NCBI RefSeq assembly: GCF_002563655.1
Contig: NZ_PDIY01000001.1
Coordinates: 3,942,001 to 4,006,000 of the forward strand
DNA length: 64,000 nt
DNA from: Bacillus sp. es.034
GTDB taxonomy: Bacteria; Bacillota; Bacilli; Bacillales; Bacillaceae_B
Direction: 5' to 3'
The notes under the pieces are model-generated. The model did no database searches and had not been told where the DNA came from. It saw nothing but the letters and a program-made list of their open reading frames with translations. Within the stretch, counting starts at the first letter, position 1. Every line of letters starts with the position of its first letter. A program made the translations under genes and the position numbers. This document shows positions 1 through 64,000 of the stretch, one piece after another.

Positions 1-232
1 TGATCTGTGAAATGACGTTTTTGCTTCCTATTTCAATCATCCGTTCATTCATCTGTTCAATCACCTTGAATAATTGTGACAGATCCCCCTCCATCGTCGT
101 TTCCAACGGATGGACTTCATATCGTACTCCCGATTTTTCAATGATTGCGATCGCTTCATCCACATACGGAATCACATCTTCACCGTTCTTTGTCTTCGGG
201 ATGATTTGTATACTTACAAGTGCGTTCCCCAT
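1..232 (-). CDS. Thiamine-binding protein, MTH1187/YkoF type (3' end outside window)
   Basis: The visible 77 residues start MGNALVSIQIIPKT and continue with a conserved acidic/hydrophobic pattern (DVIPYVDEAIAIIEKSG, then YEVHPLETTMEGD). This is characteristic of the small MTH1187/DUF77 thiamine-binding family (Pfam Thiamine_BP), about 100 residues long. The protein is cytoplasmic, with no signal peptide. It lies 12 bp downstream of the thiY-like gene in the same direction, so it should be co-transcribed under the upstream TPP riboswitch; members of this family commonly accompany thiamine or hydroxymethylpyrimidine ABC transporter genes. The C-terminal end is cut off by the window edge. The start at 232 has a GAGGTG-type ribosome binding site. 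Family assignment is fairly secure; the exact ligand is inferred from context. Confidence 0.8.
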   Translation of the reverse strand, partial: MGNALVSIQIIPKTKNGEDVIPYVDEAIAIIEKSGVRYEVHPLETTMEGDLSQLFKVIEQMNERMIEIGSKNVISQI

Positions 233-244
233 TTTGTTCACCTC

Positions 245-1231
245 TTATTTTGGTAAGAATTCGTTCGTGAATGCTTTCTTGCTTTCGAGTTTCTTATCTA
301 ATAAACCATTTTCATACATCCATGACGCATAGTTTTCCCAGACTTCCAGTTTCTGCTCTCCCCAACGGTCAGCATCATCTTTATATTTGGGTGCGAGCCA
401 TTCCTGACTCTTCATGACTAATTCTTTATCAAGATCTGGAGCTGCATCTAATAGAATCTCCCCCGCTTCTTTCGGGTTGTCTATCGTGTATTGATACCCT
501 TTGGAAGCTGCTGCCATGAATGACTTGACCGTTTCAGGATCTGAATCGATCATTTTTTCATTTGTTGTGAGGACTGGCGTGTAGTAATCCAGTTTATCTG
601 AATAATCCTTGACATACATCATGTTCAACTCTTCACCGCGGAGTTCAGCTTCAATTCCTGTCCATCCATAATAAATCCAGGCAAAGTCTACGTCGCGGTT
701 AACGGCAGTAAAGAAATCGGTGTCTCCCATGTTGATGAAATTCACTTTTTCCACATCCGCGTTCTCTTGCTTCATGATTGAATCCATAACGGCTTTTTCC
801 ACGGGTGACCCCCAGCCGCCATAGCTTTTCCCTTCGAAATCCTTTGGTTTTGTAATACCCTTACTCTTCGGGGAAGCAAACCCCGACGTATTATGCTGAA
901 TGATGGCAGCTATGGATACGATGGGTACATCCTGGACCCTCGCTTGAGTGACACCTTCCTGATATCCAACTCCGAACTCGGCTTTCCCCGATGCTACGAG
1001 CTGATCGGCACCCGCTTCCCCGGGAAGGATGATGTCTACATCCAGACCCTGATCCTTGAAGTAGCCTTTTTCTTTCGCTACATATAATCCCGTGTGGTTG
1101 GTGTTCGGTGTCCAGTCGAGTACGACATTTACTTTTTTAAGATGGTCCTTCTTCTCATCGGCTGCATCCTCTCCACCGTTACAGGCGGATAAAAGAAGTA
1201 CAGAGCAGATGAGGAATATCCATTTTTTCAT
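245..1231 (-). CDS. thiY: Thiamine-precursor ABC transporter substrate-binding lipoprotein (ThiY/NMT1 family)
   Basis: A 328-residue extracytoplasmic solute-binding protein. The N-terminus MKKWIFLICSVLLLSACNG is a lipoprotein signal with lipobox LLSAC, so the mature protein is anchored through Cys. The mature part opens VVLDWTPNTNHTGLYVAKEKGYF, the NMT1/THI5-like signature of hydroxymethylpyrimidine-type pyrimidine-precursor binders. The start at 1231 is chosen because GGAGG lies just upstream; the frame is open further upstream only because it crosses the riboswitch leader. The TPP riboswitch at 1411-1499 and the downstream thiamine-binding protein support a role in thiamine-precursor uptake. 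The permease and ATPase genes are not in the window and probably follow beyond position 1. Substrate (formylaminopyrimidine or HMP) is inferred. Confidence 0.88.
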   Translation of the reverse strand: MKKWIFLICSVLLLSACNGGEDAADEKKDHLKKVNVVLDWTPNTNHTGLYVAKEKGYFKDQGLDVDIILPGEAGADQLVASGKAEFGVGYQEGVTQARVQDVPIVSIAAIIQHNTSGFASPKSKGITKPKDFEGKSYGGWGSPVEKAVMDSIMKQENADVEKVNFINMGDTDFFTAVNRDVDFAWIYYGWTGIEAELRGEELNMMYVKDYSDKLDYYTPVLTTNEKMIDSDPETVKSFMAAASKGYQYTIDNPKEAGEILLDAAPDLDKELVMKSQEWLAPKYKDDADRWGEQKLEVWENYASWMYENGLLDKKLESKKAFTNEFLPK

Positions 1232-1346
1232 GGTGATTCCTCCTTCGATCTTTTGCGGTCGTAACGTTTCATTCCTATATTCTTCGCTTATTCTGGAAAA
1301 TGAATGTAAACCAATGGCAGTTGAAGCGCAAAGTACGGGATACCAC

Positions 1347-1380
1347 AAAAAAACGCCCCAAGCTTCAGCCGTAGGACGCA
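1347..1380 (-). terminator. Candidate riboswitch attenuator
   Basis: On the minus strand, CGTCC can pair with GGGCG (one G-U) around a loop, followed by a run of seven T. It lies between the TPP aptamer and thiY, so it could be the ligand-dependent terminator of the riboswitch. The stem is short, so this is moderate evidence. Confidence 0.5.
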
Positions 1381-1410
1381 TCGTTAAACAAGTTATGTAT
1401 CGTTTAAGAG

Positions 1411-1499
1411 AATGTTTCCTACGCTGGTATCAGCCAGTTCAGGTTCAAAGGGTCAGTATCTAAAGGATACAATCTCAACCGGCCACTCCGGTCCCCCTA
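1411..1499 (-). promoter_or_regulatory. TPP riboswitch (THI element)
   Basis: Read on the minus strand, the region contains the conserved thi-box parts in order: a GGTTGAGATTG segment, ACCCTTTGAACCTGAACTGG, then GATACCAGCGTAGGAAAC. These match the pyrimidine-sensing and pyrophosphate-sensing helices of the TPP aptamer. It lies about 180 nt upstream of thiY. Thiamine pyrophosphate binding is expected to shut off thiY and the following thiamine-uptake genes. Confidence 0.95.
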
Positions 1500-1557
1500 C
1501 ACGTGGAATATGAAATTAAACGTTATCTTCCTCCCTACTTTGCCATAGAATGAAACG

Positions 1558-2481
1558 TTATTCAAGCTTTTCCTTCTCATATTGAAAGACTCCATAAAAT
1601 TGAGCGGATGCAAACAGTTCCTCGATGAAATCCATACACGAAGCACCAGCTTCTGAATATCCCTGATGATAGGTAAAAAAGGCAAATTGCAGGAGAAAGA
1701 GTATGACTATGGACGGCAAGATCCTTTTCTCTCCTGCATTCAAAGGGTCACGCCCCTCATATCCTTTCATAAAAGCCAGGATCCATTTCATTGAATCATC
1801 TTTTTTCTCTTCCGGGACTGCTTTGAGCATACCTGCGAGGAAGTAGCCGATGTCCGTAATCCGGGGTGCCGTCCGGATTCGTTCAAAATCAATGATCCCG
1901 CACACTTCTCCTCCCTGCATCAAAATATTTCCCGGATTGTAGTCGCTATGAAGGAATTGATGGGGTAAACACTCATAGGGAGGCCCCCACCCCTTCATCT
2001 TTGATAAGATCCGTTGCCCCCTTCTGCCGATCGATTCATGTTCAAGCTCCTTCACCCATTCTGTTACATGCCTTTCAATCTCCCAGACCTTCGTTTCATA
2101 ATGACATCGATAGTCTTTAAGGATGAGATGAAGGGCTGCAAGGTATGCTCCTGCATTTGTCAGGGAGACGATAGAAAATCCCTTCATGGGCTTTCCTTCA
2201 AGGGCCTCATAAAGAGAATACACGTGTTCTCCTTCTTTTACATACGGAAGTTGTGAGGAAGTTATTATAGGAGATTCAACGTTCAGGTGATGGCTCATTA
2301 AATAAGAGGTTAGATAGAGTTCCTCCATTCGATTTTCAATGGAAGAATACTCTCTTCTTTTCAAATAGAAGGTCTTTCCTTCTGCCTTTACTTCCGTAAC
2401 ATCCGGATGAAGAAGAAGCGGTTTCATGGAAGTGGGATCCATTCCCCAATGACGCACAATATCATGAAGAGGTTCAATCAT
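1558..2481 (-). CDS. Aminoglycoside/choline kinase-like phosphotransferase
   Basis: A 307-residue soluble protein of the APH/choline kinase/homoserine kinase II superfamily. The catalytic loop HSDYNPGNIL (H-x-D-x4-N pattern) lies near residues 177-187, and the metal-binding DFE of GIIDFERIRTAPRITD follows about 20 residues later. A glycine-poor N-terminal lobe carries a plausible ATP-binding lysine region (KGKTFYLKRREYSS). The start ATG at 2481 follows AAAGGAAAT. It lies upstream of the TPP riboswitch and is transcribed in the same direction, so it is a separate unit from thiY. The substrate is unknown; similar Bacillus proteins (CotS/YtmP-like) phosphorylate small hydroxyl compounds. No antibiotic-resistance role is implied. 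Confidence 0.75.
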   Translation of the reverse strand: MIEPLHDIVRHWGMDPTSMKPLLLHPDVTEVKAEGKTFYLKRREYSSIENRMEELYLTSYLMSHHLNVESPIITSSQLPYVKEGEHVYSLYEALEGKPMKGFSIVSLTNAGAYLAALHLILKDYRCHYETKVWEIERHVTEWVKELEHESIGRRGQRILSKMKGWGPPYECLPHQFLHSDYNPGNILMQGGEVCGIIDFERIRTAPRITDIGYFLAGMLKAVPEEKKDDSMKWILAFMKGYEGRDPLNAGEKRILPSIVILFLLQFAFFTYHQGYSEAGASCMDFIEELFASAQFYGVFQYEKEKLE

Positions 2482-2567
2482 TTCTATTTCCTTTCAATAC
2501 GTAGTAATATACATGTAGTATGACTTTGAAAGAATATCTACATACCATATGAAGAGAGGTTTCACCT

Positions 2568-3470
2568 ATGCAAAGAATACAAATGACAGAAGACTTATCA
2601 TTCTCGAGGATCATTCATGGATTATGGAGACTATCAGACTGGCAGCAGTCCAAGGGAGATACGTTATCATTGATTCAACACAATATTGAAAATGGAATCA
2701 CAACGTTTGACCATGCCGATATATATGGTTCTTATACGTGCGAAACCTTATTCGGTGAGGCGCTTGCCCTCCAACCATCCTTGCGGGAGAAGATGGAGAT
2801 CGTTACAAAATGCGGCATTGTCCTGCCTTCTGACAATCGCCCGGACCATAAGACGCATCACTACAACACAAGTAAAAAACATATTCTCTCCTCCGTTGAA
2901 CATTCTCTCCGACAATTAAAGACGGATTACATTGATCTATTGTTGATTCACAGACCGGATCCTTTCATGAACGGCGAAGAGGTAGCTGCAGCCTTCACTC
3001 AATTAAAAGAAGAAGGGAAAGTCCGTCATTTTGGAGTATCCAACTTTAAAGAACATCAGTGGAATATGCTTCAATCTTATTTACCGTTTCCATTGATTAC
3101 TAACCAGATTGAGCTATCCGCCTATCACCTGGAGAACTTTGAAGACGGCACGTTAAACCTCTGTCAGGAAAAGCGTGTGGCTCCCATGGCCTGGTCACCA
3201 CTGGCAGGAGGGGCGATCTTCAAAGGGGAAGATGAGAAAGCGGTCCGCCTTCAACATACATTGAAGAAAGTTCAGGAGGAAACAGAAGCGAAGGGGATCG
3301 ACCAGGTTCTGTATGCGTGGCTGCTTAACCATCCGGCCAACATCATGCCGATCGTCGGTTCAGGTAAAAAAGAACGGATTCAGCATGCAATCGACTCTCT
3401 TTCCATCCAATTGAACCATGATCAATGGTTTGAAATCCTGCAGACGTCCATGGGACATGATGTTCCTTAA
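2568..3470 (+). CDS. Aldo/keto reductase, YcsN/YdhF type
   Basis: A 300-residue NADPH-dependent aldo/keto reductase TIM barrel. Visible signatures are FDHADIYGSYTCETLFGEAL (catalytic Asp and Tyr), IVTKCGI with the catalytic Lys, DYIDLLLIHRPDP with the catalytic His, and the cofactor region MPIVGSGKKERI near the C-terminus. It resembles B. subtilis YcsN and E. coli YdhF. The ATG follows AGAGAGG. The gene diverges from the phosphotransferase and is followed by a strong bidirectional terminator. The physiological substrate is unknown. Confidence 0.88.
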   Translation: MQRIQMTEDLSFSRIIHGLWRLSDWQQSKGDTLSLIQHNIENGITTFDHADIYGSYTCETLFGEALALQPSLREKMEIVTKCGIVLPSDNRPDHKTHHYNTSKKHILSSVEHSLRQLKTDYIDLLLIHRPDPFMNGEEVAAAFTQLKEEGKVRHFGVSNFKEHQWNMLQSYLPFPLITNQIELSAYHLENFEDGTLNLCQEKRVAPMAWSPLAGGAIFKGEDEKAVRLQHTLKKVQEETEAKGIDQVLYAWLLNHPANIMPIVGSGKKERIQHAIDSLSIQLNHDQWFEILQTSMGHDVP

Positions 3471-3481
3471 AGCGCACATGA

Positions 3482-3518
3482 AAAAAGACGATCCTTTCTT
3501 TAAAGGGTCGTCTTTTTA
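3482..3518. terminator. Bidirectional terminator
   Basis: AAAGACGATCCTTT pairs with AAAGGGTCGTCTTT (one G-U), flanked by A- and T-runs. It serves the aldo/keto reductase (+) and the FbpA-like gene (-), whose ends converge here. Confidence 0.9.
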
Positions 3519-3701
3519 TTGAGCTATATCTCCACCAACATAATATTCGAGGTACACATCCTGCAATTCATCCATTGAAAGTTCATAGAGCTGCTTACCG
3601 AACGATTTATAGACGCCGATCCTCAATAATTGTTGTATATAAAAGTCTTTTTTTAATTCGGGTGTTTTGTTATGTTCTGATTTCGTTTCTTGATGTAGCA
3701 T
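3516..3701 (-). CDS. FbpA-like small protein
   Basis: A 61-residue basic/acidic soluble protein with the core FYIQQLLRIGVYKSFGKQLY followed by ELSMDELQDVY. This resembles the Fur-regulated basic protein A family (Pfam Fur_reg_FbpA), small proteins that in B. subtilis assist the FsrA iron-sparing response. The start at 3701 is chosen because GGAGGG lies six bases upstream; an ATG at 3707 would touch the ribosome binding site, and the longer frame to 3752 lacks one. I did not find a Fur-type palindrome upstream, so iron control is not shown here. Family call is from memory of the motif and is moderately sure. Confidence 0.6.
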   Translation of the reverse strand: MLHQETKSEHNKTPELKKDFYIQQLLRIGVYKSFGKQLYELSMDELQDVYLEYYVGGDIAQ

Positions 3702-3784
3702 GTTCATCCCTCCAGTTGAGGATATACCCCAATCATGGAGAGACATAAACATTCGTTTTGCATTTTTCTTGAATCAACTTTTTA

Positions 3785-3815
3785 AAAACCCCGTCTCTGC
3801 ACTCACAAAAGGGGT
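3785..3815 (-). terminator. Terminator of czcD
   Basis: On the minus strand ACCCC and GGGGT enclose a long loop and are followed by TTTTTA. The stem is short, so strength is uncertain. Confidence 0.5.
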
Positions 3816-3837
3816 ACTGCATCATATTACCAACTGA

Positions 3838-4731
3838 TCATGTACAACTATGATGATGTCCCTCAAGAACGTTTTCCCCTTCCACTTGGATGGTAGAGTG
3901 ATGAATGCCAAACTCATCTTCCAGAAAAGCTGACAGCTGTACTAAAATCCCATCCCGATTCACTTCATCCCCTACGACGACATGGCAGCTTAACGCTTTA
4001 AAATCCGAAGTGATGGACCATACATGAAGATCATGGACTTCCCTTACCCCCGGTATTTGGGACAGGCTCTTGGACACCTTTTCCATATCAACATCACCAG
4101 GAGAACCTTCCATTAAGATATGAATGGAATCCTTTGTCACCCTCCATCCGGAGATGACAATAAGAATCGCTACGATGACAGAAGCAATCGGGTCTGCCAG
4201 ATTCCAATCAAAGAAGTAAATGAGAAGACCCGCTATGATGGCCCCGACTGATCCGAGCATATCCCCCAGTACATGAAGGAACGCACTGCGGACATTCAAG
4301 TTATGTTCGTTGTCCCCTTTCATCAGGATCCAGGCGACAATGATGTTCACGATCAAACCGATTACCGCGATGATCATCATGCCGGGTGATACAGTGGGAG
4401 TGTCGATGAAGCGCCGGTAAGCTTCCCAGAAAATATAAAGGGAAACAAGGATCAGGGTGATCCCGTTCAGAAAGGCAGCTACGATTTCAAAACGTTTGTA
4501 CCCGTAGGTCTTACCCATATCCGACGCCTTCTCCCCTATATAGAAAGCGGCCAGACTTAAGCCAAGTGCCGCTGCATCACTGAGCATATGCCCTGCATCT
4601 GAAAGAAGGGCGAGACTATTTGTCACCACTCCCCCCACCACTTCAACAATCATAAAAGTAAAAATGAAAAGAAAGCTGATTAATAATGCTTTTTTATTTT
4701 GGTTGTGGCCATGACTGTGATCGTGACCCAT
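3838..4731 (-). CDS. czcD: Cation diffusion facilitator, CzcD-type zinc/cobalt efflux
   Basis: A 297-residue inner-membrane metal/proton antiporter of the CDF family. The His-rich start MGHDHSHGHN precedes six transmembrane helices. The metal site residues are visible as HMLSD in TM2 (His48, Asp52) and HVLGD in TM5 (His152, Asp156). The C-terminal cytoplasmic dimerisation domain contains GVREVHDLHVWSI and ends in a His-rich EGHHHSCT tail. Length and layout match B. subtilis CzcD (zinc, cadmium, cobalt export). It stands alone here; a CzrA-type operator was not recognised upstream. Confidence 0.93.
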   Translation of the reverse strand: MGHDHSHGHNQNKKALLISFLFIFTFMIVEVVGGVVTNSLALLSDAGHMLSDAAALGLSLAAFYIGEKASDMGKTYGYKRFEIVAAFLNGITLILVSLYIFWEAYRRFIDTPTVSPGMMIIAVIGLIVNIIVAWILMKGDNEHNLNVRSAFLHVLGDMLGSVGAIIAGLLIYFFDWNLADPIASVIVAILIVISGWRVTKDSIHILMEGSPGDVDMEKVSKSLSQIPGVREVHDLHVWSITSDFKALSCHVVVGDEVNRDGILVQLSAFLEDEFGIHHSTIQVEGENVLEGHHHSCT

Positions 4732-4871
4732 GTGTTATCCCTCACTTTCGATTTATTCTTCTATGTACATGAATACTATTTACTATTATACGTACCGTCG
4801 CTCACGTTAAGCAAAGATCTGGTACACACGCCATGACCAGGAAGGCTCCTGATGCCGGTCTTTGAACATAT

Positions 4872-4898
4872 AAAAACCCCGGAAACTCAATCCAGGGC
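4872..4898 (-). terminator. Terminator of the 109-residue membrane protein gene
   Basis: On the minus strand CCCTGGA pairs with TCCGGGG (one G-U) and is followed by five T. Confidence 0.7.
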
Positions 4899-4910
4899 TA
4901 GCTTGAAGGA

Positions 4911-5240
4911 TTAATTTTGTTGTAGCTTTTTACGATCCCGCTTCATGAAGAGGTCAAGTGTTACCCAGAACACGACGGATGTAATGGCGAAGATGGCGAT
5001 GGCGAAGTAGATGTCTTCTGTTTTCCAGTCTAATCGGGGAATAAGCAGACCCAATACACCTGATAATATATAGTAGCCTCCAATTAATTGCAGGTATAGC
5101 CGTCCTGTTTGGGATTGAAGGTTTTCAAGATACCCTTTTCCTGCTTTGCCGAAGAAAATGGCTACTCCTCTTAAAATGATATAAACCGAAAAGGCAATGA
5201 TAAGGGATACAACAAACTCTTGATTAAAAACGTCTGCCAT
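4911..5240 (-). CDS. Small integral membrane protein of unknown function
   Basis: A 109-residue protein with three hydrophobic segments, roughly residues 10-30 (VSLIIAFSVYIILRGVAIFF), 50-70 (LQLIGGYYILSGVLGLLI) and 78-100 (IYFAIAIFAITSVVFWVTL), and a positively charged tail (KRDRKKLQQN) that should be cytoplasmic. The ATG at 5240 has GGAGG at proper distance; a start 18 bases upstream would overlap that site. I do not recognise the family. It lies between czcD and a CNNM transporter, transcribed away from the latter, with its own terminator. Confidence 0.7.
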   Translation of the reverse strand: MADVFNQEFVVSLIIAFSVYIILRGVAIFFGKAGKGYLENLQSQTGRLYLQLIGGYYILSGVLGLLIPRLDWKTEDIYFAIAIFAITSVVFWVTLDLFMKRDRKKLQQN

Positions 5241-5486
5241 GATCGTCCTCCTTTCCAACTATCCACTGTGTCGAATCCTAAATGATTGTATTGTTCATAA
5301 ATATTCACTATGATGAAAACATGAATCTTTCCGGTTAATCGTTATAGTTCAGAATAACCCAATCCGCGTTGCATTTCAATGACAATGGATAGGAATGTAA
5401 TACGTTAAAAGGATATACTCAATGCAAGTGGATTTCAAGTGGCATTCGGCCCTCAAATCTTACGTTATCATGACTATTTTTATACA

Positions 5487-5542
5487 GGAGGTGATGGAAG
5501 CGAAAGAAAGGGACAACTTCCCGTTCTTTTGACTTCTACAAC
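5487..5542 (+). promoter_or_regulatory. Leader with short uORF and hairpin before the CNNM gene
   Basis: A near-perfect ribosome binding site (CAGGAGGTGATGG) sits about 45 nt upstream of the TTG start at 5543. It is too far for direct use, but it fits a 12-codon ORF at 5494-5532 (peptide [12 protein letters not shown]). Within that ORF, AAAGAA-AGGGA can pair with TCCC-G-TTCTTT. The TGA of the short ORF is 10 nt before the TTG. Either translational coupling or hairpin-bridged ribosome loading would explain the arrangement. The rest of the 5241-5486 gap shows no riboswitch class I recognise. Confidence 0.55.
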
Positions 5543-6868
5543 TTGGATATTTTAATTAATTTACTACTTGTCGCCCTGCTGATCGGATTGACAGCGTTCT
5601 TCGTCGCTTCTGAATTTGCCATTGTGAAAGTAAGGGGTTCGAGAATCGATCAGTTGGTCTCTGAAGGAAATCAAACCGCTGTTGCTGCGAAAAGGGTCAT
5701 TTCCCATCTGGACGAATACCTTTCTGCCTGTCAGCTGGGGATTACCATCACCTCTCTTGGACTAGGGTGGTTAGGAGAACCAACTATTGAAACGCTTCTT
5801 CACCCACTATTTGAAAAGTTTGAATTAAATCCGTCCATTTCAAGCATCATTTCATTTGCAGTGGCTTTTTCGGTCATTACCTTTTTGCATGTGGTGATAG
5901 GGGAATTGGCTCCGAAGACATTCGCCATTCAGAAAGCAGAAAGAATCACATTATTATTTGCGAAGCCGCTGATCTGGTTCTACCGGATTGCGTATCCATT
6001 TATTTGGACCTTGAATAGTTCAGCACGAGTGTTTACAGGCATGTTCGGTTTGAAACCGGCCTCAGAGCATGAAATCGCCCATTCGGAAGAAGAGCTCCGA
6101 ATCATTCTTTCCGATAGCTATAAGAGTGGTGAAATCAACTCTTCCGAATTCAAGTATGTGAATAAGATATTTGAATTCGACGAGCGCATCGCCAAGGAAA
6201 TCATGGTCCCCCGGACAAACATTGTGACTCTATCCGCAGGATCTACCATTGATGAAGTATTATGGGTCATTAAGGAAGAACGGTATACGAGATACCCTGT
6301 CGTGGATGGGGATAAGGACAATATCCTTGGGGTCGTGAATGTGAAGGAACTCTTAACGACCCTCGTGAATCATAAAAGCGAGCATGAAGACGTGACCTCC
6401 TTCATTAAGCCCGTCATCCGCGTCATTGAAACCATCCCGATTAAAGCTCTGCTCCTCAAGTTGCAAAAGGAACGCTCCCCGATGGCCGTCCTTCTTGATG
6501 AATATGGAGGAACGGCAGGCCTGGTTACGGTGGAGGACATCATCGAAGAAATCGTCGGTGAAATCCGGGATGAATTTGATATCGATGAAATTCCTGAAGT
6601 CCAGAAGATAAAAGAAGATCATTATATTTTCGACGCCGTCATGCTCATTGAAGATGTGAATGACCTTCTGGGCATCTCGATTGAAGAGGAGGAAGTGGAT
6701 ACAATCGGAGGATGGTTCCTCACTCAAAAATATGAAGTCAAGCCTGAAGATAAGATCGAGGAACAAGGATATTGCTTTAAAGTCAAAGAAATCGACGGCC
6801 ACCATATTCAGTACCTGGAAGTCACCAAAATGAGAAAGAACACGTCTGAAACGAACGAGTCTCGCTAA
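5543..6868 (+). CDS. CNNM/CorC-family (hemolysin-family) ion transporter, YhdP/YhdT-like
   Basis: A 441-residue membrane protein in the order DUF21 (CNNM) transmembrane domain (about 1-190, with [17 protein letters not shown]), paired CBS domains (about 205-335, [12 protein letters not shown] and [20 protein letters not shown]) and a C-terminal CorC_HlyC domain (about 350-430). In B. subtilis the related YhdP/MpfA exports magnesium; the CBS pair senses adenine nucleotides in the family. The start is TTG at 5543, since no ATG in frame precedes the conserved [14 protein letters not shown]-terminus. Translation seems to depend on the leader described at 5487-5542. A terminator overlaps the stop codon. 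Ion specificity is inferred from the family. Confidence 0.88.
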
Positions 6869-6886
6869 GAGCCCGTTCGTTTTTTT
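6850..6886 (+). terminator. Terminator of the CNNM gene
   Basis: ACGAACG...CGTTCGT hairpin followed by seven T; its 5' arm lies inside the last codons of the gene. Confidence 0.85.
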
Positions 6887-6968
6887 CTGCTCCTCATGAT
6901 TTCCGTAAAGAATAAATCTTTTCAAAAAATGGAAAAATAAGCGGAAATATATAGTTAAGAGGTGAATT

Positions 6969-7685
6969 ATGACTAGCATCATTGTTGATTAATCCTGCTT
7001 ATGGTTTTAGCGTATCTCGGCTGGTCGATCATCTGGATCGCGCCGCTGGTTGCAGGTTTGGTTGCGCTAATGAGCGGTCTCGATCTGCTTCCGGCTTATA
7101 CAGAAACGTATATGAACGGATTTGTGGACTTCGCAAAACAAAACCTTTGTATTAGGAGCTTTCACTTTTACCATGACCGCAATCCCTGGTACACCACAGA
7201 TCCAGAACCTGATCCCGATCGCTTACTTCAATACATCACCTACCGCCGCTCCCATCATTGGAATTACCGGGGGATTAATTATGGCGGTTGGAGGGTACTT
7301 TTATTTAAGATGGCGCCAAAAGCAGTTCACGAGTAAGGGGGATGTTTTCACCGAACCCAAAGGCGGGAATGATGTGAAAAAGATTGAAGAATCGGAGCTT
7401 CCGAACTTCTACCTATCGTTTCTGCCCCTTGTCATCGTCGTCGTTAAATTGAATGTGTTCAAGTGGAACATCCTTAATGCCCTTCTTGTCGGAATACTTT
7501 CAATATTACTCATTATCTCTTCCGGTGCATCGATCCTCCCTCATAATGGTGCTCTACTGACCCTATTTGCCGTAACAGGACTTACTCATAAAGATTCATA
7601 CTTAGATGTTGCCGTTGTCGGTCTGCTTATTCCGACAATCGCGGAAATTGTCTCAATCATCCTAGCCAACATGGGAATTTACTAA
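6969..7685 (+). pseudogene. Decayed GntP-family gluconate/hydroxybutyrate permease
   Basis: Three pieces of one GntP-type permease lie in different frames. The ATG at 6969 (good GAGGTG site) gives MTSIIV and then shifts into LILLMVLAYLGWSII. After VDFAKQ the frame shifts again into FVLGAFTFTMTAIPGTPQIQ, a GntP core motif. The C-terminal piece carries ILPHNGALLTLFAVTGLTHK, the conserved GntP motif, and ends at 7685. Normal members have about 440-460 residues; only about 230 remain, so internal segments after VDFAKQ and before LPHNG are missing as well. It cannot make a functional carrier. It directly precedes 3-hydroxybutyrate dehydrogenase, so it was most likely the hydroxybutyrate uptake partner of that enzyme. 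Confidence 0.85.
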
Positions 7686-7703
7686 TTTGAGGAGGAAATG
7701 AAA

Positions 7704-8480
7704 ATGGTCGATGATAAAGTGGTATTTATTACTGGTGCTGCAAGAGGGATCGGATATGAAATCGGGGAACACTTTGCCCAAAACGGTGCAAAGGTCGTTC
7801 TGTCCGACATCAATCAGGAAGGATTGGATGAAGCGGTTGATGAACTAAAAAGCAGAGGTTTCGAATGCCTTGGCATTAAATGCGACGTAACGAGTGAAGA
7901 AGACGTGAAGGCAGGAATTGATAAGACCGTAGATCACTACGGACGAATCGATGTCCTGATCAATAACGCAGGGCTTCAACATGTTTCACCCATAGAGGAC
8001 TTCCCGATTGAAAAGTTCGAACTATTAATTAAAATCATGCTGACCGCCCCATTCATCGCAACAAAATTTGCTTTCCCACATATGAAAAAGCAGAAGTTCG
8101 GTCGGATCATCAATATGGCATCCATCAATGGCCTGATAGGTTTTGCAGGAAAAGCTGCCTATAATAGCGCGAAGCATGGAGTCATCGGGTTGACAAAAGT
8201 ATCGGCCTTAGAGGGTGCTGAACACGGGATTACAGTCAATGCCATGTGCCCTGGTTACGTGGATACCCCCCTTGTCCGTAACCAGCTGAAAGATATCTCC
8301 ACCACCCGTGGTGTTGAACTTGAAAAAGTATTGGAGGATGTCATTTATCCCCTTGTTCCACAAAAACGATTGCTGTCAGTAGAAGAAATTGCTGACTACA
8401 CCATCTTCCTTGCAAGTGACAAAGCAAAGGGCGTAACCGGTCAAGCCGTTGTGTTGGATGGTGGATATACAGCCCAGTAA
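7704..8480 (+). CDS. bdhA: 3-hydroxybutyrate dehydrogenase (short-chain dehydrogenase)
   Basis: A 258-residue Rossmann-fold SDR. The cofactor motif TGAARGIG is near residues 11-18, NNAG near 90, the catalytic Ser in NMASINGLIGF, and the YNSAKHG Tyr-Lys pair near 155. The QLKDISTTRGV region and the LLSVEEIADYTIFLAS tail are typical of D-3-hydroxybutyrate dehydrogenases (B. subtilis YxjF-like), which convert 3-hydroxybutyrate to acetoacetate with NAD. The start at 7704 is preferred over 7698 because of its spacing from GGAGG. The gene appears intact although the permease in front is broken. A hairpin terminator follows. Confidence 0.85.
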   Translation: MVDDKVVFITGAARGIGYEIGEHFAQNGAKVVLSDINQEGLDEAVDELKSRGFECLGIKCDVTSEEDVKAGIDKTVDHYGRIDVLINNAGLQHVSPIEDFPIEKFELLIKIMLTAPFIATKFAFPHMKKQKFGRIINMASINGLIGFAGKAAYNSAKHGVIGLTKVSALEGAEHGITVNAMCPGYVDTPLVRNQLKDISTTRGVELEKVLEDVIYPLVPQKRLLSVEEIADYTIFLASDKAKGVTGQAVVLDGGYTAQ

Positions 8481-8496
8481 TTCAGCACAGAAAAAT

Positions 8497-8524
8497 GGAT
8501 CAAAAACCTGATCCGATTTTTTTT
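8497..8524 (+). terminator. Terminator of bdhA
   Basis: GGATC and GATCC flank an 8-nt loop, followed by a run of T that reaches the end of the opposing SLC13 gene. Confidence 0.75.
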
Positions 8525-10130
8525 ACTTTAAATGGTCAGGAAATGCACCTAGGTCCACTCCCCACACGAGGGGCATCACAAAATAAATCAATAGGGTGAT
8601 AAACACAATACTAATTAAATTCAACCAGACCCCCGCTTTCACCATATCCCCCATTTTGATATAGCCAGACCCGAAGACAACGGCGTTCGGAGGTGTGGCA
8701 ACCGGCAGCATGAACGCACAGGATGCAGCAAGCCCGGCGGCCACCATCAGACTATAGGGGTGAACATCCAAAGCAGCAGCCAAGGCTGCCATAATCGGAA
8801 ACATCATCGTGGCCGTAGCCGTATTGGACGTGATTTCCGTCAGGAAAATGACAAAAGTGGTCACAGCTGCAAGGATGATAATGAAGGAAACCCCATCAAA
8901 GACCGTCAACTGCTTTCCAATCCATTCTGCCAAGCCTGTTTCCTTGAATCCTTTGGCAATGGCGAGTCCTCCCCCGAATAGAAGCAGGATACCCCATGGC
9001 AGCTTTTTCGCATCGTCCCAGTTGATCAATCTTGCCTCTTTTCTTCCTGGAAGAAGGAAGAGGACAAGTGCCCCCGTCATGGCAATGATCGTGTCATCTA
9101 AAGCAGGGATCCACTGATTCAATAAGAAGGAGCGTGTGATCCAGCAAAGGGCAGTGACCGTAAAGACAGTGAGAACGAGCTTTTCCTCAAATGAAATGCG
9201 CCCGAGGGAGCGATTTTCCTTTTCTACGAATTGCCTTCCCCCCGGCAATTCTTTTATTTTCAAAGGAAATGCCACTTTAATGAGATACCACCACGTTACG
9301 ACGAGGAGAATGGCTGCAAGAGGGACTCCAAAGAGCATCCATTTGGCAAAGGAGAAGTCAATACCATAGAGCTGTTTCACGACTGCAGCGAATATGGTGT
9401 TCGGAGGCGTTCCGATTAATGTCCCTAATCCTCCGATCGATGCACTATAGGCAATTCCCAGCATGATGACTTTACTGAAGTGCCCCGTTCTATTCGCTCC
9501 CTCCTTCTTTATGCTTTCATTCACCTGGTAAATCACGGCGGTTCCGATCGGCAGCATCATCATGGCCGTTGCCGTGTTCGAAATCCACATGGACAGAAAC
9601 CCCGTAGCAAGCATGAACCCAAGGACAATCCGTTCTGTACTCGTCCCAATCAGCAGAATGATGTTCATGGCGATTCGTTTATGTAAATTCCATTTTTCCA
9701 TGGCAATCGCGATGATGAACCCGCCCATAAACAAAAAGATGGTCCCATCCCCATAAGCAGATGTGACATCCCCTGACTGCAGTGCCCCGGTAACAGGAAA
9801 CAGGATGATCGGCAGAAGGGATGTAGCCGGTATCGGGATCGCTTCCGTTATCCACCAAATCGCAATCCAGACTGTTCCCGCAAGGACTCCCACTGCTTCT
9901 TTGGACAATCCTTCAGGTGAAAAGAACAGGATGATGAGAAAGAATAATACCGGCCCTAAAATAAGCCCGATTCTTTTCCCGGGATTTGCAGTCGGTTCCG
10001 GAGAACGATCCGTCTGCACCCCTCCATTTACCCCAGCTGAAGTACTTCCTGATGTGAAAAACCTGAACGTCTCCAATACATCAGCATGCCACTCCCATAG
10101 CGTTTTCCAAGCATACTTAACGGTTTGCAT
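8523..10130 (-). CDS. SLC13/DASS-family sodium:dicarboxylate (or sulfate) symporter
   Basis: A 535-residue polytopic membrane protein of the divalent anion:sodium symporter family. The two SNT motifs that form the sodium/substrate sites are visible: WISNTATAMMMLPIG near residue 185 and EITSNTATATMMFPIM near 430. PPN motifs accompany them (GTPPNTIF and ATPPNAVV). The N-terminal 50 residues (Thr/Ser/Pro-rich) are hydrophilic and probably cytoplasmic. SdcS-type relatives in Gram-positives carry succinate, malate and fumarate; the exact substrate cannot be told from sequence. It converges with bdhA and stands alone. Confidence 0.88.
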   Translation of the reverse strand: MQTVKYAWKTLWEWHADVLETFRFFTSGSTSAGVNGGVQTDRSPEPTANPGKRIGLILGPVLFFLIILFFSPEGLSKEAVGVLAGTVWIAIWWITEAIPIPATSLLPIILFPVTGALQSGDVTSAYGDGTIFLFMGGFIIAIAMEKWNLHKRIAMNIILLIGTSTERIVLGFMLATGFLSMWISNTATAMMMLPIGTAVIYQVNESIKKEGANRTGHFSKVIMLGIAYSASIGGLGTLIGTPPNTIFAAVVKQLYGIDFSFAKWMLFGVPLAAILLVVTWWYLIKVAFPLKIKELPGGRQFVEKENRSLGRISFEEKLVLTVFTVTALCWITRSFLLNQWIPALDDTIIAMTGALVLFLLPGRKEARLINWDDAKKLPWGILLLFGGGLAIAKGFKETGLAEWIGKQLTVFDGVSFIIILAAVTTFVIFLTEITSNTATATMMFPIMAALAAALDVHPYSLMVAAGLAASCAFMLPVATPPNAVVFGSGYIKMGDMVKAGVWLNLISIVFITLLIYFVMPLVWGVDLGAFPDHLK

Positions 10131-10323
10131 CTTATTCCCCCTTTTCTTGTGATACTAGTCCATACCCCTCGAAGAAACCGGTATAAACAAGAATGAACCA
10201 CAATTTGTCAGTTTGACTCATCCCTCCTTATAAACAGAATGAAAAAAGGACCATTTCATCATAAAGCGTTTCATTGTAAAATAATGTTAGAGTAGAGATG
10301 ACGATCAGATAAAAGGAGAAAAG

Positions 10324-10980
10324 ATGAAAATTTATTGGCAAATAGGCTATTTTGTAATCGGGTTACTCATTTTCAGCTATGGGATCAGCATGTCCATTAA
10401 AGTCCAATACTTAGGCATCCACCCATGGGATGTATTAAATATCGCCCTGTTCGACAAGTTCGGGCTGACCATCGGAACGTGGAATATCATTGTCGGTGCC
10501 ACTCTCATAGGAGGCACGCTTATCTTGAAAGGGAAATACATTCAAATCGGAACCATCCTGAATGGAGTGATGGTCGGCATGCTCGTTGACTTTTTTCTTT
10601 TTTATGATTTGCTTCCTCCACAAACGGGTCCGGTTATGGACATCCTGATTCTCCTGTCTGCCATTCTGTTGATGGGGGTTGGAGGCGGGTTGTATTCTGC
10701 TGCCCATCTTGGAACCGGTCCAAGGGATGGATTTATGCTCACCATTTCAGACCTGACCAATCTTTCCATCAGCAGAGTCCGGATCCTATGCGAGTGCACC
10801 GTCTTACTGATCGGACTGCTCCTCTCCGGTCCCGTCTTCGTTTTCACATTTATTTATACGTTCATCCAAAGTCCCATCTTTCAAAAATCGTTTCTATACT
10901 TCACCGAAAGACTTCATACCCGGTTTCCGGATAGAAGCCAAGAAAAGCGGAGGCGGCTTGGTCAGAGGCGACAAGCATAA
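10324..10980 (+). CDS. yczE: YczE/YitT-like integral membrane protein with repeat-derived C-terminus
   Basis: A 218-residue protein with five or six hydrophobic segments and the family motifs YLGIHPWDVLNIALF and AHLGTGPRDGFMLTISD, as in B. subtilis YczE (a membrane protein needed for surfactin/bacillaene synthase function in some strains). GGAG precedes the ATG. The last 13 codons (from about QEKRRRLGQRR onward) and the TAA stop are supplied by a half copy of a dispersed repeat at 10943-10981, so the native C-terminus has been replaced or extended. Molecular function of the family is unclear. Confidence 0.8.
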   Translation: MKIYWQIGYFVIGLLIFSYGISMSIKVQYLGIHPWDVLNIALFDKFGLTIGTWNIIVGATLIGGTLILKGKYIQIGTILNGVMVGMLVDFFLFYDLLPPQTGPVMDILILLSAILLMGVGGGLYSAAHLGTGPRDGFMLTISDLTNLSISRVRILCECTVLLIGLLLSGPVFVFTFIYTFIQSPIFQKSFLYFTERLHTRFPDRSQEKRRRLGQRRQA

Positions 10981-10981
10981 G
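10943..10981 (+). repeat. Half copy of the AAAGCGG folded repeat
   Basis: AAAAGCGGAGGCGGCTTGG followed by TCAGAGGCGACAAGCATAAG matches the 5' third of the full elements at 31028 and 56564. The 3' arm is missing. It overlaps the end of the YczE-like gene and provides its stop codon. Confidence 0.85.
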
Positions 10982-11022
10982 CTAAATGGACCCAGAAAAA
11001 ACGGAGGGGGCTGAATCAATAA

Positions 11023-11056
11023 AGGACAAACTGTCAGAATCGCAGTTTGTCCTTTT
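11023..11056. terminator. Bidirectional terminator
   Basis: AAAGGACAAACTG pairs perfectly with CAGTTTGTCCTTT, followed by T on both strands. It ends the YczE-like gene (+) and the 114-residue gene (-). Confidence 0.9.
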
Positions 11057-11060
11057 CACG

Positions 11061-11405
11061 TCATGACATTTCGCATGCCACTAATCCGTACTGCCGTCCA
11101 TGGTCCAGCTTCTTAATGAATTGAAACAATTGCTGCACCTCCTCATTATCCCCCTCTCTCTTATAGTAGTCTTCCAGCACCGACAGCATTTCATCAGGAT
11201 ACATCAGGCAAGTATGGCTTCCCCAGTCTGTTTGCCTGCCTTCGAATTTTTTATAGTAAATGCCATCCAACAGGGCGAAAAACAGTTCATACCCTTTAGG
11301 AAAGAACTGACTGATCCGCTTCGGATAATTATGATTCCAGTCTCCCCCCTCATAATGGAATGTCCGGTCAGTCAAATCACCGATAAAGACTTCAACATCC
11401 GCCAT
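11061..11405 (-). CDS. Conserved protein of unknown function, 114 residues
   Basis: A soluble, acidic protein (MADVEVFIGDLTDRTFHYEG) rich in aromatic residues, with the segment FFPKGYELFFALLDGIYYKK and a Cys near the C-terminus. No signal peptide, membrane segment or motif of known function is visible. GGAGG precedes the ATG at good spacing and a terminator follows, so it looks like a real, independent gene. I do not recognise the family. Confidence 0.65.
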   Translation of the reverse strand: MADVEVFIGDLTDRTFHYEGGDWNHNYPKRISQFFPKGYELFFALLDGIYYKKFEGRQTDWGSHTCLMYPDEMLSVLEDYYKREGDNEEVQQLFQFIKKLDHGRQYGLVACEMS

Positions 11406-11474
11406 CCTATCTCCTCCTAATCCAATAAGTTCCTACTCTACAATGTATAAACCCGTCCATCATTTTTAGAACAA

Positions 11475-11514
11475 AAAAAGAGCCGCATCAGGATGCTTCT
11501 TCCTGATGCTGGCT
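11475..11514 (-). terminator. Terminator of spoVR
   Basis: On the minus strand AGCC-AGCATCAGGA pairs with TCCTGATGC-GGCT and is followed by CTTTTTTT. Confidence 0.9.
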
Positions 11515-11516
11515 TA

Positions 11517-12929
11517 TTATAGATATTTCCGCTGGACGCTCCTTCCGTCATACGTAAATAGCATATCCCGGTTCTCCACATGGGTCTCGATATGGACCGG
11601 TCTTCCCCAGAGCTGGTGCAAATAAGGTAAGACTTTTTCCAAATATTTAATATCTAGCTCGACATCCTCGAACCAGTGCTTCAGGTAAAGTTCCCCGCTC
11701 TTCATATAATCCCCGTCATTCACGGTGATGTAAGGGAAACCGCCATTCACCCTCATCCCAACGAGCTGATCCCGGACATGGGTCCATTCTTTATCGACAA
11801 TTTTATAATCCTTCCCCTGCTTTTGGAACAGATACATATCCTCTCTCGTCACCAGATCTTTCGTTAAATAGTTTCGTAAGAAGGAAATATCCGATTCGAT
11901 TTCACGCACTTCAAACATTTTTTCACGACCGGAATTCGGCTTTACCCCACGTTTCTTCATCTCTTCTGTCGGGTTATCGAACCGATCCTCAATATCTTCG
12001 AAAATCTTCAGGCCGAGATAATATGGATTGATCTGAGTACGGGACGGCTGTACGACACCAGCATTCAGCTTGGCAAACTCGATCGATTCACCGCTCGTCA
12101 AATCCATTTCACGAATGATCCTCTGATGCCAATACGAGGCCCACCCTTCATTCATGATCTTCGTTTCAAGCTGTGGCCAGAAATACAACATTTCTTCCCT
12201 CATCATCGTCAATATGTCTCTCTGCCAGTCCGACAATTCCCTGCTGTACTGCTCGATGAAAAGAAGGATGTCCTTCTCCGGCTGCGGTGGAAACTTCTTT
12301 TTCACCTTCTTCTTTTCCCTGCTCTTTGGCTTTTCATCCAAGGACCATAGATCATCATATGGAGTCGCATGACTCACTTCTTCTTCTTCCCACTCCACAT
12401 CATCCATCGTCCATGACAGCTTCGGCCGCATGAGGGAAGGATCGATATGTTCATCCACGGCAAGGACCGCATCTAGGAAATTCTCAACTTCCTGTTTCCC
12501 ATGTTCGATCTCATACCTGCGCACACGTTCAGCCGTAGCCGACATACTTTCCACCATATCCCGCTTCGTATTCTGAAATCGGACATTGTTCTTAAAGAAA
12601 TCACAGTGTGCCAGAACGTGAGCCACAATCAATTTATTCTGAATTAGAGAATTCGAATCCAGCAAGAACGCATAACAAGGATCCGAGTTGATCACAAGCT
12701 CATATATCTTACTCAACCCCAAATCATACTGCAGCTTCATCTTATGGAACTGCTTCCCGAAACTCCAATGCGAAAACCGTGTCGGCATCCCATAAGCCCC
12801 AAATGTATATATAATCTCAGCAGGACAAATCTCATAACGCATCGGATAAAAATCCAGACCAAACCCGGCTGCAATCTCAGTAATTTCCCCTATCGCATTC
12901 TGCAAATTCTTCTGCTCCTCTAAATTCAT
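11517..12929 (-). CDS. spoVR: SpoVR family sporulation protein
   Basis: A 470-residue cytoplasmic protein of the SpoVR family, involved in spore cortex formation in B. subtilis (sigma-E regulon) and widely conserved with PrkA and YhbH. Typical segments are [18 protein letters not shown] near the start, [27 protein letters not shown], and [18 protein letters not shown] in the middle. The start at 12929 is chosen because a GAGGGGG site lies six bases upstream; the frame stays open further upstream by chance through the half-repeat at 12992. Its functional partners prkA and yhbH are also in this window, at 52-56 kb. The biochemical activity is not established. Confidence 0.93.
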
Positions 12930-12991
12930 CTTCATCCCCCTCTTTATACTCTTATCTAAATGTATGAAGACAATTGGGATTTGATGAAAAG

Positions 12992-13030
12992 AAAAGCGGA
13001 GCCGGGTTGGGCAGGCCCGACAAGCATAAA
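12992..13030 (+). repeat. Half copy of the AAAGCGG folded repeat
   Basis: AAAAGCGGAGCCGGGTTGGG followed by CAGGCCCGACAAGCATAA matches the 5' part of the full elements, with several substitutions in the stem. No 3' arm. It lies between spoVR and the MFS gene, about 60 bp upstream of the spoVR start. Confidence 0.75.
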
Positions 13031-13041
13031 ATGAATCACCT

Positions 13042-13080
13042 AAAAAAGGCTGTTCCCCTAATCCAGGGAACAGCCTTCTT
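13042..13080 (-). terminator. Terminator of the MFS gene
   Basis: AAGGCTGTTCCC and GGGAACAGCCTT form a perfect 12-bp stem, with a T-run on the minus strand. Confidence 0.9.
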
Positions 13081-13087
13081 ATCAACC

Positions 13088-14278
13088 TTACGTATTCAGA
13101 TTCTTTTGCAATAGTTTTACTGGGATGAGCGTCGTGAGCAACAGGAGTGCAGACCATGTGAATACCATTGAAACACTCATGACTTCCAGGAGAAGCCCGA
13201 CCCCCACTGACGATAATCCGAACAAGAGTGTGATTAACGCCCCTTGTGCAGCATAAATCTTTCCGAGCTCTTCCGGTGGCGCACTCTCCTGTAAATACGT
13301 CTGAAGCACTACATTCTTTATTTGATCAAACAACCCGAACACAAACGACAAGATAAGTGCCATCACGGCAATTTTATTCCAGGCAAAGACAAGGGTGACG
13401 CCTGAAGTGACGATCATACAGAAGGGGAGCCACTTATGCCGGTGTTTTGAAAAGACACCATGCAGCTTAAATATGAGAAAGGACGCAAGGACCAATCCGA
13501 CAAAGAAGCTTGAGTTAATGAATCCCCACCATTCTTCACCCCGCTGAAGCAAGAGATCCACATACAAATAAAGAACGGCCGCAATCCAGACGGTCCCAGA
13601 AATCGACTCCAGCCCGTAAATCCAAAAAACGGGAACCAGCCCTTTCCGGCTTTTCACCTGAGACCACCCCTCTAAAAGCTCCTGCCACCAAATCTTTCGA
13701 ACTTCCAGCGTGCTACTTGGAATGACCGGCAGCTTCAGCATAAAAAAGGTGCTGGCCAGGAACAAGAGGATCACCACAATAAAAAGATTCGTCGCATTCA
13801 GGACAGCTAAAAGAATGCCGCCCAAAGCCCAGCTTGAGAATTGAATCGTCTGATCAACGGTTGAAAGGAAGCCATTCGCACCCATCAGCTCCTCTCTTTT
13901 AACCAGAAATGGCACATATGCATTTCTCGCCGGCAGTGCCCAACCATCCAAAAAAGAAATGATACTCGCACAAACGAGATAGATCCACACATTTCCAATA
14001 CCCAGTACCATCATCAGGAGGAACACGCATAAAAAAAAGGTCTTCCCCATTTGCGAATACGAGATCAAGCTCCTCATCTGGGTACGATTCAGCAACAAAG
14101 GTGCTGCCATGCTGCTGATGAATCGCGAAAAGGTGATGACTAAAGGAACAGCCGTCATGTAAACAGCAGAACCGGTCATATTGTATACAAGGGAGATCAA
14201 CCCTACGATATAAAAGATATCCCCCATATTGGCCAATGACTGACCAAACCACAGATTTCTAAATGCATTGGAATGCAT
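13088..14278 (-). CDS. Major facilitator superfamily transporter
   Basis: A 396-residue, 12-helix MFS protein of the MFS_3 (enterobactin exporter-like) branch. The start [20 protein letters not shown] is typical for this group, and the central [21 protein letters not shown] loop matches the family pattern PARxAxxPxLV...LxxANA. A GGGAGG site precedes the ATG. It is probably a drug or metabolite exporter; nothing nearby indicates the substrate. It is transcribed alone, ending at a strong terminator. Confidence 0.82.
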
Positions 14279-14486
14279 ATCTCTTCCTCCCTCTATTCAG
14301 TTTATATATAGGTAAGAAAAGAACAGCATCACATCGGAACAAAGATCCCCTTTCAGAATCAAAACGATTTTATGTATGACTTCATTTTAGCAAATTGTTG
14401 GTGAATTTGCAGGTAATACTTTAGTTTATCGTCTATGGGTATGCACGTGCAGGTTTTATGGGGAAATGACCAGCCTCGCCATAACA

Positions 14487-14518
14487 AAAAAAGCCTCCTT
14501 AATCAAAGAAGACTTCAT
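14487..14518 (-). terminator. Terminator of the DUF3889 gene
   Basis: On the minus strand AGTCTTCTT pairs with AAGGAGGCT (three G-U pairs) around a 4-nt loop, followed by TTTTTTT. Confidence 0.75.
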
Positions 14519-14526
14519 CTGTCCCG

Positions 14527-14829
14527 TTATTCCTTCACCGAGATGTTGAGTACCTTTTCATTGTCTAGATCGTGTACGACGATGACTACGACCTTTTTCT
14601 CTGCATTGTTTTCCTGCACGGTAAATTCAAAGGCATCAGACACCTTGTTCTCCGTCATTTTCTTGCGTCCCTGGTACTGATAATCCTTTACAGGCTGCCC
14701 GGGGTAGTCCTCTTTGATGACTGCTGTCGCAATGCGTCCAAACTTCTTGTAATCCGACTGCTCAGCATGTGCCTGACTTGAAAATATGAGAAAAAATACA
14801 GTTGATAACATCAGGATTGCTTTCTTCAT
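14527..14829 (-). CDS. Secreted DUF3889-type protein (YqxI-like)
   Basis: A 100-residue exported protein. MKKAILMLSTVFFLIFSSQAHA is a signal peptide with an AHA cleavage site. The mature part (SDYKKFGRIATAVIKEDYPG, then VKDYQYQGRKKM, and a beta-rich FEFTVQENNAEKKVVVIVVH) fits the small DUF3889 family found in Bacillus. The start at 14829 is preferred because AGAGG is eight bases upstream; an ATG six bases earlier is also possible. Function unknown; it is likely extracellular. Confidence 0.72.
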   Translation of the reverse strand: MKKAILMLSTVFFLIFSSQAHAEQSDYKKFGRIATAVIKEDYPGQPVKDYQYQGRKKMTENKVSDAFEFTVQENNAEKKVVVIVVHDLDNEKVLNISVKE

Positions 14830-14997
14830 TTTCATCACCTCTGTTTACGTTTCATTACATAGGATGAATTAATCGGGAATTTTTATTCACCCAATAGAAG
14901 GAAAACGAGCATTTGCAACAGTACCAACTTTTACAGAGAAAAGAATACGGTTTTCTCGCACAAAATAGGAGTACCCCTTCAGAAGGAGGGAAACCAA

Positions 14998-15252
14998 GTG
15001 AACAAAGTCGATTACGATCGGGCCTTGTATTACACTCACCGATCAGAATGGGATAACCTGTTGATCCTTATGGTGAGAACGAAGGATGACCTTCTTTCAA
15101 AAAGAATTGAACATTTCTTACATGCGTATCATTTTTCAAATGATTACACGGTTGTAGAGCGTAATCTCTATACGCTTTTACGATATATCGAACATGCAAA
15201 CTTCACCTATAGTGTCGAGCAACCACTTCAGGAAACCTTTGCAGAGATGTAA
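14998..15252 (+). CDS. yhdB: YhdB-like protein
   Basis: An 84-residue soluble protein, MNKVDYDRALYYTHRSEWDN, with conserved LLILMVRTKDDLLSKRIEHF and LHAYHFSNDY segments. This matches the YhdB family of B. subtilis, which neighbours yhdA there as here. The start is GTG at 14998 behind GAAGGAGGG. Function unknown. It converges with yhdA and is closed by a strong terminator. Confidence 0.85.
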   Translation: MNKVDYDRALYYTHRSEWDNLLILMVRTKDDLLSKRIEHFLHAYHFSNDYTVVERNLYTLLRYIEHANFTYSVEQPLQETFAEM

Positions 15253-15273
15253 AAAAAAGAGAATTCCACCTAC

Positions 15274-15313
15274 AGCTGATCCAATTAGTATGTACGATTG
15301 GATCAGCTTTTAT
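15274..15313 (+). terminator. Terminator of yhdB
   Basis: AGCTGATCCAAT and ATTGGATCAGCT form a perfect 12-bp stem followed by TTTTATTT. Confidence 0.9.
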
Positions 15314-15381
15314 TTGTTTCCAACATTATTTCAGGTATAACATCAAATAATATAAAAAAACCGGCAACATGCCGATTTTTA

Positions 15382-15927
<546 letters not shown>

Positions 15928-15946
15928 TTAAAAAATCCTTTCCAGA

Positions 15947-16582
15947 TTAATTTTTTGTCAACTGATGTTTCACGGCATAGAGTGCCGCCTGTGTCCGATC
16001 TGACACTTCCAGCTTAGAAAAAATGTTTGAAATATGAGTCTTGACGGTTTTTTCCGTTATATAGAGGCTTGAAGCAATCTCTTTATTACTCTTCCCTTTT
16101 GTCAGCTCAATCAAAACATCCTTCTCCCGTTTGGTCAGTTCATGATTTTTATGGGGAGGCTCTTGTTTCGTGATCCTTGTCAGTAAATGATTGGTTGCTT
16201 TCGGGTGTAGAGAATTTTCACCCGAAAGGAGTTTTCGGATCCCGCTCACTAATTCATCGGGTTCAATGTCCTTTAACTGATATCCAGCCGCTCCTGCTTC
16301 TATAGCGGGAATCACGTGATTCTGGTCGGAAAAGCTCGTCAGCATCAGAATTTGAATGTCAGGATATTTCTTTTTAATTTCCCTGGTCGCCTGGATCCCG
16401 TCCATAACCGGCATCATCAGGTCCATTAAAATGATGTCGGGTTTCAAGTCTCCAGCCATCCGAACGGCCTCTTCCCCATCCTTCGCTTCACCGACGATAT
16501 CCAAGTCCTTTTGAGTTTTCAAAAAGAAAACCAATCCTCTCCGCACGACGTGGTGATCATCTGCTATCAATACTCTAATCAT
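15947..16582 (-). CDS. yhcZ: NarL/LuxR-type response regulator YhcZ
   Basis: A 211-residue response regulator. The receiver domain (1-120) has the acidic pair in ADDHH and the phospho-acceptor Asp54 in IILMDLMMP; Lys near 104 is in YQLKDIEPDEL. The C-terminal LuxR-type HTH (about 145-205) reads LTKREKDVLIELTKGKSNKE followed by TEKTVKTHISNIFSKL. The kinase YhcY ends 14 bp upstream and the azoreductase follows, the B. subtilis yhcYZ-yhdA arrangement. The signal sensed is unknown. Confidence 0.93.
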   Translation of the reverse strand: MIRVLIADDHHVVRRGLVFFLKTQKDLDIVGEAKDGEEAVRMAGDLKPDIILMDLMMPVMDGIQATREIKKKYPDIQILMLTSFSDQNHVIPAIEAGAAGYQLKDIEPDELVSGIRKLLSGENSLHPKATNHLLTRITKQEPPHKNHELTKREKDVLIELTKGKSNKEIASSLYITEKTVKTHISNIFSKLEVSDRTQAALYAVKHQLTKN

Positions 16583-16596
16583 TTACCCGGCACCTC

Positions 16597-17718
16597 CTAA
16601 TACGGTAATCGAACTGATATGACCGTTCCCCTACCAAGCTGACTGTCGATGGTCAATTTACCACCAATGCTTTTCACACGTTCTTTCATACTTTGGATCC
16701 CTACTGAAGGCAGGGACTGCATTCCGTCATATTGAAATCCGTATCCTTTATCTTCAATCTTTAAGTGGATGGATTGCAACTCACTTTTCAATGTATAGAG
16801 GATGTGTTTTTCCCCGGAATGCTTTTTACAATTATTCAGTGCTTCCTGACTCACACGCCACAGCACTTCTTCTATTTTAGAGCTTAAAGAAATGACTCCT
16901 TCCACTTTCGTTTCCAAAGTTAATCCAAGCATCTCTGCGTATCCTTTCGCTGCTTCCACGACTCCATTCTCAAGTCCATGGGGGCGCAACTGCCAGATGA
17001 GGGCCCTCATTTCCGATAAGGCTTCCTGAGCCATCCCTTGAATCGTTTTGAACGTATCCTTTACCTCTTCATCCCCGGTCATTTCTGCCCCTCCCCTTGC
17101 CGTCAACGTAAGGGAAAACAACAATTGATTGACCGAATCATGAAGATCTCTGGCCAGTCGGTTCCTTTCTCCGATCAAGGCGACTTCCTGCTCTTTTTTC
17201 GTGAGCAGGATGCGCTTGATGGCGGATCCGATTTGGAAGGCAACGGATTCAAGAAGCGCCAGTTCGTCTGTTGTGAAGTGGGTCTTATTCGGTGCTGCGA
17301 CGTTCAATAAACCAAAGGACTCATCCCCGGACTGGAGGGGGACCGTCGCATGATGCGTAATATCATCTGTATCTTCCCTGTTCTCTTCGATGGCCTGCTC
17401 GATCCGCTGACATTCAATAATATTGGACGCTTTGGTGAGTTTACCTTTGCGAAATCGATTCACACACCAGCACCCACCCTTTTTCATCGGCTCACATTTA
17501 CGATCTGAGAGGGATCCAGGCAGATTCTCATACGAAACAAGTTCGTGGCTTCCCTCTTTTTCAATGAAGAAGATCCACCCTGTCGTAAAGCTTGAACCCC
17601 TGATCAGCTTCTTCAGTGCACCTGAAAGCATGGAATCAAGCTCTGTTTCGTTATTCAGAAGCTCGGCTATCTCTTTCAAAAGTCCGATATTTGAAAGGGA
17701 TTCAGAATTCATGTTCAT
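16597..17718 (-). CDS. yhcY: GAF-domain sensor histidine kinase YhcY
   Basis: A 373-residue cytoplasmic kinase with no transmembrane segment. An N-terminal GAF-type sensory domain (about 15-170) contains several Cys (CEPMKKGGCWCVNRF, then IIECQRIEQ), which might bind a metal or react with oxidants. HisKA_3 follows with the phospho-acceptor His in LARDLHDSVNQLLFSLTL (about 193), then an HATPase with RVSQEALNNCKKHS (N box) and a GRGTVISVRLPY end. It is the partner of yhcZ just downstream. Cys-rich GAF sensors suggest redox input, but that is inference. Confidence 0.9.
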   Translation of the reverse strand: MNMNSESLSNIGLLKEIAELLNNETELDSMLSGALKKLIRGSSFTTGWIFFIEKEGSHELVSYENLPGSLSDRKCEPMKKGGCWCVNRFRKGKLTKASNIIECQRIEQAIEENREDTDDITHHATVPLQSGDESFGLLNVAAPNKTHFTTDELALLESVAFQIGSAIKRILLTKKEQEVALIGERNRLARDLHDSVNQLLFSLTLTARGGAEMTGDEEVKDTFKTIQGMAQEALSEMRALIWQLRPHGLENGVVEAAKGYAEMLGLTLETKVEGVISLSSKIEEVLWRVSQEALNNCKKHSGEKHILYTLKSELQSIHLKIEDKGYGFQYDGMQSLPSVGIQSMKERVKSIGGKLTIDSQLGRGTVISVRLPY

Positions 17719-17833
17719 CGTCCTCTCCGACCCTATACTACTATTATATAGATTTCACACACATCCGGTATTATCAAAAAGAAGGATAACCATCTACGAC
17801 CTTTGACCGAAAACGCATGTTCTCATCTCAATC

Positions 17834-17870
17834 CAAAAAACAAGAGATGCAGGAACACATCTCTTGTTTT
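17834..17870 (-). terminator. Terminator of pgcA
   Basis: AAAAACAAGAGATG pairs perfectly with CATCTCTTGTTTTT around an 8-nt loop. Confidence 0.9.
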
Positions 17871-17887
17871 TAATACCATGAAAAGGT

Positions 17888-19639
17888 TTACGCCTTTCCT
17901 ACAGACGAACGGATCATCGTCTCGACTTTCGCCATGATGGCATCCTGAAGGGCTTGTAATTTATCATCGCTATCGCTTTCGGTCTCCCCGATCACGCTGA
18001 AATAGAACTTGATCTTTGGCTCGGTCCCTGATGGACGGAGGCAAATCCAGGATCCATCTTCAAGATGATATTTCAACACATTGGAAGAAGGCAGATGGAT
18101 GGAGGTTTCCTCACCGGATACCAAATCCATTTTCGTACTTGTTTTGTAGTCTTCTGAAGAAACCACACGTAAGCCTGCCACTTCTTTCAAAGGTTCATTC
18201 CTGAAGTCCTTCAGGATCCCCTGAATTTGTTCGGCCCCTTCTTTTCCTTTAAGGGTCAGACTCTTCAGTCCTTCCTGGTAGAATCCGTGCTTTTCGAATA
18301 ATTCATGCAGGACGTTGTATAGGGTTTTTCCTTCTTTTTTATAATATGCAGCCGCTTCCGCTGCCATCAATACTGCTTGAATGGCATCCTTGTCACGGGC
18401 GAAGTCACCGATCAGGTATCCATAGCTTTCTTCATATCCGAATAAGAATGAATACTCACCTGTTTCTTCGTATTGCTTGATTTTTTCACCGATGAATTTA
18501 AAGCCTGTCAGTACATCCTCGACTGAAGCACCATAATGCTCAGCGACCTTACGACCCAATTCGGATGTCACGATGGTTTTGAATACCCTGCCGTTTTCAG
18601 GGATCATGTTCTTTTCCTGTTTGCGGGCAAGGATGTACTCCAGGAGGATGGCCCCTGTCTGGTTTCCGGTAAGAAGGATATACTCGCCTGTTTCCCCTTT
18701 TACTGCTACACCTAAACGGTCTGCATCGGGATCCGTCGCAATCAGGATATCCGCATCGATTTCCTTCCCGTCACGGATGCTGTATTCAAATGCCGCTTTA
18801 TCTTCAGGGTTAGGAGACTTCACTGTTGTAAACTCAGGATCAGGGACTGCCTGTTCCTTTACAATGTGAACGTGCTCATACCCTAATGCTTTCAACCCTT
18901 TTTCAGCCATCTTCAAGGCCGTGCCGTGCAGTGGTGAGAATACGATTTTCAAATCGGTTTCCTTAGCGATCTGAGGCTTCTCTGAAATCGAAATCAGATG
19001 TTCCAGGTATGATTGATCGATGTCTTCCCCGATCATTTTGATCAGGCCGGCTGATTTTAATTCTTCTTCGGTCTGAACATGGATTTCGAGTTCGTTTTCA
19101 ACGGCGTTCACTTTCCCGATGACTGCATCCGCTACATGTGGAGGAAGTTGGGCACCATCTTCCCCGTACACTTTATATCCATTGTATTCGGGCGGATTAT
19201 GGCTTGCAGTCACCACGATACCGGAGAATGCCTTTAGCTGCCGCAGGGCAAATGAAAGCTCAGGTGTTGGTTTCAATTCGTCGAAGACATATGTTTGGAT
19301 GCCATGGGTTGCCAGGGTCTTCGCTGACTCCATGGCGAATTCAGGTGATTTATAACGTGAGTCGTAAGCGATTACAACTCCGCGGTTTTTAGCCTCTTCA
19401 CCTTGCTCTTCTATGTATCGCGCCAGTCCTTCAGAGGCTTTTCTGACTGTATAAATGTTCATTCGATTGGTTCCGGGACCGATTTCTCCCCTCATTCCAC
19501 CCGTACCGAATTCCAGGTTTTTGTAGAATGCGTCTTCCAAGGACTTTTCGTCGTCTTTCATTGACTCTAAAAGTTCATTGACTTCTTTGTCCAGATGTAA
19601 GTAGCTGCTCCATTTTTCCCAAGATGTTTTCCAACTCAA
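17888..19639 (-). CDS. pgcA: Alpha-phosphoglucomutase / phosphomannomutase
   Basis: A 583-residue enzyme interconverting glucose-1-phosphate and glucose-6-phosphate, needed in Bacillus for UDP-glucose, glycolipid and teichoic acid glucosylation. All family motifs are visible: the active-site Ser loop [15 protein letters not shown] near 143, the Mg-binding [11 protein letters not shown] near 305, the sugar-binding [17 protein letters not shown] near 405, and the phosphate loop [11 protein letters not shown] near 540. GGAGG precedes the ATG. It lies next to yhcY as in B. subtilis. A 470-bp region upstream holds a repeat element. Confidence 0.95.
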
Positions 19640-19834
19640 AACGATCCCCTCCTAATGCTGTATAATAATGAATTCTATCATTTATTGTAGAATTCCTTCT
19701 AAAACAATCCGTCACATGTCGACAAGATTCGTTTAATCCTTATTTTAGCATAATTTCTCTCGTTGGAATTTGTCATTTTTATTTTTAATAAAAAGTTAAT
19801 ATACACCAATAGCATTTAGATCACGTGGTATACC

Positions 19835-19966
19835 GCTGTTGATTTCCGTGCAAGACTTCGCTTTCCTCGGGCGTTCGGCTAGCCTCCTCGTCGCTGTCGC
19901 TCCTGCGGGGTCTTACCTATTCCGCTTTTCCCGTAGGAGTCTTCGTCTTGCACTCCAATCCACAGC
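19835..19966. repeat. 132-bp inverted-repeat element (Bacillus dispersed repeat)
   Basis: The ends form imperfect inverted repeats of about 22 bp: GCTGTTGATTTCCGTGCAAG at the left and CTTGCACTCCAATCCACAGC at the right, with GTGCAAGAC/GTCTTGCAC a perfect 9-bp core. The interior (TTTCCTCGGGCG ... CCTCCTCGTCGCTGTCGC ... TCCTGCGGGGTCTTACC) resembles a short non-coding repeat seen widely in Bacillaceae intergenic DNA, which I recall only from general knowledge. No target duplication was recognised. Confidence 0.7.
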
Positions 19967-20009
19967 TGGAACCTGCTAAATACAAGATACATGCTGTCAC
20001 AATAACCAT

Positions 20010-20064
20010 AAAAAAACCGAACGAATCCGAATTTCATTAAAGAAATTCATAGGATCGTTCGGAT
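20010..20064 (-). terminator. Terminator of yhcX
   Basis: CCGAACGA and TCGTTCGG form the base of a long stem; GAATTTC and GAAATTC continue it towards the loop. The minus strand ends in TTTTTT. Confidence 0.88.
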
Positions 20065-20112
20065 TTTCTATGCTAACAATATTTGTTCAATCCATCTAAC
20101 AATCGTTTGGAA

Positions 20113-21654
20113 TTACTTCTTATAGTTCACTCCATAGACGTCATGGCGTCGGTCTTTGAGTTGACGGACGGTGCCTGATTGGCGCTGGCGGCGGAGGACT
20201 TCGAGGTCGACGTCTCCGATCATGACCATTTCGATGTTCGGATTGGTTTCGCCTACGATTCCGTCACGTGCGAATTCAAAGTCGGACGGGGCAAAGATGC
20301 CGGACTGGGCATATTGGATGTCCATGTTTTCCGTTTGCGGAAGGTTTCCGACCGTACCGGAAATGACTGTATAGATCTGATTCTCGACAGCACGTGCCTG
20401 GGCACAGTATCTGACGCGAAGATAGCCTTGGCGGTCCTCTGTACAGAATGGGGTGAAGATGATCTTCGCCCCTTTGTCCGTAGCGATACGGGCAAGCTCG
20501 GGGAATTCGATATCATAACATATTTGAATCGCGATTTTCCCGCAGTCTGTATCAAAGACCCTGACAGAATCCCCGGGGCTGATTCCCCACCATTTCCGTT
20601 CATTCGGTGTGATGTGAACTTTGTATTGCTTCTCAATCGTCCCATCGCGGCGGAAAAGATAGGCAATATTGTAGATCTCATCGTTTTCTTCCTTGACGAA
20701 ATGAGATCCCCCGATGATGTTCACGTTGTACCGTACAGCAAGGTCCGTGAATAATTCAATATAATCCTCTGTGAAGTCTGTCAATCTTCTGACTGCAAGG
20801 CTCGGTGATTGAATGTTCAGGAATGACATGAGCTGGGTGGTAAAAATCTCAGGGAACACTACGAAATCCGATTTCGCATCGGAAGCCACATCGGTGAAAT
20901 ACTCCACCTGATTCGCAAACTCTTCAAAGGAGTTGATTTTCCGCATCATATATTGAACAACACAGATCCGGACCGGATAGCTCGTTTTGAAGTGACGTTT
21001 GCTCGATGGACGGTAGTCGACATTATTCCATTCCATCAGTGTGGCGTATTTATGGGAGCGCTTATCATCCGGCAGGTAGTTCGGATTGATCCTCATCAGG
21101 GTGAACCCGTTCAGAAGCTGGAACGAAAGCACGGGATCATAAATCTTATGACGTCCCACTGAATCCACATACTCCCTTGGAGACATTTCATCAGAATGTT
21201 TATGATAATTCGGGATTCGTCCCCCGATGATGATACTCTTTAAATTCCACTGCCTGGCAAGATCCTTCCTTGCTTCATACAGACGGTGACCTACCTTCAT
21301 GCGCCGGTAATCCGGGTGCACCATCACTTCGATCCCGTACAGATTATAGCCATCGGGATTGTGATTGGTTATGTAACCATTATCCGTTACATCATCCCAT
21401 GTGTGGCGGTCGTCGTACTCATCAAAGTTAATGATCAAACTCGAGCATGAGGCGATGATATCCCCATCTAATTCTGCTACGAGCTGACCTTCCGGAAACA
21501 CTTCCAGGTGACTTTCCAGATGCTCGACTTTCCATGGGTCCATCCCTGGAAAGCAGACAGACTGCATATTGATAATATCTTGAATGTCCTTATGTTCCAT
21601 TGGACGGATGATCATTTTCTTTTCGAACTGCGATAAATCCAGTTTTTCTGCCAT
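20113..21654 (-). CDS. yhcX: Bifunctional GNAT acetyltransferase / carbon-nitrogen hydrolase (YhcX)
   Basis: A 513-residue fusion. The N-terminal third (about 15-180) is a GNAT domain with YGIEVMVHPDYRRMKVGHRL as the acetyl-CoA motif. The C-terminal part (about 228-505) is a nitrilase-superfamily amidohydrolase with the catalytic triad in VVFPEIFTT (Glu), KQYKVHITPNERKWW (Lys) and AIQICYDIEFPE (Cys). The length matches B. subtilis YhcX. A linked acyl transfer and amide hydrolysis on one small molecule is plausible, but the substrate is not known. It is a single-gene unit with its own terminator. Confidence 0.92.
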   Translation of the reverse strand: MAEKLDLSQFEKKMIIRPMEHKDIQDIINMQSVCFPGMDPWKVEHLESHLEVFPEGQLVAELDGDIIASCSSLIINFDEYDDRHTWDDVTDNGYITNHNPDGYNLYGIEVMVHPDYRRMKVGHRLYEARKDLARQWNLKSIIIGGRIPNYHKHSDEMSPREYVDSVGRHKIYDPVLSFQLLNGFTLMRINPNYLPDDKRSHKYATLMEWNNVDYRPSSKRHFKTSYPVRICVVQYMMRKINSFEEFANQVEYFTDVASDAKSDFVVFPEIFTTQLMSFLNIQSPSLAVRRLTDFTEDYIELFTDLAVRYNVNIIGGSHFVKEENDEIYNIAYLFRRDGTIEKQYKVHITPNERKWWGISPGDSVRVFDTDCGKIAIQICYDIEFPELARIATDKGAKIIFTPFCTEDRQGYLRVRYCAQARAVENQIYTVISGTVGNLPQTENMDIQYAQSGIFAPSDFEFARDGIVGETNPNIEMVMIGDVDLEVLRRQRQSGTVRQLKDRRHDVYGVNYKK

Positions 21655-21851
21655 CTATGATCTACTCCTTCATAAAATACCTGAATTATATACCCTTATA
21701 GTGCACTGTTGAAACGAAGTTCATGACAGTCCATTTCTTTTATTTTAGCAAAGGGGTGAGGATTTTTTGAAGAAATATGATTTTTCTTTAACCTGGTTAT
21801 CATTTTTTCATAGATCTTTAACACTAAAAAACCCCTTGAAACTTGAAAATA

Positions 21852-21877
21852 GAAACACCCAATCATATGGATGTTTC
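21852..21877 (-). terminator. Probable terminator of the oligo-1,6-glucosidase gene
   Basis: GAAACACCC and GGATGTTTC pair (one G-U) around an 8-nt loop; the minus strand continues TATTTTC. A moderate terminator. Confidence 0.6.
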
Positions 21878-21885
21878 CTTTCAGT

Positions 21886-23559
21886 TTAACCTTTAATATA
21901 ATACACCGTTGCTTCCCAAGGGTTTAAAGTAAATGCATCTTTTTCATGCAGTTCTTCGTTTGTTATGAAAACTTCAGATTGATTAATATCAAATGAAGCG
22001 ATGTTGTCGATGATTTGCTCTTCTCCTGACACATTGCAAAGGACGAGGATCTTTCGATTGTCAAATGTTCTCGTATAGGCATATACGGAAGGGTGATCTG
22101 CATAGTGAAGTTCGAACGATCCGTATGGAATGATGTCATGCTTTTTGCGAAGTGCAATCAACTTTTGATAGTAGTAGTAAATGGATGCCGGATCGTTTAA
22201 GGCTTGTTCGGCATTGATCTCTTTATAGTTCGGGTTACTGGCGATCCATGGCTCTCCTTCTGTGAATCCACCATTTTCCGTTCCGTCCCACTGCATAGGA
22301 GTCCTTGCGTTGTCTCTTCCTTTTACGTAAATGGATTTCATGATTTCCTCTGGATCAATACCCTGGGCTGTTTTTTCCCGGTACATGTTCAATGTTTCGA
22401 TATCCTTGTATTCATCAATGGAAGAGAAACGGACATTTGTCATTCCAAGCTCTTCCCCTTGATAAATGTAAGGCGTGCCCTGCATCATATGGAGGAGGGT
22501 CGCAAGCATTTTCGCAGATTTCACTCGATACTCCCCATCTTGTCCAAGTCTTGAGACGATTCTTGGCTGATCGTGGTTGTTCCAATACAGACTGTTCCAG
22601 CCCTTACAGTGAAGTTCCGTTTGCCATTTAGTCAGGATTGCTTTCAGTTTCACAAGATCGAATGGAATGACGTCCCATTTCCCTCCCGGACCCGAATCGA
22701 CATCCATATGCTCAAACTGGAATACCATATTCACTTCATTTCGGTCTTCACCCGTATAAAGCACGGCTTCCTCCGGTGTCACACCCGGCATCTCCCCAAC
22801 CGTCATCGAATCATAATGGGAGAGCACCTCCTGATTCATTTCCTGGAGAAATTCATGAATGCGGGGACCGTTCATAAAGTACTCATGACCGGAAGCATAC
22901 GGTTTGCCTTCAGGGTTCGGTGCATCCGGCAATGTTGGAACTTTCGAAATAAAGTTGATGACATCCATACGGAAACCGTCGATCCCTTTATCCAGCCAGA
23001 ATGTCATCAAGTCATAGATTTCCCGGCGCAACTCCGGATTTTCCCAGTTGAGATCCGGCTGCTTTTTCGAGAAGAGATGTAAGAAATACTCTTCTGTCGC
23101 CTCATCATATTCCCAGGCAGAACCGCTAAAGACAGATTCCCAGTTATTCGGCTCTTTACCGTCTTTTCCTTCACGCCAAATATAATAATCACGATACGGA
23201 TTATCCTTTGATTTCCTCGATTCCACAAACCAGCCGTGCTCATCGGAAGAGTGATTCACCACAAGATCCATCACAAGCTTCATGCCACGGTTATGAATTT
23301 CTCCGAGCATTTCCTCCCAATCAGCCATCGTGCCGAACTCATCCATAATCTTTTTATAGTCGCTAATATCATATCCATTATCATCATTCGGGGATTCATA
23401 GACAGGAGATAACCATATCACATCAATACCCAGTTTTTTTAAATAATCCAATTTGGAGATGATTCCTTTGATATCACCGACGCCATCACCATTGCTATCC
23501 ATGAAACTGCGAGGGTAAATTTGATAGACGACCGATTCTTTCCACCATTGTTTTGTCAT
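21886..23559 (-). CDS. malL: Oligo-1,6-glucosidase / alpha-glucosidase, GH13
   Basis: A 557-residue cytoplasmic glycoside hydrolase of family 13. The N-terminus WWKESVVYQIYPRSFMDSNG is typical of Bacillus oligo-1,6-glucosidases. The nucleophile Asp is in DGFRMDVINFISK, the acid Glu in TVGEMPGV and the third carboxylate in WNNHDQPRIVSR. It would release glucose from isomaltose-type oligosaccharides or sucrose/maltose. The start at 23559 has AGGAGG upstream; the longer frame to 23652 runs through the promoter and the cre site. Carbon catabolite control by CcpA is likely from the site at 23607. No sugar transporter is adjacent, so uptake must come from elsewhere. Confidence 0.9.
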   Translation of the reverse strand: MTKQWWKESVVYQIYPRSFMDSNGDGVGDIKGIISKLDYLKKLGIDVIWLSPVYESPNDDNGYDISDYKKIMDEFGTMADWEEMLGEIHNRGMKLVMDLVVNHSSDEHGWFVESRKSKDNPYRDYYIWREGKDGKEPNNWESVFSGSAWEYDEATEEYFLHLFSKKQPDLNWENPELRREIYDLMTFWLDKGIDGFRMDVINFISKVPTLPDAPNPEGKPYASGHEYFMNGPRIHEFLQEMNQEVLSHYDSMTVGEMPGVTPEEAVLYTGEDRNEVNMVFQFEHMDVDSGPGGKWDVIPFDLVKLKAILTKWQTELHCKGWNSLYWNNHDQPRIVSRLGQDGEYRVKSAKMLATLLHMMQGTPYIYQGEELGMTNVRFSSIDEYKDIETLNMYREKTAQGIDPEEIMKSIYVKGRDNARTPMQWDGTENGGFTEGEPWIASNPNYKEINAEQALNDPASIYYYYQKLIALRKKHDIIPYGSFELHYADHPSVYAYTRTFDNRKILVLCNVSGEEQIIDNIASFDINQSEVFITNEELHEKDAFTLNPWEATVYYIKG

Positions 23560-23606
23560 GTGCGTTTTCCTCCTGTTATCTCCTTCAGTAGTAAGCAAAC
23601 GTCTTC

Positions 23607-23620
23607 TGCAACCGCTTGCA
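23607..23620. promoter_or_regulatory. cre site (CcpA catabolite repression)
   Basis: TGCAACCGCTTGCA fits the cre consensus TGNAANCGNTNNCA at every fixed position and is near-palindromic. It lies about 50 bp upstream of the glucosidase start. A LacI-type repressor of the glucosidase could use the same site. Confidence 0.8.
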
Positions 23621-23726
23621 CAAATCGTTAAAAAAATATCACATTTCTTCATAAAGTTTTCTCATTTTACTTTTATAATAATATCATACTATAATTTGAT
23701 AGAATATACGTAGAAAGGAATTCTAT

Positions 23727-24152
23727 ATGAATAAAAAAGCAGATTCTCTGTTATTCCTGGCTTGGGCCTCTTCCCTGATCGCCACGATGGGGAGTTTATA
23801 TTTCTCTGAAATCATGAAATATGAGCCATGTGAATTATGTTGGTATCAGCGTATTTTAATGTACCCGATGGTCATTTTATTAGGAGTGGCTTATGTACGC
23901 AAAGAATTTAAAGCGGCATTATATTCTACGATTTTTTCCGGCATCGGCCTTCTCATTTCCATTTATCACTACTCTATCCAAAAAGTGTCGATCCTTACTG
24001 AAAGTGCCCCCGCCTGCGGACGCGTTCCTTGTACAGGTGAATACATCAACCTGTTCGGTTTTGTCACGATTCCGTTCCTTGCACTCTTAGGGTTCATCAT
24101 CATCTTCATTTCAAGTGTTATCGTATTAAAAGCTATAAAGGAGGAAAACTAG
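23727..24152 (+). CDS. bdbC: Disulfide bond formation protein BdbC (DsbB family)
   Basis: A 141-residue membrane oxidoreductase with four transmembrane helices. The two redox Cys pairs are visible: CELC at residues about 36-39 at the end of TM1 (YEPCELCWYQRILMYP) and the periplasm-side CGRVPC near 96-101. The protein reoxidises an extracytoplasmic thiol oxidase using quinone. AAAGGAA precedes the ATG. It is followed, one base after the stop, by a membrane-anchored thioredoxin-like gene that replaces the usual BdbD partner. Confidence 0.92.
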   Translation: MNKKADSLLFLAWASSLIATMGSLYFSEIMKYEPCELCWYQRILMYPMVILLGVAYVRKEFKAALYSTIFSGIGLLISIYHYSIQKVSILTESAPACGRVPCTGEYINLFGFVTIPFLALLGFIIIFISSVIVLKAIKEEN

Positions 24153-24153
24153 A

Positions 24154-24627
24154 TTGAAAAAAATCATCATATTCCTGGTGGCGATCGTCGGATTATTCGC
24201 AGCCATCGCCATTGTCACCAGCGTCCAGAACAGTCAAAAAGCCGAGGGAAATAAGTTCAAAAAAGCGAAACTCGACCCGGCGACCGTTGAACTGCTGGAT
24301 GATCCAAACTATCAAAACGTCATCCTTCCAAAAGAGCTGGAAGAGAAATTAAAGAATAAAGAAGAAGCGACCGTCTACTTCTACAGCTCTACTTGTATCC
24401 ATTGTAAAAGAACGACACCTACCCTCGCACCTCTTGCCGAAGATATGGGAGTCGACATGGTTCAGTACAATCTGCTTGAATTCGAACAGGGCTGGGATCA
24501 ATACGGAATCGAAGCCACTCCTACACTCGTTCATTACGAGAATGGAAAAGAAGTGGCGAGAATCGTAGGAGAACATCCTAAAGAAGATTTCAAAGCATTT
24601 TTCGAAGAGAACGTAAAATCAGAATAA
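24154..24627 (+). CDS. Membrane-anchored thioredoxin-like protein
   Basis: A 157-residue protein with an N-terminal signal anchor (MKKIIIFLVAIVGLFAAIAI) and an extracytoplasmic thioredoxin fold. The active site is STCIHCKRTTP (CxxC near residues 78-81) and the cis-Pro loop is IEATPTLVHY near 114. Translation starts at TTG (24154) behind AAAGGAGG, one base after bdbC stops, so the two are tightly coupled. It probably works with BdbC as a disulfide oxidase, but a reductase role cannot be excluded. Unlike BdbD it lacks the inserted helical domain. Confidence 0.85.
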   Translation: MKKIIIFLVAIVGLFAAIAIVTSVQNSQKAEGNKFKKAKLDPATVELLDDPNYQNVILPKELEEKLKNKEEATVYFYSSTCIHCKRTTPTLAPLAEDMGVDMVQYNLLEFEQGWDQYGIEATPTLVHYENGKEVARIVGEHPKEDFKAFFEENVKSE

Positions 24628-24630
24628 AAA

Positions 24631-24664
24631 AGAGGGGCTGACTTTTCCACGAGTCAGCCCCTTT
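24631..24664 (+). terminator. Terminator of the bdbC operon
   Basis: GAGGGGCTGACT pairs with AGTCAGCCCCTTTC around an 8-nt loop. Confidence 0.9.
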
Positions 24665-24667
24665 CAA

Positions 24668-24775
24668 GTGAGGAGGAATTTCAAGATGAAGATACGTTGT
24701 ATCTTCAGATTAACTTATTACTTGCTATTTTCCCCTCACAAGAACCTTTCAAACATGCTAATGCGAATTTTCTAA
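24668..24775 (+). other. Structured intergenic element with possible 29-codon ORF
   Basis: After the terminator, GTGAGGAGGAA can pair with TTTCCCCTCAC about 60 nt later, and inside it TGAAGATAC pairs perfectly with GTATCTTCA. The AGGAGG in the 5' arm would serve an ATG at 24686 for a 29-residue basic/hydrophobic peptide ending at 24775, but the arm is sequestered in the fold. It could be a small RNA or a regulated tiny gene. No promoter is obvious. Confidence 0.35.
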
Positions 24776-24805
24776 AGTATCTAACTATTAAGGGCGTGAT
24801 ACAGC

Positions 24806-25207
24806 TTACACAAGCAGCTGGTTATCCGCTCTAGAGTAGATGCTCAGATTATGTTTACAGTCTGATTCTTCCGTAAATTGATCATACGATAAAGGGAAGA
24901 ACATGCCGAAGCTTTGAAGGATGCCGGCATTGTGATAGAACATATCTTCATATAGGTCTTCATTTGATCCGCTTTCAACGATGGAAATCAGTGTTTGCAG
25001 GCTTGAGATCACTTGAAATGCTTCCTTAAGGGTCCCGAAATATTCAAAATTCCTCGTCGTCGTATGTAATACTTGCATATCATCGAATTGTTCGATTTCA
25101 TCATCTGTGAAATAATCAGGGAAAATAGTACAATACATGTACTGTATAAGCTCTTGGATTTTATCTTCCTGTTCATGTGTTGATGCTAGTAAAACTTTCA
25201 CCATCAT
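24806..25207 (-). CDS. yhcU: YhcU-like protein (DUF5365)
   Basis: A 133-residue acidic soluble protein, MMVKVLLASTHEQEDKIQEL, with FPDYFTDDEIEQFDDMQVLH and FYHNAGILQSFGMFFPLSYD segments. This matches the YhcU family of Bacillus in length and pattern, and it is divergent from yhcT as in B. subtilis. The ATG follows AAAGGTGGG. Function unknown. Confidence 0.8.
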   Translation of the reverse strand: MMVKVLLASTHEQEDKIQELIQYMYCTIFPDYFTDDEIEQFDDMQVLHTTTRNFEYFGTLKEAFQVISSLQTLISIVESGSNEDLYEDMFYHNAGILQSFGMFFPLSYDQFTEESDCKHNLSIYSRADNQLLV

Positions 25208-25378
25208 AACCCACCTTTGTAACGGTTGTAATCTCTCTGTAATAGATATATTAAGGATAACATAGAAGTAGAACCAACAGCGTGGTAATTATACCCATGA
25301 ATTGGGTTGAATAGGTGCTATGATAGGATTAAATACCCACAATAGTATAAGATATTTGTCATTTAAAGGGGTTTTTTG

Positions 25379-26263
25379 ATGAAAACACGAAAAATAGGCG
25401 AACGATTCGACCTAGTCATTCCAAATGATTGGAAAAATGTAACGATTGAAACAATTCTTAGAAACCACTGGCAGGCTCCTAAGAAACTGGTTCATTCCAT
25501 GAGGATGGAAGGTGATGTCAAAGTGAACGGAGAGTTGACTTCATGGACCTCCCCCCTCTCACAAGGGGATATTCTGCAGATCCGATTATTCAAGGAAGTC
25601 GAATATGATGTTCCCCCCACCTACGGGGAGCTGGACGTATTGTTTGAGGATGAACATCTGATTGTCGTCAACAAGCCTGCCGGGATCGATACCCATCCGA
25701 ATACTCCTGATGAAACGGATACCCTGGCCAATCTTGTCGCGTTCCATCATCAGGCCCAAGGGGAAAGCTGTCGTGTCCTGCATATCCATCGGTTAGATCG
25801 CGATACGTCCGGCGCAATCATCTTCGCCAAGCATCCGTTAAGTAAAGCGATCCTTGACCGGCTTCTTGCCGAAAGACAAATCAAGCGTACGTATCATGCC
25901 CTGGTACATGGTCGTTTGAAACAGAAGAAAGGCACCATCTCAGAACCGATCGGCAGAGACCGACATCACAATACGAGAAGAAGGGTATCGCCATCCGGTC
26001 AGGATGCAGTCACCCATTATAAAGTAATGGAAGTCAGGAATCCGTATACATTCATCGAAGTACAGCTTGATACCGGCCGCACGCACCAAATCCGCGTCCA
26101 TATGAGCCACATCGGTCACCCTCTGGCTGGCGACACATTATACGGGGGAAAACCGGTATTCACGAGGCAGGCACTGCATGCAGCCAGAATTTCGTTCCCT
26201 CATCCGCTGACGGGGGAACGGATTGAATGCGAAGCCGAATGCCATGATGATATTGGGTTGTAA
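25379..26263 (+). CDS. yhcT: RluA-family pseudouridine synthase YhcT
   Basis: A 294-residue enzyme of the RluA/RluD family that isomerises uridines in rRNA. A short S4-like N-terminal region (about 20-75) precedes the catalytic domain. HRLDRDTSG (137-145) carries the catalytic Asp140, ITYHALVHG-like KRTYHALVHG lies near 175, and RTHQIRVHMSHIGHPLAGD near 233. ATG at 25379 is chosen over the TTG three bases earlier. RNA target is not predictable. A terminator shared with wrbA follows. Confidence 0.92.
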   Translation: MKTRKIGERFDLVIPNDWKNVTIETILRNHWQAPKKLVHSMRMEGDVKVNGELTSWTSPLSQGDILQIRLFKEVEYDVPPTYGELDVLFEDEHLIVVNKPAGIDTHPNTPDETDTLANLVAFHHQAQGESCRVLHIHRLDRDTSGAIIFAKHPLSKAILDRLLAERQIKRTYHALVHGRLKQKKGTISEPIGRDRHHNTRRRVSPSGQDAVTHYKVMEVRNPYTFIEVQLDTGRTHQIRVHMSHIGHPLAGDTLYGGKPVFTRQALHAARISFPHPLTGERIECEAECHDDIGL

Positions 26264-26290
26264 TGGAATAAATTCAGTACACACAAAAAA

Positions 26291-26333
26291 GACCAGGTCA
26301 CTCAAACTTACGAGTGTACCTGGTTTCTTTTTC
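26291..26333. terminator. Bidirectional terminator yhcT/wrbA
   Basis: ACCAGGT-CACTC pairs with GAGTG-TACCTGGT, followed by TTTCTTTTTC. Confidence 0.85.
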
Positions 26334-26334
26334 A

Positions 26335-26949
26335 TTATTTCAATCCATTTTTCACCGCTTCAGCGATTTGAATCGTGCGGCGGGTCTGGTGCTTCACGGC
26401 TGGTTCCACGGATTCGACCATATTGCCTTCCTGATCGACCGTTACACTCGTACCGTATGGATTCCCTCCAGTTGCAAAGCTTGATTGGTCTGTGTATCCA
26501 GGTGCGGCGATGATGGCACCCCAGTGCATCATGGTTGTGTAAAGAGCCAGAACCGTTTGCTCCTGTCCACCGTGTGAGTTGCTTGCAGATGATGTGGCGC
26601 TCACTACCTTGTTAGCCAGTTTTCCATTGAACCACAGTCCTCCAGTTGTATCAAGGAACGCTTTGACTTGAGATGGCACGTTACCGAATCTTGTAGGAAC
26701 GTTGAATAGATAAGCATCTGCCCATTCCAGATCATCAAGGGTTGCTACAGGGACCGTATCTTTTGTTTCATTGTAGTGCTTTTCCCATGCCGGGTTGGAA
26801 GCAATCGCTCCTTCTGGTGCAGTCTCTTCAAAACGAAGTAATTTCACTTCTGCCCCTGCTTCTTTCGCAGCTTCTTCAGCCCATTTCGCCATCTGATAGT
26901 TTGTTCCTGTTGAACTGTAGTACATGATTGCCAATTTTACGTTAGACAT
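26335..26949 (-). CDS. wrbA: NAD(P)H:quinone oxidoreductase, WrbA family
   Basis: A 204-residue flavodoxin-fold enzyme. The FMN phosphate loop is YSSTGTNYQMAKW near residues 10-22, the second flavin loop is PTRFGNVPSQVKAFLD near 84-99, and SSASNSHGGQEQT near 120 is the WrbA signature. It performs two-electron quinone reduction, avoiding semiquinone radicals. It lies 74 bp downstream of a DoxX gene that carries MhqR-like operators, so it may belong to the same electrophile-stress unit. GGAG precedes the ATG. Confidence 0.9.
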   Translation of the reverse strand: MSNVKLAIMYYSSTGTNYQMAKWAEEAAKEAGAEVKLLRFEETAPEGAIASNPAWEKHYNETKDTVPVATLDDLEWADAYLFNVPTRFGNVPSQVKAFLDTTGGLWFNGKLANKVVSATSSASNSHGGQEQTVLALYTTMMHWGAIIAAPGYTDQSSFATGGNPYGTSVTVDQEGNMVESVEPAVKHQTRRTIQIAEAVKNGLK

Positions 26950-27023
26950 AAAATCTCTCCTTTAGATATGTTTTTTATATAGTAAAAGGGTGAAACACAA
27001 GATTTGGGTTGCATGTAAATCCA

Positions 27024-27434
27024 TTAAGCAAATAAGAGTGCATCTATTGAAAAGCTCCCTGCTCCGACAAGGGCTACCCCAAGTGCCACAACAATGAGCA
27101 TCACATTATATTCTGTACCATTTTGTGTCGCCCAATAACCATTTACACCATGAACTTTCACGATGGCCACGATCATGGTGCCTATGATGAGTAGTGCTCC
27201 TAATGGTGTAAGGAAGCCTGCGGCAAACAACAATCCACCCGCTACTTCGGATATCCCTGCAAGTAACGCCATTGTTCTTCCCGGCTTGATTCCAATCGAC
27301 TCAAAGAAACCTCCTGTGCCCTGTACACCATGACCTCCGAACCACCCGAATAATTTCTGTGTTCCGTGGGCAGCGAATGTCAATCCCACTACTAAACGAA
27401 TAACCAATAAACCGAACGCAGCCAATGCTGTCAT
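27024..27434 (-). CDS. DoxX-family membrane protein (MhqP/YfiD-like)
   Basis: A 136-residue protein with four transmembrane helices and the DoxX motifs RLVVGLTFAAHGTQKLFGWF near the start, GISEVAGGLLFAAGFLTPLG in the middle and KVHGVNGYW. Relatives MhqP and CatD in B. subtilis belong to quinone/catechol-stress operons. AGGAGG precedes the ATG. Three copies of an MhqR-type operator lie upstream (27510-27582). With the downstream wrbA it probably forms a quinone-detoxification unit. Biochemical role of DoxX proteins is unsettled. Confidence 0.85.
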   Translation of the reverse strand: MTALAAFGLLVIRLVVGLTFAAHGTQKLFGWFGGHGVQGTGGFFESIGIKPGRTMALLAGISEVAGGLLFAAGFLTPLGALLIIGTMIVAIVKVHGVNGYWATQNGTEYNVMLIVVALGVALVGAGSFSIDALLFA

Positions 27435-27509
27435 CTTTTTTCCTCCTTCATGTTTTCCCTTCGAGATTCACCTTCAAACATTTCAAATTCAATTATTCTT
27501 ACGTCAATT

Positions 27510-27582
27510 ATCTTGAATATGAGATATATAATTAAAAAAATAAGACATGTTATCTCGAATATGATTATTTTGATTTCGAGAT
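27510..27582. promoter_or_regulatory. Cluster of MhqR-like operator sites
   Basis: ATCTTGAATATGAGAT (27510-27525) and ATTTTGATTTCGAGAT (27567-27582) each match 13 of 16 positions of the MhqR palindrome ATCTCGAATTCGAGAT, which I know from B. subtilis. ATCTCGAATATGATTA (27552-27567) matches 11. They lie in the AT-rich leader/promoter of the DoxX gene, suggesting repression relieved by quinones. Confidence 0.6.
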
Positions 27583-27654
27583 AATTGTATAACATTCTTC
27601 TCTGCTCTGTCAATAACTATTTTCAACATTTATTGAAATGGGTTTTAGGAAAAA

Positions 27655-27693
27655 AAAGAGGTCCGTCCCTGTTCACGAGGGACGGACCTCTTT
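27655..27693 (-). terminator. Terminator hairpin with AGGGACGGACCT arms
   Basis: A perfect 16-bp stem: AAAGAGGTCCGTCCCT and AGGGACGGACCTCTTT around a 7-nt loop, with a T-run on the minus strand. It ends the aldo/keto reductase gene. Its arms carry a 12-mer repeated elsewhere in the window. Confidence 0.9.
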
Positions 27694-27698
27694 ATAGA

Positions 27699-28529
27699 TT
27701 AAAAATCGAAGTTGTCTGGATCTGGACCAAAACGTTCGTCCAGATTTAGTTGGTTGATTTGATTCATCTCTTCCAGTGAAAGCTCGAAGTTGAACAGATC
27801 TGCATTTTCTTTGATGCGGTTTTCATGAACCGACTTTGGAATGATGATGACATCATTCTGAAGGTGCCAGCGCAGAATCACCTGTGCAGCAGACTTTTCA
27901 TGCTTCTCTGCAATGTGGTTTAATGTAGGTTCATCCAATACACGCCCTTGAGCAATCGGGGACCACGCTTCTACGGCGATATTTTGTGAAGCACAGAATT
28001 CTCTTATTTTTTCCTGATTCAGACGAGGATGTAACTCGATTTGATTTAATACAGGCTTTTCATTGCTGTTTTTCATCAGATCTTCCAGATGATGCTGATG
28101 GAAGTTACTTACACCGATGGATTTGATCAATCCTTCGCCATGAAGTCTCTCCATTGCTTTCCATGTATCATTGTACTTCCCTTCTACTGGCCAGTGAATG
28201 AGATACAGGTCCAGGTACTCCATATCCAGCTTCTTCAGGCTCGTTTCAAATGCCTTTAAAGTCGTATCGTAGCCTTGATCACTATTCCACACTTTCGAAG
28301 TGATGAACAGGTCCTCTCTCGCTACTCCACCTTCTTTCACCCCTTGACCTACGCTTTCTTCATTATCGTAGATCGCGGCAGTATCGATGGAACGGTACCC
28401 TGACTGAATCGCTGTTCGAACAGCCTGCACCGTTTCAGACGGATCTTTCATTTGGTAAACTCCTAAACCGACATACGGAATTTCGATCCCGTTATGTAGC
28501 GTCTTCGTGCCCTGTAAGTTTTTCAACAT
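27699..28529 (-). CDS. Aldo/keto reductase (YvgN/YtbE glyoxal reductase type)
   Basis: A 276-residue NADPH-dependent aldo/keto reductase. Signatures in order: YRSIDTAAIYDNEESVGQG (catalytic Asp, Tyr), FITSKVWNSDQGYD (Lys), YLDLYLIHWPVEGKYNDTW (His) and VIIIPKSVHENRIKEN at the NADP site. Closest remembered relatives are B. subtilis YvgN and YtbE, which reduce methylglyoxal and other aldehydes. The start at 28529 has CAGGAGGG seven bases upstream; an earlier in-frame ATG overlaps that region. It sits near quinone-stress genes, which fits a role in reactive carbonyl removal. Confidence 0.88.
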   Translation of the reverse strand: MLKNLQGTKTLHNGIEIPYVGLGVYQMKDPSETVQAVRTAIQSGYRSIDTAAIYDNEESVGQGVKEGGVAREDLFITSKVWNSDQGYDTTLKAFETSLKKLDMEYLDLYLIHWPVEGKYNDTWKAMERLHGEGLIKSIGVSNFHQHHLEDLMKNSNEKPVLNQIELHPRLNQEKIREFCASQNIAVEAWSPIAQGRVLDEPTLNHIAEKHEKSAAQVILRWHLQNDVIIIPKSVHENRIKENADLFNFELSLEEMNQINQLNLDERFGPDPDNFDF

Positions 28530-28612
28530 ATTGCATCCCTCCTGATTCATTATTTTACAAACTTAAACGGCAGAAAGCTAATTTTATGATTCCCGAGTAT
28601 CCAATGATAATA

Positions 28613-28650
28613 AATAGGTCCGTCCCTCGGTTTAGAGGGACGGACCTATT
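28613..28650 (-). terminator. Terminator of helD with AGGGACGGACCT arms
   Basis: A perfect 16-bp stem: AATAGGTCCGTCCCTC and GAGGGACGGACCTATT around GGTTTA. The minus strand continues TATTATC. Same 12-mer as the hairpins at 27655 and 44423. Confidence 0.85.
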
Positions 28651-28662
28651 CTTATACCTTGC

Positions 28663-30930
28663 CTACCGACCGATAAATTGTTTTCGTTTCTTCCCTATGA
28701 ATGCAAGCTTATGAAGGGGTCGTGTCATGGCAACGTACTGCAGCTTGATGTCTAGTTCGTTTTCCGGGTTGAAGGATTCTTCCACCGCAGCGATAACCAC
28801 CACGTCAAACTCGAGTCCCTTCGAGAGATAGGAAGGAACGACGACGATCTGATCTTTCGGGATCGATTCCTGTTCTTCCAACAGCTTTACCTTCCCCGGC
28901 TGCCTCTCTTGAAGGATATCGCTTATTTCCACACAGTCCTTCATGCTTTTTCCGATGACGGCGAAGGTTTGGAATCCTTCTTTCCGTCCTGATTCTACTT
29001 TCTCCTCGATCAAGGAAGCGAGTTCATCCAATTCCACATACTCATCAAAGCTCGGAGCATCTCCATGTCGCACCACCGGATTCACTTTCGGAAAATCATA
29101 GGGTAAGAGGCTCAGCAATTTATTCGCTTCCTCCATGATTTCAATCGTCGTACGGTAGCTTTTTTGAAGCTCGGTGTACGTCGCCCTTGGAAAGATGTCC
29201 CGGTAAACCGGTTCCCAGGACTGAAGGCCCCGGTATGAGTGAATCCCTTGAGCGAGATCCCCGACCAGTGTGAACATGTCGGTCTCAAGTGCCCGCTTCA
29301 AAGAATAGAGCTGCATATAACTATAATCCTGTGCTTCATCAATGACGATGTTTTTTGCTTTGTGAAATTTATCGATGCCGAACAAATGGGATTGCAAGTA
29401 TAGGAGAATGGCCAAATCCTCTACTTCATACTGCTTTTTCTTTGCATATTTCAACGTGTACTGACAGAGCTGTTCCGCCTGTCTCACGCTGAGCTCCCCC
29501 TTTGAGTAGGAAGCAAGGCGAACGGGATCCGAAAACAACTCAATGAAATACTCATGCAGATTCTTCTTTTCAAACTGCTTCATGTATCCATTGACACTGG
29601 TACGTATCGCTTTCTTGATCTCGTCCACACGCTCGAGTTTCTTGTCCAAGGCTTTCGAGACATATTCCTTTCGGTTCCCTGCCTTTGATCGTTCAAAGAG
29701 TGCGGTTTCGATCCGCTCATCAAAGAATTTCTCGACCTTCTCAACCATTTGCTTCTTGTTCGAGCGCACATAGCTTTGAAGGAGTGACTTCAGCTTTTCC
29801 ATCCGTCGATAGATTGGCATATACGTATATTCCTCTTTAAAAAGGTGAGTGAACCTTTTGGCGGTATACAGCTTGTATTTATCCACATAGAAATCCTTTG
29901 ATGTATAAAAGCGCTGTTCGACTTCTTCTATATAATGCTCGAGAATTCTCCTGAATGGTTTAGACCCTTTGAATCCTGATATCCATGATGCAGTCTCCAC
30001 TTTTTCATCATGGGTCTCAATCAGCTGGATGAGCTTGCTATCTTCTACAATCGTAAGCTTCTTTTCTAAGCAGGTCATGACATAGTCTGTGAATGTCGTT
30101 TGCCTTACACGCTCCACCCCAAGTTCCGGGAGTGCTTCTGAAATATAGTCGATGAACAAATTACTCGGGGCCAGGATCATCAGTTGTCTCGGATCAAAGT
30201 GCTGTTTGTAGTTATAAATAAAATAAGAAATCCGGTGAAGGGCAATGGTTGTTTTCCCGCTTCCAGCCGCTCCCTGGACAATGATCGGCTTGTTCAAGTC
30301 GGCCCGGATGATCCGGTTCTGTTCCTCCTGGATCGTGGAAATGATTTCAGTCAAACGGTTACTGGAGCTTTTCGCCAATGAATCCTGAAGCAGTTCATCG
30401 GTGGTCGTTAAGTCAATATCGCGAATTTCTTCCAGGAGTCCATCCTCGATCATGTATTGCCGCTTCAGGGACAAATCTCCTTCGTACATTTCGCCTTCAG
30501 CCTCGTAGGAGACATCGCCGATCCTTCCTTCGTAGTACAGGTTTGCGATGGGGGATCTCCAGTCAACGATGATCTGCTCCTGGTTTTCCCGCTGATACAG
30601 GGAGGTCTTCCCGATATAATGCTTCTCCACCTTGCCGGAGCCCTCATGTTGAAAATCGATTCGGGCAAAGTACGGTTTCGTCTTCGCTTTCGTAAGGGAC
30701 TCCAATTCTTCTTTGGACATCTCAAAAAAGCTTGAGTTCGTCAAAATATCGATGTAGGCGGCACTCGACTCTCCCCAATCAATATCTCCAAAAGCTTTTT
30801 CCATGTTTTCCTTATACTTTTCCTTACTCGTCTGGGATGTACTGATGACAACATCAATGTAGCGTTTCGTAAACTCTAAGCGTTCTGATTCACTTGAAAA
30901 ATCGGGATGAATAGTCGATTCCTTTGTCAT
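28663..30930 (-). CDS. helD: RNA polymerase recycling ATPase HelD
   Basis: A 755-residue UvrD/Rep-like (SF1) ATPase that releases RNA polymerase from nucleic acids. The N-terminal coiled-coil arm (about 1-80) is the part that enters the secondary channel. Walker A GAAGSGKT is at 220-227, motif II VIDEAQDYSYMQ near 535, YRTTIEIMEEAN near 605, and the C-terminal KLQYVAMTRPLHKL is motif VI. Length matches B. subtilis HelD (YvgS). It is monocistronic. The leader contains a hairpin, and one full folded repeat lies upstream. Confidence 0.93.
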   Translation of the reverse strand: MTKESTIHPDFSSESERLEFTKRYIDVVISTSQTSKEKYKENMEKAFGDIDWGESSAAYIDILTNSSFFEMSKEELESLTKAKTKPYFARIDFQHEGSGKVEKHYIGKTSLYQRENQEQIIVDWRSPIANLYYEGRIGDVSYEAEGEMYEGDLSLKRQYMIEDGLLEEIRDIDLTTTDELLQDSLAKSSSNRLTEIISTIQEEQNRIIRADLNKPIIVQGAAGSGKTTIALHRISYFIYNYKQHFDPRQLMILAPSNLFIDYISEALPELGVERVRQTTFTDYVMTCLEKKLTIVEDSKLIQLIETHDEKVETASWISGFKGSKPFRRILEHYIEEVEQRFYTSKDFYVDKYKLYTAKRFTHLFKEEYTYMPIYRRMEKLKSLLQSYVRSNKKQMVEKVEKFFDERIETALFERSKAGNRKEYVSKALDKKLERVDEIKKAIRTSVNGYMKQFEKKNLHEYFIELFSDPVRLASYSKGELSVRQAEQLCQYTLKYAKKKQYEVEDLAILLYLQSHLFGIDKFHKAKNIVIDEAQDYSYMQLYSLKRALETDMFTLVGDLAQGIHSYRGLQSWEPVYRDIFPRATYTELQKSYRTTIEIMEEANKLLSLLPYDFPKVNPVVRHGDAPSFDEYVELDELASLIEEKVESGRKEGFQTFAVIGKSMKDCVEISDILQERQPGKVKLLEEQESIPKDQIVVVPSYLSKGLEFDVVVIAAVEESFNPENELDIKLQYVAMTRPLHKLAFIGKKRKQFIGR

Positions 30931-31238
30931 ACATTTCTCCTTCCAATTGTTTTAGCCGCAATGGAGAAAAAACGTCTTGCCACTTCCACCAAGGTAACGA
31001 CTCTTGGTGGGGAAAACGTTGATAACGAAAAGCGGAGGCGGCTCGATCAGGCCCGACAAGCATAAGATGAGTCTGGCGGGAAGGCGCTTTTTGCCTTTTT
31101 GAGAGACTCCGCTTATGATCTCGAGGGCCTAGACGCCGGAGCTAGACATTATAAAGACATATCGAAATCTGTAAAAATTATGTAGGCGTTTGGGAGCAGA
31201 AATATATATTATCAGATAATTCAGGAATAGACAAGTAG
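30931..31238. other. Gene-free region upstream of helD
   Basis: Contains a hairpin at 30986-31010 (CCACCAAG/CTTGGTGG) in the likely helD leader, the folded repeat at 31028-31146, and AT-rich DNA up to the terminator of the KinB-like gene. No coding frame was recognised. Confidence 0.65.
31028..31146 (+). repeat. Full copy of the AAAGCGG folded repeat
   Basis: Begins AAAAGCGGAGGCGGCTCGAT and ends GACGCCGGAGCTAGAC. Helix 1 (AGC, GGA/GGA loop, GGCGGCT with AGACGCC, one mismatch), helix 2 AGGCCC/GGGCCT, helix 3 CATAAG/CTTATG, helix 4 GAGTCT/AGACTC and helix 5 AAGGC/GCCTT can all form. Helices 2 and 4 differ in sequence from the copies at 56564 but remain paired. Confidence 0.85.
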
Positions 31239-31268
31239 AAAAACCCTCCACCTAAACAGATGAAGGGT
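31239..31268 (-). terminator. Terminator of the KinB-like kinase gene
   Basis: ACCCTTCATC pairs with GGTGGAGGGT (three G-U pairs) on the minus strand, then TTTTTC. The 5' arm overlaps the last codons. Confidence 0.8.
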
Positions 31269-32520
31269 CCTTCACTTGATCCACAGGGAACACAATATGA
31301 AAACCAGTGCCCTTACCCACTCGGCTCTCCACGGTAATGACACCCCTCATGGCTTCGATGATCCGGTAGGAAACCATCAGTCCGAGTCCCGTTCCCTTAT
31401 CCTTCGTAGAGAAATAAGGTTCGCCGAGTCTCTCTTGTTGATCCGGGGTCATTCCGACGCCGGTATCAGTGATGGAAATGCTAACGGTCCCTTTTTGAAC
31501 CTTCGAAAGAATTGTGAGTGTGCCTCCGTTAGGCATGGATTCGATGGCGTTTTTGATGATGTTGAGAAAGGCCTGTTGGAAACTGCGGGTGTTCCCTACG
31601 ATGGAGGCATCCTCAATCTGTTTTTGTACGAGCACCGATTGTTGATTGCTCAAGGGTTCCACCATGTCGGCAAGCTTATGGAGCTGTTCCGAAATGGAGA
31701 TGTTCTCCACTTGATCCGGATCCGGTTTGGCAAACGTGAGATAATCGTTGATGATTTCTTCCGCCCGGTTCAGTTCGGATGATGCGATCGTAAGATATTG
31801 TTCTCTTTTCCCCATAGGAAGATTTTCCTGATGGAGCAGCCTCAGGAAACCCTTGATCACCGTCAAAGGATTTTTCACCTCATGGGAAATGCTGGCGGCC
31901 AGCTGTGCGAGTACTTCCATCTTTTCTATTTTCACAAGTGCTTGTTTGATTTGAATCTGTTTCAGCAATGTCTCACATATGTAAGTCAGGATCAGCATGC
32001 CCAAGGAAGGGAGGAAAATAAAATTTATCAGATAGCTTTCGTCAATCACAAACACTGTCATTGCCTTCGCAATAAGAGCTGCTGCGATGGAATGGATCGT
32101 AAAGAGAACCACTGAGAATATGATCTTCTTCCTGCTTGTTAACCGGTTGAAATCGAACCATTTCATCCCGATGACCGTCAAGAGGTAGATCACGGCATAA
32201 ATCACGAGCGCCACCATACTCCAACTGTAGATCATCGTCCTTGATACCAATAAGACAGCGAGCAATGCAAGTCCTGTAAATGGTCCGCCATACAGAATGC
32301 CGAGAACAAATGGAATCATTCTGAGATCGTGGACACAGTATGGGTTATTGTATATGGGGGAAAGCATGCACAGAATAATGGCGATGCTTAAAGAAACAAG
32401 GGTTGCGAACCTTGTATACCAACCGTGTATCATCTTCTTTTCAACAAGGAAAAAAATTAAAAAAATACTCAAAATGATATAAAAGAAATTATTAATGACA
32501 TCCTGATTGAAAATAATCAT
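31252..32520 (-). CDS. kinB: Sporulation-type sensor histidine kinase, KinB-like
   Basis: A 422-residue membrane kinase. The N-terminal 180 residues form about six transmembrane helices of the 5TMR/LytS type with short loops. HisKA follows with LAASISHEVKNPLTVIKGFL (phospho-acceptor His), and HATPase with NIIKNAIESMPNGGTLTI (N box), DTGVGMTPDQ (G1) and STKDKGTGLGLMVSY. Architecture and length match B. subtilis KinB, which feeds Spo0F in the phosphorelay. No kapB is adjacent and no response regulator follows, as expected for an orphan phosphorelay kinase. The start at 32520 is selected for the AAGGGTAAGG site. Confidence 0.78.
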   Translation of the reverse strand: MIIFNQDVINNFFYIILSIFLIFFLVEKKMIHGWYTRFATLVSLSIAIILCMLSPIYNNPYCVHDLRMIPFVLGILYGGPFTGLALLAVLLVSRTMIYSWSMVALVIYAVIYLLTVIGMKWFDFNRLTSRKKIIFSVVLFTIHSIAAALIAKAMTVFVIDESYLINFIFLPSLGMLILTYICETLLKQIQIKQALVKIEKMEVLAQLAASISHEVKNPLTVIKGFLRLLHQENLPMGKREQYLTIASSELNRAEEIINDYLTFAKPDPDQVENISISEQLHKLADMVEPLSNQQSVLVQKQIEDASIVGNTRSFQQAFLNIIKNAIESMPNGGTLTILSKVQKGTVSISITDTGVGMTPDQQERLGEPYFSTKDKGTGLGLMVSYRIIEAMRGVITVESRVGKGTGFHIVFPVDQVKDPSSV

Positions 32521-32627
32521 CCTTACCCTTTGACCTTTCACGGAAATTGTCTTCTTAATAAAAATTCTACCATACAAATCCCTATATCGTTACAATTATA
32601 TATGTAACAGCGGATTTACATAGAGAA

Positions 32628-32651
32628 CTCTCCTGTAAACCTACAGGAGAG
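32628..32651 (-). terminator. Hairpin after the ATP-grasp gene
   Basis: CTCTCCTGTA and TACAGGAGAG form a perfect 10-bp stem with loop AACC. The minus-strand tail TTCTCTAT is only moderately T-rich. Confidence 0.65.
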
Positions 32652-32659
32652 CCATCACC

Positions 32660-33592
32660 TTACACCGTTTTCAGTTGTTCACCGAGATATTTTGCAAGCT
32701 CAAGCATTCCGTATTGCCCGGACTTCGACTCGGCATCTTTATTGTAATTGGTATTCGTGTTCACATCATACGTATAGATGTTGCCTTCATGGTCCTGGAT
32801 AAATTCAATCCCGGCTATATCGATTTGATTCGCATGCAAAAACGCTTCATATGATTTCAGGATCTCATGTGAAAAGTTCTCCCTGATCTGAAATTTAGGC
32901 TTGTCTTCCTGTTCCCCTACAGGACAGAATAGATCATCCACCTGGCATACGTCAGCCGGACATAATTCGAAGCCTTCCGATGTATCCACCTTCACTGCAT
33001 ACATGAACTTACCACCTATGAACTCACAGCGTGTAATTGATGCATCTGGTGCTTCGATGTACTCCTGTATGAGTGTCGTGCCGTCTAACGGTTCTTCAAA
33101 GTCGTCACTGTACACATAATTCTTCAATGCTTCCACCGATTGGAACAATTGCACCCCCAACCCTTTTCCTGCACGATTATGCTTCGTGATGAAGGATCGT
33201 TTCCCAAGCTTTTCAGCAGCTTCGATGATTTGTTCTTTCCCAACGGCTGCAATGGTTTCCGGTGTCCTGATGCCGGCAGCATTCAAGGCTGTATACTGAT
33301 TCACTTTACTAACTTCCAAGCGAAGGGCACGGCTTCCATTGAGGACCTTTCTTCCGTTTCGCTCTAACCAGGATAGAACACTCTCCGTCAATTCCGGTGC
33401 AAAACGATGGTTTCGCGTATGTGACGAGGCACTGATTCGATTATAGAAAATACCTTCCGGAGGCTTTGATGATAATTCAACGAGTCCACGATCAAGGAAC
33501 CATTCCTCATAAGGCAATTGGAGCTCATCAAGCCTGGACGTTAAATGATTGGTCCATTCACTGTTTTCATGAATGATATGAATTTTTTTCAT
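32660..33592 (-). CDS. ATP-grasp family ligase (RimK-like)
   Basis: A 310-residue protein with an ATP-grasp fold: LGKRSFITKHNRAGKGLGVQL (nucleotide-binding lysine and glycine loop, about 138-158), TTLIQEYIEAPDASITR near 185 and the Mg-binding end YTYDVNTNTNYN near 285. Such enzymes join a carboxylate to an amine with ATP. The N-terminal part reads like a RimK/glutathione synthetase pre-grasp domain. The start at 33592 is preferred over 33598 by spacing to GGGG. No neighbouring gene shows the substrate; a peptide or amino acid ligase is inferred. Confidence 0.75.
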   Translation of the reverse strand: MKKIHIIHENSEWTNHLTSRLDELQLPYEEWFLDRGLVELSSKPPEGIFYNRISASSHTRNHRFAPELTESVLSWLERNGRKVLNGSRALRLEVSKVNQYTALNAAGIRTPETIAAVGKEQIIEAAEKLGKRSFITKHNRAGKGLGVQLFQSVEALKNYVYSDDFEEPLDGTTLIQEYIEAPDASITRCEFIGGKFMYAVKVDTSEGFELCPADVCQVDDLFCPVGEQEDKPKFQIRENFSHEILKSYEAFLHANQIDIAGIEFIQDHEGNIYTYDVNTNTNYNKDAESKSGQYGMLELAKYLGEQLKTV

Positions 33593-33646
33593 GATCATTA
33601 CCCCATTTGTTCGTATGATTTTATATATATTCTTATAACACAAAGT

Positions 33647-33669
33647 AATCCTACTATAAAAGTAGGATT
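33647..33669 (-). terminator. Hairpin after the 88-residue membrane protein gene
   Basis: AATCCTACT and AGTAGGATT form a perfect 9-bp stem with a 5-nt loop. The T-run is weak. Confidence 0.55.
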
Positions 33670-33687
33670 TAGGCAATGATCATGAAT

Positions 33688-33954
33688 TTACTTTAACTTA
33701 CGATCCGTTCTCATCTGAATTTTCATGCCGCTTTTCGTCAAGAGATCACGGGCTTTGACTGGTACCGCTATGCGGGCACTCTTAAAATCGTCCTTCAGGA
33801 TGTCTCTGATTTCCTGCAGGACTTCAAGGTTGTTCGTCCGATGCGTCTTAGTAGCCTGATCACTGTCAGCTAACCGGTTCACCAGTTTAACCATTAAAAA
33901 AATACTCGTGGCAATTAGAAGAAGGTCAACCAATGAGCCCAGGAACTTCCCCAA
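33688..33954 (-). CDS. Small membrane-anchored protein of unknown function
   Basis: About 88 residues. One N-terminal transmembrane segment (FLGSLVDLLLIATSIFLMVKL) precedes a charged coiled-coil-like part (TNNLEVLQEIRDILKDD) and a basic C-terminus (MRTDRKLK). The TTG at 33954 sits eight bases after AGGAG; a GTG at 33963 would overlap the ribosome binding site. Family not recognised. It lies close to another tiny membrane protein on the same strand. Confidence 0.6.
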   Translation of the reverse strand: MGKFLGSLVDLLLIATSIFLMVKLVNRLADSDQATKTHRTNNLEVLQEIRDILKDDFKSARIAVPVKARDLLTKSGMKIQMRTDRKLK

Positions 33955-34028
33955 TCCAATCACTCCTATCTTGTCTCTAGATTACTTAAAGATATGGGGA
34001 AAAGGAGCGTGTTATGAAGGCTAATTCA

Positions 34029-34124
34029 TTATAGAAGATATTTTCCTACGATTGCGATCAATACAATACATGCGACAACTCCCATCAGAATGACGAGCAT
34101 TTTTTCTTCCTTGTTCCCCTGCAT
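34029..34124 (-). CDS. 31-residue single-span membrane protein
   Basis: ATG at 34124 with GGAGGGAAAACC upstream opens MQGNKEEKMLVILMGVVACI, continuing VLIAIVGKYLL and a TAA stop at 34029. A charged N-terminus precedes one hydrophobic helix filling the rest of the protein. The good ribosome binding site and clean composition argue that it is a real gene of the small-protein class. Function unknown. Confidence 0.6.
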   Translation of the reverse strand: MQGNKEEKMLVILMGVVACIVLIAIVGKYLL

Positions 34125-34152
34125 GGTTTTCCCTCCCTCTGAGCAGCATGAC

Positions 34153-35112
34153 TTACACGCTTCCTCGTTCAAACAATCTTGTGTTCAATATGACCGGATC
34201 AGGATGTTCCGTTTCAAGAAATAGTTTAAACGCTTCTTCCCCTACTTTTCTTATCGGTACTTCAAATGATGTGATATCGAGGGCATCGGCAAGTGGATGG
34301 TTATCAAAGCTCAGGATTGCCAGGTCGTCTGGAATCCTGATTGACCTTTTCCCCGCCTCTGCCACCATGCCAGCAGATACTTGGTCGCTCGTTACGATAA
34401 GGGCGGAGGGCTTTACCTCCATTTTATCCCATGCATTCAATACATCCCGCCCGTCCTGAAGATCGTAGCAGTCATTGAATATCCACTCGTCACGCACGGG
34501 ATGACCGGCAGCCTCTCTGCTGTCGAAGAACCCCCGGATCCGTTCTTCGCTATTTGTCCCAAATGTCCTGTGCAAACACAAGCCGATTCGCGAGTGCCCT
34601 TTAGAATAAAGATACTGGAGCCCGCTGCGAATCCCCTGATAATGATCAATGAATACCTTTTTATATGTGGGGTCGTACACATTTTCACAAAACACCACAT
34701 TAGGACTGATAAATGAAGCTAGAGCATCCAGAGGATTGGAGCGTGACGTCAGGATCAATCCATCCACTTCCTTCATCTGAAGTCGATGAAAGGCATCAAG
34801 TTCAGCCTCCCTGTCATAATCCGTCTGAAAAAGCTGGAGGTGATAACCATGTTTTAACGCTTCCCCCGCTATGCCTTGCAGAATCTCCCCAAAGTAAGGA
34901 AGATTCAAATACGGCAGAATCACGCCGATACTATAGGTTTTCCCTTTTGATAAATGAACAGCGTTCGCGTTCTTTATATAGTTTAACTGCTCCACAGCAT
35001 GGAGGACCTTTCGGCGCTTCTCTTCTTTCACATAAGGATGATCATTCAATACCCTGGAAACCGTTGACACCGAAACTCCAGCAAGCTTCGCAATACTTCT
35101 AATATTTGTCAT
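34153..35112 (-). CDS. LacI-family transcriptional regulator
   Basis: A 319-residue repressor. The HTH is at residues 2-24 (TNIRSIAKLAGVSVSTVSRV), with the hinge HPYVKEEKRRKVLHAVEQL, and a periplasmic-binding-protein-like sugar domain follows (YSIGVILPYLNLPYFGEILQ). The sensor end includes FDNHPLADALDITSFEVPI. The start at 35112 has AGGGG seven bases upstream. A perfect palindrome at 35176 lies in its own promoter, so it may be autoregulated. Regulated sugar genes are not obvious nearby. Confidence 0.88.
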   Translation of the reverse strand: MTNIRSIAKLAGVSVSTVSRVLNDHPYVKEEKRRKVLHAVEQLNYIKNANAVHLSKGKTYSIGVILPYLNLPYFGEILQGIAGEALKHGYHLQLFQTDYDREAELDAFHRLQMKEVDGLILTSRSNPLDALASFISPNVVFCENVYDPTYKKVFIDHYQGIRSGLQYLYSKGHSRIGLCLHRTFGTNSEERIRGFFDSREAAGHPVRDEWIFNDCYDLQDGRDVLNAWDKMEVKPSALIVTSDQVSAGMVAEAGKRSIRIPDDLAILSFDNHPLADALDITSFEVPIRKVGEEAFKLFLETEHPDPVILNTRLFERGSV

Positions 35113-35175
35113 ACCCATACCCCTCAAGTAACCATATTCACATCAAAAAATAACTCTTCAAAAAAACGCTTGCTC

Positions 35176-35189
35176 TGAAACGCGTTTCA
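35176..35189. promoter_or_regulatory. Candidate LacI-family operator
   Basis: TGAAACGCGTTTCA is a perfect 14-bp palindrome 64 bp upstream of the LacI-type regulator start. It does not fit the strict cre pattern, as its centre is GC, so an own-regulator site is more likely. Confidence 0.6.
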
Positions 35190-35260
35190 CACTTTAAAGT
35201 AAAATCATGCAAGGATCTCATCGTTATTTCATTCCCAAATTCTGATAAGGAGGCTATACT

Positions 35261-35389
35261 ATGCTCGGCATTTTATTCTTACCCGTTCTCTGTGCCATCA
35301 TCATCGGCGGAAGTTACGCTGCATTAAAGCCCATCCACTTCCACACTCCATACGATTTTGAGCACATCTACAACTCGAAGCTCCTTTAG
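35261..35389 (+). CDS. 42-residue small protein with N-terminal membrane segment
   Basis: ATG at 35261 with AAGGAGG at correct spacing encodes MLGILFLPVLCAIIIGGSYA followed by ALKPIHFHTPYDFEHIYNSK and ends at TAG 35389. One hydrophobic segment precedes a short aromatic, His-containing tail. A terminator follows 8 bp after the stop. Divergent from the LacI-type regulator. Family not recognised. Confidence 0.6.
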   Translation: MLGILFLPVLCAIIIGGSYAALKPIHFHTPYDFEHIYNSKLL

Positions 35390-35396
35390 TTCCTAC

Positions 35397-35425
35397 GCCT
35401 GCTTTTTGTGTGAAGCAGGCTTTTA
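35397..35425 (+). terminator. Terminator of the 42-residue gene
   Basis: GCCTGCTT pairs with AAGCAGGC around an 8-nt loop, followed by TTTTAT. Confidence 0.8.
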
Positions 35426-35524
35426 TATTCAACATCCACCGCGGATCGTTCTTTCATACATCCTAAAACTTCATTCCTTGACGCATACTAAAACGTCGGT
35501 TATATTGTTCGTATTGCTTAATAG

Positions 35525-35539
35525 CTTACAAAAAGTAAG
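35525..35539. promoter_or_regulatory. Candidate YodB/HxlR-type operator
   Basis: CTTAC-AAAAA-GTAAG inverted repeat, about 60 bp upstream of the nitroreductase start. The spaced TTAC/GTAA pattern resembles sites of DUF24 MarR-type repressors such as YodB, known to control yodC in B. subtilis. No yodB gene is adjacent here. Confidence 0.45.
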
Positions 35540-35597
35540 TAACATACAAATATATACCACATTATAACATTTCTTCATACATCAAGGAGGCATACTC

Positions 35598-36209
35598 ATG
35601 GATAATTTCTTTCAAATCGTCGACGAACGCCGCTCCACGAAAGTATACGACCCTCACGTGGAAATCCCCCGTGAGGAATTAGTCAGCCTGTTAGAGGCGG
35701 CTGGGAAAGCTCCATCTGCCTGGAATCTGCAGCAATGGAAATTCCTTGTATTTGATCATAAAGAAGTACAGGAACGCTTACTTCCGATCGCCTATCACCA
35801 GCAACAGGTACATGATGCTTCTGCTGTCGTGGCTATACTTGGTGACCTTGAAGCCAATAAGAACATCGATCCCGTCTTTGATCCTGCGATCGAGAAAGGC
35901 GAAATGACGACAGAAATCAAAGAGGTCCTGAAGAAACAGATCGAAGGCGCGTACAGCCGTGAGGAATACCCGCGGGACGCGGCATTCAGCAATGCATCAC
36001 TCGCTGCCATGCAATTCATGCTTGCCGCGAAAGCAAAGGGCTGGGACACTTGCCCGATCGGTGGATTCAATCCGGCAGGCCTCGCAAGCGAATTCAATGT
36101 GTCTGAGCGTTATCTTCCCATCATGCTGATCACGATCGGAAAACCGCTTCAAAAAGCACGAAAGACAGACCGGCTGGATATCCGTAACTTAATTGATTGG
36201 GCAGAATAA
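35598..36209 (+). CDS. yodC: Nitroreductase family protein, YodC-like
   Basis: A 203-residue FMN-dependent nitroreductase-fold enzyme. ERRSTKVYDPHVEIPREEL and APSAWNLQQWKFLVF are the N-terminal flavin-contact motifs, SSAVVAILGDLE-like ASAVVAILGDLEANKN follows, and GWDTCPIGGFNP near 152 and ITIGKPLQKARKTDR close the domain. It closely resembles B. subtilis YodC, a YodB-controlled nitroreductase induced by quinones and diamide. AAGGAGG precedes the ATG. A third member, with WrbA and YhdA, of the quinone-handling set in this window. Confidence 0.85.
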   Translation: MDNFFQIVDERRSTKVYDPHVEIPREELVSLLEAAGKAPSAWNLQQWKFLVFDHKEVQERLLPIAYHQQQVHDASAVVAILGDLEANKNIDPVFDPAIEKGEMTTEIKEVLKKQIEGAYSREEYPRDAAFSNASLAAMQFMLAAKAKGWDTCPIGGFNPAGLASEFNVSERYLPIMLITIGKPLQKARKTDRLDIRNLIDWAE

Positions 36210-36222
36210 GTGCCTGTAACTA

Positions 36223-36256
36223 AAGCCACATCCTGAATGGGATGTGGCTTTTTGAT
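36223..36256. terminator. Bidirectional terminator yodC/cydC
   Basis: AAAGCCACATCC and GGATGTGGCTTT form a perfect stem with TTTTT on the plus strand. Confidence 0.9.
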
Positions 36257-36259
36257 GAG

Positions 36260-37978
36260 TTAAAAGAGGACGCTCTTTTCAATCTGTTTCATTTCATAGA
36301 AATAGCCTTTTTGACTCATAAGCTCTTGATAGCTACCTGATTCCACCACACTCCCCTGATTCATGACGATGATTTGGTCCATTTTTTCAAGACCTGTCAA
36401 TCGATGACTGATCAGAACCAGCGTATCCCCGTCGGCTGCTGAATACAGATGGTCAAATATTTCTTTTTCCATCAATGCATCAACGGAAGATGTCGGTTCA
36501 TCGAGCATCCATAACGGTGAATCTTTCAAGAGGGCCCTTGCAATCGCCAACCTCTGCTTTTCTCCCCCGGAAAGATTCTCTCCTTTTTCTAATACTTCAT
36601 CCTCTAAAGATATGTGATCAAGTTTCACTTTACCCAATGCCGACTTCATTTCTTCGTCTGTCAAATCATCGCGCACGAGCATCAGATTTTCTTTGATTGT
36701 GCCGTAAAAGAAATGGTTTTCCTGAAGAACAACATTCGCATGCCCCCACAATGACTCTTTATCGATATCCTTAATGGAAGTATCATTGACGAAAATCGCT
36801 CCTTCGTCCGTCGGGTAAAAGTGTAATAACAATTGAAGTAACGTCGACTTGCCTGATCCCGATGGTCCTACGATCGCCGTTTTCGAACCTGCGGGGAGCT
36901 CGAGACTCACCCCGTCCAATGTCTTTCTTTCCTTCCCGTCAAAGGAAAAGCCCACATCCCTCATGGAGAAAGAAGGAACATCCCCTTCAAGGACCGAAGC
37001 CATTGGAGGTCCGTCCCTCTCGATGGGTTCTTGGGGCATGATAGTAGAAAGTCTGGCTGCCGCCCGGCGTGAATCTTCATAGTGGGTCGGCAGGATCGCC
37101 ATTGGTGTGGCGTTTTCGAATACTGTTAATGAGATCATGACAAGCATGGCTAGGAATATCCCGTCCAGTTGACCTGCTGCTACTGAATAAGCCCCCAAAG
37201 CTAAAACAATCCATGAAATGAGCAGGGAAACGAGGATGTTCGTTGAATGACTAAAAAGGGAATACCGGCTCTCCCTTTCCTGCTCACTCACATACCCTGT
37301 CGCTGCCTGGACGAGACTTGCCTCTTTAACCTCCAGTCTACGGTAGATTTTCAGGTCCCTGAATCCATAAAGAAATTCCGTCACCTCTGTGGATAACCCC
37401 CCTCGTCTTTCCCGCAGCGTCGCCTCCACTTTTCTCTGTTTAAAAGCAAAGTAGGCAGGGACGATATAGCCTGTCAACAAGAGACCTCCGAGTAGGACCA
37501 GCGCAATTGAAACAGAGTAAAACACAGTAAATAAAACCGTGCTTAAAAATACCATCACGAGGATGACGGGCGGATAAAAAACGCGAAGAAAGAAATTCTG
37601 CAGGCTCTCAACATCTCCAACGATTCTTGCGAGAAGGTCCCCGCTTCGATAATGCCCGAAAATCCCCGGTGCGAGGGGCTCGATTTTTTCATAGATGGAA
37701 ACCCGCAAGTTCGCCAAAATCGTGAACGTAGCCCGATGGGAAAAATAACGCTCCCCATAGCGGCTTACCGCTTTCGTTAAACCAAACAATTTCAAAAGAG
37801 CAATCATGACGGTCAGAGCGTAAAGCGGTACCTCCAAGGCCGCTTTGGAAATTAAATACCCACTCGAAGCAAATAGCCCCACAGAGGTAATGCCAGCCAG
37901 AAAGCCTAAAAGAATCGAATACACAATATCCTTCTTTTCCTTCATCATCAGCTTCACGATAAATTCTAATTCTTTCAT
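36260..37978 (-). CDS. cydC: Thiol reductant ABC exporter, CydC subunit
   Basis: A 572-residue half transporter: six transmembrane helices (1-310) and an ATPase domain (about 335-560). Walker A is GPSGSGKST near 365, the signature LSGGEKQRLAIARALL and Walker B LWMLDEPTSSVD follow. With CydD it exports cysteine/glutathione-type thiols needed to assemble cytochrome bd. The start codon abuts the stop of cydD, so the two subunits are translationally linked. No cydAB in the window. The linker RDGPP is encoded by a chance or inserted copy of the 12-mer repeat. Confidence 0.92.
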   Translation of the reverse strand: MKELEFIVKLMMKEKKDIVYSILLGFLAGITSVGLFASSGYLISKAALEVPLYALTVMIALLKLFGLTKAVSRYGERYFSHRATFTILANLRVSIYEKIEPLAPGIFGHYRSGDLLARIVGDVESLQNFFLRVFYPPVILVMVFLSTVLFTVFYSVSIALVLLGGLLLTGYIVPAYFAFKQRKVEATLRERRGGLSTEVTEFLYGFRDLKIYRRLEVKEASLVQAATGYVSEQERESRYSLFSHSTNILVSLLISWIVLALGAYSVAAGQLDGIFLAMLVMISLTVFENATPMAILPTHYEDSRRAAARLSTIMPQEPIERDGPPMASVLEGDVPSFSMRDVGFSFDGKERKTLDGVSLELPAGSKTAIVGPSGSGKSTLLQLLLHFYPTDEGAIFVNDTSIKDIDKESLWGHANVVLQENHFFYGTIKENLMLVRDDLTDEEMKSALGKVKLDHISLEDEVLEKGENLSGGEKQRLAIARALLKDSPLWMLDEPTSSVDALMEKEIFDHLYSAADGDTLVLISHRLTGLEKMDQIIVMNQGSVVESGSYQELMSQKGYFYEMKQIEKSVLF

Positions 37979-39712
37979 CTAATGAGTCACCCCTTGCTGT
38001 ACATTCACCATATCACGATAGTGAGGAGCCGATTTCATGAGCTCTTCATGAGTTCCCATCCCAGCCACTTTACCCTTATCCAACAACAAAATGGTATCTG
38101 CTTTTCGTATCGTATAAAGGCGGTGCGCTACGGTAATGACGGTTGCACCCTTAGCCAACTCCTCAATAGAAGACTGCAGGACTTGCTCGGTACCGAGATC
38201 CAATCCGGTTGTCGGTTCATCAAACAGGATGAGGGACGGACCTTTGAGAAACGCCCTTGCAATGGCAATGCGCTGTTTCTCTCCGCCGGAAAGGCCTCTC
38301 CCCGCCTCCCCGACCGGTGTATCATAACCTTTATGGAGTCCCGCAATCATTTCAGCAATCCCGGCTTTTTCAGCGGCGGATTCGATTTCTTCACGGGTGA
38401 CCCCCTCTCTTCCCCCGACCGCAATATTCTCAGCTATCGTGCCTGAGAATAAGTACGGATTCTGTGAAATGTAACTCAATTGTTCAAACCAGTCTCTTTC
38501 CACGTATTCGCTTCTTGGAAATCCATTAATGAGAAGCTCTCCCTCAGAAGGATCAAGCAGACCAGCCAGCAGATGAAGGAGGGTTGTCTTTCCCGCTCCA
38601 CTCTGACCGATGACCGCCACTTGGCTCCGTGTAGGGATGACGGCGGTGACCCCTTGAAGGGCATAGCCTTTATCACTGTAGGAGAACCCGAGGTTACGCA
38701 ATTCGATTGTGGGGGGCACCCTATTTGAATTGCGTTCCCTCTCTCCCCATTTGACCGGCTGCTCTTTTTCCTGAAGCTCCTCCATGACCTTCTTTGCGGC
38801 ACCCATGCTTCCACGCCCGGTATGAAACGCATTCCCCAGCTCTTTTAAAGACTGATAGAATTCCGGGGCCAGGACAAGAACGAAGAAAGCGGTGAAGAAC
38901 GGGATACTCTCAAAGACTACCAATCTCAGCCCCACCTCCAGGGCGATCAGGCCGATACTTAACATGGAAATGAATTCAAGCATCAAAGAAGATAAAAATG
39001 CCGTCTTCAATACGTCCATGGTTGCTTCCCGGAAGTCCAGACTACTTGATTGGATCCCCTCTTTCTGCTTCCTTCCCCTCCCAAGTAATTTTAAAGTAGT
39101 CAATCCTTGAAGAGTATCGAGGAATCTCCCGGAAAAAGCGGTCAGCTTGTCCATCTGCTTCTCTGATTTCTTCTTGGTCATGACTCCGATGATGGCCATG
39201 AATAATGGGATGAATGGAGCCGTCACCACCATGATCAAACCTGTATACACATGCTCAGTAAAGATGGTGATCAACAGGATCAAAGGAACGATGGTGGTCT
39301 GGATCCTTTGAGGAATATACTGACTGTAAAATCCGTCCAACCCATCGACCGCATCCATCATCGTGCTGACCTTTTTTCCCGATTGACCTTGTATGGAAGC
39401 CTGAAGGGGATTTTTTGCCCATTTCTTCAACAGTCGTTTTCTCAGGTCCCCTTTCACATTTGCGGCCATTCTGATTCCGATTCGGCCATTGACATATGAA
39501 AGGACGGCCCTTCCTATGAGTATGATAAACAAAACCCCAAGCATCGGGAGGATATACTGGAACCCGAGCTTCTCTATGAATATGGAATTAACAATGCTTA
39601 CGAGCAAATAAGCCTGTCCAACAACGACTCCCCCCATCAACAGGGAAGTCACGTAAAGCGTCATGGTGGATGCTCTTTGTTCTTTAGCTAATTGATTAAG
39701 CTCTTTCATCAT
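37979..39712 (-). CDS. cydD: Thiol reductant ABC exporter, CydD subunit
   Basis: A 577-residue half transporter with six N-terminal transmembrane helices and an ATPase domain: Walker A IGQSGAGKTTLLHLL near 375, signature GLSGGEKQRIAIARAFL, Walker B SLILFDEPTTGLD, and the H-loop VITVAHRLYTI. The start at 39712 is supported by GGAG nine bases upstream; a further in-frame TTG precedes it. It begins the cydDC operon and pairs with CydC. A PerR/Fur-class palindrome lies about 140 bp upstream. Confidence 0.92.
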   Translation of the reverse strand: MMKELNQLAKEQRASTMTLYVTSLLMGGVVVGQAYLLVSIVNSIFIEKLGFQYILPMLGVLFIILIGRAVLSYVNGRIGIRMAANVKGDLRKRLLKKWAKNPLQASIQGQSGKKVSTMMDAVDGLDGFYSQYIPQRIQTTIVPLILLITIFTEHVYTGLIMVVTAPFIPLFMAIIGVMTKKKSEKQMDKLTAFSGRFLDTLQGLTTLKLLGRGRKQKEGIQSSSLDFREATMDVLKTAFLSSLMLEFISMLSIGLIALEVGLRLVVFESIPFFTAFFVLVLAPEFYQSLKELGNAFHTGRGSMGAAKKVMEELQEKEQPVKWGERERNSNRVPPTIELRNLGFSYSDKGYALQGVTAVIPTRSQVAVIGQSGAGKTTLLHLLAGLLDPSEGELLINGFPRSEYVERDWFEQLSYISQNPYLFSGTIAENIAVGGREGVTREEIESAAEKAGIAEMIAGLHKGYDTPVGEAGRGLSGGEKQRIAIARAFLKGPSLILFDEPTTGLDLGTEQVLQSSIEELAKGATVITVAHRLYTIRKADTILLLDKGKVAGMGTHEELMKSAPHYRDMVNVQQGVTH

Positions 39713-39848
39713 TGCTCTCAGCTCCAAAAGTTAAAAGTTAGTGAAGTATTTCACAATCTAATAACTCCATTATAGTAAACTTGGTTCGTTCATGCATCTT
39801 TTGTGATTGACCGTTTTGTGACAATTTTACAGTGAAAATCCCGGCACT

Positions 39849-39863
39849 TTACAATCATTGTAA
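39849..39863. promoter_or_regulatory. PerR/Fur-class 7-1-7 palindrome upstream of cydD
   Basis: TTACAATCATTGTAA is a perfect 7-1-7 inverted repeat (extended to 17 bp by T and A). It matches 13 of 15 positions of the PerR box TTATAATNATTATAA, with both mismatches symmetric. It lies between the rocB end and cydD, so the cydDC promoter is the obvious target. Confidence 0.45.
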
Positions 39864-39885
39864 ATCACACCCTACAATCAATAAA

Positions 39886-39914
39886 AAATAGAGAGGAAAA
39901 TACCCTCTCTATTT
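39886..39914 (-). terminator. Terminator of rocB
   Basis: AAATAGAGAGG pairs with CCTCTCTATTT; the minus strand continues TTTATTG. Confidence 0.85.
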
Positions 39915-39922
39915 ATTCCATA

Positions 39923-41566
39923 TCAAATTTCCAGTAAGTCCTTCGTCACCCTCCTGATAATCTCCGGCAGCACGGAGAACGTATAGGGTTTATACACTCT
40001 CTCGGTCCACTGATGACCATCTTTCCCGTAGACTCCTATATTGATGGAGGGGATGTTCAGCTTTCTGATCATGTCGATGGGCACCGGGTACAGGTGATCG
40101 ATGAGGGGCAGGTTCTTCTTGAACACCTCGATATCTTCATCTTCTTCGTGGAGGGAAAGAAAGCTGCCATCTGCGAGATAAGGGAAAAACCGTTTGATGA
40201 CGAATTCTTCGCCTGTCTCATTTGATATATCATCCAAGCAGGTTCCGAGCACCTCTCTCACCTTTTTGCCGTATTCATTTTCCTCATTTACAAAATTATG
40301 TGGTAAAAAAGGCGGAGCGAAGAACAGGATGACTCTTGGTGTCCGGTCGGGATCAAGATGCTGAAGGGCTTCCACCATTGTATAAGCAATCGTCCGTCTG
40401 TCCTCCCCTTCCATATCATGAAAGATTTTCTTCATGGTTGGGTCCGGATCTATACCCCTCTCTTTCAGCCAAAATATATACTCCCTTAATGTAAGGACTT
40501 CCACTTCCCATGAGAATTCCCGTTCAGGGAATCCGTGATAGTTCCGGTACTGTTCAAACCGCCTTTTGCTTCGCTCTTCCATTTCACTTACTACCTTCAA
40601 AGCGACCTTTTTCATATCGTACAGCACTTCCCGAGCCGTTCTTTCGTATACAAAATAGTTGAAATACAGAGACGCGCTGAGTGGGGTCTGAACATTATAC
40701 GTATGCTTATCATCTTTAAAATAGAGACATGAAGGCGGCAGGGTGAACTCCCCAGGGATATCCTCGAGATAATCAAGATTCTGATTGATTTCGAGATTGA
40801 TCTTCGAAGCGATCACGGTTGGATCAATCGAAGTCAGGACATCCCCTACATGCGCTTCCCTTCCATATATATAGAAACTTGGCAGCAGCTTTCCCGCCGC
40901 TCCCGTATAAATATACCGTTTACAATCCCCGTCATAAATAGGGGAAATGAAATCCGTGTTGATTGCTGCCAAATAGTCCAGACCTTCTTTTTTCAAGCGA
41001 TGGAGATCACTTAAAGCCGCAATCATCCCGGCATGCTCACTTTCTTCATCTCCATTGAACAGGAAGAGTAAATTCCCATCCGGCTGTTTTTCACCTGTAT
41101 GATATAAAAGATTCGCTAAATGGACGGCAATGCCGCTCTGCATATCCAAGGAACCCCTCCCGAACAGCCAGTTTCCTGAAAGGGCATCTTCTTTTACCTT
41201 CTCCTCCCCTTCATAATCCATGAAGAACTTCTGCAGGAAATCGGGATCATGGGCCATATCCTGGAGTGCCCCATAATCGTCGGTTCCCACCGTATCGTAA
41301 TGGGCATGAAATACGACGGTTTTAGAGGACGTCCCTTTTACAAGGGCAAAAACGTTCTTCCTGCCAATCGGATCGTTAGGGACTTCCTGTAGCCAGACTC
41401 TTTCGGGATGATGCTTGAAATAAGGAAACGATGAGATCAACTTATATATAAATAGGGCTTTCTCACTTTCGCCGGTTGTGCCGTTATAACTTTTCAGAGC
41501 GATTAAGGATCGTGTGATGAGTTCAATCTGTTCAGAAGTTGACTTGTTTTTCAGTTGAGTATACAT
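39923..41566 (-). CDS. rocB: M20-family amidohydrolase RocB
   Basis: A 547-residue protein of the M20 peptidase family, the RocB branch linked to arginine utilisation in B. subtilis. Metal ligands are visible: VVFHAHYDTVG (His, Asp), GRGSLDMQSGIAVHL (bridging Asp) and FNGDEESEHAG (catalytic Glu). A long central insertion and the C-terminal KDGHQWTERV motif with a His complete the site. The ATG follows AAAGGGGCGG. The rest of the roc regulon is not nearby, and its role in arginine breakdown is only partly defined. Confidence 0.92.
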   Translation of the reverse strand: MYTQLKNKSTSEQIELITRSLIALKSYNGTTGESEKALFIYKLISSFPYFKHHPERVWLQEVPNDPIGRKNVFALVKGTSSKTVVFHAHYDTVGTDDYGALQDMAHDPDFLQKFFMDYEGEEKVKEDALSGNWLFGRGSLDMQSGIAVHLANLLYHTGEKQPDGNLLFLFNGDEESEHAGMIAALSDLHRLKKEGLDYLAAINTDFISPIYDGDCKRYIYTGAAGKLLPSFYIYGREAHVGDVLTSIDPTVIASKINLEINQNLDYLEDIPGEFTLPPSCLYFKDDKHTYNVQTPLSASLYFNYFVYERTAREVLYDMKKVALKVVSEMEERSKRRFEQYRNYHGFPEREFSWEVEVLTLREYIFWLKERGIDPDPTMKKIFHDMEGEDRRTIAYTMVEALQHLDPDRTPRVILFFAPPFLPHNFVNEENEYGKKVREVLGTCLDDISNETGEEFVIKRFFPYLADGSFLSLHEEDEDIEVFKKNLPLIDHLYPVPIDMIRKLNIPSINIGVYGKDGHQWTERVYKPYTFSVLPEIIRRVTKDLLEI

Positions 41567-41751
41567 AGTACCGCCCCTTTCTTAAAGAAATATGAGCCTA
41601 TGCGTGGTAAATCGTCCTTTGCATGGGCATTATAGAAAATGATTCCTCTATAATTGATAACATCTTATCGAAAAAGGATGGGGTTTGGAAGGGGTTTCAA
41701 GATATTTTCTTAAAAATAATTCGGTCTTTTCTATTGAAATTCGTTCTAATA

Positions 41752-41788
41752 CCGAATATTATATAAGTTGTGTGTTTTTAATGTTCGT
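41752..41788. promoter_or_regulatory. Candidate paired PurBoxes (PurR)
   Basis: CCGAATATT at 41752 and AATGTTCGT (reverse of ACGAACATT) at 41780 are convergent and resemble PurR half boxes (CCGAACATT). The gap is slightly longer than the known 16-17 nt. They precede the purine permease start by 20-55 bp. I found no purine riboswitch signature here. Confidence 0.35.
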
Positions 41789-41807
41789 TTTTATTGGAGG
41801 TTTTACG

Positions 41808-43109
41808 ATGTTTAAATTAAAGGAAAACGGTACGGATCCCAAAACGGAAATACTTGCCGGGATCACAACATTCCTGACCATGGTATACATAGTGGTTGTG
41901 AATCCCATCATCTTATCCGATGCGGGTGTCCCGTTTGATCAGGTATTCTTAGCAACCATCATATCGGCCGTAGCCGGAACGTTATGGATGGCATTGTTTG
42001 CAAATTATCCGATCGCCATTGCACCTGGAATGGGATTGAATGCTTATTTTACTTACTCAGTGGTCGGTGCACATGATGATATTTCGTATATCGTTGCATT
42101 TTCTGCCGTTTTCGTAGCAGGGATCGTCTTCATCCTGCTCTCTTTAACACCCCTGCGAAAAAAATTGATCGAAGCCATTCCTCAAAATCTGAAGCATGGA
42201 ATTACAGCAGGAATCGGTTTATTCATTGCCTTTATCGGATTGCGTCTTACAGGATTGATCCAGGCACATCCGACAAATTTAGTACAGCTTGGGGATCTTC
42301 ATTCCCATTCAGCCCTCCTTGCATTGACCGGATTGGCCGTAACACTGATCCTCATGGTCCTGAACGTCCATGGAGCCCTGTTCATCGGGATGATCGTGAC
42401 GGGATTGATTGCGTACTTTACGGGAGACCTATCCTTTAAGGAAGGATTCGTCGCCATTCCCCATCTTCCTGAAGGACTGATGGTGGCAAACCCGGCAACG
42501 GCTTTTGCTGACGTCTTCCAGTATGGATTATACGCGGTCGTCTTCTCATTTTTACTTGTCACTATTTTTGACACAACGGGAACGATGATCGGAGTGGCCC
42601 AGCAGGCTGGTCTGATGAAAGGAAACACCCTTCCAAGGGCCCGCCAGGCACTTCTGGCCGATTCCATCGCGACAACGATCGGTGCAATGTTCGGGACGAG
42701 CCCTACATCCGCTTATATCGAGTCTTCGGCTGGTGTTTCTGCAGGAGGAAGAACGGGATTGACAACCTTGACCGTATCGATCCTGTTTATCGCTTCCGCC
42801 TTTTTCGGGCCATTGGTCAGTTCCGTATCAGGGATCTCTGCCATTACGGCTCCTGCCCTGATCATCGTGGGCAGCCTGATGATGGGAAGCATCTCCCAAA
42901 TTAAATGGGATCAGTTGGATGAAGCCTTTCCTGCATTCCTCATCATTCTGAGCATGCCTTTAACATCCAGCATCGCAACGGGGATTGCACTGGGCTTCAT
43001 TTCTTATCCCTTACTGAAAGTAGTGAAAGGACAATGGAAGCAGGTACATCCACTTGTTTATATCTTTGCTGTCCTGTTCTTCTATCAGCTGGCGTTCCTG
43101 CCTCATTGA
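41808..43109 (+). CDS. pbuG: NCS2-family hypoxanthine/guanine permease (PbuG/PbuO type)
   Basis: A 433-residue nucleobase:cation symporter with about 12-14 helices. Family motifs: AGITTFLTMVYIVVVNPIIL at the start, ANYPIAIAPGMGLNAYF (about 60-76), VTIFDTTGTMIGVAQQAGLM in the middle and GTSPTSAYIESSAGVSAGGR near 300. These define the AzgA-like purine branch (PbuG and PbuO of B. subtilis). The start at 41808 is set by TTGGAGG; an upstream extension to 41685 is a leader frame. Substrate expected: hypoxanthine and guanine. Confidence 0.88.
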   Translation: MFKLKENGTDPKTEILAGITTFLTMVYIVVVNPIILSDAGVPFDQVFLATIISAVAGTLWMALFANYPIAIAPGMGLNAYFTYSVVGAHDDISYIVAFSAVFVAGIVFILLSLTPLRKKLIEAIPQNLKHGITAGIGLFIAFIGLRLTGLIQAHPTNLVQLGDLHSHSALLALTGLAVTLILMVLNVHGALFIGMIVTGLIAYFTGDLSFKEGFVAIPHLPEGLMVANPATAFADVFQYGLYAVVFSFLLVTIFDTTGTMIGVAQQAGLMKGNTLPRARQALLADSIATTIGAMFGTSPTSAYIESSAGVSAGGRTGLTTLTVSILFIASAFFGPLVSSVSGISAITAPALIIVGSLMMGSISQIKWDQLDEAFPAFLIILSMPLTSSIATGIALGFISYPLLKVVKGQWKQVHPLVYIFAVLFFYQLAFLPH

Positions 43110-43126
43110 TTCAAATAGAGACTCGA

Positions 43127-43156
43127 AAGACCGTTCACAGTGAACGGTCTTTTTTG
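43127..43156. terminator. Bidirectional terminator after the purine permease
   Basis: AAAGACCGTTCAC and GTGAACGGTCTTT form a perfect 13-bp stem, then TTTT. Confidence 0.9.
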
Positions 43157-43168
43157 AATGAGTTGCGA

Positions 43169-43720
43169 TTATATTCTTGATACACTCTCGAGATTTCTAT
43201 CATGGAATGCTAAACAATATACATCCGGCATCTCTAGTTCTCTCCAGAATTCCACACCATATTTCTCATCAAAATAATTCATGATCAGGACCATAATATT
43301 TCCGTGGGTTCCAATCACCACGTTTTTACCAGTATATTCTTCCATTATTTTAAATATCCCCTCGACACCCCTCTTTTGAGCGGTAAGATTCGACTCTCCG
43401 CCTTCCAATGAAAGGGATGGATCAGCCCAAACCGATGAAATGGCTTCCTGAAAATTTTCGACAGGCACTGAGGATAGTGTGCGCTCTCTCATCTCTTCCA
43501 CTAATGTAATTTCCTGATTGATATGTCGGGCTATTCCTTCTACCGTTTCCACAGCTCGTTTGTAGGGACTGGAACAAATCACATCAATCCTTTCCCCTTT
43601 CAATCGTTCCGTCACATTAAGAGAATCCCTTCTTCCCTTCTCAGAAAGGGGCCTCGTCAACTCTTCCGGTGTATAAACCGAGTGGGCATGCCTGACCAGA
43701 TATAATTTCGTCACGGTCAC
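43169..43720 (-). CDS. Histidine phosphatase family protein
   Basis: A 183-residue phosphoglycerate-mutase-like phosphatase. The catalytic RHG-type motif appears as LYLVRHAHS (residues 6-14), CSSPYKRAVETVEGIA carries the second Arg, and VVIGTHGNIMVLIMNYF has the second catalytic His. The start is GTG at 43720, nine bases after GGAG. Substrate unknown; B. subtilis PhoE/YhfR relatives act on phosphate esters. Monocistronic. Confidence 0.85.
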   Translation of the reverse strand: MTVTKLYLVRHAHSVYTPEELTRPLSEKGRRDSLNVTERLKGERIDVICSSPYKRAVETVEGIARHINQEITLVEEMRERTLSSVPVENFQEAISSVWADPSLSLEGGESNLTAQKRGVEGIFKIMEEYTGKNVVIGTHGNIMVLIMNYFDEKYGVEFWRELEMPDVYCLAFHDRNLESVSRI

Positions 43721-43814
43721 ATCCGTTCACTCCTTTCTCTTTGCCATCAATAAATAGGGCCGCCCTGTTTGAACAGCCCCTGACTTTTCGATATGTACTG
43801 TGAAGAGATTCCAT

Positions 43815-44351
43815 TCACTCGGGTATGAACTCCATCAACCAGGAATCATGGTACACCCCTTCATGAAGCTCATGCTCCCGCAGAATTCTGGCTTTACTGT
43901 ATCCACATTTCTCATAACAGCGGATCGCTCTCGTATTCCATGTCATCGGATCCATCACGAGGCGGTGGACTCCCTCCTTTTGAAGCAAGTATTCCACCAC
44001 AGCACGGATGAGCCGTGTCCCGACTCCCTTATTCCAATAATCCGCCTCTCCGATGAATTGATCCGTACCATAAATCACTTCATCCAGATTCGTATAGCCG
44101 TAACGTATCATCGTCTCATGATCGAGCTGATAATATTGAAGATAACCGATTTCAATCCCTTCATACTCAACCAGACAACTCACGACACCCCTATCCGAGA
44201 AGAATTTCTCCTCCACCATCTCCGGGGTGAAAGGGCGATCCCGGCCTTCATAAAATTCCAGGACCACAGGATCCGATAACCACCTCGAAAGCGTGTACTT
44301 ATCCCCATCCACTAACGGGCGAATATTCAACTCCCCACTCACGACATTCAT
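43815..44351 (-). CDS. GNAT-family N-acetyltransferase
   Basis: A 178-residue acetyltransferase of the Acetyltransf_8 / aminoglycoside 6'-acetyltransferase-like branch. The segment LVDGDKYTLSRWLSDPVVLE is typical, the acetyl-CoA loop is YWNKGVGTRLIRAVVEYLL, and MDPMTWNTRAIRCYEKCGYS is motif B. Housekeeping Bacillus members of this group exist, and resistance should not be assumed. GGAGG precedes the ATG. It is alone between the phosphatase and ldh. Confidence 0.82.
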   Translation of the reverse strand: MNVVSGELNIRPLVDGDKYTLSRWLSDPVVLEFYEGRDRPFTPEMVEEKFFSDRGVVSCLVEYEGIEIGYLQYYQLDHETMIRYGYTNLDEVIYGTDQFIGEADYWNKGVGTRLIRAVVEYLLQKEGVHRLVMDPMTWNTRAIRCYEKCGYSKARILREHELHEGVYHDSWLMEFIPE

Positions 44352-44422
44352 ACAACCACACCTCCATAAACAAACCTCTTCCTATATACATTCATCACAA
44401 CCAATAAAAAACCCTTCTTTTT

Positions 44423-44479
44423 AGAGGGACGGACCTTGATTCCTAGGACCAGCTCCTAGGAATCAAGGTCCGTCCCTCT
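44423..44479. repeat. Perfect 26-bp-arm palindrome containing the AGGGACGGACCT repeat
   Basis: AGAGGGACGGACCTTGATTC and the following CTAGGA form a 26-bp arm whose exact reverse complement follows after CCAGC. There is no T-run directly after either arm, so it is not a normal terminator, although it lies 72 bp upstream of the start of the GNAT gene and just upstream of ldh control sites. Confidence 0.9.
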
Positions 44480-44497
44480 CCACTCACTTTGACACAT

Positions 44498-44515
44498 TTG
44501 TGAACAACTTCACAA
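44498..44515. promoter_or_regulatory. Rex operator 1 of ldh
   Basis: TTGTGAACAACTTCACAA, a perfect inverted repeat of the Rex consensus (TTGTGAA-N4-TTCACAA). It overlaps a TTGACA-like -35 region at 44489. The NADH-sensing repressor Rex is expected to bind. Confidence 0.9.
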
Positions 44516-44575
44516 ATAATGTATGAAAGGATGTATTTATCAATAGAATATCAGCATGAAACGTGTTATGATTTT

Positions 44576-44593
44576 TTGTGAATAGTTTCACAA
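44576..44593. promoter_or_regulatory. Rex operator 2 of ldh
   Basis: TTGTGAATAGTTTCACAA, a second perfect Rex site, 78 bp after the first and 95 bp before the ldh start. Two identical half-site pairs suggest cooperative repression or a loop. Confidence 0.9.
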
Positions 44594-44684
44594 TATCGCC
44601 GGATTCAACCTGCTTTTCCCACTCGAACCTTCTGGGACGCATGTTACCAATCGCTAGGACAAATAACGAAAGAATAGGTGATGA

Positions 44685-45638
<954 letters not shown>

Positions 45639-45725
45639 TCTGCACCTTATCACAGCATATTAGACACGCACGCCCACTCCCACTCCTCATAAGATAAAGA
45701 GAATTCTTTATGAGGAGGTTCTTCT

Positions 45726-46232
45726 ATGTACGATCACAGACAAATATTCCCCGGCTTGCCCGGCGGAGGATCCGGCGGCGGATTTCCTGGTTTTCCCGGG
45801 GGAGGACAGGGTTCCGGTGGAGGCTTCCCTGGTATTCCTGGATTTCCAGGCGGCGGTGGGGGTTCAGGTAGCGGCGGTTTTCCCGGCATCCCCGGTTTTC
45901 CCGGTGGAGGACAAGGAGCACCAAGCTCACCACCCCCTTCAGGCGGGCAGGGCGGACAAAACCAACCACCACCCGGGCCACCACCGAACTTCCAACCGCA
46001 AAAAACGGCACTTCAAGGAACGCAGGGTGGACCGAGCACCTTCGCAGTCGACCCAGGTGCCATCAGAAGATGTTTATTCCGATATACCTATATATGGTTA
46101 AGAAGAGATGCTTTCTGGTTCTACCCAGTGTTTGTCGGCCGACGTTCCATTGCCGGGTGGAGATGGATCGGATTCACATGGGTGTACTTCGGCATCGATT
46201 TGGATAAAATCGAATCCTTTACGTGCGTGTAG
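45726..46232 (+). CDS. Gly/Pro-rich protein with conserved aromatic C-terminal domain
   Basis: A 168-residue protein. Residues about 9-65 are collagen-like Gly/Pro/Phe repeats (GFPGIPGFPGGG, occurring twice), 66-95 are Pro/Gln-rich, and the last 60 form a conserved domain with IRRCLFRYTYIWLRRDAFWF followed by GRRSIAGWRWIGFTWVYFGI and a Cys near the end. There is no signal peptide. The family is widespread in Bacillaceae but I know no function. GAGGAGG precedes the ATG. It overlaps a stop/start zone with the next gene (8 bp gap) and may be a spore or surface protein; that is inference. Confidence 0.7.
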   Translation: MYDHRQIFPGLPGGGSGGGFPGFPGGGQGSGGGFPGIPGFPGGGGGSGSGGFPGIPGFPGGGQGAPSSPPPSGGQGGQNQPPPGPPPNFQPQKTALQGTQGGPSTFAVDPGAIRRCLFRYTYIWLRRDAFWFYPVFVGRRSIAGWRWIGFTWVYFGIDLDKIESFTCV

Positions 46233-46240
46233 GTGTAGCC

Positions 46241-46894
46241 ATGCATTCCTATCCGTACTATCGAACCAATCAATCAAATGGCATCATAACCGTGAGCGGG
46301 GAACATACATTATATGTGGATCCGGATCAGGCTCTTGTATCGATTGGAATCGTTACGAATGATAAAGAGCTTGAAGCTGCCCAAAACGAGAATCAGCAAC
46401 TTTCCAGGTCGGTCGTTCAATCCCTATTAAATAACGGGGTGCGCCGCCAGGATATCCAGACGTCCACCTACCAAGTACTTCCACAGTACCAATTTGAGGA
46501 AGGAAAACAAACGTTCACCGGTTATGAAGTTCGACAAGTATTCAAGGTCACTGTTAGGTCGATTGAAAAAGTCGGGAAAATCATTGATGATGCCATAAAG
46601 AGCGGGGCCAATCGTGTGGAAAACATTCAATTCATTCAGTCTAACCCCCTCGAGTCCTACCAGCAGGCTCTCGCCCTAGCCTATCAAGAGGCGTATCAAA
46701 AGGCACTCACATTATCCGGCCAATCAAATCAACAGCTTAATCCGCAGCCCAAATCCATTACGGAACAATCCCGGCCCTCAGCCGTTCCCTTCATGAACAC
46801 CGCCTATTTAAAGGCAGCCGACGAAAGTACGGCCGTTCAGCCGGGTCAAATCGCCGTCACAGCCATCATCACAGTAGAATTCAGGACCCATTAA
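46241..46894 (+). CDS. SIMPL-domain (DUF541) protein
   Basis: A 217-residue SIMPL-domain protein, with IITVSGEHTLYVDPDQALVS followed by IGIVTNDKELEAAQNENQ at the start and the repeated beta-alpha pattern (TYQVLPQYQFEEGKQTFTGY). Family members are often periplasmic or secreted, but here no clear signal peptide precedes MHSYPYYRTN. The start at 46241 has AGGTG at good distance, 8 bp after the upstream gene, so the two are co-transcribed. Function is not known in Bacillus. Confidence 0.8.
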   Translation: MHSYPYYRTNQSNGIITVSGEHTLYVDPDQALVSIGIVTNDKELEAAQNENQQLSRSVVQSLLNNGVRRQDIQTSTYQVLPQYQFEEGKQTFTGYEVRQVFKVTVRSIEKVGKIIDDAIKSGANRVENIQFIQSNPLESYQQALALAYQEAYQKALTLSGQSNQQLNPQPKSITEQSRPSAVPFMNTAYLKAADESTAVQPGQIAVTAIITVEFRTH

Positions 46895-46896
46895 AA

Positions 46897-46934
46897 AAAC
46901 TGCCGAAGTAGATGACTACTGAGGCAGTTTTTTT
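46897..46934 (+). terminator. Terminator of the Gly/Pro-SIMPL operon
   Basis: AAACTGCC pairs with GGCAGTTT with an inner TAG/CTA, followed by TTTTTTT. Confidence 0.85.
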
Positions 46935-47346
46935 CTGGAGGGACGGACCTATAGGGGAAAGAAGGCTTAATTGCATCAACTGACCCCCGCTTTTCCCTCC
47001 CCAATTAGGTCAGGTAAGGAAGAATTGCGTCATTTTAGCCCTTGATCGGATTGCGTCGTTTTTTTTCATTATTGCGTCATTTCTCATGGTGATCGCGTCA
47101 TTTTCTTAATGAATTGCGTTTTTTCCATTAATCCCCATAGATACCCGCGCAACACTCTTAAAAAAACCCTACCGACCCCTCTTCAAATCCTTGTCCTTCA
47201 CCTAGGCAGCCACTTTTTCTGCAGAAATGGAGACTACCTGCCAGGATATTCTTTATTTATATGATGGTACGTGACGTTCTCTTCCTTCTCAATTCGGTCT
47301 GCCCACGCTTCATTTTTTTCCTATTAAATTTCAAGAACTCAATCAG
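46935..47346. other. Gene-free region between convergent SIMPL and proC genes
   Basis: Contains a lone AGGGACGGACCT 12-mer (46939-46950), the phased ATTGCGTCA array (47024-47121), and no coding frame with a ribosome binding site. A terminator for proC was not clearly recognised here. Confidence 0.7.
47024..47121 (+). repeat. Phased array of ATTGCGTCA cores, mostly 21 bp apart
   Basis: Cores start at 47024 (ATTGCGTCA), 47050 (ATTGCGTCG), 47071 (ATTGCGTCA), 47092 (ATCGCGTCA) and 47113 (ATTGCGTTT). The steps are 26, 21, 21 and 21 bp. Weaker copies may lie at 46970 (ATTGCATCA) and 47004 (ATTAGGTCA). The spacer sequences are unlike each other, so only the core and its distance are kept. On the minus strand three of the units read as heptads starting NDAI, but stops interrupt the frame. 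Confidence 0.8.
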
Positions 47347-48153
47347 CTATTCACCAAGCGACTTCGATTTCCGCCCGCAGGCTTCCATAGCCGATAAAAC
47401 AGCCCCCTTGAACTTGTGTTTCTCCAAGGTCGCCACTGCTTCAATCGTTGCTCCTCCGGGTGAACAGACGGCATCTTTCAGCTCTCCTGGGTGGGTGCCG
47501 GTTTCGAGTACCATTTTAGCTGCCCCAAGCACTGCCTGTGATGCCAGCTGATAGGCGAGACTCCTCGGGATGCCCTGGAGGACCGCTCCATCGGCGAGAG
47601 CTTCGATGAACATAAACACGTAAGCAGGAGAAGAGCCGCTCACAGCCGGTATCGCATCCATTAAGCTTTCCTCGATCTTTTCCGCTTTTCCGAAGCTTTC
47701 AAGGATTGCCTGGACATGTTCCAAATCGCTTTCTGTTATTTCTTCATTCACACAGTATGCAGTCATTCCTTCCCCCACAAGACTCGGAGTATTCGGCATC
47801 GTCCGTACGATTTTGGCAGAAGGGGAAATCTGCTCTTCCATCCATTCAATCGTGATTCCAGCCGCAATCGTAATGATGATGCTGTCTTTTTTCAAGGAAT
47901 TCTTGATGGATTCGATCAGTTCCTTGTATTGATCCGGTTTGACCGCAAGGAATACAATATCAGAAAAGGCCGCTACATCCAGATTGTCATCCGTCACCTT
48001 CACTCCAAATTTCTCTCTGACCATATCCAGGGTTTCTTGAGTCCTGGCACTCGCACGAACAGATTGTCTGTCCACCAGCCCGGACTTCAATATCCCTCCC
48101 ATGATGGCCTGCGCCATATTTCCGCATCCTATAAAGCCAATGGTTTTATCCAT
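47347..48153 (-). CDS. proC: Pyrroline-5-carboxylate reductase
   Basis: A 268-residue NADPH enzyme completing proline synthesis. The N-terminal Rossmann motif is IGFIGCGNMAQAIMGG (residues 4-19); MPNTPSLVGEGMTAYCVNEE and the dimer signature AVSGSSPAYVFMFIEALADG follow, with HPGELKDAVCSPGGATIEAV near the C-terminus. ATG at 48153 is preferred over GTG at 48162 by spacing from GAGAGG. It ends the array region and is monocistronic. Confidence 0.92.
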   Translation of the reverse strand: MDKTIGFIGCGNMAQAIMGGILKSGLVDRQSVRASARTQETLDMVREKFGVKVTDDNLDVAAFSDIVFLAVKPDQYKELIESIKNSLKKDSIIITIAAGITIEWMEEQISPSAKIVRTMPNTPSLVGEGMTAYCVNEEITESDLEHVQAILESFGKAEKIEESLMDAIPAVSGSSPAYVFMFIEALADGAVLQGIPRSLAYQLASQAVLGAAKMVLETGTHPGELKDAVCSPGGATIEAVATLEKHKFKGAVLSAMEACGRKSKSLGE

Positions 48154-48279
48154 TTCTTTCACCTCTCGTTTGTATGTAAACAGTCCTTAGCATCATACCA
48201 AACTTTCACTCCTATTAAAACGTTTCATCTTTTCACTTTTAAAAAAGCTCAGGGAGACCACTCCTCCCTGAGCCTTCCA

Positions 48280-48423
48280 TTATTCCACCAGCTTCCCACA
48301 GTGGGGGCACAGGGATTTAGAATAATCCTTTGGAATCTTTTTATGACAATGACTGCACGTTTTCACATACACCGGCTGCTCGAACAAGTCATCCGACATG
48401 CCGTATCCACTCTTGAAGGTCAC
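48280..48423 (-). CDS. Small zinc-ribbon protein
   Basis: About 47 residues (start unsettled). The C-terminal part KTCSHCHKKIPKDYSKSLCP followed by HCGKLVE has two CxxC pairs, which form a zinc ribbon. The GTG at 48423 is eight bases after CAGGG; ATG at 48399 (39 residues) is an alternative with a weaker AGTGG site. It follows the phosphotransferase gene by 55 bp in the same direction. Function unknown. Confidence 0.55.
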   Translation of the reverse strand: MTFKSGYGMSDDLFEQPVYVKTCSHCHKKIPKDYSKSLCPHCGKLVE

Positions 48424-48478
48424 CCTCATCACCCTGACTAATAACTCGATGATTCCTCCGGTAATCAGTAAAGCCTGA

Positions 48479-49501
48479 TCATCTTGTACGGACTTCACGA
48501 AGGATCTTTTCGTAATCGAGGTCGACGATTGGTTCATCCTCCTGTATTCTCTCCCTGATTTGAGTCAACAATGACCGCTCTCCTTCAGATAAATTCTCAA
48601 GATCCCACTTTTTATGGAAGACTGTGTATAGAGTCAGGTCCCTGAGAAGCAGGAAATGCGGGATGCGCTTGACCCATTCGTCATCGATGTCACACTCCGT
48701 CAAATATCCTTCAAGAAACGCCATAAGGAATCTCTCCCCGAACCCACTGCGGGTTTCCAGCGTCTCATTCCGAAACTTCCACCATACCGAATAATAGAGC
48801 GGAATGGCCACATCACTTACATAAAAGAATTGCATGCTATCATCAAAGTCGAACACATGGAGATCACCTTCGTGATAAAAGAAGTTACCCGGATGGATGT
48901 CTGAATGAATGAGGCCGAAAGAATCCTGTGTCTCTTTGAAGCCCCGGATGTTTTCCTTATTTAGTCGGCCTTTTTCAATGATATCCCTGTCATTAACAGA
49001 TGTTAAATATTTGTCGTAGTCCAGCACATCATCCTGATCCCAGCGCTCACGCCTGCTTTCATCCTGCTCGTACCCCCTCGTTACCCTGTGCATATGTCCG
49101 GTGAGTTTTCCCCATTTATAAAAAAGTTCATCATTAAATATAGGGTCACCCACCTTCACAGGCTGTCCTGGAGCTTTGTCAAATAAGCAGACAAAGAAAG
49201 ACGTTTCTCCCGTTTTAACCACTTCTACCAGATTTCCTTCCTCAGAATCATTCACGAGTGAAACATTCACCCCATGTTTATGTAAGTAATTGATCCATTG
49301 CAACTCAGCTTCCACTTCCCCTTTTGAACGATGGGAACTGTGGGTCAGGCGGAGGATATAAGGAATCTCTCCTCTGTGCACCTCATACACATAGTTTTCG
49401 AAATCACCAAGCTTTTTCGCTTGACTTGTGTCGCAGCCGAAACGTGAAGCTGCATCCTTTAATACATCCTCTTTAAATAGTTCTTGAATCCACTTTTCCA
49501 T
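48479..49501 (-). CDS. Aminoglycoside-phosphotransferase-fold kinase
   Basis: A 340-residue APH/homoserine-kinase-like protein. The catalytic loop is LIHSDIHPGNFFYH (about 195-208) and the metal DFD is in LHVFDFDDSMQFF (about 213). The N-terminal lobe has YILRLTHSSHRSK with the ATP Lys/Arg region. Similar Bacillus proteins (YerI/SrkA-like) are stress-related small-molecule or protein kinases. It lies 10 bp after the YciI-domain gene, forming an operon with it. Substrate unknown. Confidence 0.8.
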   Translation of the reverse strand: MEKWIQELFKEDVLKDAASRFGCDTSQAKKLGDFENYVYEVHRGEIPYILRLTHSSHRSKGEVEAELQWINYLHKHGVNVSLVNDSEEGNLVEVVKTGETSFFVCLFDKAPGQPVKVGDPIFNDELFYKWGKLTGHMHRVTRGYEQDESRRERWDQDDVLDYDKYLTSVNDRDIIEKGRLNKENIRGFKETQDSFGLIHSDIHPGNFFYHEGDLHVFDFDDSMQFFYVSDVAIPLYYSVWWKFRNETLETRSGFGERFLMAFLEGYLTECDIDDEWVKRIPHFLLLRDLTLYTVFHKKWDLENLSEGERSLLTQIRERIQEDEPIVDLDYEKILREVRTR

Positions 49502-49511
49502 TCTTTATCTC

Positions 49512-49829
49512 CTAGTCTATGACATGTTCATTTTTTCTTAGAAGAGCCACACGATAAGGGAACAGTTCCGCTGTCATGATACCCTCGGCCACAGTGGGAT
49601 CTTCTTTCATGAATGCCTTTGCCTGTTCCTCGTCATCTGCTTCAAATACTACGATTCCAAAGGCATTTTCCTCTTCATTCAGCGTTCGACCTGCAAGGAT
49701 CACGACCCCGGATTCTGTCATTTCCTTCAACCTGGTAAAGTGGCGTTGAACAATTCCTTCATCCTTGCCTGTCCAGCTTTCTTCTTTATGTAAGCGTGGA
49801 ATCAGCTTCAAGACATAAATAAATTCCAT
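49512..49829 (-). CDS. YciI-family protein
   Basis: A 105-residue alpha/beta ferredoxin-like protein of the YciI/YCII family. MEFIYVLKLIPRLHKEESWT, then HFTRLKEMTESGVVILAGRT with the conserved His-Asp type centre, and FEADDEEQAKAFMKEDP. Members are dehalogenase-like or muconolactone-isomerase-like; the activity here is unknown. The ATG is preceded by GAGAGGGG. It overlaps no gene and leads into the kinase. Confidence 0.8.
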   Translation of the reverse strand: MEFIYVLKLIPRLHKEESWTGKDEGIVQRHFTRLKEMTESGVVILAGRTLNEEENAFGIVVFEADDEEQAKAFMKEDPTVAEGIMTAELFPYRVALLRKNEHVID

Positions 49830-49891
49830 TTTCCCCTCTCCCTTCCCCCTACTTATACGACTCAGGAGGGGGAGAACCCTTTTTCAGCGCC

Positions 49892-49922
49892 AAAAAAAGC
49901 CGTTGAGTCCCGCTCAACAGCC
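49892..49922 (-). terminator. Terminator of the Gfo/Idh/MocA gene
   Basis: On the minus strand GCTGTTGAG pairs with CTCAACGGC (one G-U) and is followed by seven T. Confidence 0.85.
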
Positions 49923-49942
49923 ATTTCTGTTCATTCATCCGC

Positions 49943-50929
49943 TCATCTATCCGCAGGAAATACCAATCCGATTTGTTTCCTCGCCTTATCCATCACTCTG
50001 GAGCTCAGGAGGGAATGATTATACGAATTGATCAGAGATTCCAACTTTCCTCCTGCATTAATAACAGAAACGAATTCTTGTATTTCATAATACATCGGAG
50101 GATGATCCTCTTGTTGAACATACGAACAGGTTTCTCCGTTGCGATAATAAAACGTCACGGTACTGAAATCGCCAATTTTATCGATGGTGACCGTCCCTTC
50201 TTCGCCTTGGATTTCAGTCGGGATATGAGTGTCTGAGATCTTGGAGAAGGTTGCTGCTATATCCATTTGTTCGTATTTCATGATGACACTTCCTGAACCA
50301 TCGACACCTGAATCCAGCATGGTACCGGTTGCCTTTATTTCCTTCGGCTCTCCGAATAGAACAACCATGGGATAAATGCAATAAACGCCCAAGTCCATCA
50401 GGGCACCATTGGAAAAAGCGGGATTGAAAGCATTCAGTACCGTCCCGTCTTTATACGCGTCGTATCGGGAAGAATACTTACAGCAGCTGACATTGACTTT
50501 CCGAATGGTCCCGATGGTGTGCAGCTTCTCTCTAAGCACCTGGAAATTGGGCAGGAAAGTGGTCCTGACCGCTTCCATTAGTAAGGCATCGTTCTTCTTT
50601 GCAGAAGCAATCATCTCTTGAACTTCCCTCTCATTCGAAGCTAATGGCTTCTCACATAATACGTGAATGCCTTTATTTAAAAAAGTGATGGCCTGACTGC
50701 AGTGAAAGGAATTGGGACTGGCTATGTAAACGGCATCGATATGATCTTTACTCGCCATCTCTTCTATATTCGTGAACCAGTCGCTGATCCCATGGGTTTC
50801 AGCGAATGCCTTTGCCCTCTCTTCGGTCCTTGAGTAAACAGCTTGTAATTGAAAGTCATCCACGCCTTCTGAAGCTTGTATAAAACGGTCAGTGATCCAG
50901 TTGGTTCCGATGATACCAAATCTAATCAT
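49943..50929 (-). CDS. Gfo/Idh/MocA-family oxidoreductase
   Basis: A 328-residue NAD(P)-dependent dehydrogenase of the Gfo/Idh/MocA family. The Rossmann end is RFGIIGTNWITDRFIQ, HVLCEKPLASNEREV carries the conserved Glu-Lys-Pro, and FSNGALMDLGVYCIYPMV has the catalytic Asp region. The start at 50929 is set by GGAGAG eight bases upstream. Sugar or polyol substrate, not identifiable. It diverges from rpiA. Confidence 0.85.
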   Translation of the reverse strand: MIRFGIIGTNWITDRFIQASEGVDDFQLQAVYSRTEERAKAFAETHGISDWFTNIEEMASKDHIDAVYIASPNSFHCSQAITFLNKGIHVLCEKPLASNEREVQEMIASAKKNDALLMEAVRTTFLPNFQVLREKLHTIGTIRKVNVSCCKYSSRYDAYKDGTVLNAFNPAFSNGALMDLGVYCIYPMVVLFGEPKEIKATGTMLDSGVDGSGSVIMKYEQMDIAATFSKISDTHIPTEIQGEEGTVTIDKIGDFSTVTFYYRNGETCSYVQQEDHPPMYYEIQEFVSVINAGGKLESLINSYNHSLLSSRVMDKARKQIGLVFPADR

Positions 50930-51012
50930 ATGATCTCTCCTTCTTTCATTCATGTCTATTCTAGTATAGAATGCTAAGTAAAACGATGATTACGTTGGAA
51001 AGGGGCCATGCA

Positions 51013-51699
51013 GTGGACAGCCTGGAAAAGAAATTGGCCGGTGAAAAAGCGGCAGAATATATACAGGACGGAATGACAGTGGGTCTGGGAACCGGTTCAA
51101 CCGTCTATTGGACGATTCATAAATTAGGGGAACTTGTCTCTCAGGGATTACAGGTCAAGGCCATCCCCTCTTCAGTGGAAACAGAGCGCCTGGCAAAAAA
51201 AGCCGGTATTCCATTAACCACTTTCTCTGAAGTGAACATGTTGGATCTTTCGATTGATGGCGCCGATGAAGTGGATCCAATGTTCAACTTAATAAAAGGG
51301 GGAGGTGGAGCATTGGTAAGGGAGAAGTTCATTGATACGTTCACCCGCAAGTTCATCGTTGTCGTGGATGAGTCCAAATTAGTCTCAAAGCTTGGCTCCT
51401 TCCCACTCCCTGTTGAGATCCTCCCTTTTGGATGGGAAGTGACATGCCAATCACTCGCTGAATTAGGATGCATGCCTGTTCTAAGAAAAAGAAAGGATGA
51501 ACGCTTTATATCCGATAACGGAAACTATATCGTGGATTGTCATTTCACAGGCATCGAGGACCCTGCCTCCCTTCACTCCCGGTTAAAACAATTATTAGGT
51601 GTCGTGGAAACTGGTCTTTTCATTGATGTGACCGACCTGATGATTGTCGGGAAAAAGGATGGCGTGGAGGTTGTCTCACCGCATAAGAATCTGACATGA
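51013..51699 (+). CDS. rpiA: Ribose-5-phosphate isomerase A
   Basis: A 228-residue enzyme of the pentose phosphate pathway. GLGTGSTVYWTIHKLGEL (phosphate loop), SIDGADEVDPMFNLIKGGGG followed by ALVREKF (the catalytic Glu/Lys region) and VVDESKLVSKLGSFPLPVEI are signature segments. GTG at 51013 is chosen, seven bases after AGGGG; an ATG at 50971 is upstream of that site. B. subtilis has the RpiB type instead, so the class A enzyme is a difference from that model. Confidence 0.9.
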   Translation: MDSLEKKLAGEKAAEYIQDGMTVGLGTGSTVYWTIHKLGELVSQGLQVKAIPSSVETERLAKKAGIPLTTFSEVNMLDLSIDGADEVDPMFNLIKGGGGALVREKFIDTFTRKFIVVVDESKLVSKLGSFPLPVEILPFGWEVTCQSLAELGCMPVLRKRKDERFISDNGNYIVDCHFTGIEDPASLHSRLKQLLGVVETGLFIDVTDLMIVGKKDGVEVVSPHKNLT

Positions 51700-51712
51700 T
51701 GGCACTCAGCAC

Positions 51713-51741
51713 AAAAGCCAACCTTATTGGTTGGCTTTTTG
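51713..51741. terminator. Bidirectional terminator rpiA/STAS gene
   Basis: AAAAGCCAACC and GGTTGGCTTTT form a perfect stem with loop TTATT. Confidence 0.9.
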
Positions 51742-52215
51742 GAATTCCATGTCTTTTTCCCTCATCAAATACTGAAGTGCCGTCCTGAATGTCAGGAAGG
51801 TCTTGATCCCTTGAAGCTCCCTCACTCCTGAATTGATCATGATCTGAGTGAGAGAGGGAGTGAATCCGACAAAAAGAGTTTCGATTCCCATTAACCCGAT
51901 GGCCTTCGCCATGTTATCAATATACGTGCCAAAAATATCGATTTCTCCGATTTCCTTCTCTGATATTGCTGAGAAATCGACAATGATGGTGTTAATGTCC
52001 TCTCCATAAGAGACATCTAATATCTTTGTAATGATTCTCTCAAAGCGTTCCGGACTCAGCCTGCCCGTAATGGGGATCAGGATGGTTTCAGGGATGATGG
52101 ATGGGATAATCGGTGCTGAAATCTCCATGATAAGCTGCTCTGATTGAACCAGCTGTTCTTTCAATTCTTTGATTTCCTGCTTTAGCTGCTTAATTTCTTT
52201 ACTTTCACTTGTCAT
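51724..52215 (-). CDS. STAS-domain protein (RsbR-like)
   Basis: A 163-residue cytoplasmic protein: an N-terminal coiled coil (KEIKQLKQEIKELKEQL) precedes a STAS domain starting ISAPIIPSIIPETILIPITG, with VDFSAISEKEIGEIDIFGT and LFVGFTPSLTQIMINSGV. This is the C-terminal module of RsbR-type stressosome proteins without the globin-like N domain. It may take part in sigma-B type stress signalling, but no rsb genes are near. The start at 52215 has GAGGG upstream. Confidence 0.8.
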   Translation of the reverse strand: MTSESKEIKQLKQEIKELKEQLVQSEQLIMEISAPIIPSIIPETILIPITGRLSPERFERIITKILDVSYGEDINTIIVDFSAISEKEIGEIDIFGTYIDNMAKAIGLMGIETLFVGFTPSLTQIMINSGVRELQGIKTFLTFRTALQYLMREKDMEFQKANQ

Positions 52216-52327
52216 GACAACCCTCACCGCTTAGAGAATGTTTTTAAAGTACCTTTCTCTATTCTAGCACTTTAGATACATAATAACCTAATGATTTCAT
52301 ATGTAACGAGATAAATAGATGACAATG

Positions 52328-52355
52328 AAAAACCAGCCTCGTCGGCTGGTTTTTC
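52328..52355 (-). terminator. Terminator of yhbH
   Basis: AAAAACCAGCC and GGCTGGTTTTT form a perfect 11-bp stem around TCGTC. Confidence 0.9.
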
Positions 52356-53525
52356 TCACGCGAATGCCTTTTCCTGCTCCTTGTGGAAGAAACTCTTCAT
52401 GGCATGGAATACATCGGCTTTTTGTTTAAGGATGTAGTAGCGGAAATCGTCGTTTTTAATATTTTTATAGGCTGACATTAAGGTGGAGTGACGATTATAC
52501 TGATTCACTTCCCCATATCCGAACATGCTGGACACTTTCATTAATTCTTCGACAAGCTTGACACACCGCACATTATCACTCGTCAGGTTATCCCCGTCGG
52601 AGAAATGGAAAGGATAAATGTTGTAACGACTTGGAGAATACTTTCCATCGATGAGCTCAAGGGCTTTTCGATAGGCTGATGAACAGATCGTCCCCCCGCT
52701 TTCCCCTTTCGAGAAGAAGTGCTCTTCTGACACCACCTTGGCTTCGGTATGATGAGCGATGAATTCGATTTCCACGGTTTCATATTTCGTGCGCAGGAAT
52801 CGGGTCATCCAGAAGAAGAAGCTTCTTGCCATATACTTCTCCCACACTCCCATACTGCCGCTCGTATCCATCATTGCTAAGACGACGGCTTTTGATTCCG
52901 GCTTTAATACTTCGTTCCACGTCCTGAATTTCAGATCCTCTGTAAAGATCGGATGAAAGCTTGGTGCTCCTTTCATGGCATTTCGTTTGAAGGCAGACAT
53001 CATCGTCTTCTTTTTATCTATATTCCCCATTAGGCCGGTTTTACGGATATCATTGAATTCAATATGCTCGACGGTTTGGACATCCTGCTCTTTCTTCTTC
53101 AGGTTCGGAAGCTCCAATTGGCTGAATAGAGCTTCTTCGATTTCAAGCATTGACACTTCTGCTTCATAATAATCTTCACCGGCTTTGTCCCCGGCCCCTT
53201 GACCTTTTCCTGGACCCTGCTGCTGTTGTGAGCCGTCCCTTGCAATGACGTCCCCTACCTGGCTTTCACCGTCTCCCTGCCCGACGTGTTTATTCTTATC
53301 ATAGTTGTAACGGATTTTATATTCATCTAACGAACGAATCGGGATTTTGACGACGTCTCGGCCATTGGACATGACAATGTTTTCTTCTGTGATTAAGTCT
53401 GGTAAATTATTGCGGATGGCATCCTGTACTTTCTCTTGATGTCTCTGCTGATCATCGTGACCTTTGCGGTGGAGGGCCCAATCTTCCTTGGAAATGACAA
53501 ACTGATGATTATCCATTTGACTCAA
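52356..53525 (-). CDS. yhbH: Sporulation protein YhbH (DUF444)
   Basis: A 389-residue soluble protein of the UPF0229/YhbH family with a VWA-like metal site: [20 protein letters not shown] is the MIDAS motif (D-x-S-x-S). The N-terminus [20 protein letters not shown] matches B. subtilis YhbH. The middle has a Gly/Gln-rich stretch. In Bacillus it is expressed in the mother cell with PrkA and SpoVR; those three are all in this window. The start is TTG at 53525, six bases after GGAGGGG. Confidence 0.9.
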
Positions 53526-53747
53526 ATTATTCCCCTCCTTAATTTTTTTCACATTTTTTCATTTTCCTGCATACACTATGTTGACTGTCTAAACTGCACG
53601 TATCCCATGAAGTGAAACGGGGATTACTCTATCCTATGCAGAAGTATTGATAAATTTACAAATAATTTCGACAATTAACCGTTCTTTTCTAATTGGACGA
53701 GCCTATTTTTCTGACAGGTTAATGCCTGTCCCGAATTGATCGGATTC

Positions 53748-53780
53748 CAAAAAAAATAATCAGGCACGATCACCTGATTA
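53748..53780 (-). terminator. Terminator of the 57-residue gene
   Basis: AATCAGG and CCTGATT pair on the minus strand, followed by TTTTTTTT. The 5' arm includes the stop codon. Confidence 0.8.
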
Positions 53781-53951
53781 AGCTTCCTCTTCATATTGAG
53801 CCGGGTCTGAAACTCGATTGTTCAACTTTAATTCGCCACTGGAACGTAATTTCTCCATTTGCTTTCCCAGTTTAATGACTTCCTCCATATTGGAGGCCAT
53901 GCTACCATTGAGAGGTTCCGCTTCTTCCCGGGATTTCGGTGTAAACGACAT
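53778..53951 (-). CDS. Small protein, tandem paralogue A
   Basis: 57 residues from an ATG at 53951 behind GGTGGG-type site: MSFTPKSREEAEPLNGSMAS, then NMEEVIKLGKQMEKLRSSGE and LKLNNRVSDPAQYEEEA. It is highly charged with a short central helix and no membrane part. It shares the pattern NGSMA-x2-MEE-x3-LGKQM-x-KLR-x3-EL and DP-x-QY with the neighbour at 54028. Located between prkA and yhbH, so a sporulation role is possible. Family not recognised. Confidence 0.7.
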   Translation of the reverse strand: MSFTPKSREEAEPLNGSMASNMEEVIKLGKQMEKLRSSGELKLNNRVSDPAQYEEEA

Positions 53952-54027
53952 CCTATCAACCCACCTTCATTTGATAATGGGTCCGGCTCTCTATCTATAG
54001 ATTATGGTATTCAGAGTTTTCTGTCAA

Positions 54028-54210
54028 CTATCCCTTGTCTTTCTCTCTATACTGAACAGGATCGGGCTGCTTTTTATCCTCTTTCAATTCTTCATTCGTC
54101 CTGAGCTTATCCATCTGTTTCCCCAACTGCTCCATTTCTTCCATATCATGCGCCATTGAGCCGTTTTCCGGTTCATCATTTTTATCTAATTCGTGTTTGC
54201 TTTTACTCAT
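54028..54210 (-). CDS. Small protein, tandem paralogue B
   Basis: 60 residues: MSKSKHELDKNDEPENGSMA, then HDMEEMEQLGKQMDKLRTNE and ELKEDKKQPDPVQYREKDKG. The central NGSMA...LGKQMDKLR part matches paralogue A, while the ends are different. AGAGGTG precedes the ATG. The pair probably arose by tandem duplication. Highly acidic/basic composition suggests a soluble, perhaps unfolded, protein. Function unknown. Confidence 0.7.
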   Translation of the reverse strand: MSKSKHELDKNDEPENGSMAHDMEEMEQLGKQMDKLRTNEELKEDKKQPDPVQYREKDKG

Positions 54211-54269
54211 ATCTCTTCACCTCTTGGCTACTACTTTTCCCTTTAGATGAGAGATTTAAACAATCCAGA

Positions 54270-54303
54270 TAAAATCGGAAGATGCCGAGCACCTCCCGAT
54301 TTA
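54270..54303 (-). terminator. Terminator of prkA
   Basis: AAATCGG and CCGATTT pair around a long loop; the minus strand continues TTATC. A moderate terminator. Confidence 0.6.
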
Positions 54304-54311
54304 CACTTCTA

Positions 54312-56207
54312 TTAACGGTTTAACAGACTGCCTACATAGCGCAGTAAATCGTTGGCAGATGTTGAGTTGTAGCCATGTTCATCGATGAGGCGGGCGACCA
54401 CTTCATTGACCTTCTTCAGCTGCTGTTCATCTGGCGTTTTGGATGAAGTGGTGATCTTTACAACATCCTTCAAGTCAGCGAATAGCTTCTTCTGAATGGC
54501 TTCTCTCAGGCGATCATGTGAATTGTAGTCGAATCGCTTCCCTTTGCGGGCATAAGCAGAGATACGGATCAGGATTTCTTCACGGAACGCCTTCTTCGCA
54601 TTTTCAGAGATTCCGATCTGCTCCTCGATGGAACGCATCAGCTTTTCATCCGGATTGATTTCTTCACCCGTTAACGGGTCATGAAGCTTTGCTTTGTTGC
54701 AGTAGGCTTCAACATTATCAAGATAGTTATCCATAAGCGTTTTCGCAGACTCTTCATACGAATACACAAAGGCTTTCTGTACTTCTTTCTTGGCAATATC
54801 ATCATACTCTTTCCGGGCAAGGGAGATAAAGTTTAAATATTTTTCCCGAAGTTCATTGGTGATCGATGGATGTTGGTCCAGGCCTTCCTTCAAAGCCCGG
54901 AGAACATCCAACGCGTTAATGGTCGGTACTTCTTTTCGAATGATCGTAGAAGAGATACGGTTGATCACATAACGCGGATCGATACCGCTCATTCCTTCAT
55001 CCTGGTATTCCTTCTTCATTTCATCCACGTCGGCAGAATTGAATCCTTCTACATTTTCTCCATCATACAGGCGCATCTTTTTGATCAAATCGATGTCACC
55101 GCGCTTCGGTTCCTTCAGTCGTGTGAGGATCGTGAACATCGCTGCGACCCTTAATGTATGAGGAGCCACGTGAACGTTCGAAACATCGCTTTCGTTGATC
55201 ATTTTTTCATATATCTTCTCTTCCTGGGTGACCTTCAAGTTATACGGAACCGGCATGACGATGATACGTGAGTGCAGCGCTTCATTCTTCTTATTTGAAA
55301 TGAAGGATCGATACTCGGTTTCATTCGTGTGGGCCACAATCAGCTCGTCGGCCGAAATCAGGGCGAATCGACCTGCCTTGAAGTTTCCTTCCTGGGTAAG
55401 AGATAATAAGTGCCATAAGAACTTTTCATCACATTTGAGCATTTCCTGGAATTCCATCAAACCACGGTTCGCTTTATTTAATTCCCCATCAAACCGGTAC
55501 GCACGCGGATCCGATTCTGAACCAAATTCAGCAATCGTCGAGAAGTCGATGCTGCCTGTTAAATCGGCGATATCCTGTGACTTTGGATCAGATGGACTGA
55601 ACGTACCAATTCCAACACGTTTATCTTCTGAGAAGAAGACTCTTTCCACTTGGACGTCTTCAATGCGGCCATGGTATTCTTTTTCCACACGCATTGTATT
55701 TAACGGAGATAGATTTCCTTCTATACGGATGCCATACTCTTCATAAAAATCTTCACGTAAATGCTGAGGAATCAAATGCAGCGGGTCTTCATGCATCGGA
55801 CAGCCTTTAATGGAGAACACTCCTCCTCTTTCAGTCCGTGAATAGTGCTCGAGTCCCCGTTTCAGCATGGAAACGAGCGTCGATTTCCCTCCACTTACAG
55901 GACCCATCAATAATAAGATCCTCTTTCTCACGTCTAATCGTTTCGCAGCAGGATGAAAGTATTCTTCAACGAGTCTCTCAAGCGCCTCTTCTAAGCCAAA
56001 TAATTGATTGCTGAAGAATTTATACTTCCGTTTCCCCTCGACCTCCTCGACTCCGGCATCTTTAATCATATTAAAGACTCTTGAATGAGCAGACTGCCCG
56101 ATCCAAGGCTTCTCTTTCAGCAGGTCTAAATACTGAGCAAACGTCCCTTCCCATTTCAGTTTCTCTTCTTCTTCTCGGTAATGTTCAATTCTTTTTAAAA
56201 TATCCAT
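54312..56207 (-). CDS. prkA: Sporulation Ser/Thr protein kinase PrkA (AAA-type)
   Basis: A 631-residue protein, the same length as B. subtilis PrkA. The N-terminal AAA domain has Walker A GPVSGGKST at 102-110 and a Walker B-like region in RGLMEFQEMLKCDEKFLWHL. The C-terminal PrkA domain (about 400-631) contains RISAYARKGKRFDYNSHDRL and YVGSLLNR at the end. It affects sporulation through sigma-K-linked control; later work suggests a protease role rather than a kinase. GGGGGAGG precedes the ATG. Works with yhbH and spoVR. Confidence 0.93.
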   Translation of the reverse strand: MDILKRIEHYREEEEKLKWEGTFAQYLDLLKEKPWIGQSAHSRVFNMIKDAGVEEVEGKRKYKFFSNQLFGLEEALERLVEEYFHPAAKRLDVRKRILLLMGPVSGGKSTLVSMLKRGLEHYSRTERGGVFSIKGCPMHEDPLHLIPQHLREDFYEEYGIRIEGNLSPLNTMRVEKEYHGRIEDVQVERVFFSEDKRVGIGTFSPSDPKSQDIADLTGSIDFSTIAEFGSESDPRAYRFDGELNKANRGLMEFQEMLKCDEKFLWHLLSLTQEGNFKAGRFALISADELIVAHTNETEYRSFISNKKNEALHSRIIVMPVPYNLKVTQEEKIYEKMINESDVSNVHVAPHTLRVAAMFTILTRLKEPKRGDIDLIKKMRLYDGENVEGFNSADVDEMKKEYQDEGMSGIDPRYVINRISSTIIRKEVPTINALDVLRALKEGLDQHPSITNELREKYLNFISLARKEYDDIAKKEVQKAFVYSYEESAKTLMDNYLDNVEAYCNKAKLHDPLTGEEINPDEKLMRSIEEQIGISENAKKAFREEILIRISAYARKGKRFDYNSHDRLREAIQKKLFADLKDVVKITTSSKTPDEQQLKKVNEVVARLIDEHGYNSTSANDLLRYVGSLLNR

Positions 56208-56479
56208 AAGGACCTCCCCCTGTCGCTTAATGAGAGACGATTAATATAATCTATGCGCTTGTTCACCCGAACATGTTAATAAGATATTTTAATTATAGAC
56301 AAACGGTCGATATCGGTTCATTCAATGGAATAGGGGCACTAAATATGAAACGCTTTCTCTTTAGATCTTCAAACTTTCACAAAACAGCAAAAAAAATCCA
56401 ACTTTCGTTCACATCAATTTGAAAATAGGCTATACTAAAGACAGACTGTGGAATAAGTAAACTGGGAGGTTTCAAAAAC

Positions 56480-56569
56480 ATGGGTACTGTCATGATCGTA
56501 GGTGTATCTTTAGTATTCTTAGTAGCGATTTTCACTGCTGGATATAATGATAAACCAGGCTCAAACTAA
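56480..56569 (+). CDS. 29-residue membrane protein
   Basis: ATG at 56480 with GGGAGG upstream encodes MGTVMIVGVSLVFLVAIFTA followed by GYNDKPGSN. One transmembrane segment and a short polar tail. The TAA stop falls in the first bases of the folded repeat that follows, so the repeat inserted exactly at the gene's end. Divergent from prkA; the 270-bp gap between them holds both promoters. Function unknown. Confidence 0.65.
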   Translation: MGTVMIVGVSLVFLVAIFTAGYNDKPGSN

Positions 56570-56688
56570 AGCGGAGGCGGCTCGTTCAGTCCCGACAAGC
56601 ATAAGACGAATCAACCGGAAAGGCGCCTTTTGCCTTTTTGGTTGGTTTGACTTATGACCTCGAGGGACTAGCCGCCGGAGCTGGATGT
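56564..56688 (+). repeat. AAAGCGG folded repeat, tandem unit 1 (125 bp)
   Basis: Begins AACTAAAGCGGAGGCGGCTC and ends GCCGCCGGAGCTGGATGT. Helix 1 AGC-GGA-GGCGGCT with AGCCGCC-GGA-GCT (a symmetric GGA/GGA loop), helix 2 AGTCCC/GGGACT, helix 3 CATAAG/CTTATG, helix 4 AATCAACC/GGTTGGTT, helix 5 AAAGGC/GCCTTT. The whole unit can fold into one long irregular hairpin with a 5-nt bulge (CGTTC). Confidence 0.9.
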
Positions 56689-56813
56689 AACTAAAGCGCA
56701 GGCGGCTCGTTCAGAGGCGACAAGCATAAGGTGAACCTGCCGGAAAGGCGCTCTTTGCCTTTTTGGCAGGTTTAACTTATGACCTCGAGCCTCTAGCCGC
56801 CGGAGCTGGATGA
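56689..56813 (+). repeat. AAAGCGG folded repeat, tandem unit 2 (125 bp)
   Basis: Same layout, exactly 125 bp after unit 1, and a third AACTAA follows at 56814. Helix 2 is AGAGGC/GCCTCT and helix 4 is AACCTGCC/GGCAGGTT. These differ from unit 1 but are fully paired. The GGA loop is GCA/GGA here. Confidence 0.9.
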
Positions 56814-56823
56814 AACTAATACT

Positions 56824-56857
56824 GAAAAAGAACTGACCATATGGCCAGTTCTTTTTC
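56824..56857 (-). terminator. Terminator of nfrA
   Basis: GAAAAAGAACTG and CAGTTCTTTTTC form a perfect stem around an ACCATATGGC loop. Confidence 0.85.
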
Positions 56858-56876
56858 ATTTCCCCGGGTTAACGTC

Positions 56877-57626
56877 TTATCTTTTATTAAACCCTTTCTT
56901 CTCCACGAATTCCTTCATATACATCCGCTTCTTACCAGACAGCATCTTGCCCATTTGCGCGGTCCAGCGATCCGATCGTTTCCCTGCGGTCCGGGCATGA
57001 TAATAGGCTGAAATCGTTTCATCATAGCGGTCGAGCCCTTCCTTTAAGGACGTCTCATCGACATTATATGAATCCTCATGATAGACCGATTCCAACGGCA
57101 GCCTCGGCTTCACATCCGAATGTTGTTCAGGGATGCCGACAGCGAGTCCGAATAAAGGGATGACGCGGTCTGGCAGTCCCAGCAGTTCACTTACTGACTC
57201 CAGATCATTTCTGATCCCGCCGATATAGCAGATCCCAAGACCCATTGATTCAGCTGCAATGGCTGCATTCTGTGCTGCCAGGGATGCGTCAATGAGGGCC
57301 ACCATGAATTTTTCCGTGCTTTCCAAAGAAGGAATCACGTCGGCTTCTCCCCATTCACCGATTTTTTCATGGCGGTATAAATCAGCACAGAATACGAAGA
57401 AATGACCGTTTGCTTCGACATACCGTTGATTCCCGGCAAGCTCAGCAAGCTTCTTCTTTTTCAGGGGATCCTTCACCCCAATGATCGAATACGCCTGTAT
57501 ATAACTCGATGTACTCGCAGCTTGTGCACTGGAGACAATCGTCCGGATTTGCTCCTCTGACAGTGATTCATTTTTAAACTCACGGATGGATCGATGTTTC
57601 AGGATGGTTTCGATGGTTTCATTCAT
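56877..57626 (-). CDS. nfrA: NADPH-dependent nitroreductase / FMN oxidoreductase (NfrA/NfsA type)
   Basis: A 249-residue flavoenzyme of the nitroreductase superfamily, NfsA/FRP branch. HRSIREFKNESLSEEQIRTI binds FMN phosphate, AAQAASTSSYIQAYSIIGV-like residues follow, and AAIAAESMGLGICYIGGIRN is the central signature. GLAVGIPEQHSDVKPRLPL and the basic C-terminus KRSDRWTAQMGKM bind NADPH. B. subtilis NfrA relatives reduce nitro compounds, flavin and disulfides. GGAG precedes the ATG. Confidence 0.88.
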   Translation of the reverse strand: MNETIETILKHRSIREFKNESLSEEQIRTIVSSAQAASTSSYIQAYSIIGVKDPLKKKKLAELAGNQRYVEANGHFFVFCADLYRHEKIGEWGEADVIPSLESTEKFMVALIDASLAAQNAAIAAESMGLGICYIGGIRNDLESVSELLGLPDRVIPLFGLAVGIPEQHSDVKPRLPLESVYHEDSYNVDETSLKEGLDRYDETISAYYHARTAGKRSDRWTAQMGKMLSGKKRMYMKEFVEKKGFNKR

Positions 57627-57670
57627 TATGTAGTCTCTCCCTTCTCATTATCCTCTTAGTATAAGCTAAA

Positions 57671-57712
57671 TAAAAAAAGGAATGAAAATCATTTGATTTT
57701 CATTCCTGCTTT
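57671..57712 (-). terminator. Terminator of trmL
   Basis: AGGAATGAAAATCA and TGATTTTCATTCCT form a perfect stem; the minus strand continues with seven T. Confidence 0.9.
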
Positions 57713-58186
57713 TTATAACAGACCCGGATAATTCCGCTGCCTTAAGGCTTCATAGATAAGAATCGCCGCTGTGTTGGAAAGGTTCAAGGAGCGGACGTTT
57801 TCATTCATAGGGATGCGGAGTGCCCGGTCCAGGTTATTCTGGATGATGTCATCAGGAAGTCCGGATGTTTCCCTGCCGAAAATAAAGAAGTATTCTTTGT
57901 CTTCCACACTATAATCAAAGTTGGTGTGAGGGATTTTCCCGTACTTGGTTAAGTAGAAAAATTCACCGCCTTCGTTTTTCTCGAAGAACTCTTCGATGGA
58001 ATCATAGTACACAATGTTTACAAACTGCCAGTAATCAAGTCCGGCGCGCTTTAACATTTTATCGTCCGTCGAGAATCCGAGTGGTCGGATCAAGTGCAGG
58101 GTTGTGTCGGTCGCTGCACACGTTCTTGCAATATTCCCTGTATTTGCAGGGATTTCTGGTTGATATAATACAACATGTACTCCCAT
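57713..58186 (-). CDS. trmL: tRNA (cytidine(34)-2'-O)-methyltransferase TrmL
   Basis: A 157-residue SPOUT (knotted) methyltransferase modifying the wobble base of tRNA-Leu. The motifs are VVLYQPEIPANTGNIARTCA (residues 5-24), YFFIFGRETSGLPDDI in the middle and MNENVRSLNLSNTAAILIYE at the SAM-binding knot. GAGGTG precedes the ATG. Formerly CspR in Bacillus, where it neighbours yhbB and queG as here. Confidence 0.95.
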   Translation of the reverse strand: MGVHVVLYQPEIPANTGNIARTCAATDTTLHLIRPLGFSTDDKMLKRAGLDYWQFVNIVYYDSIEEFFEKNEGGEFFYLTKYGKIPHTNFDYSVEDKEYFFIFGRETSGLPDDIIQNNLDRALRIPMNENVRSLNLSNTAAILIYEALRQRNYPGLL

Positions 58187-58252
58187 GTCAATGTCACCTC
58201 ATTCATAAAACTCTAAGTGACATTATACCATTTCTCCCCCATAGAACAAGAC

Positions 58253-59128
58253 TTAACGGTCATCTACGATCGTAAAAAAACGATATTTCATATTAGGTGT
58301 ATAGGCTGTTGAATCTTCGTATTTCCAATATCTCATCCGGCTATTGAAGGTATGGGCATTCACAAGGGGCTCTCCTGCGGCATCCTTCCCCGTGACAATG
58401 GTCGTATGATCAAAACGTCCGTCCCCTTCAAAGTCGTAGCAGATCACGTCCCCAAGCTTCAATTCTTTCGGATCATCCACAAGCCTCCCGCGAAGACCGA
58501 TCGTCGAATTAGGGATATACCACCTCAAGGAATTCGCAACCGTCCAGCTGTAACTCCAGTTCTGATTCCGCATCCACCAGCCCTTCCCCTTGGTGGGATA
58601 TCCACGCATCGGAGCATCCCCAGCATGAAGGCATTGCGAGATATAATTCGTGCAATCATTTTCGAACTTCTTGAATGCCGGGTTATAGCTGTTCCACCAC
58701 CGCTCTGCATATTGAACGGCACTGAGACGGTCATACCGGTACGTCACTCTTTCTTCTTCTTCATGAGTTGCGCTCTCCTCTTCTTTCACACTCTCTTCAC
58801 GTTGAATCTGGATTTCTCCATCTTTATACAAATTTTCATTGTAGAAGACAGCCCTTCGATTCTCCACTTCCTCTTCCAAATAGAGCAGGGCACCCTGCTT
58901 GATGAGATATTTATAATGAACATCATATAAAATGGTTTGAGTCTCATTGCTTTCTTGTGTAATACGGAGGACCTTTCCGGTTGCATCCACCTTCACGATT
59001 TCTGCATGGCGCTCCTGACAAGATGTTTTTTTCCTTCTTACTTTGTCACTCTCGTAATCTGATTGACTGCGAGAAGTATATTCTTCGATTACATGATGGA
59101 CTTTTTCCATTAACAGCTTTCGAATCAT
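58253..59128 (-). CDS. yhbB: Amidase-domain protein YhbB
   Basis: A 291-residue protein with a charged N-terminal half (1-150, Glu/Lys-rich) and a C-terminal Amidase_6 domain. YAERWWNSYNPAFKKFENDC followed by TNYISQCLHAG carries the catalytic Cys, and GDGRFDHTTIVTGKD the catalytic His, with VNAHTF ending the centre. No signal peptide is seen. B. subtilis YhbB has the same layout and neighbourhood. It may act on peptides or cell-wall material; substrate unknown. Confidence 0.88.
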   Translation of the reverse strand: MIRKLLMEKVHHVIEEYTSRSQSDYESDKVRRKKTSCQERHAEIVKVDATGKVLRITQESNETQTILYDVHYKYLIKQGALLYLEEEVENRRAVFYNENLYKDGEIQIQREESVKEEESATHEEEERVTYRYDRLSAVQYAERWWNSYNPAFKKFENDCTNYISQCLHAGDAPMRGYPTKGKGWWMRNQNWSYSWTVANSLRWYIPNSTIGLRGRLVDDPKELKLGDVICYDFEGDGRFDHTTIVTGKDAAGEPLVNAHTFNSRMRYWKYEDSTAYTPNMKYRFFTIVDDR

Positions 59129-59177
59129 CGTCTTCCCTCCTCACTAATTGATATGCTCCACTCAAACCATTCAAAAC

Positions 59178-59219
59178 AAAAAAGGATAAACTCGGGGAGA
59201 ATTGATGAGTTTATCCTTT
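59178..59219 (-). terminator. Terminator of queG
   Basis: AAAGGATAAACTC and GAGTTTATCCTTT form a perfect 13-bp stem; the minus strand continues with TTTTG. The 3' arm overlaps the last codons of queG. Confidence 0.88.
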
Positions 59220-60350
59220 GTTGTGTATGAAGTTTAGACCTTTTTGTATTTCATCTATGACTTCTTCATCCGTTTCAACCGCTTGCTGCATGAGGAGTGC
59301 TTTTTCCGCTGTTTCTCCGCCGATTTTCCCAAGGGCCCATGCGGATGTACCCCGCATGACGGGCCTCACATCTTTTTCCATTACATGGATAAGGTCATCT
59401 ACGGCCGTATCATCTTTAAAGTGAGCAAGAGCAATGATCGCGTTTCGCTGTATGGGCTTCTTTCCTCTCCAGGAACCCGATACATGACCATATTTTTCTT
59501 TGAACTCGCGGTTACTGATGTTTAATAGGGGCTTCAACAGCGGTTTTGCGATTTCAGTGTCCGGCTCCATCTCTTCATGGAAATGAAAGTCCATCCCCTT
59601 ATTTTCCGGACAAACGGTTTGACAGGTGTCACAACCGTACAGGCGATTTCCGAGCTTCACACGGTACTCATCCGCAAGAAACCCTTTTGTTTGGGTTAAA
59701 AATGCAATGCATTTTTGAGAGTCCAGCTGCCCGCCTTCAATGAGGGCCCCCGTCGGGCATACGTCCACGCATTTATTGCATGTCCCGCACTGGTCCTCCA
59801 TCGGTGTATCCGGTTCGAATGGAAGATTCGTCACCATCTCCCCCAAATAGACATACGAGCCGAATTCAGGGGTGATGATGGAACAATTCTTCCCGCTCCA
59901 GCCGATCCCTGCACGCTCCGCCACGGCCCGGTCCACAAGTTCCCCCGTATCCACCATGGATTTGAAACGCGCCTGTGGGACTCTGGAGACGATATACTCT
60001 TCAAGCTTTGAAAGACGATCCCTGAGCACATGGTGATAATCCGTCCCCCATGATGCCCTGCAGAAAATCCCCCGTCTCTCCCCACGCTTGCTTTGGGGAG
60101 CATTTTTCATTTTGGAAGGATAGGCAAGGGCAATCGCGATGATCGATTTCGGTTGATCAAATATCAAGGAAGGATCGACCCGCTTCTCAATATCCTTCTC
60201 CTCAAACCCGGATTGATACCCGAGCATCTCCTGACGAAGGAGCCGGTTCTTCATTTCAGAGAACGCACCTGCCGTGGTGAATCCAATCTTATCTATCCCA
60301 ATCTCTTTACTGTACGCAATGATATCCTGTTTTAATTGATTTATATCCAT
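59211..60350 (-). CDS. queG: Epoxyqueuosine reductase QueG
   Basis: A 379-residue cobalamin-dependent iron-sulfur enzyme that performs the last step of queuosine synthesis. The two 4Fe-4S clusters are CGTCNKCVDVCPTGALIEGG (about 188-207) and YGCDTCQTVCPENKGMDF (about 238-255). The catalytic Asp is in KSMVDTGELVDRAVAERAGI. The C-terminal part (about 300-379) forms HEAT-like repeats (RNAIIALAHFKDD, TSAWALGKIGGETAEKAL). GGAGG precedes the ATG. Its place beside trmL suits tRNA wobble modification. Confidence 0.95.
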   Translation of the reverse strand: MDINQLKQDIIAYSKEIGIDKIGFTTAGAFSEMKNRLLRQEMLGYQSGFEEKDIEKRVDPSLIFDQPKSIIAIALAYPSKMKNAPQSKRGERRGIFCRASWGTDYHHVLRDRLSKLEEYIVSRVPQARFKSMVDTGELVDRAVAERAGIGWSGKNCSIITPEFGSYVYLGEMVTNLPFEPDTPMEDQCGTCNKCVDVCPTGALIEGGQLDSQKCIAFLTQTKGFLADEYRVKLGNRLYGCDTCQTVCPENKGMDFHFHEEMEPDTEIAKPLLKPLLNISNREFKEKYGHVSGSWRGKKPIQRNAIIALAHFKDDTAVDDLIHVMEKDVRPVMRGTSAWALGKIGGETAEKALLMQQAVETDEEVIDEIQKGLNFIHNKG

Positions 60351-60449
60351 TGCCCCTGCCTCCTTTCTCGATTTTTTTAATTAAGCATCCGTGAAATAGC
60401 AATGTGTATTATGATAAACTATTTTAAAACAAATGTGGAGGGAAAATAA

Positions 60450-61121
60450 GTGGAAATCACAATTGATTCATCCATTACGAGTAAAATACCCGATTTCAAA
60501 GTCGGATTCATTCAGTACCATCATATCGAAGTGGGCCCTTCTCCTCAAATGCTGAAAGGCAGACTTCAGCTGTTTCAGGAATCGATCTTCTTTGATCTTC
60601 ATGATAAGAGCGTCACTGAACTTGATGGGATTGCCGCATGGAGGGAAATCTTCAAGATTACAGGAAAAGATCCGAACCGCTACCGTCATTCAGCCGAGGC
60701 CCTTTTCCGTCGTGTTAAAAAACAAAACTATCTGACTACCATTAACTCTGCCATCGATCTCAATAACTTCTTCTCCCTTCAATACGAAGTGCCAATCGGC
60801 ATCTACGACTGTGCGGGGCTCAAAGGTAATCACATCGAGTTAAAAGTCGGGGAAACAGGACAAACCTACACAGGGCTCAACGGTCGGGAAAACTCCCTCG
60901 AAAACCTCATCGTCGCCTGTGACGGGGGCGGACCTTTCGGAAGTCCATTCGTCGACTCTGATCGTGCACCTGTCGGGGAAGAGACGAAAAATGCCGTACA
61001 GATCATATTTTTGAAGCCATCCCTTTCTAAAGAAGAAAGCGGGAAACTGACGAAATCGTTGATGGATATCTTCATCGGGATTCATGGTGGGGAAGGTTCG
61101 TTTGAAGTGGTTGTTGGATAG
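60450..61121 (+). CDS. B3/B4 tRNA-binding domain protein
   Basis: A 223-residue protein consisting of a free-standing B3/B4 domain as in the beta subunit of phenylalanyl-tRNA synthetase. The RVKKQNYLTTINSAIDLNNF and FFSLQYEVPIGIYDCAGLKG segments are typical. Free-standing members have been linked to editing or tRNA binding. The start is GTG at 60450, after TGGAGGG. It diverges from queG and converges with the sugar operon; the phased array follows its stop. Function in Bacillus is unknown. Confidence 0.82.
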   Translation: MEITIDSSITSKIPDFKVGFIQYHHIEVGPSPQMLKGRLQLFQESIFFDLHDKSVTELDGIAAWREIFKITGKDPNRYRHSAEALFRRVKKQNYLTTINSAIDLNNFFSLQYEVPIGIYDCAGLKGNHIELKVGETGQTYTGLNGRENSLENLIVACDGGGPFGSPFVDSDRAPVGEETKNAVQIIFLKPSLSKEESGKLTKSLMDIFIGIHGGEGSFEVVVG

Positions 61122-61143
61122 TGAATTCTTCAACTCAATGTTG

Positions 61144-61285
61144 GCGGTGGCCGGGTTCAAACTGAATCCGGCCGAAATTCACCTTAATCCGGCCGTTCCT
61201 ACCGGTTATCCAGCCAAAATCACGTTGAATCCGGCCATTTTTTGTGAAAATCCAGCCGTTTCAGCTAATAATCCAGCTAATTAAC
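61144..61285 (+). repeat. Phased array of AATCCGGCC cores, exactly 21 bp apart
   Basis: Core GGCC or its variants start at 61149 (GGCC), 61170 (GGCC), 61191 (GGCC), 61212 (AGCC), 61233 (GGCC), 61254 (AGCC) and 61275 (AGCT). Six steps of exactly 21 bp. From the second copy on, each core is preceded by ATCC. The spacers are unlike each other. In one plus frame the units read as heptads beginning NPA (YPA once) and run to a TAA at 61282-61284, mostly with synonymous changes; the frame has no clear ribosome binding site. Confidence 0.9.
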
Positions 61286-61333
61286 AATAAATGTAAACCC
61301 TAAGCAACTACTCGAGACAATCACACTTACTCC

Positions 61334-61365
61334 TAAAAAAAAGAGAGCCCCAAGGACCCTCTCCC
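61334..61365 (-). terminator. Terminator of the sugar operon
   Basis: On the minus strand GAGAG pairs with CTCTC with an inner CC/GG, followed by eight T. Confidence 0.75.
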
Positions 61366-61377
61366 TTCAAAAAAAAC

Positions 61378-62346
61378 CTACACCCACCACATATCCGACG
61401 GCTGCTCCTCAATCAAGATCGATTTCAGATTCTTGACGGCACGGCCGAATCCTTCTTCAATCGACATGATCGGATCTTCATGCTCGATGCTTACGACATA
61501 ATCATACCCGAATGTGCGCAGGGCACTCATCATATCCGACCATTCCTGCAAGCTGTGTCCACACCCCACTGAACGGAAGGACCACGCCCTTGTTTGGATG
61601 CTGCCGTATGGCTGCATATCGGTCAGACCGTACATATTGACGTTGTCCTGGTCAATGTATGTATCCTTTGCATGGAAGTGGTGGATCGCATTTTCTTTAC
61701 CAAGGATCTTGATCGCTGCAACCGGATCGATTCCCTGCCACCAGAGATGGCTTGGGTCCAGGTTGGCTCCGATCGCATGGCAGGTTTCTTCACGAAGCTT
61801 CAATAACGTATACGGAGTATGTACAAGGAAACCTCCGTGAAGCTCGAGGCCGATTTTTACATGATGATCCTCTGCAAGCTTCCCGATTTCTTTCCAATAC
61901 GGAATCAACTTTTCTTCCCACTGCCATTTCAGGATATCCCCGTATTCATTCGGCCAAGGTGAAACTGGCCAGTTCGGATGCTTGGCTCCTTCATGGTCCC
62001 CTGCTGTTCCGGAGAAGCAGTTCACGACAGGTACGTTCATCAACCCGGCAAGCTTGATCGTTTTCTGAAGCGCCACATGGGATTCTTCCGCAAAGGCAGC
62101 ATCAGGTGAGATTGGATTTCCGTGACAACTGAAGGCACTGATTTCAAGGCCCCTTGACGTCACTTTCTCTAAGTACTCGTTTCTCTTTTCTTCGCTTTCT
62201 AAAAGGGCATCCAGGTCACAATGGGCATTTCCGGGATATCCTCCCGTCCCGATTTCCACTGTGTGAAGTCCGGCTTCTTTTACATAATCAAGCATTTCAT
62301 CAAGATTTTTCTGTGAAAATAATACGGTAAATACGCCTAGTTTCAT
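61378..62346 (-). CDS. Sugar phosphate isomerase/epimerase (xylose isomerase-like TIM barrel)
   Basis: A 322-residue TIM-barrel protein of the AP_endonuc_2/IolE-like family. Metal-site segments are VKIGLELHGGFLVHTPYTLL (Glu), GANLDPSHLWWQGIDP (Asp, His), AIHHFHAKDTYIDQDN (His-His/Lys) and VVSIEHEDPIMS (Glu). It is probably an epimerase or dehydratase of oxidised sugars. It lies 12 bp downstream of a Gfo/Idh/MocA dehydrogenase and 1 kb from a second one; together they resemble pathways for 3-keto sugars or inositol-like polyols. GGAGG precedes the ATG. Confidence 0.85.
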   Translation of the reverse strand: MKLGVFTVLFSQKNLDEMLDYVKEAGLHTVEIGTGGYPGNAHCDLDALLESEEKRNEYLEKVTSRGLEISAFSCHGNPISPDAAFAEESHVALQKTIKLAGLMNVPVVNCFSGTAGDHEGAKHPNWPVSPWPNEYGDILKWQWEEKLIPYWKEIGKLAEDHHVKIGLELHGGFLVHTPYTLLKLREETCHAIGANLDPSHLWWQGIDPVAAIKILGKENAIHHFHAKDTYIDQDNVNMYGLTDMQPYGSIQTRAWSFRSVGCGHSLQEWSDMMSALRTFGYDYVVSIEHEDPIMSIEEGFGRAVKNLKSILIEEQPSDMWWV

Positions 62347-62358
62347 TTATACTTCCTC

Positions 62359-63399
62359 CTATTTCACTGTGATGCTCTTTCCGGTTTCACTGCTTTTATA
62401 AATGGCATCTATGATTTGGGACACCTGCATAGCTTCCTTTGGCTTCACAACCAATTCTTCTAACCCGAGACAGCTGTTGATAAAGTTCCGGGCTTGTGGA
62501 AGGCTCGGATCATCTTCACCGGGAACCCAATCCGCATCACTATTCAGAAGCAAGCCGTGCTTCATCTGATTCATCTGGAACGGGAATAGATCGATTCCTC
62601 CCGTCTCCCCTGAGATGCTCATGCTTTCTTCATCGCTCTTCACGTTTGCGGACCACGACGTTTCAAAAAGCATGGATGCACCGTTATCGAATCTGATATA
62701 AGCGGTCACGTGGTCATCGACTTCGAAGCTCTCTTTATCGAAATCTCCCCATTGATTCACTTGATCAGGCATTCTACTAAGTTTGTTATAGGTCGTCCCC
62801 GTCACTTCGACAGGTGCCGGATTCCCGAGAAGCCACAGGGATAAATCGAGGAAGTGACATCCGTAATCGATCAGGCTGCCGCCGCCTTGAAGCTCCTTAT
62901 TGGTAAATACTCCCCAGCCCGGTACTTTGCGGCGACGGATTGCTCTTGCCCTTGCGACCATCGGTTCTCCGATTTCATCTTCCATGATCACCCGCTTCGC
63001 CGCACGTGAGTCCTTCATGAAACGATAATGATAGGCGATGGCCAGAACCTTTCCTGATTCTTCAGCGGCATCGATCATTCTTTCACATTCCTCAGGAGTC
63101 ATGGCCATCGGTTTCTCGCAAAACACGTGAAGACCCGCTTCGAGGGCGGCAATCGTGATTTCCGCATGAAATTTATTCGGAGTACAGACCGTTACGGCAT
63201 CCACATGCCCGAACATATCCCGATAATCACTGAACACGTGCGGGATGTTAAAGGTTTCTGCCACGGTTTGAGCCGTGACGGGATTGATATCACTGATTGC
63301 TTCAATAGATACTGAATCTGATAGTTTAATAAAAGTAGGGATGTGACGCGTCTGGGCGATCCCTCCGACGCCGATCACTCCCATCCGAAGTTTGGTCAT
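62359..63399 (-). CDS. Gfo/Idh/MocA-family dehydrogenase
   Basis: A 346-residue NAD(P)-dependent dehydrogenase. MGVIGVGGIAQTRHIPTFIK is the Rossmann start, HVFCEKPMAMTPEECERMID contains the catalytic Lys, and GGGSLIDYGCHFLDLSLWLL carries the Asp/His of the active site (about 175-190). The start at 63399 is preferred over 63408 by distance to AAAGGGG. Middle gene of an operon with a TIM-barrel isomerase downstream and a second dehydrogenase upstream. Substrate not determined. Confidence 0.88.
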   Translation of the reverse strand: MTKLRMGVIGVGGIAQTRHIPTFIKLSDSVSIEAISDINPVTAQTVAETFNIPHVFSDYRDMFGHVDAVTVCTPNKFHAEITIAALEAGLHVFCEKPMAMTPEECERMIDAAEESGKVLAIAYHYRFMKDSRAAKRVIMEDEIGEPMVARARAIRRRKVPGWGVFTNKELQGGGSLIDYGCHFLDLSLWLLGNPAPVEVTGTTYNKLSRMPDQVNQWGDFDKESFEVDDHVTAYIRFDNGASMLFETSWSANVKSDEESMSISGETGGIDLFPFQMNQMKHGLLLNSDADWVPGEDDPSLPQARNFINSCLGLEELVVKPKEAMQVSQIIDAIYKSSETGKSITVK

Positions 63400-63414
63400 C
63401 GCTCGCATTCCCCT

Positions 63415-64000
63415 TTATAGCTTTACAATTCGTTTGGATTCACTTGATTCAAGAGCTGCCAAAACAACCTCAAGTGATTTCTTTCCTTCTTCACCCGGTA
63501 CGGGAGGCTCTGCATCATGAAGGATGCTGTGTACAAATTGATCGATCACGCGGGAATTTGATTGTCCTCCCTCGTCATTCGTTTGAATGCCGCCAAGTTC
63601 ATACTTCACTACTTCCCCCGTTACATATTGCACGACAAGGGAGTTTACCGGATCATCTTCTAAACGGAGAATCGCCTTCTCTCCATATATGATGGTGGAG
63701 TTGTCTTCTTTGGATACATAGGACCAGCTTGCTGCAAGGGTACCGATTGTACCGCTTTCTGTTTTCAATACGCATACTGCCGTATCATCCACATCGGCAT
63801 TTTCCTTTGCGCTAGTTTCCACAAAGGCGCCGACTTCGGCAAATTCTTCCCCTAAGATGTAACGGAGAAGATCCGTTTTGTGAACACCAAGGTCACCCAT
63901 GGCACCGATGAACGCTTCATCCTTTTTGAAGAACCAGCTGTCTTTACCGTCAGCACTCCAGCCTTCAGGACCGCCGTGGCCGAATGCAGAACGGAAGCTG
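63415..64000 (-). CDS. Second Gfo/Idh/MocA dehydrogenase (5' end outside window)
   Basis: The C-terminal 194 residues of a dehydrogenase related to the neighbour, running in from the right edge. The frame continues upstream of the apparent Met at 63900 to the window end (FRSAFGHGGPEGWSADGKDS), so 63900 is not the start. GAMGDLGVHKTDLLRYILGE is the active-site helix with Asp and His. NSRVIDQFVHSILHDAEPPV and the C-terminal VVLAALESSESKR are typical. It lies 15 bp upstream of the next dehydrogenase, so the three genes are an operon. Confidence 0.9.
   Translation of the reverse strand, partial: SFRSAFGHGGPEGWSADGKDSWFFKKDEAFIGAMGDLGVHKTDLLRYILGEEFAEVGAFVETSAKENADVDDTAVCVLKTESGTIGTLAASWSYVSKEDNSTIIYGEKAILRLEDDPVNSLVVQYVTGEVVKYELGGIQTNDEGGQSNSRVIDQFVHSILHDAEPPVPGEEGKKSLEVVLAALESSESKRIVKL

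Follow-up and report, generated by a model that had tools for sequence, protein, structure and literature searches.

Helix-phased arrays of short conserved cores past gene ends in Bacillus-type bacteria

Results

A six-unit array lies between two convergent genes

The window, by which we mean the whole stretch of 64,000 nucleotides that was analysed, contains an array of six 21-bp units on the plus strand (61165..61290). It is flanked by the 3' ends of two genes, one on the plus strand for a 223-aa B3/4-domain protein (60450..61121), found in all 36 genomes of the genus, and one on the minus strand for a 322-aa xylose isomerase-like TIM-barrel protein (61378..62346); the genes adjoining the locus are B3/4, TIM barrel and QueG. 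The units follow the pattern AATCC[GA]GC[CT][GA]WWWYnnnnnnn, in line with a consensus of 224 internal units from 48 arrays, and have their first bases at 61165, 61186, 61207, 61228, 61249 and 61270. An earlier note on this DNA, made from the sequence alone, had described seven cores at 21-bp steps. Six of these cores and the 21-bp steps hold, with ATCC[GA]GC[CT] starting at 61166, 61187, 61208, 61229, 61250 and 61271 in five equal steps; the positions originally given (61170, 61191 and so on) were 4 bp too high. The presumed first copy is a decayed seventh slot at the ragged end (plus strand, 61144..61164, GCGGTGGCCGGGTTCAAACTG), which begins GCGGTGGCCGGGTTC and keeps the register without an ATCC, as a remnant only. 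The spacers are unlike one another and the array sits between two gene 3' ends, both as the note had said.

At the other end, the terminal unit AATCCAGCTAATTAACAATAA is followed by ATGTAAACCC (plus strand, 61270..61300), as in the terminal-unit profile of the 48 arrays, so that this fixed end consists of a core plus an imperfect palindrome (TTAACAnTAAATGTAAA). A terminator-like hairpin and T-run of the minus-strand gene (61335..61364, GAGAGGGTCCTTGGGGCTCTCTTTTTTTT on the minus strand) points toward the fixed end; it was recognised by eye, its imperfect stem being unscored by a strict terminator scan. The regularity of the array is far beyond chance. When the whole window was divided into 220-bp tiles and scored for 8-mers recurring at exact 21-bp steps, tiles with the array scored 5, one other tile (around 47050) scored 4, and the remaining tiles scored 2 or less.

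The tile around 47050 contains a second array on the plus strand (47024..47133), built on a different core, ATTGCGTC, in units of the form ATTGCGTC[AG]TTTY. Its units begin at 47024, 47050, 47071 and 47092, with a terminal unit ATTGCGTTTTTTCCATTAATC at 47113, giving steps of 26, 21, 21 and 21 bp, and it sits between a plus-strand gene (46223-46894) and a minus-strand gene (47347-48162) that reads like a pyrroline-5-carboxylate reductase. Elsewhere in the window, at 56563-56819, a 125-bp repeat is present in 2.1 copies with 85% identity, and a similar sequence (gcggaggcggcttggtcagaggcgacaagcataa) occurs upstream of several relatives' arrays (L195, L211, L219, L234, L250). This is probably another dispersed repeat family.

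The array belongs to a dispersed family with a fixed frame

The same core at the same spacing, which the earlier note suggested seeking elsewhere, is present both in this genome and in related ones. The pair pattern ATCCRGCY-13-ATCCRGCY has 17 matches in this genome and none reversed, and allowing mismatches resolves seven arrays. Among 35 other genomes of the genus, 16 carry the CRGCC core, including those of Rossellomorea aquimaris and R. vietnamensis, with up to 77 pairs in one genome (G016). The number of array loci per species of the genus runs from 0 to about 25, and several genomes of the genus yielded no array of any tested core. Beyond the genus, the CRGCC core with unlike spacers recurs in Domibacillus, Sporolactobacillus vineae and Bacillus sp. 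PAMC26568. Most matches outside Bacillales (Streptomyces, MAGs and others) are a different thing, namely near-identical tandem repeats with conserved spacers, and were set aside. A mobile element carried on phages was rejected, given that among 2.9 million viral contigs the three-core pattern matched 2 and the ACTAC pattern 0. Pairs of ATCCGGCCCAATTGAAAAAGTATCCGGCC were also seen, within or beside ORFs, at L001/L191 (G000:C1:574544) and G000:C1:4423232 and again in G016; they probably lie outside the array family.

Aligning 48 arrays from five genomes gives the internal unit A A T C C R G C C G W W W Y n n n n r A w, in which positions 15-18 carry almost zero information. The last unit differs, reading AATCCAGCC[GA]WTTWAC before a weak palindrome; at the orthologous end in G032 the palindrome is all but perfect across 39 bp, and an inverted core follows on its far side. 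The end opposite the fixed end is ragged and decayed. Exactly six units are present in 39 of 70 arrays, and 146 of 185 core-to-core distances are 21 bp and 29 are 42 bp, with steps of 20, 22 and 24 bp also seen. The element is some 12 helical turns long, in about six units of two turns each. Neighbouring units tend to alternate between GAAA and GTTT (116 alternations against 89.9 +/- 5.3 expected), GAAA-GAAA neighbours occurring only 5 times, and the alternation was repeated in a separate genome, G016 (53/93, P=0.012). Three local peculiarities were also noted: at L207 (G023:C5:185000-185700) an array and its flank, about 196 bp, are repeated four times in tandem; at L249 (G006:C11) a run of GGATT units stands beside the fixed end; and in many loci the stretch from terminator to array is G/T-rich and C-poor on the minus strand.

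Arrays follow gene ends in a preferred orientation

The window array is convergently flanked, and the earlier note had raised convergent gaps as a possible rule. Our own tally of about 69 CRGCC arrays, with ORFs of at least 80 aa from a simple caller, does not bear this out: in the array's own frame the flanking genes are -/- in 44 cases (tandem, antisense to both genes), +/+ in 16 (tandem, sense), +/- in 8 (convergent) and -/+ in 1 (divergent). The arrays therefore avoid divergent gaps and are not specific to convergent ones, most of them lying in tandem gaps. The fixed end is mostly 30-150 bp from a 3' end facing toward the array. Of 70 arrays, 35 have a terminator-like hairpin pointing at the fixed end and 9 have one pointing at the ragged end, both counts being lower bounds under a strict stem rule.

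Different cores occupy the same frame

The ATTGCGTC (GCGTC) core family, to which the second window array belongs, occurs in 19 of the 36 genomes of the genus. Its steps alternate between 20 bp (53 times) and 21 bp (55 times), for a mean of 20.5 bp, which means that what is kept is helical phase and not a length of seven codons. This agrees with the earlier proposal that the cores face one side of the helix. At three places (G000:C1:1646639-1646838, which is L192, and L247 and L249), CRGCC and ATTGCGTC arrays share a single intergenic gap, standing back to back in opposite orientation about 100 bp apart.

Further cores appear at orthologous positions. The gap between the B3/4 and TIM-barrel genes holds 21-bp arrays with other cores in three species of the genus: CGAGCCG in G024, TCTATGAG in G015 and TCTTCGA in G020, the last of which is found in G023 as well. 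Similarly, a gap between genes for 103-aa and 230-aa proteins is occupied by a TCTATGAG array in G015 and by CRGCC arrays in G013 and G014. Several cores also coexist in one genome (TATGA, TTGCC and CTGCC in G015; CRGCC and GCGTC in this genome). The simple form of the idea that one species-wide core is read by one factor was rejected, since two or more cores can coexist in a genome. Because cores differ within one genome, one recognition protein would suffice for all arrays only if it read mainly the frame; there would have to be several readers, or a reader depending mainly on AWT...WWW.

The general frame of the family is A-W-T, 6-7 core letters and W-W-W, repeated every two helical turns. 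When this shared frame was turned into a core-blind pattern (AWTC-N5-GWWWY, three times at 21 bp), matches came from 21 of 299 genomes of the order, spread over eight genera and each showing a core of its own (among them TCTCG, ACTAC/TCTAC, CACGA/CAAAA, GGGCN and CCGCC), and the reversed control matched none. One of the 21, G278, is an identical tandem repeat that may be unrelated to the family. Outside the order only 2 of about 360 genomes matched, one of them again through an identical tandem repeat. A search of open-access full text returned no description of the arrays. As far as searched, they form a previously undescribed family of non-coding DNA elements that follow gene ends in many Bacillus-type bacteria.

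AT tracts are helically phased and the core is conserved

In each of 61 arrays chosen by core alone, the periodicity of AT content is strongest at 10.5 bp (z>2 in every case and 8.8 on average, relative to dinucleotide shuffles). Power is 14.7 at 10.5 bp and falls to 0.5-0.9 at 9-9.5 and 11.5-12 bp. Most other core families show the same phasing, a test that is partly circular for several of them, as the search pattern itself demanded AT at those positions; the arrays of G015, Sporolactobacillus, Domibacillus and PAMC26568 were found without an AT-demanding pattern. A wedge model, using a dinucleotide table (Bolshoy et al. 1991), gives a mean predicted ratio of end-to-end distance to contour length of 0.61, compared with about 0.92 for random DNA (z -5.2). 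As a sanity check, phased A-tracts gave 0.28 against 0.92 for random DNA. The arrays are thus predicted to be intrinsically curved, with their AT tracts on one face of the helix.

The earlier note had also proposed aligning orthologous loci to see whether the core stays while the spacers change, and it does. We compared 24 orthologous array pairs without requiring a core in the partner; because some sequences recur in more than one pair, the counts are partly dependent. Divergence was lowest in the core (10.7%), intermediate at positions 11-14 (WWWY, 22%) and at R6 (25%), and highest in the spacer (34%). All 14 changes at position 12 are A<->T, and such changes make up 36 of 62 at positions 11-13 compared with 32 of 180 in the spacer. 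Together, these patterns indicate conservation of the core letter by letter, and of the WWW block in its AT content.

The arrays do not behave as coding sequence

A step of 21 bp is also seven codons, and the alternative put forward originally was that the units read as NPA heptads, considered here as the end of a small gene. The window array does lie in an open frame, a 66-aa plus-strand ORF (61084..61284) that reads as NPA heptads, and several core differences are synonymous. Against this, stops interrupt the NPA frame in 13 of 48 arrays and are not depleted, with 13 observed and 18.7 +/- 3.6 expected from column composition; the TATGA core of G015 places a TGA stop in every unit of that frame; steps of 20, 22 and 24 bp occur; and the alternating 20/21-bp steps of the second core, though two helical turns, cannot be codons. 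A Pfam search of the 66-aa ORF returned zero matches, and we judge it not to be a gene. Coding heptads are refuted for the family, and we assign them a negligible probability.

Tests at the RNA level gave a signal confined largely to one core. For CRGCC arrays, the minus strand has a somewhat more stable fold than shuffled sequence (mean z -2.5), and since this is absent from most other core families, the signal follows the GC-rich core and not the family. A search of Rfam returned no match except one chance microRNA hit. A CsrA-type GGA motif on the minus strand was dropped because other cores lack it, as was a match to the 3' end of 16S rRNA, which the reverse core CGGCTGGAT resembles, because other core families do not have it.

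Discussion

How might such arrays work? Starting from the observed family, with its period, phasing, conservation, position and missing coding signal, we favour, with belief and doubt in about equal parts, a curved nucleoprotein platform at gene ends, bound by a putative sequence-specific protein. AT tracts every half unit (about 10.5 bp) would curve the duplex and bring all cores to one side. Because core letters that are irrelevant to bending are conserved, we infer that a sequence-specific DNA-binding protein occupies the arrays, probably side by side along the cores. The bound protein would stabilise about 126 bp of bent or wrapped DNA just past a transcription terminator. As a guess, the array could then act as a local topological or architectural element, of the gyrase or nucleoid-protein type, or as an insulator against read-through. 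Counted against this platform are the GAAA/GTTT alternation, the differing cores and the genomes of the genus without arrays.

A broader version of the platform would extend it to the whole order. Here, fixed-size, helix-phased curved arrays at gene ends would form a Bacillales system whose core-reading factor, or factor family, drifts between lineages, so that sets of arrays switch dialect together while position, phase and frame stay. The two intergenic spots at which cores differ across species (the B3/4 gap and the 103-aa/230-aa gap) bear on this idea, which we offer tentatively and consider less likely than not.

Other explanations account for part of the same evidence. The arrays could be a family of intergenic repeats of the STAR or REP kind, selfish or spread passively, that persists in harmless gaps past terminators with no host function. 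Many dispersed copies, the variation in locus number between species of one genus, the placement in gene-end gaps, several core subfamilies per genome and losses at orthologous loci (L149, L150, L159, L160) would all fit such a family. However, orthologous arrays are old and vertically kept with the core conserved over the spacer, the helical phase and six-unit size are strict, and none of transposase-like end structure, target duplication or near-identical copies was seen, which makes passive spread unlikely in our estimation, if still a serious contender. A transcribed array acting through its structure or an RNA-binding protein, in termination, antisense control or as a small RNA, would explain the fixed orientation to terminators, the potential of neighbouring GWWWY blocks to pair as they alternate between GAAA and GTTT, and the folding of the CRGCC minus strand. 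Yet that folding is missing in most other cores, Rfam offers only its chance hit, and arrays occur both sense and antisense to flanking genes; we regard an RNA element as improbable.

Tags for DNA uptake or recognition, such as those of Haemophilus and Neisseria, are short motifs that come in lineage dialects and have helically spaced AT tracts. They would likewise produce cores that differ by lineage within a constant frame, AT tracts at a distance of about one turn and an association with terminators. Tags of this kind would be expected as hundreds to thousands of dispersed single copies, whereas the arrays are clustered and number in the tens, and several unrelated cores share one genome. 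We also know of no uptake specificity in Bacillales, and consider this explanation very improbable.

If the curved platform is real, a large and well-studied group of bacteria has a standard DNA element at its gene ends, one that annotation has overlooked because its sequence changes by lineage while its geometry stays. It would offer a way into the handling of topology or read-through where genes end on Gram-positive chromosomes, and its dialects would form a natural series with which to track down the reader protein. Moreover, helical frame can replace sequence as the criterion in searches for interspersed repeats.

Comparison with known systems

With CRISPR the arrays share regular repeats, unlike spacers and one decayed end; instead of 23-50-bp repeats with foreign-matching spacers of similar length, they have cores of 8-10 bp and spacers of 11-13 bp that are conserved between species without turnover. 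The open frame, avoided stops and steps in multiples of three that mark protein-coding repeats do not characterise the family. Uptake sequences (USS/DUS), which are linked to terminators (PMC1852404), resemble the arrays in their lineage dialects, AT tracts and gene-end position but are far more numerous and scattered as single or inverted copies. In prokaryotic intergenic regions, curved DNA shows AT periodicity near the helical repeat as a diffuse statistical signal (PMC4060949; PMC516772). The arrays have this periodicity in common with it, their AT tracts being in phase at 10.5 bp and retained through W<->W changes at positions 11-13, and differ in being discrete elements with a sequence-conserved core.

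REPs are palindromic hairpins in alternating orientation that spread with RAYT transposases, and BIMEs bind gyrase and other proteins. Protein binding and regular spacing are described for these elements (PMC2817692). Like the arrays, the REP/BIME elements of enterobacteria are extragenic, lie at gene 3' ends and have lineage-specific sequences; in place of alternating palindromes, the arrays are direct repeats in one orientation with only the terminal unit palindromic. STAR of Staphylococcus is a 14-bp sequence, T(G/A/T)TGTTG(G/T)GGCCC(C/A), separated by at least 40 bp into tandem repeats of about 50 nt, with spacers near identical within a locus and a function that is not known (PMC3532100). 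The two share an organisation as intergenic, interspersed direct repeats (70 arrays lie in ORF gaps) with conserved cores, locus-specific spacers, vertical stability and copy number that varies by species. In place of the 14-bp TNTGTTGNGGCCC-type repeat, the array cores are AATCC[AG]GCCG or ATTGCGTC[AG]TTT, and in place of long gaps with near-identical spacers the step is 21 bp with unlike spacers. Phased AT tracts, interchangeable cores, a fixed palindromic end and the two-helical-turn step are features of the arrays. Since the defining features of STAR and BIME were tested and are lacking, we file the family as a variant of the interspersed intergenic repeat element, whose nearest described relatives are STAR by anatomy (PMC3532100) and BIMEs by position and possible role.
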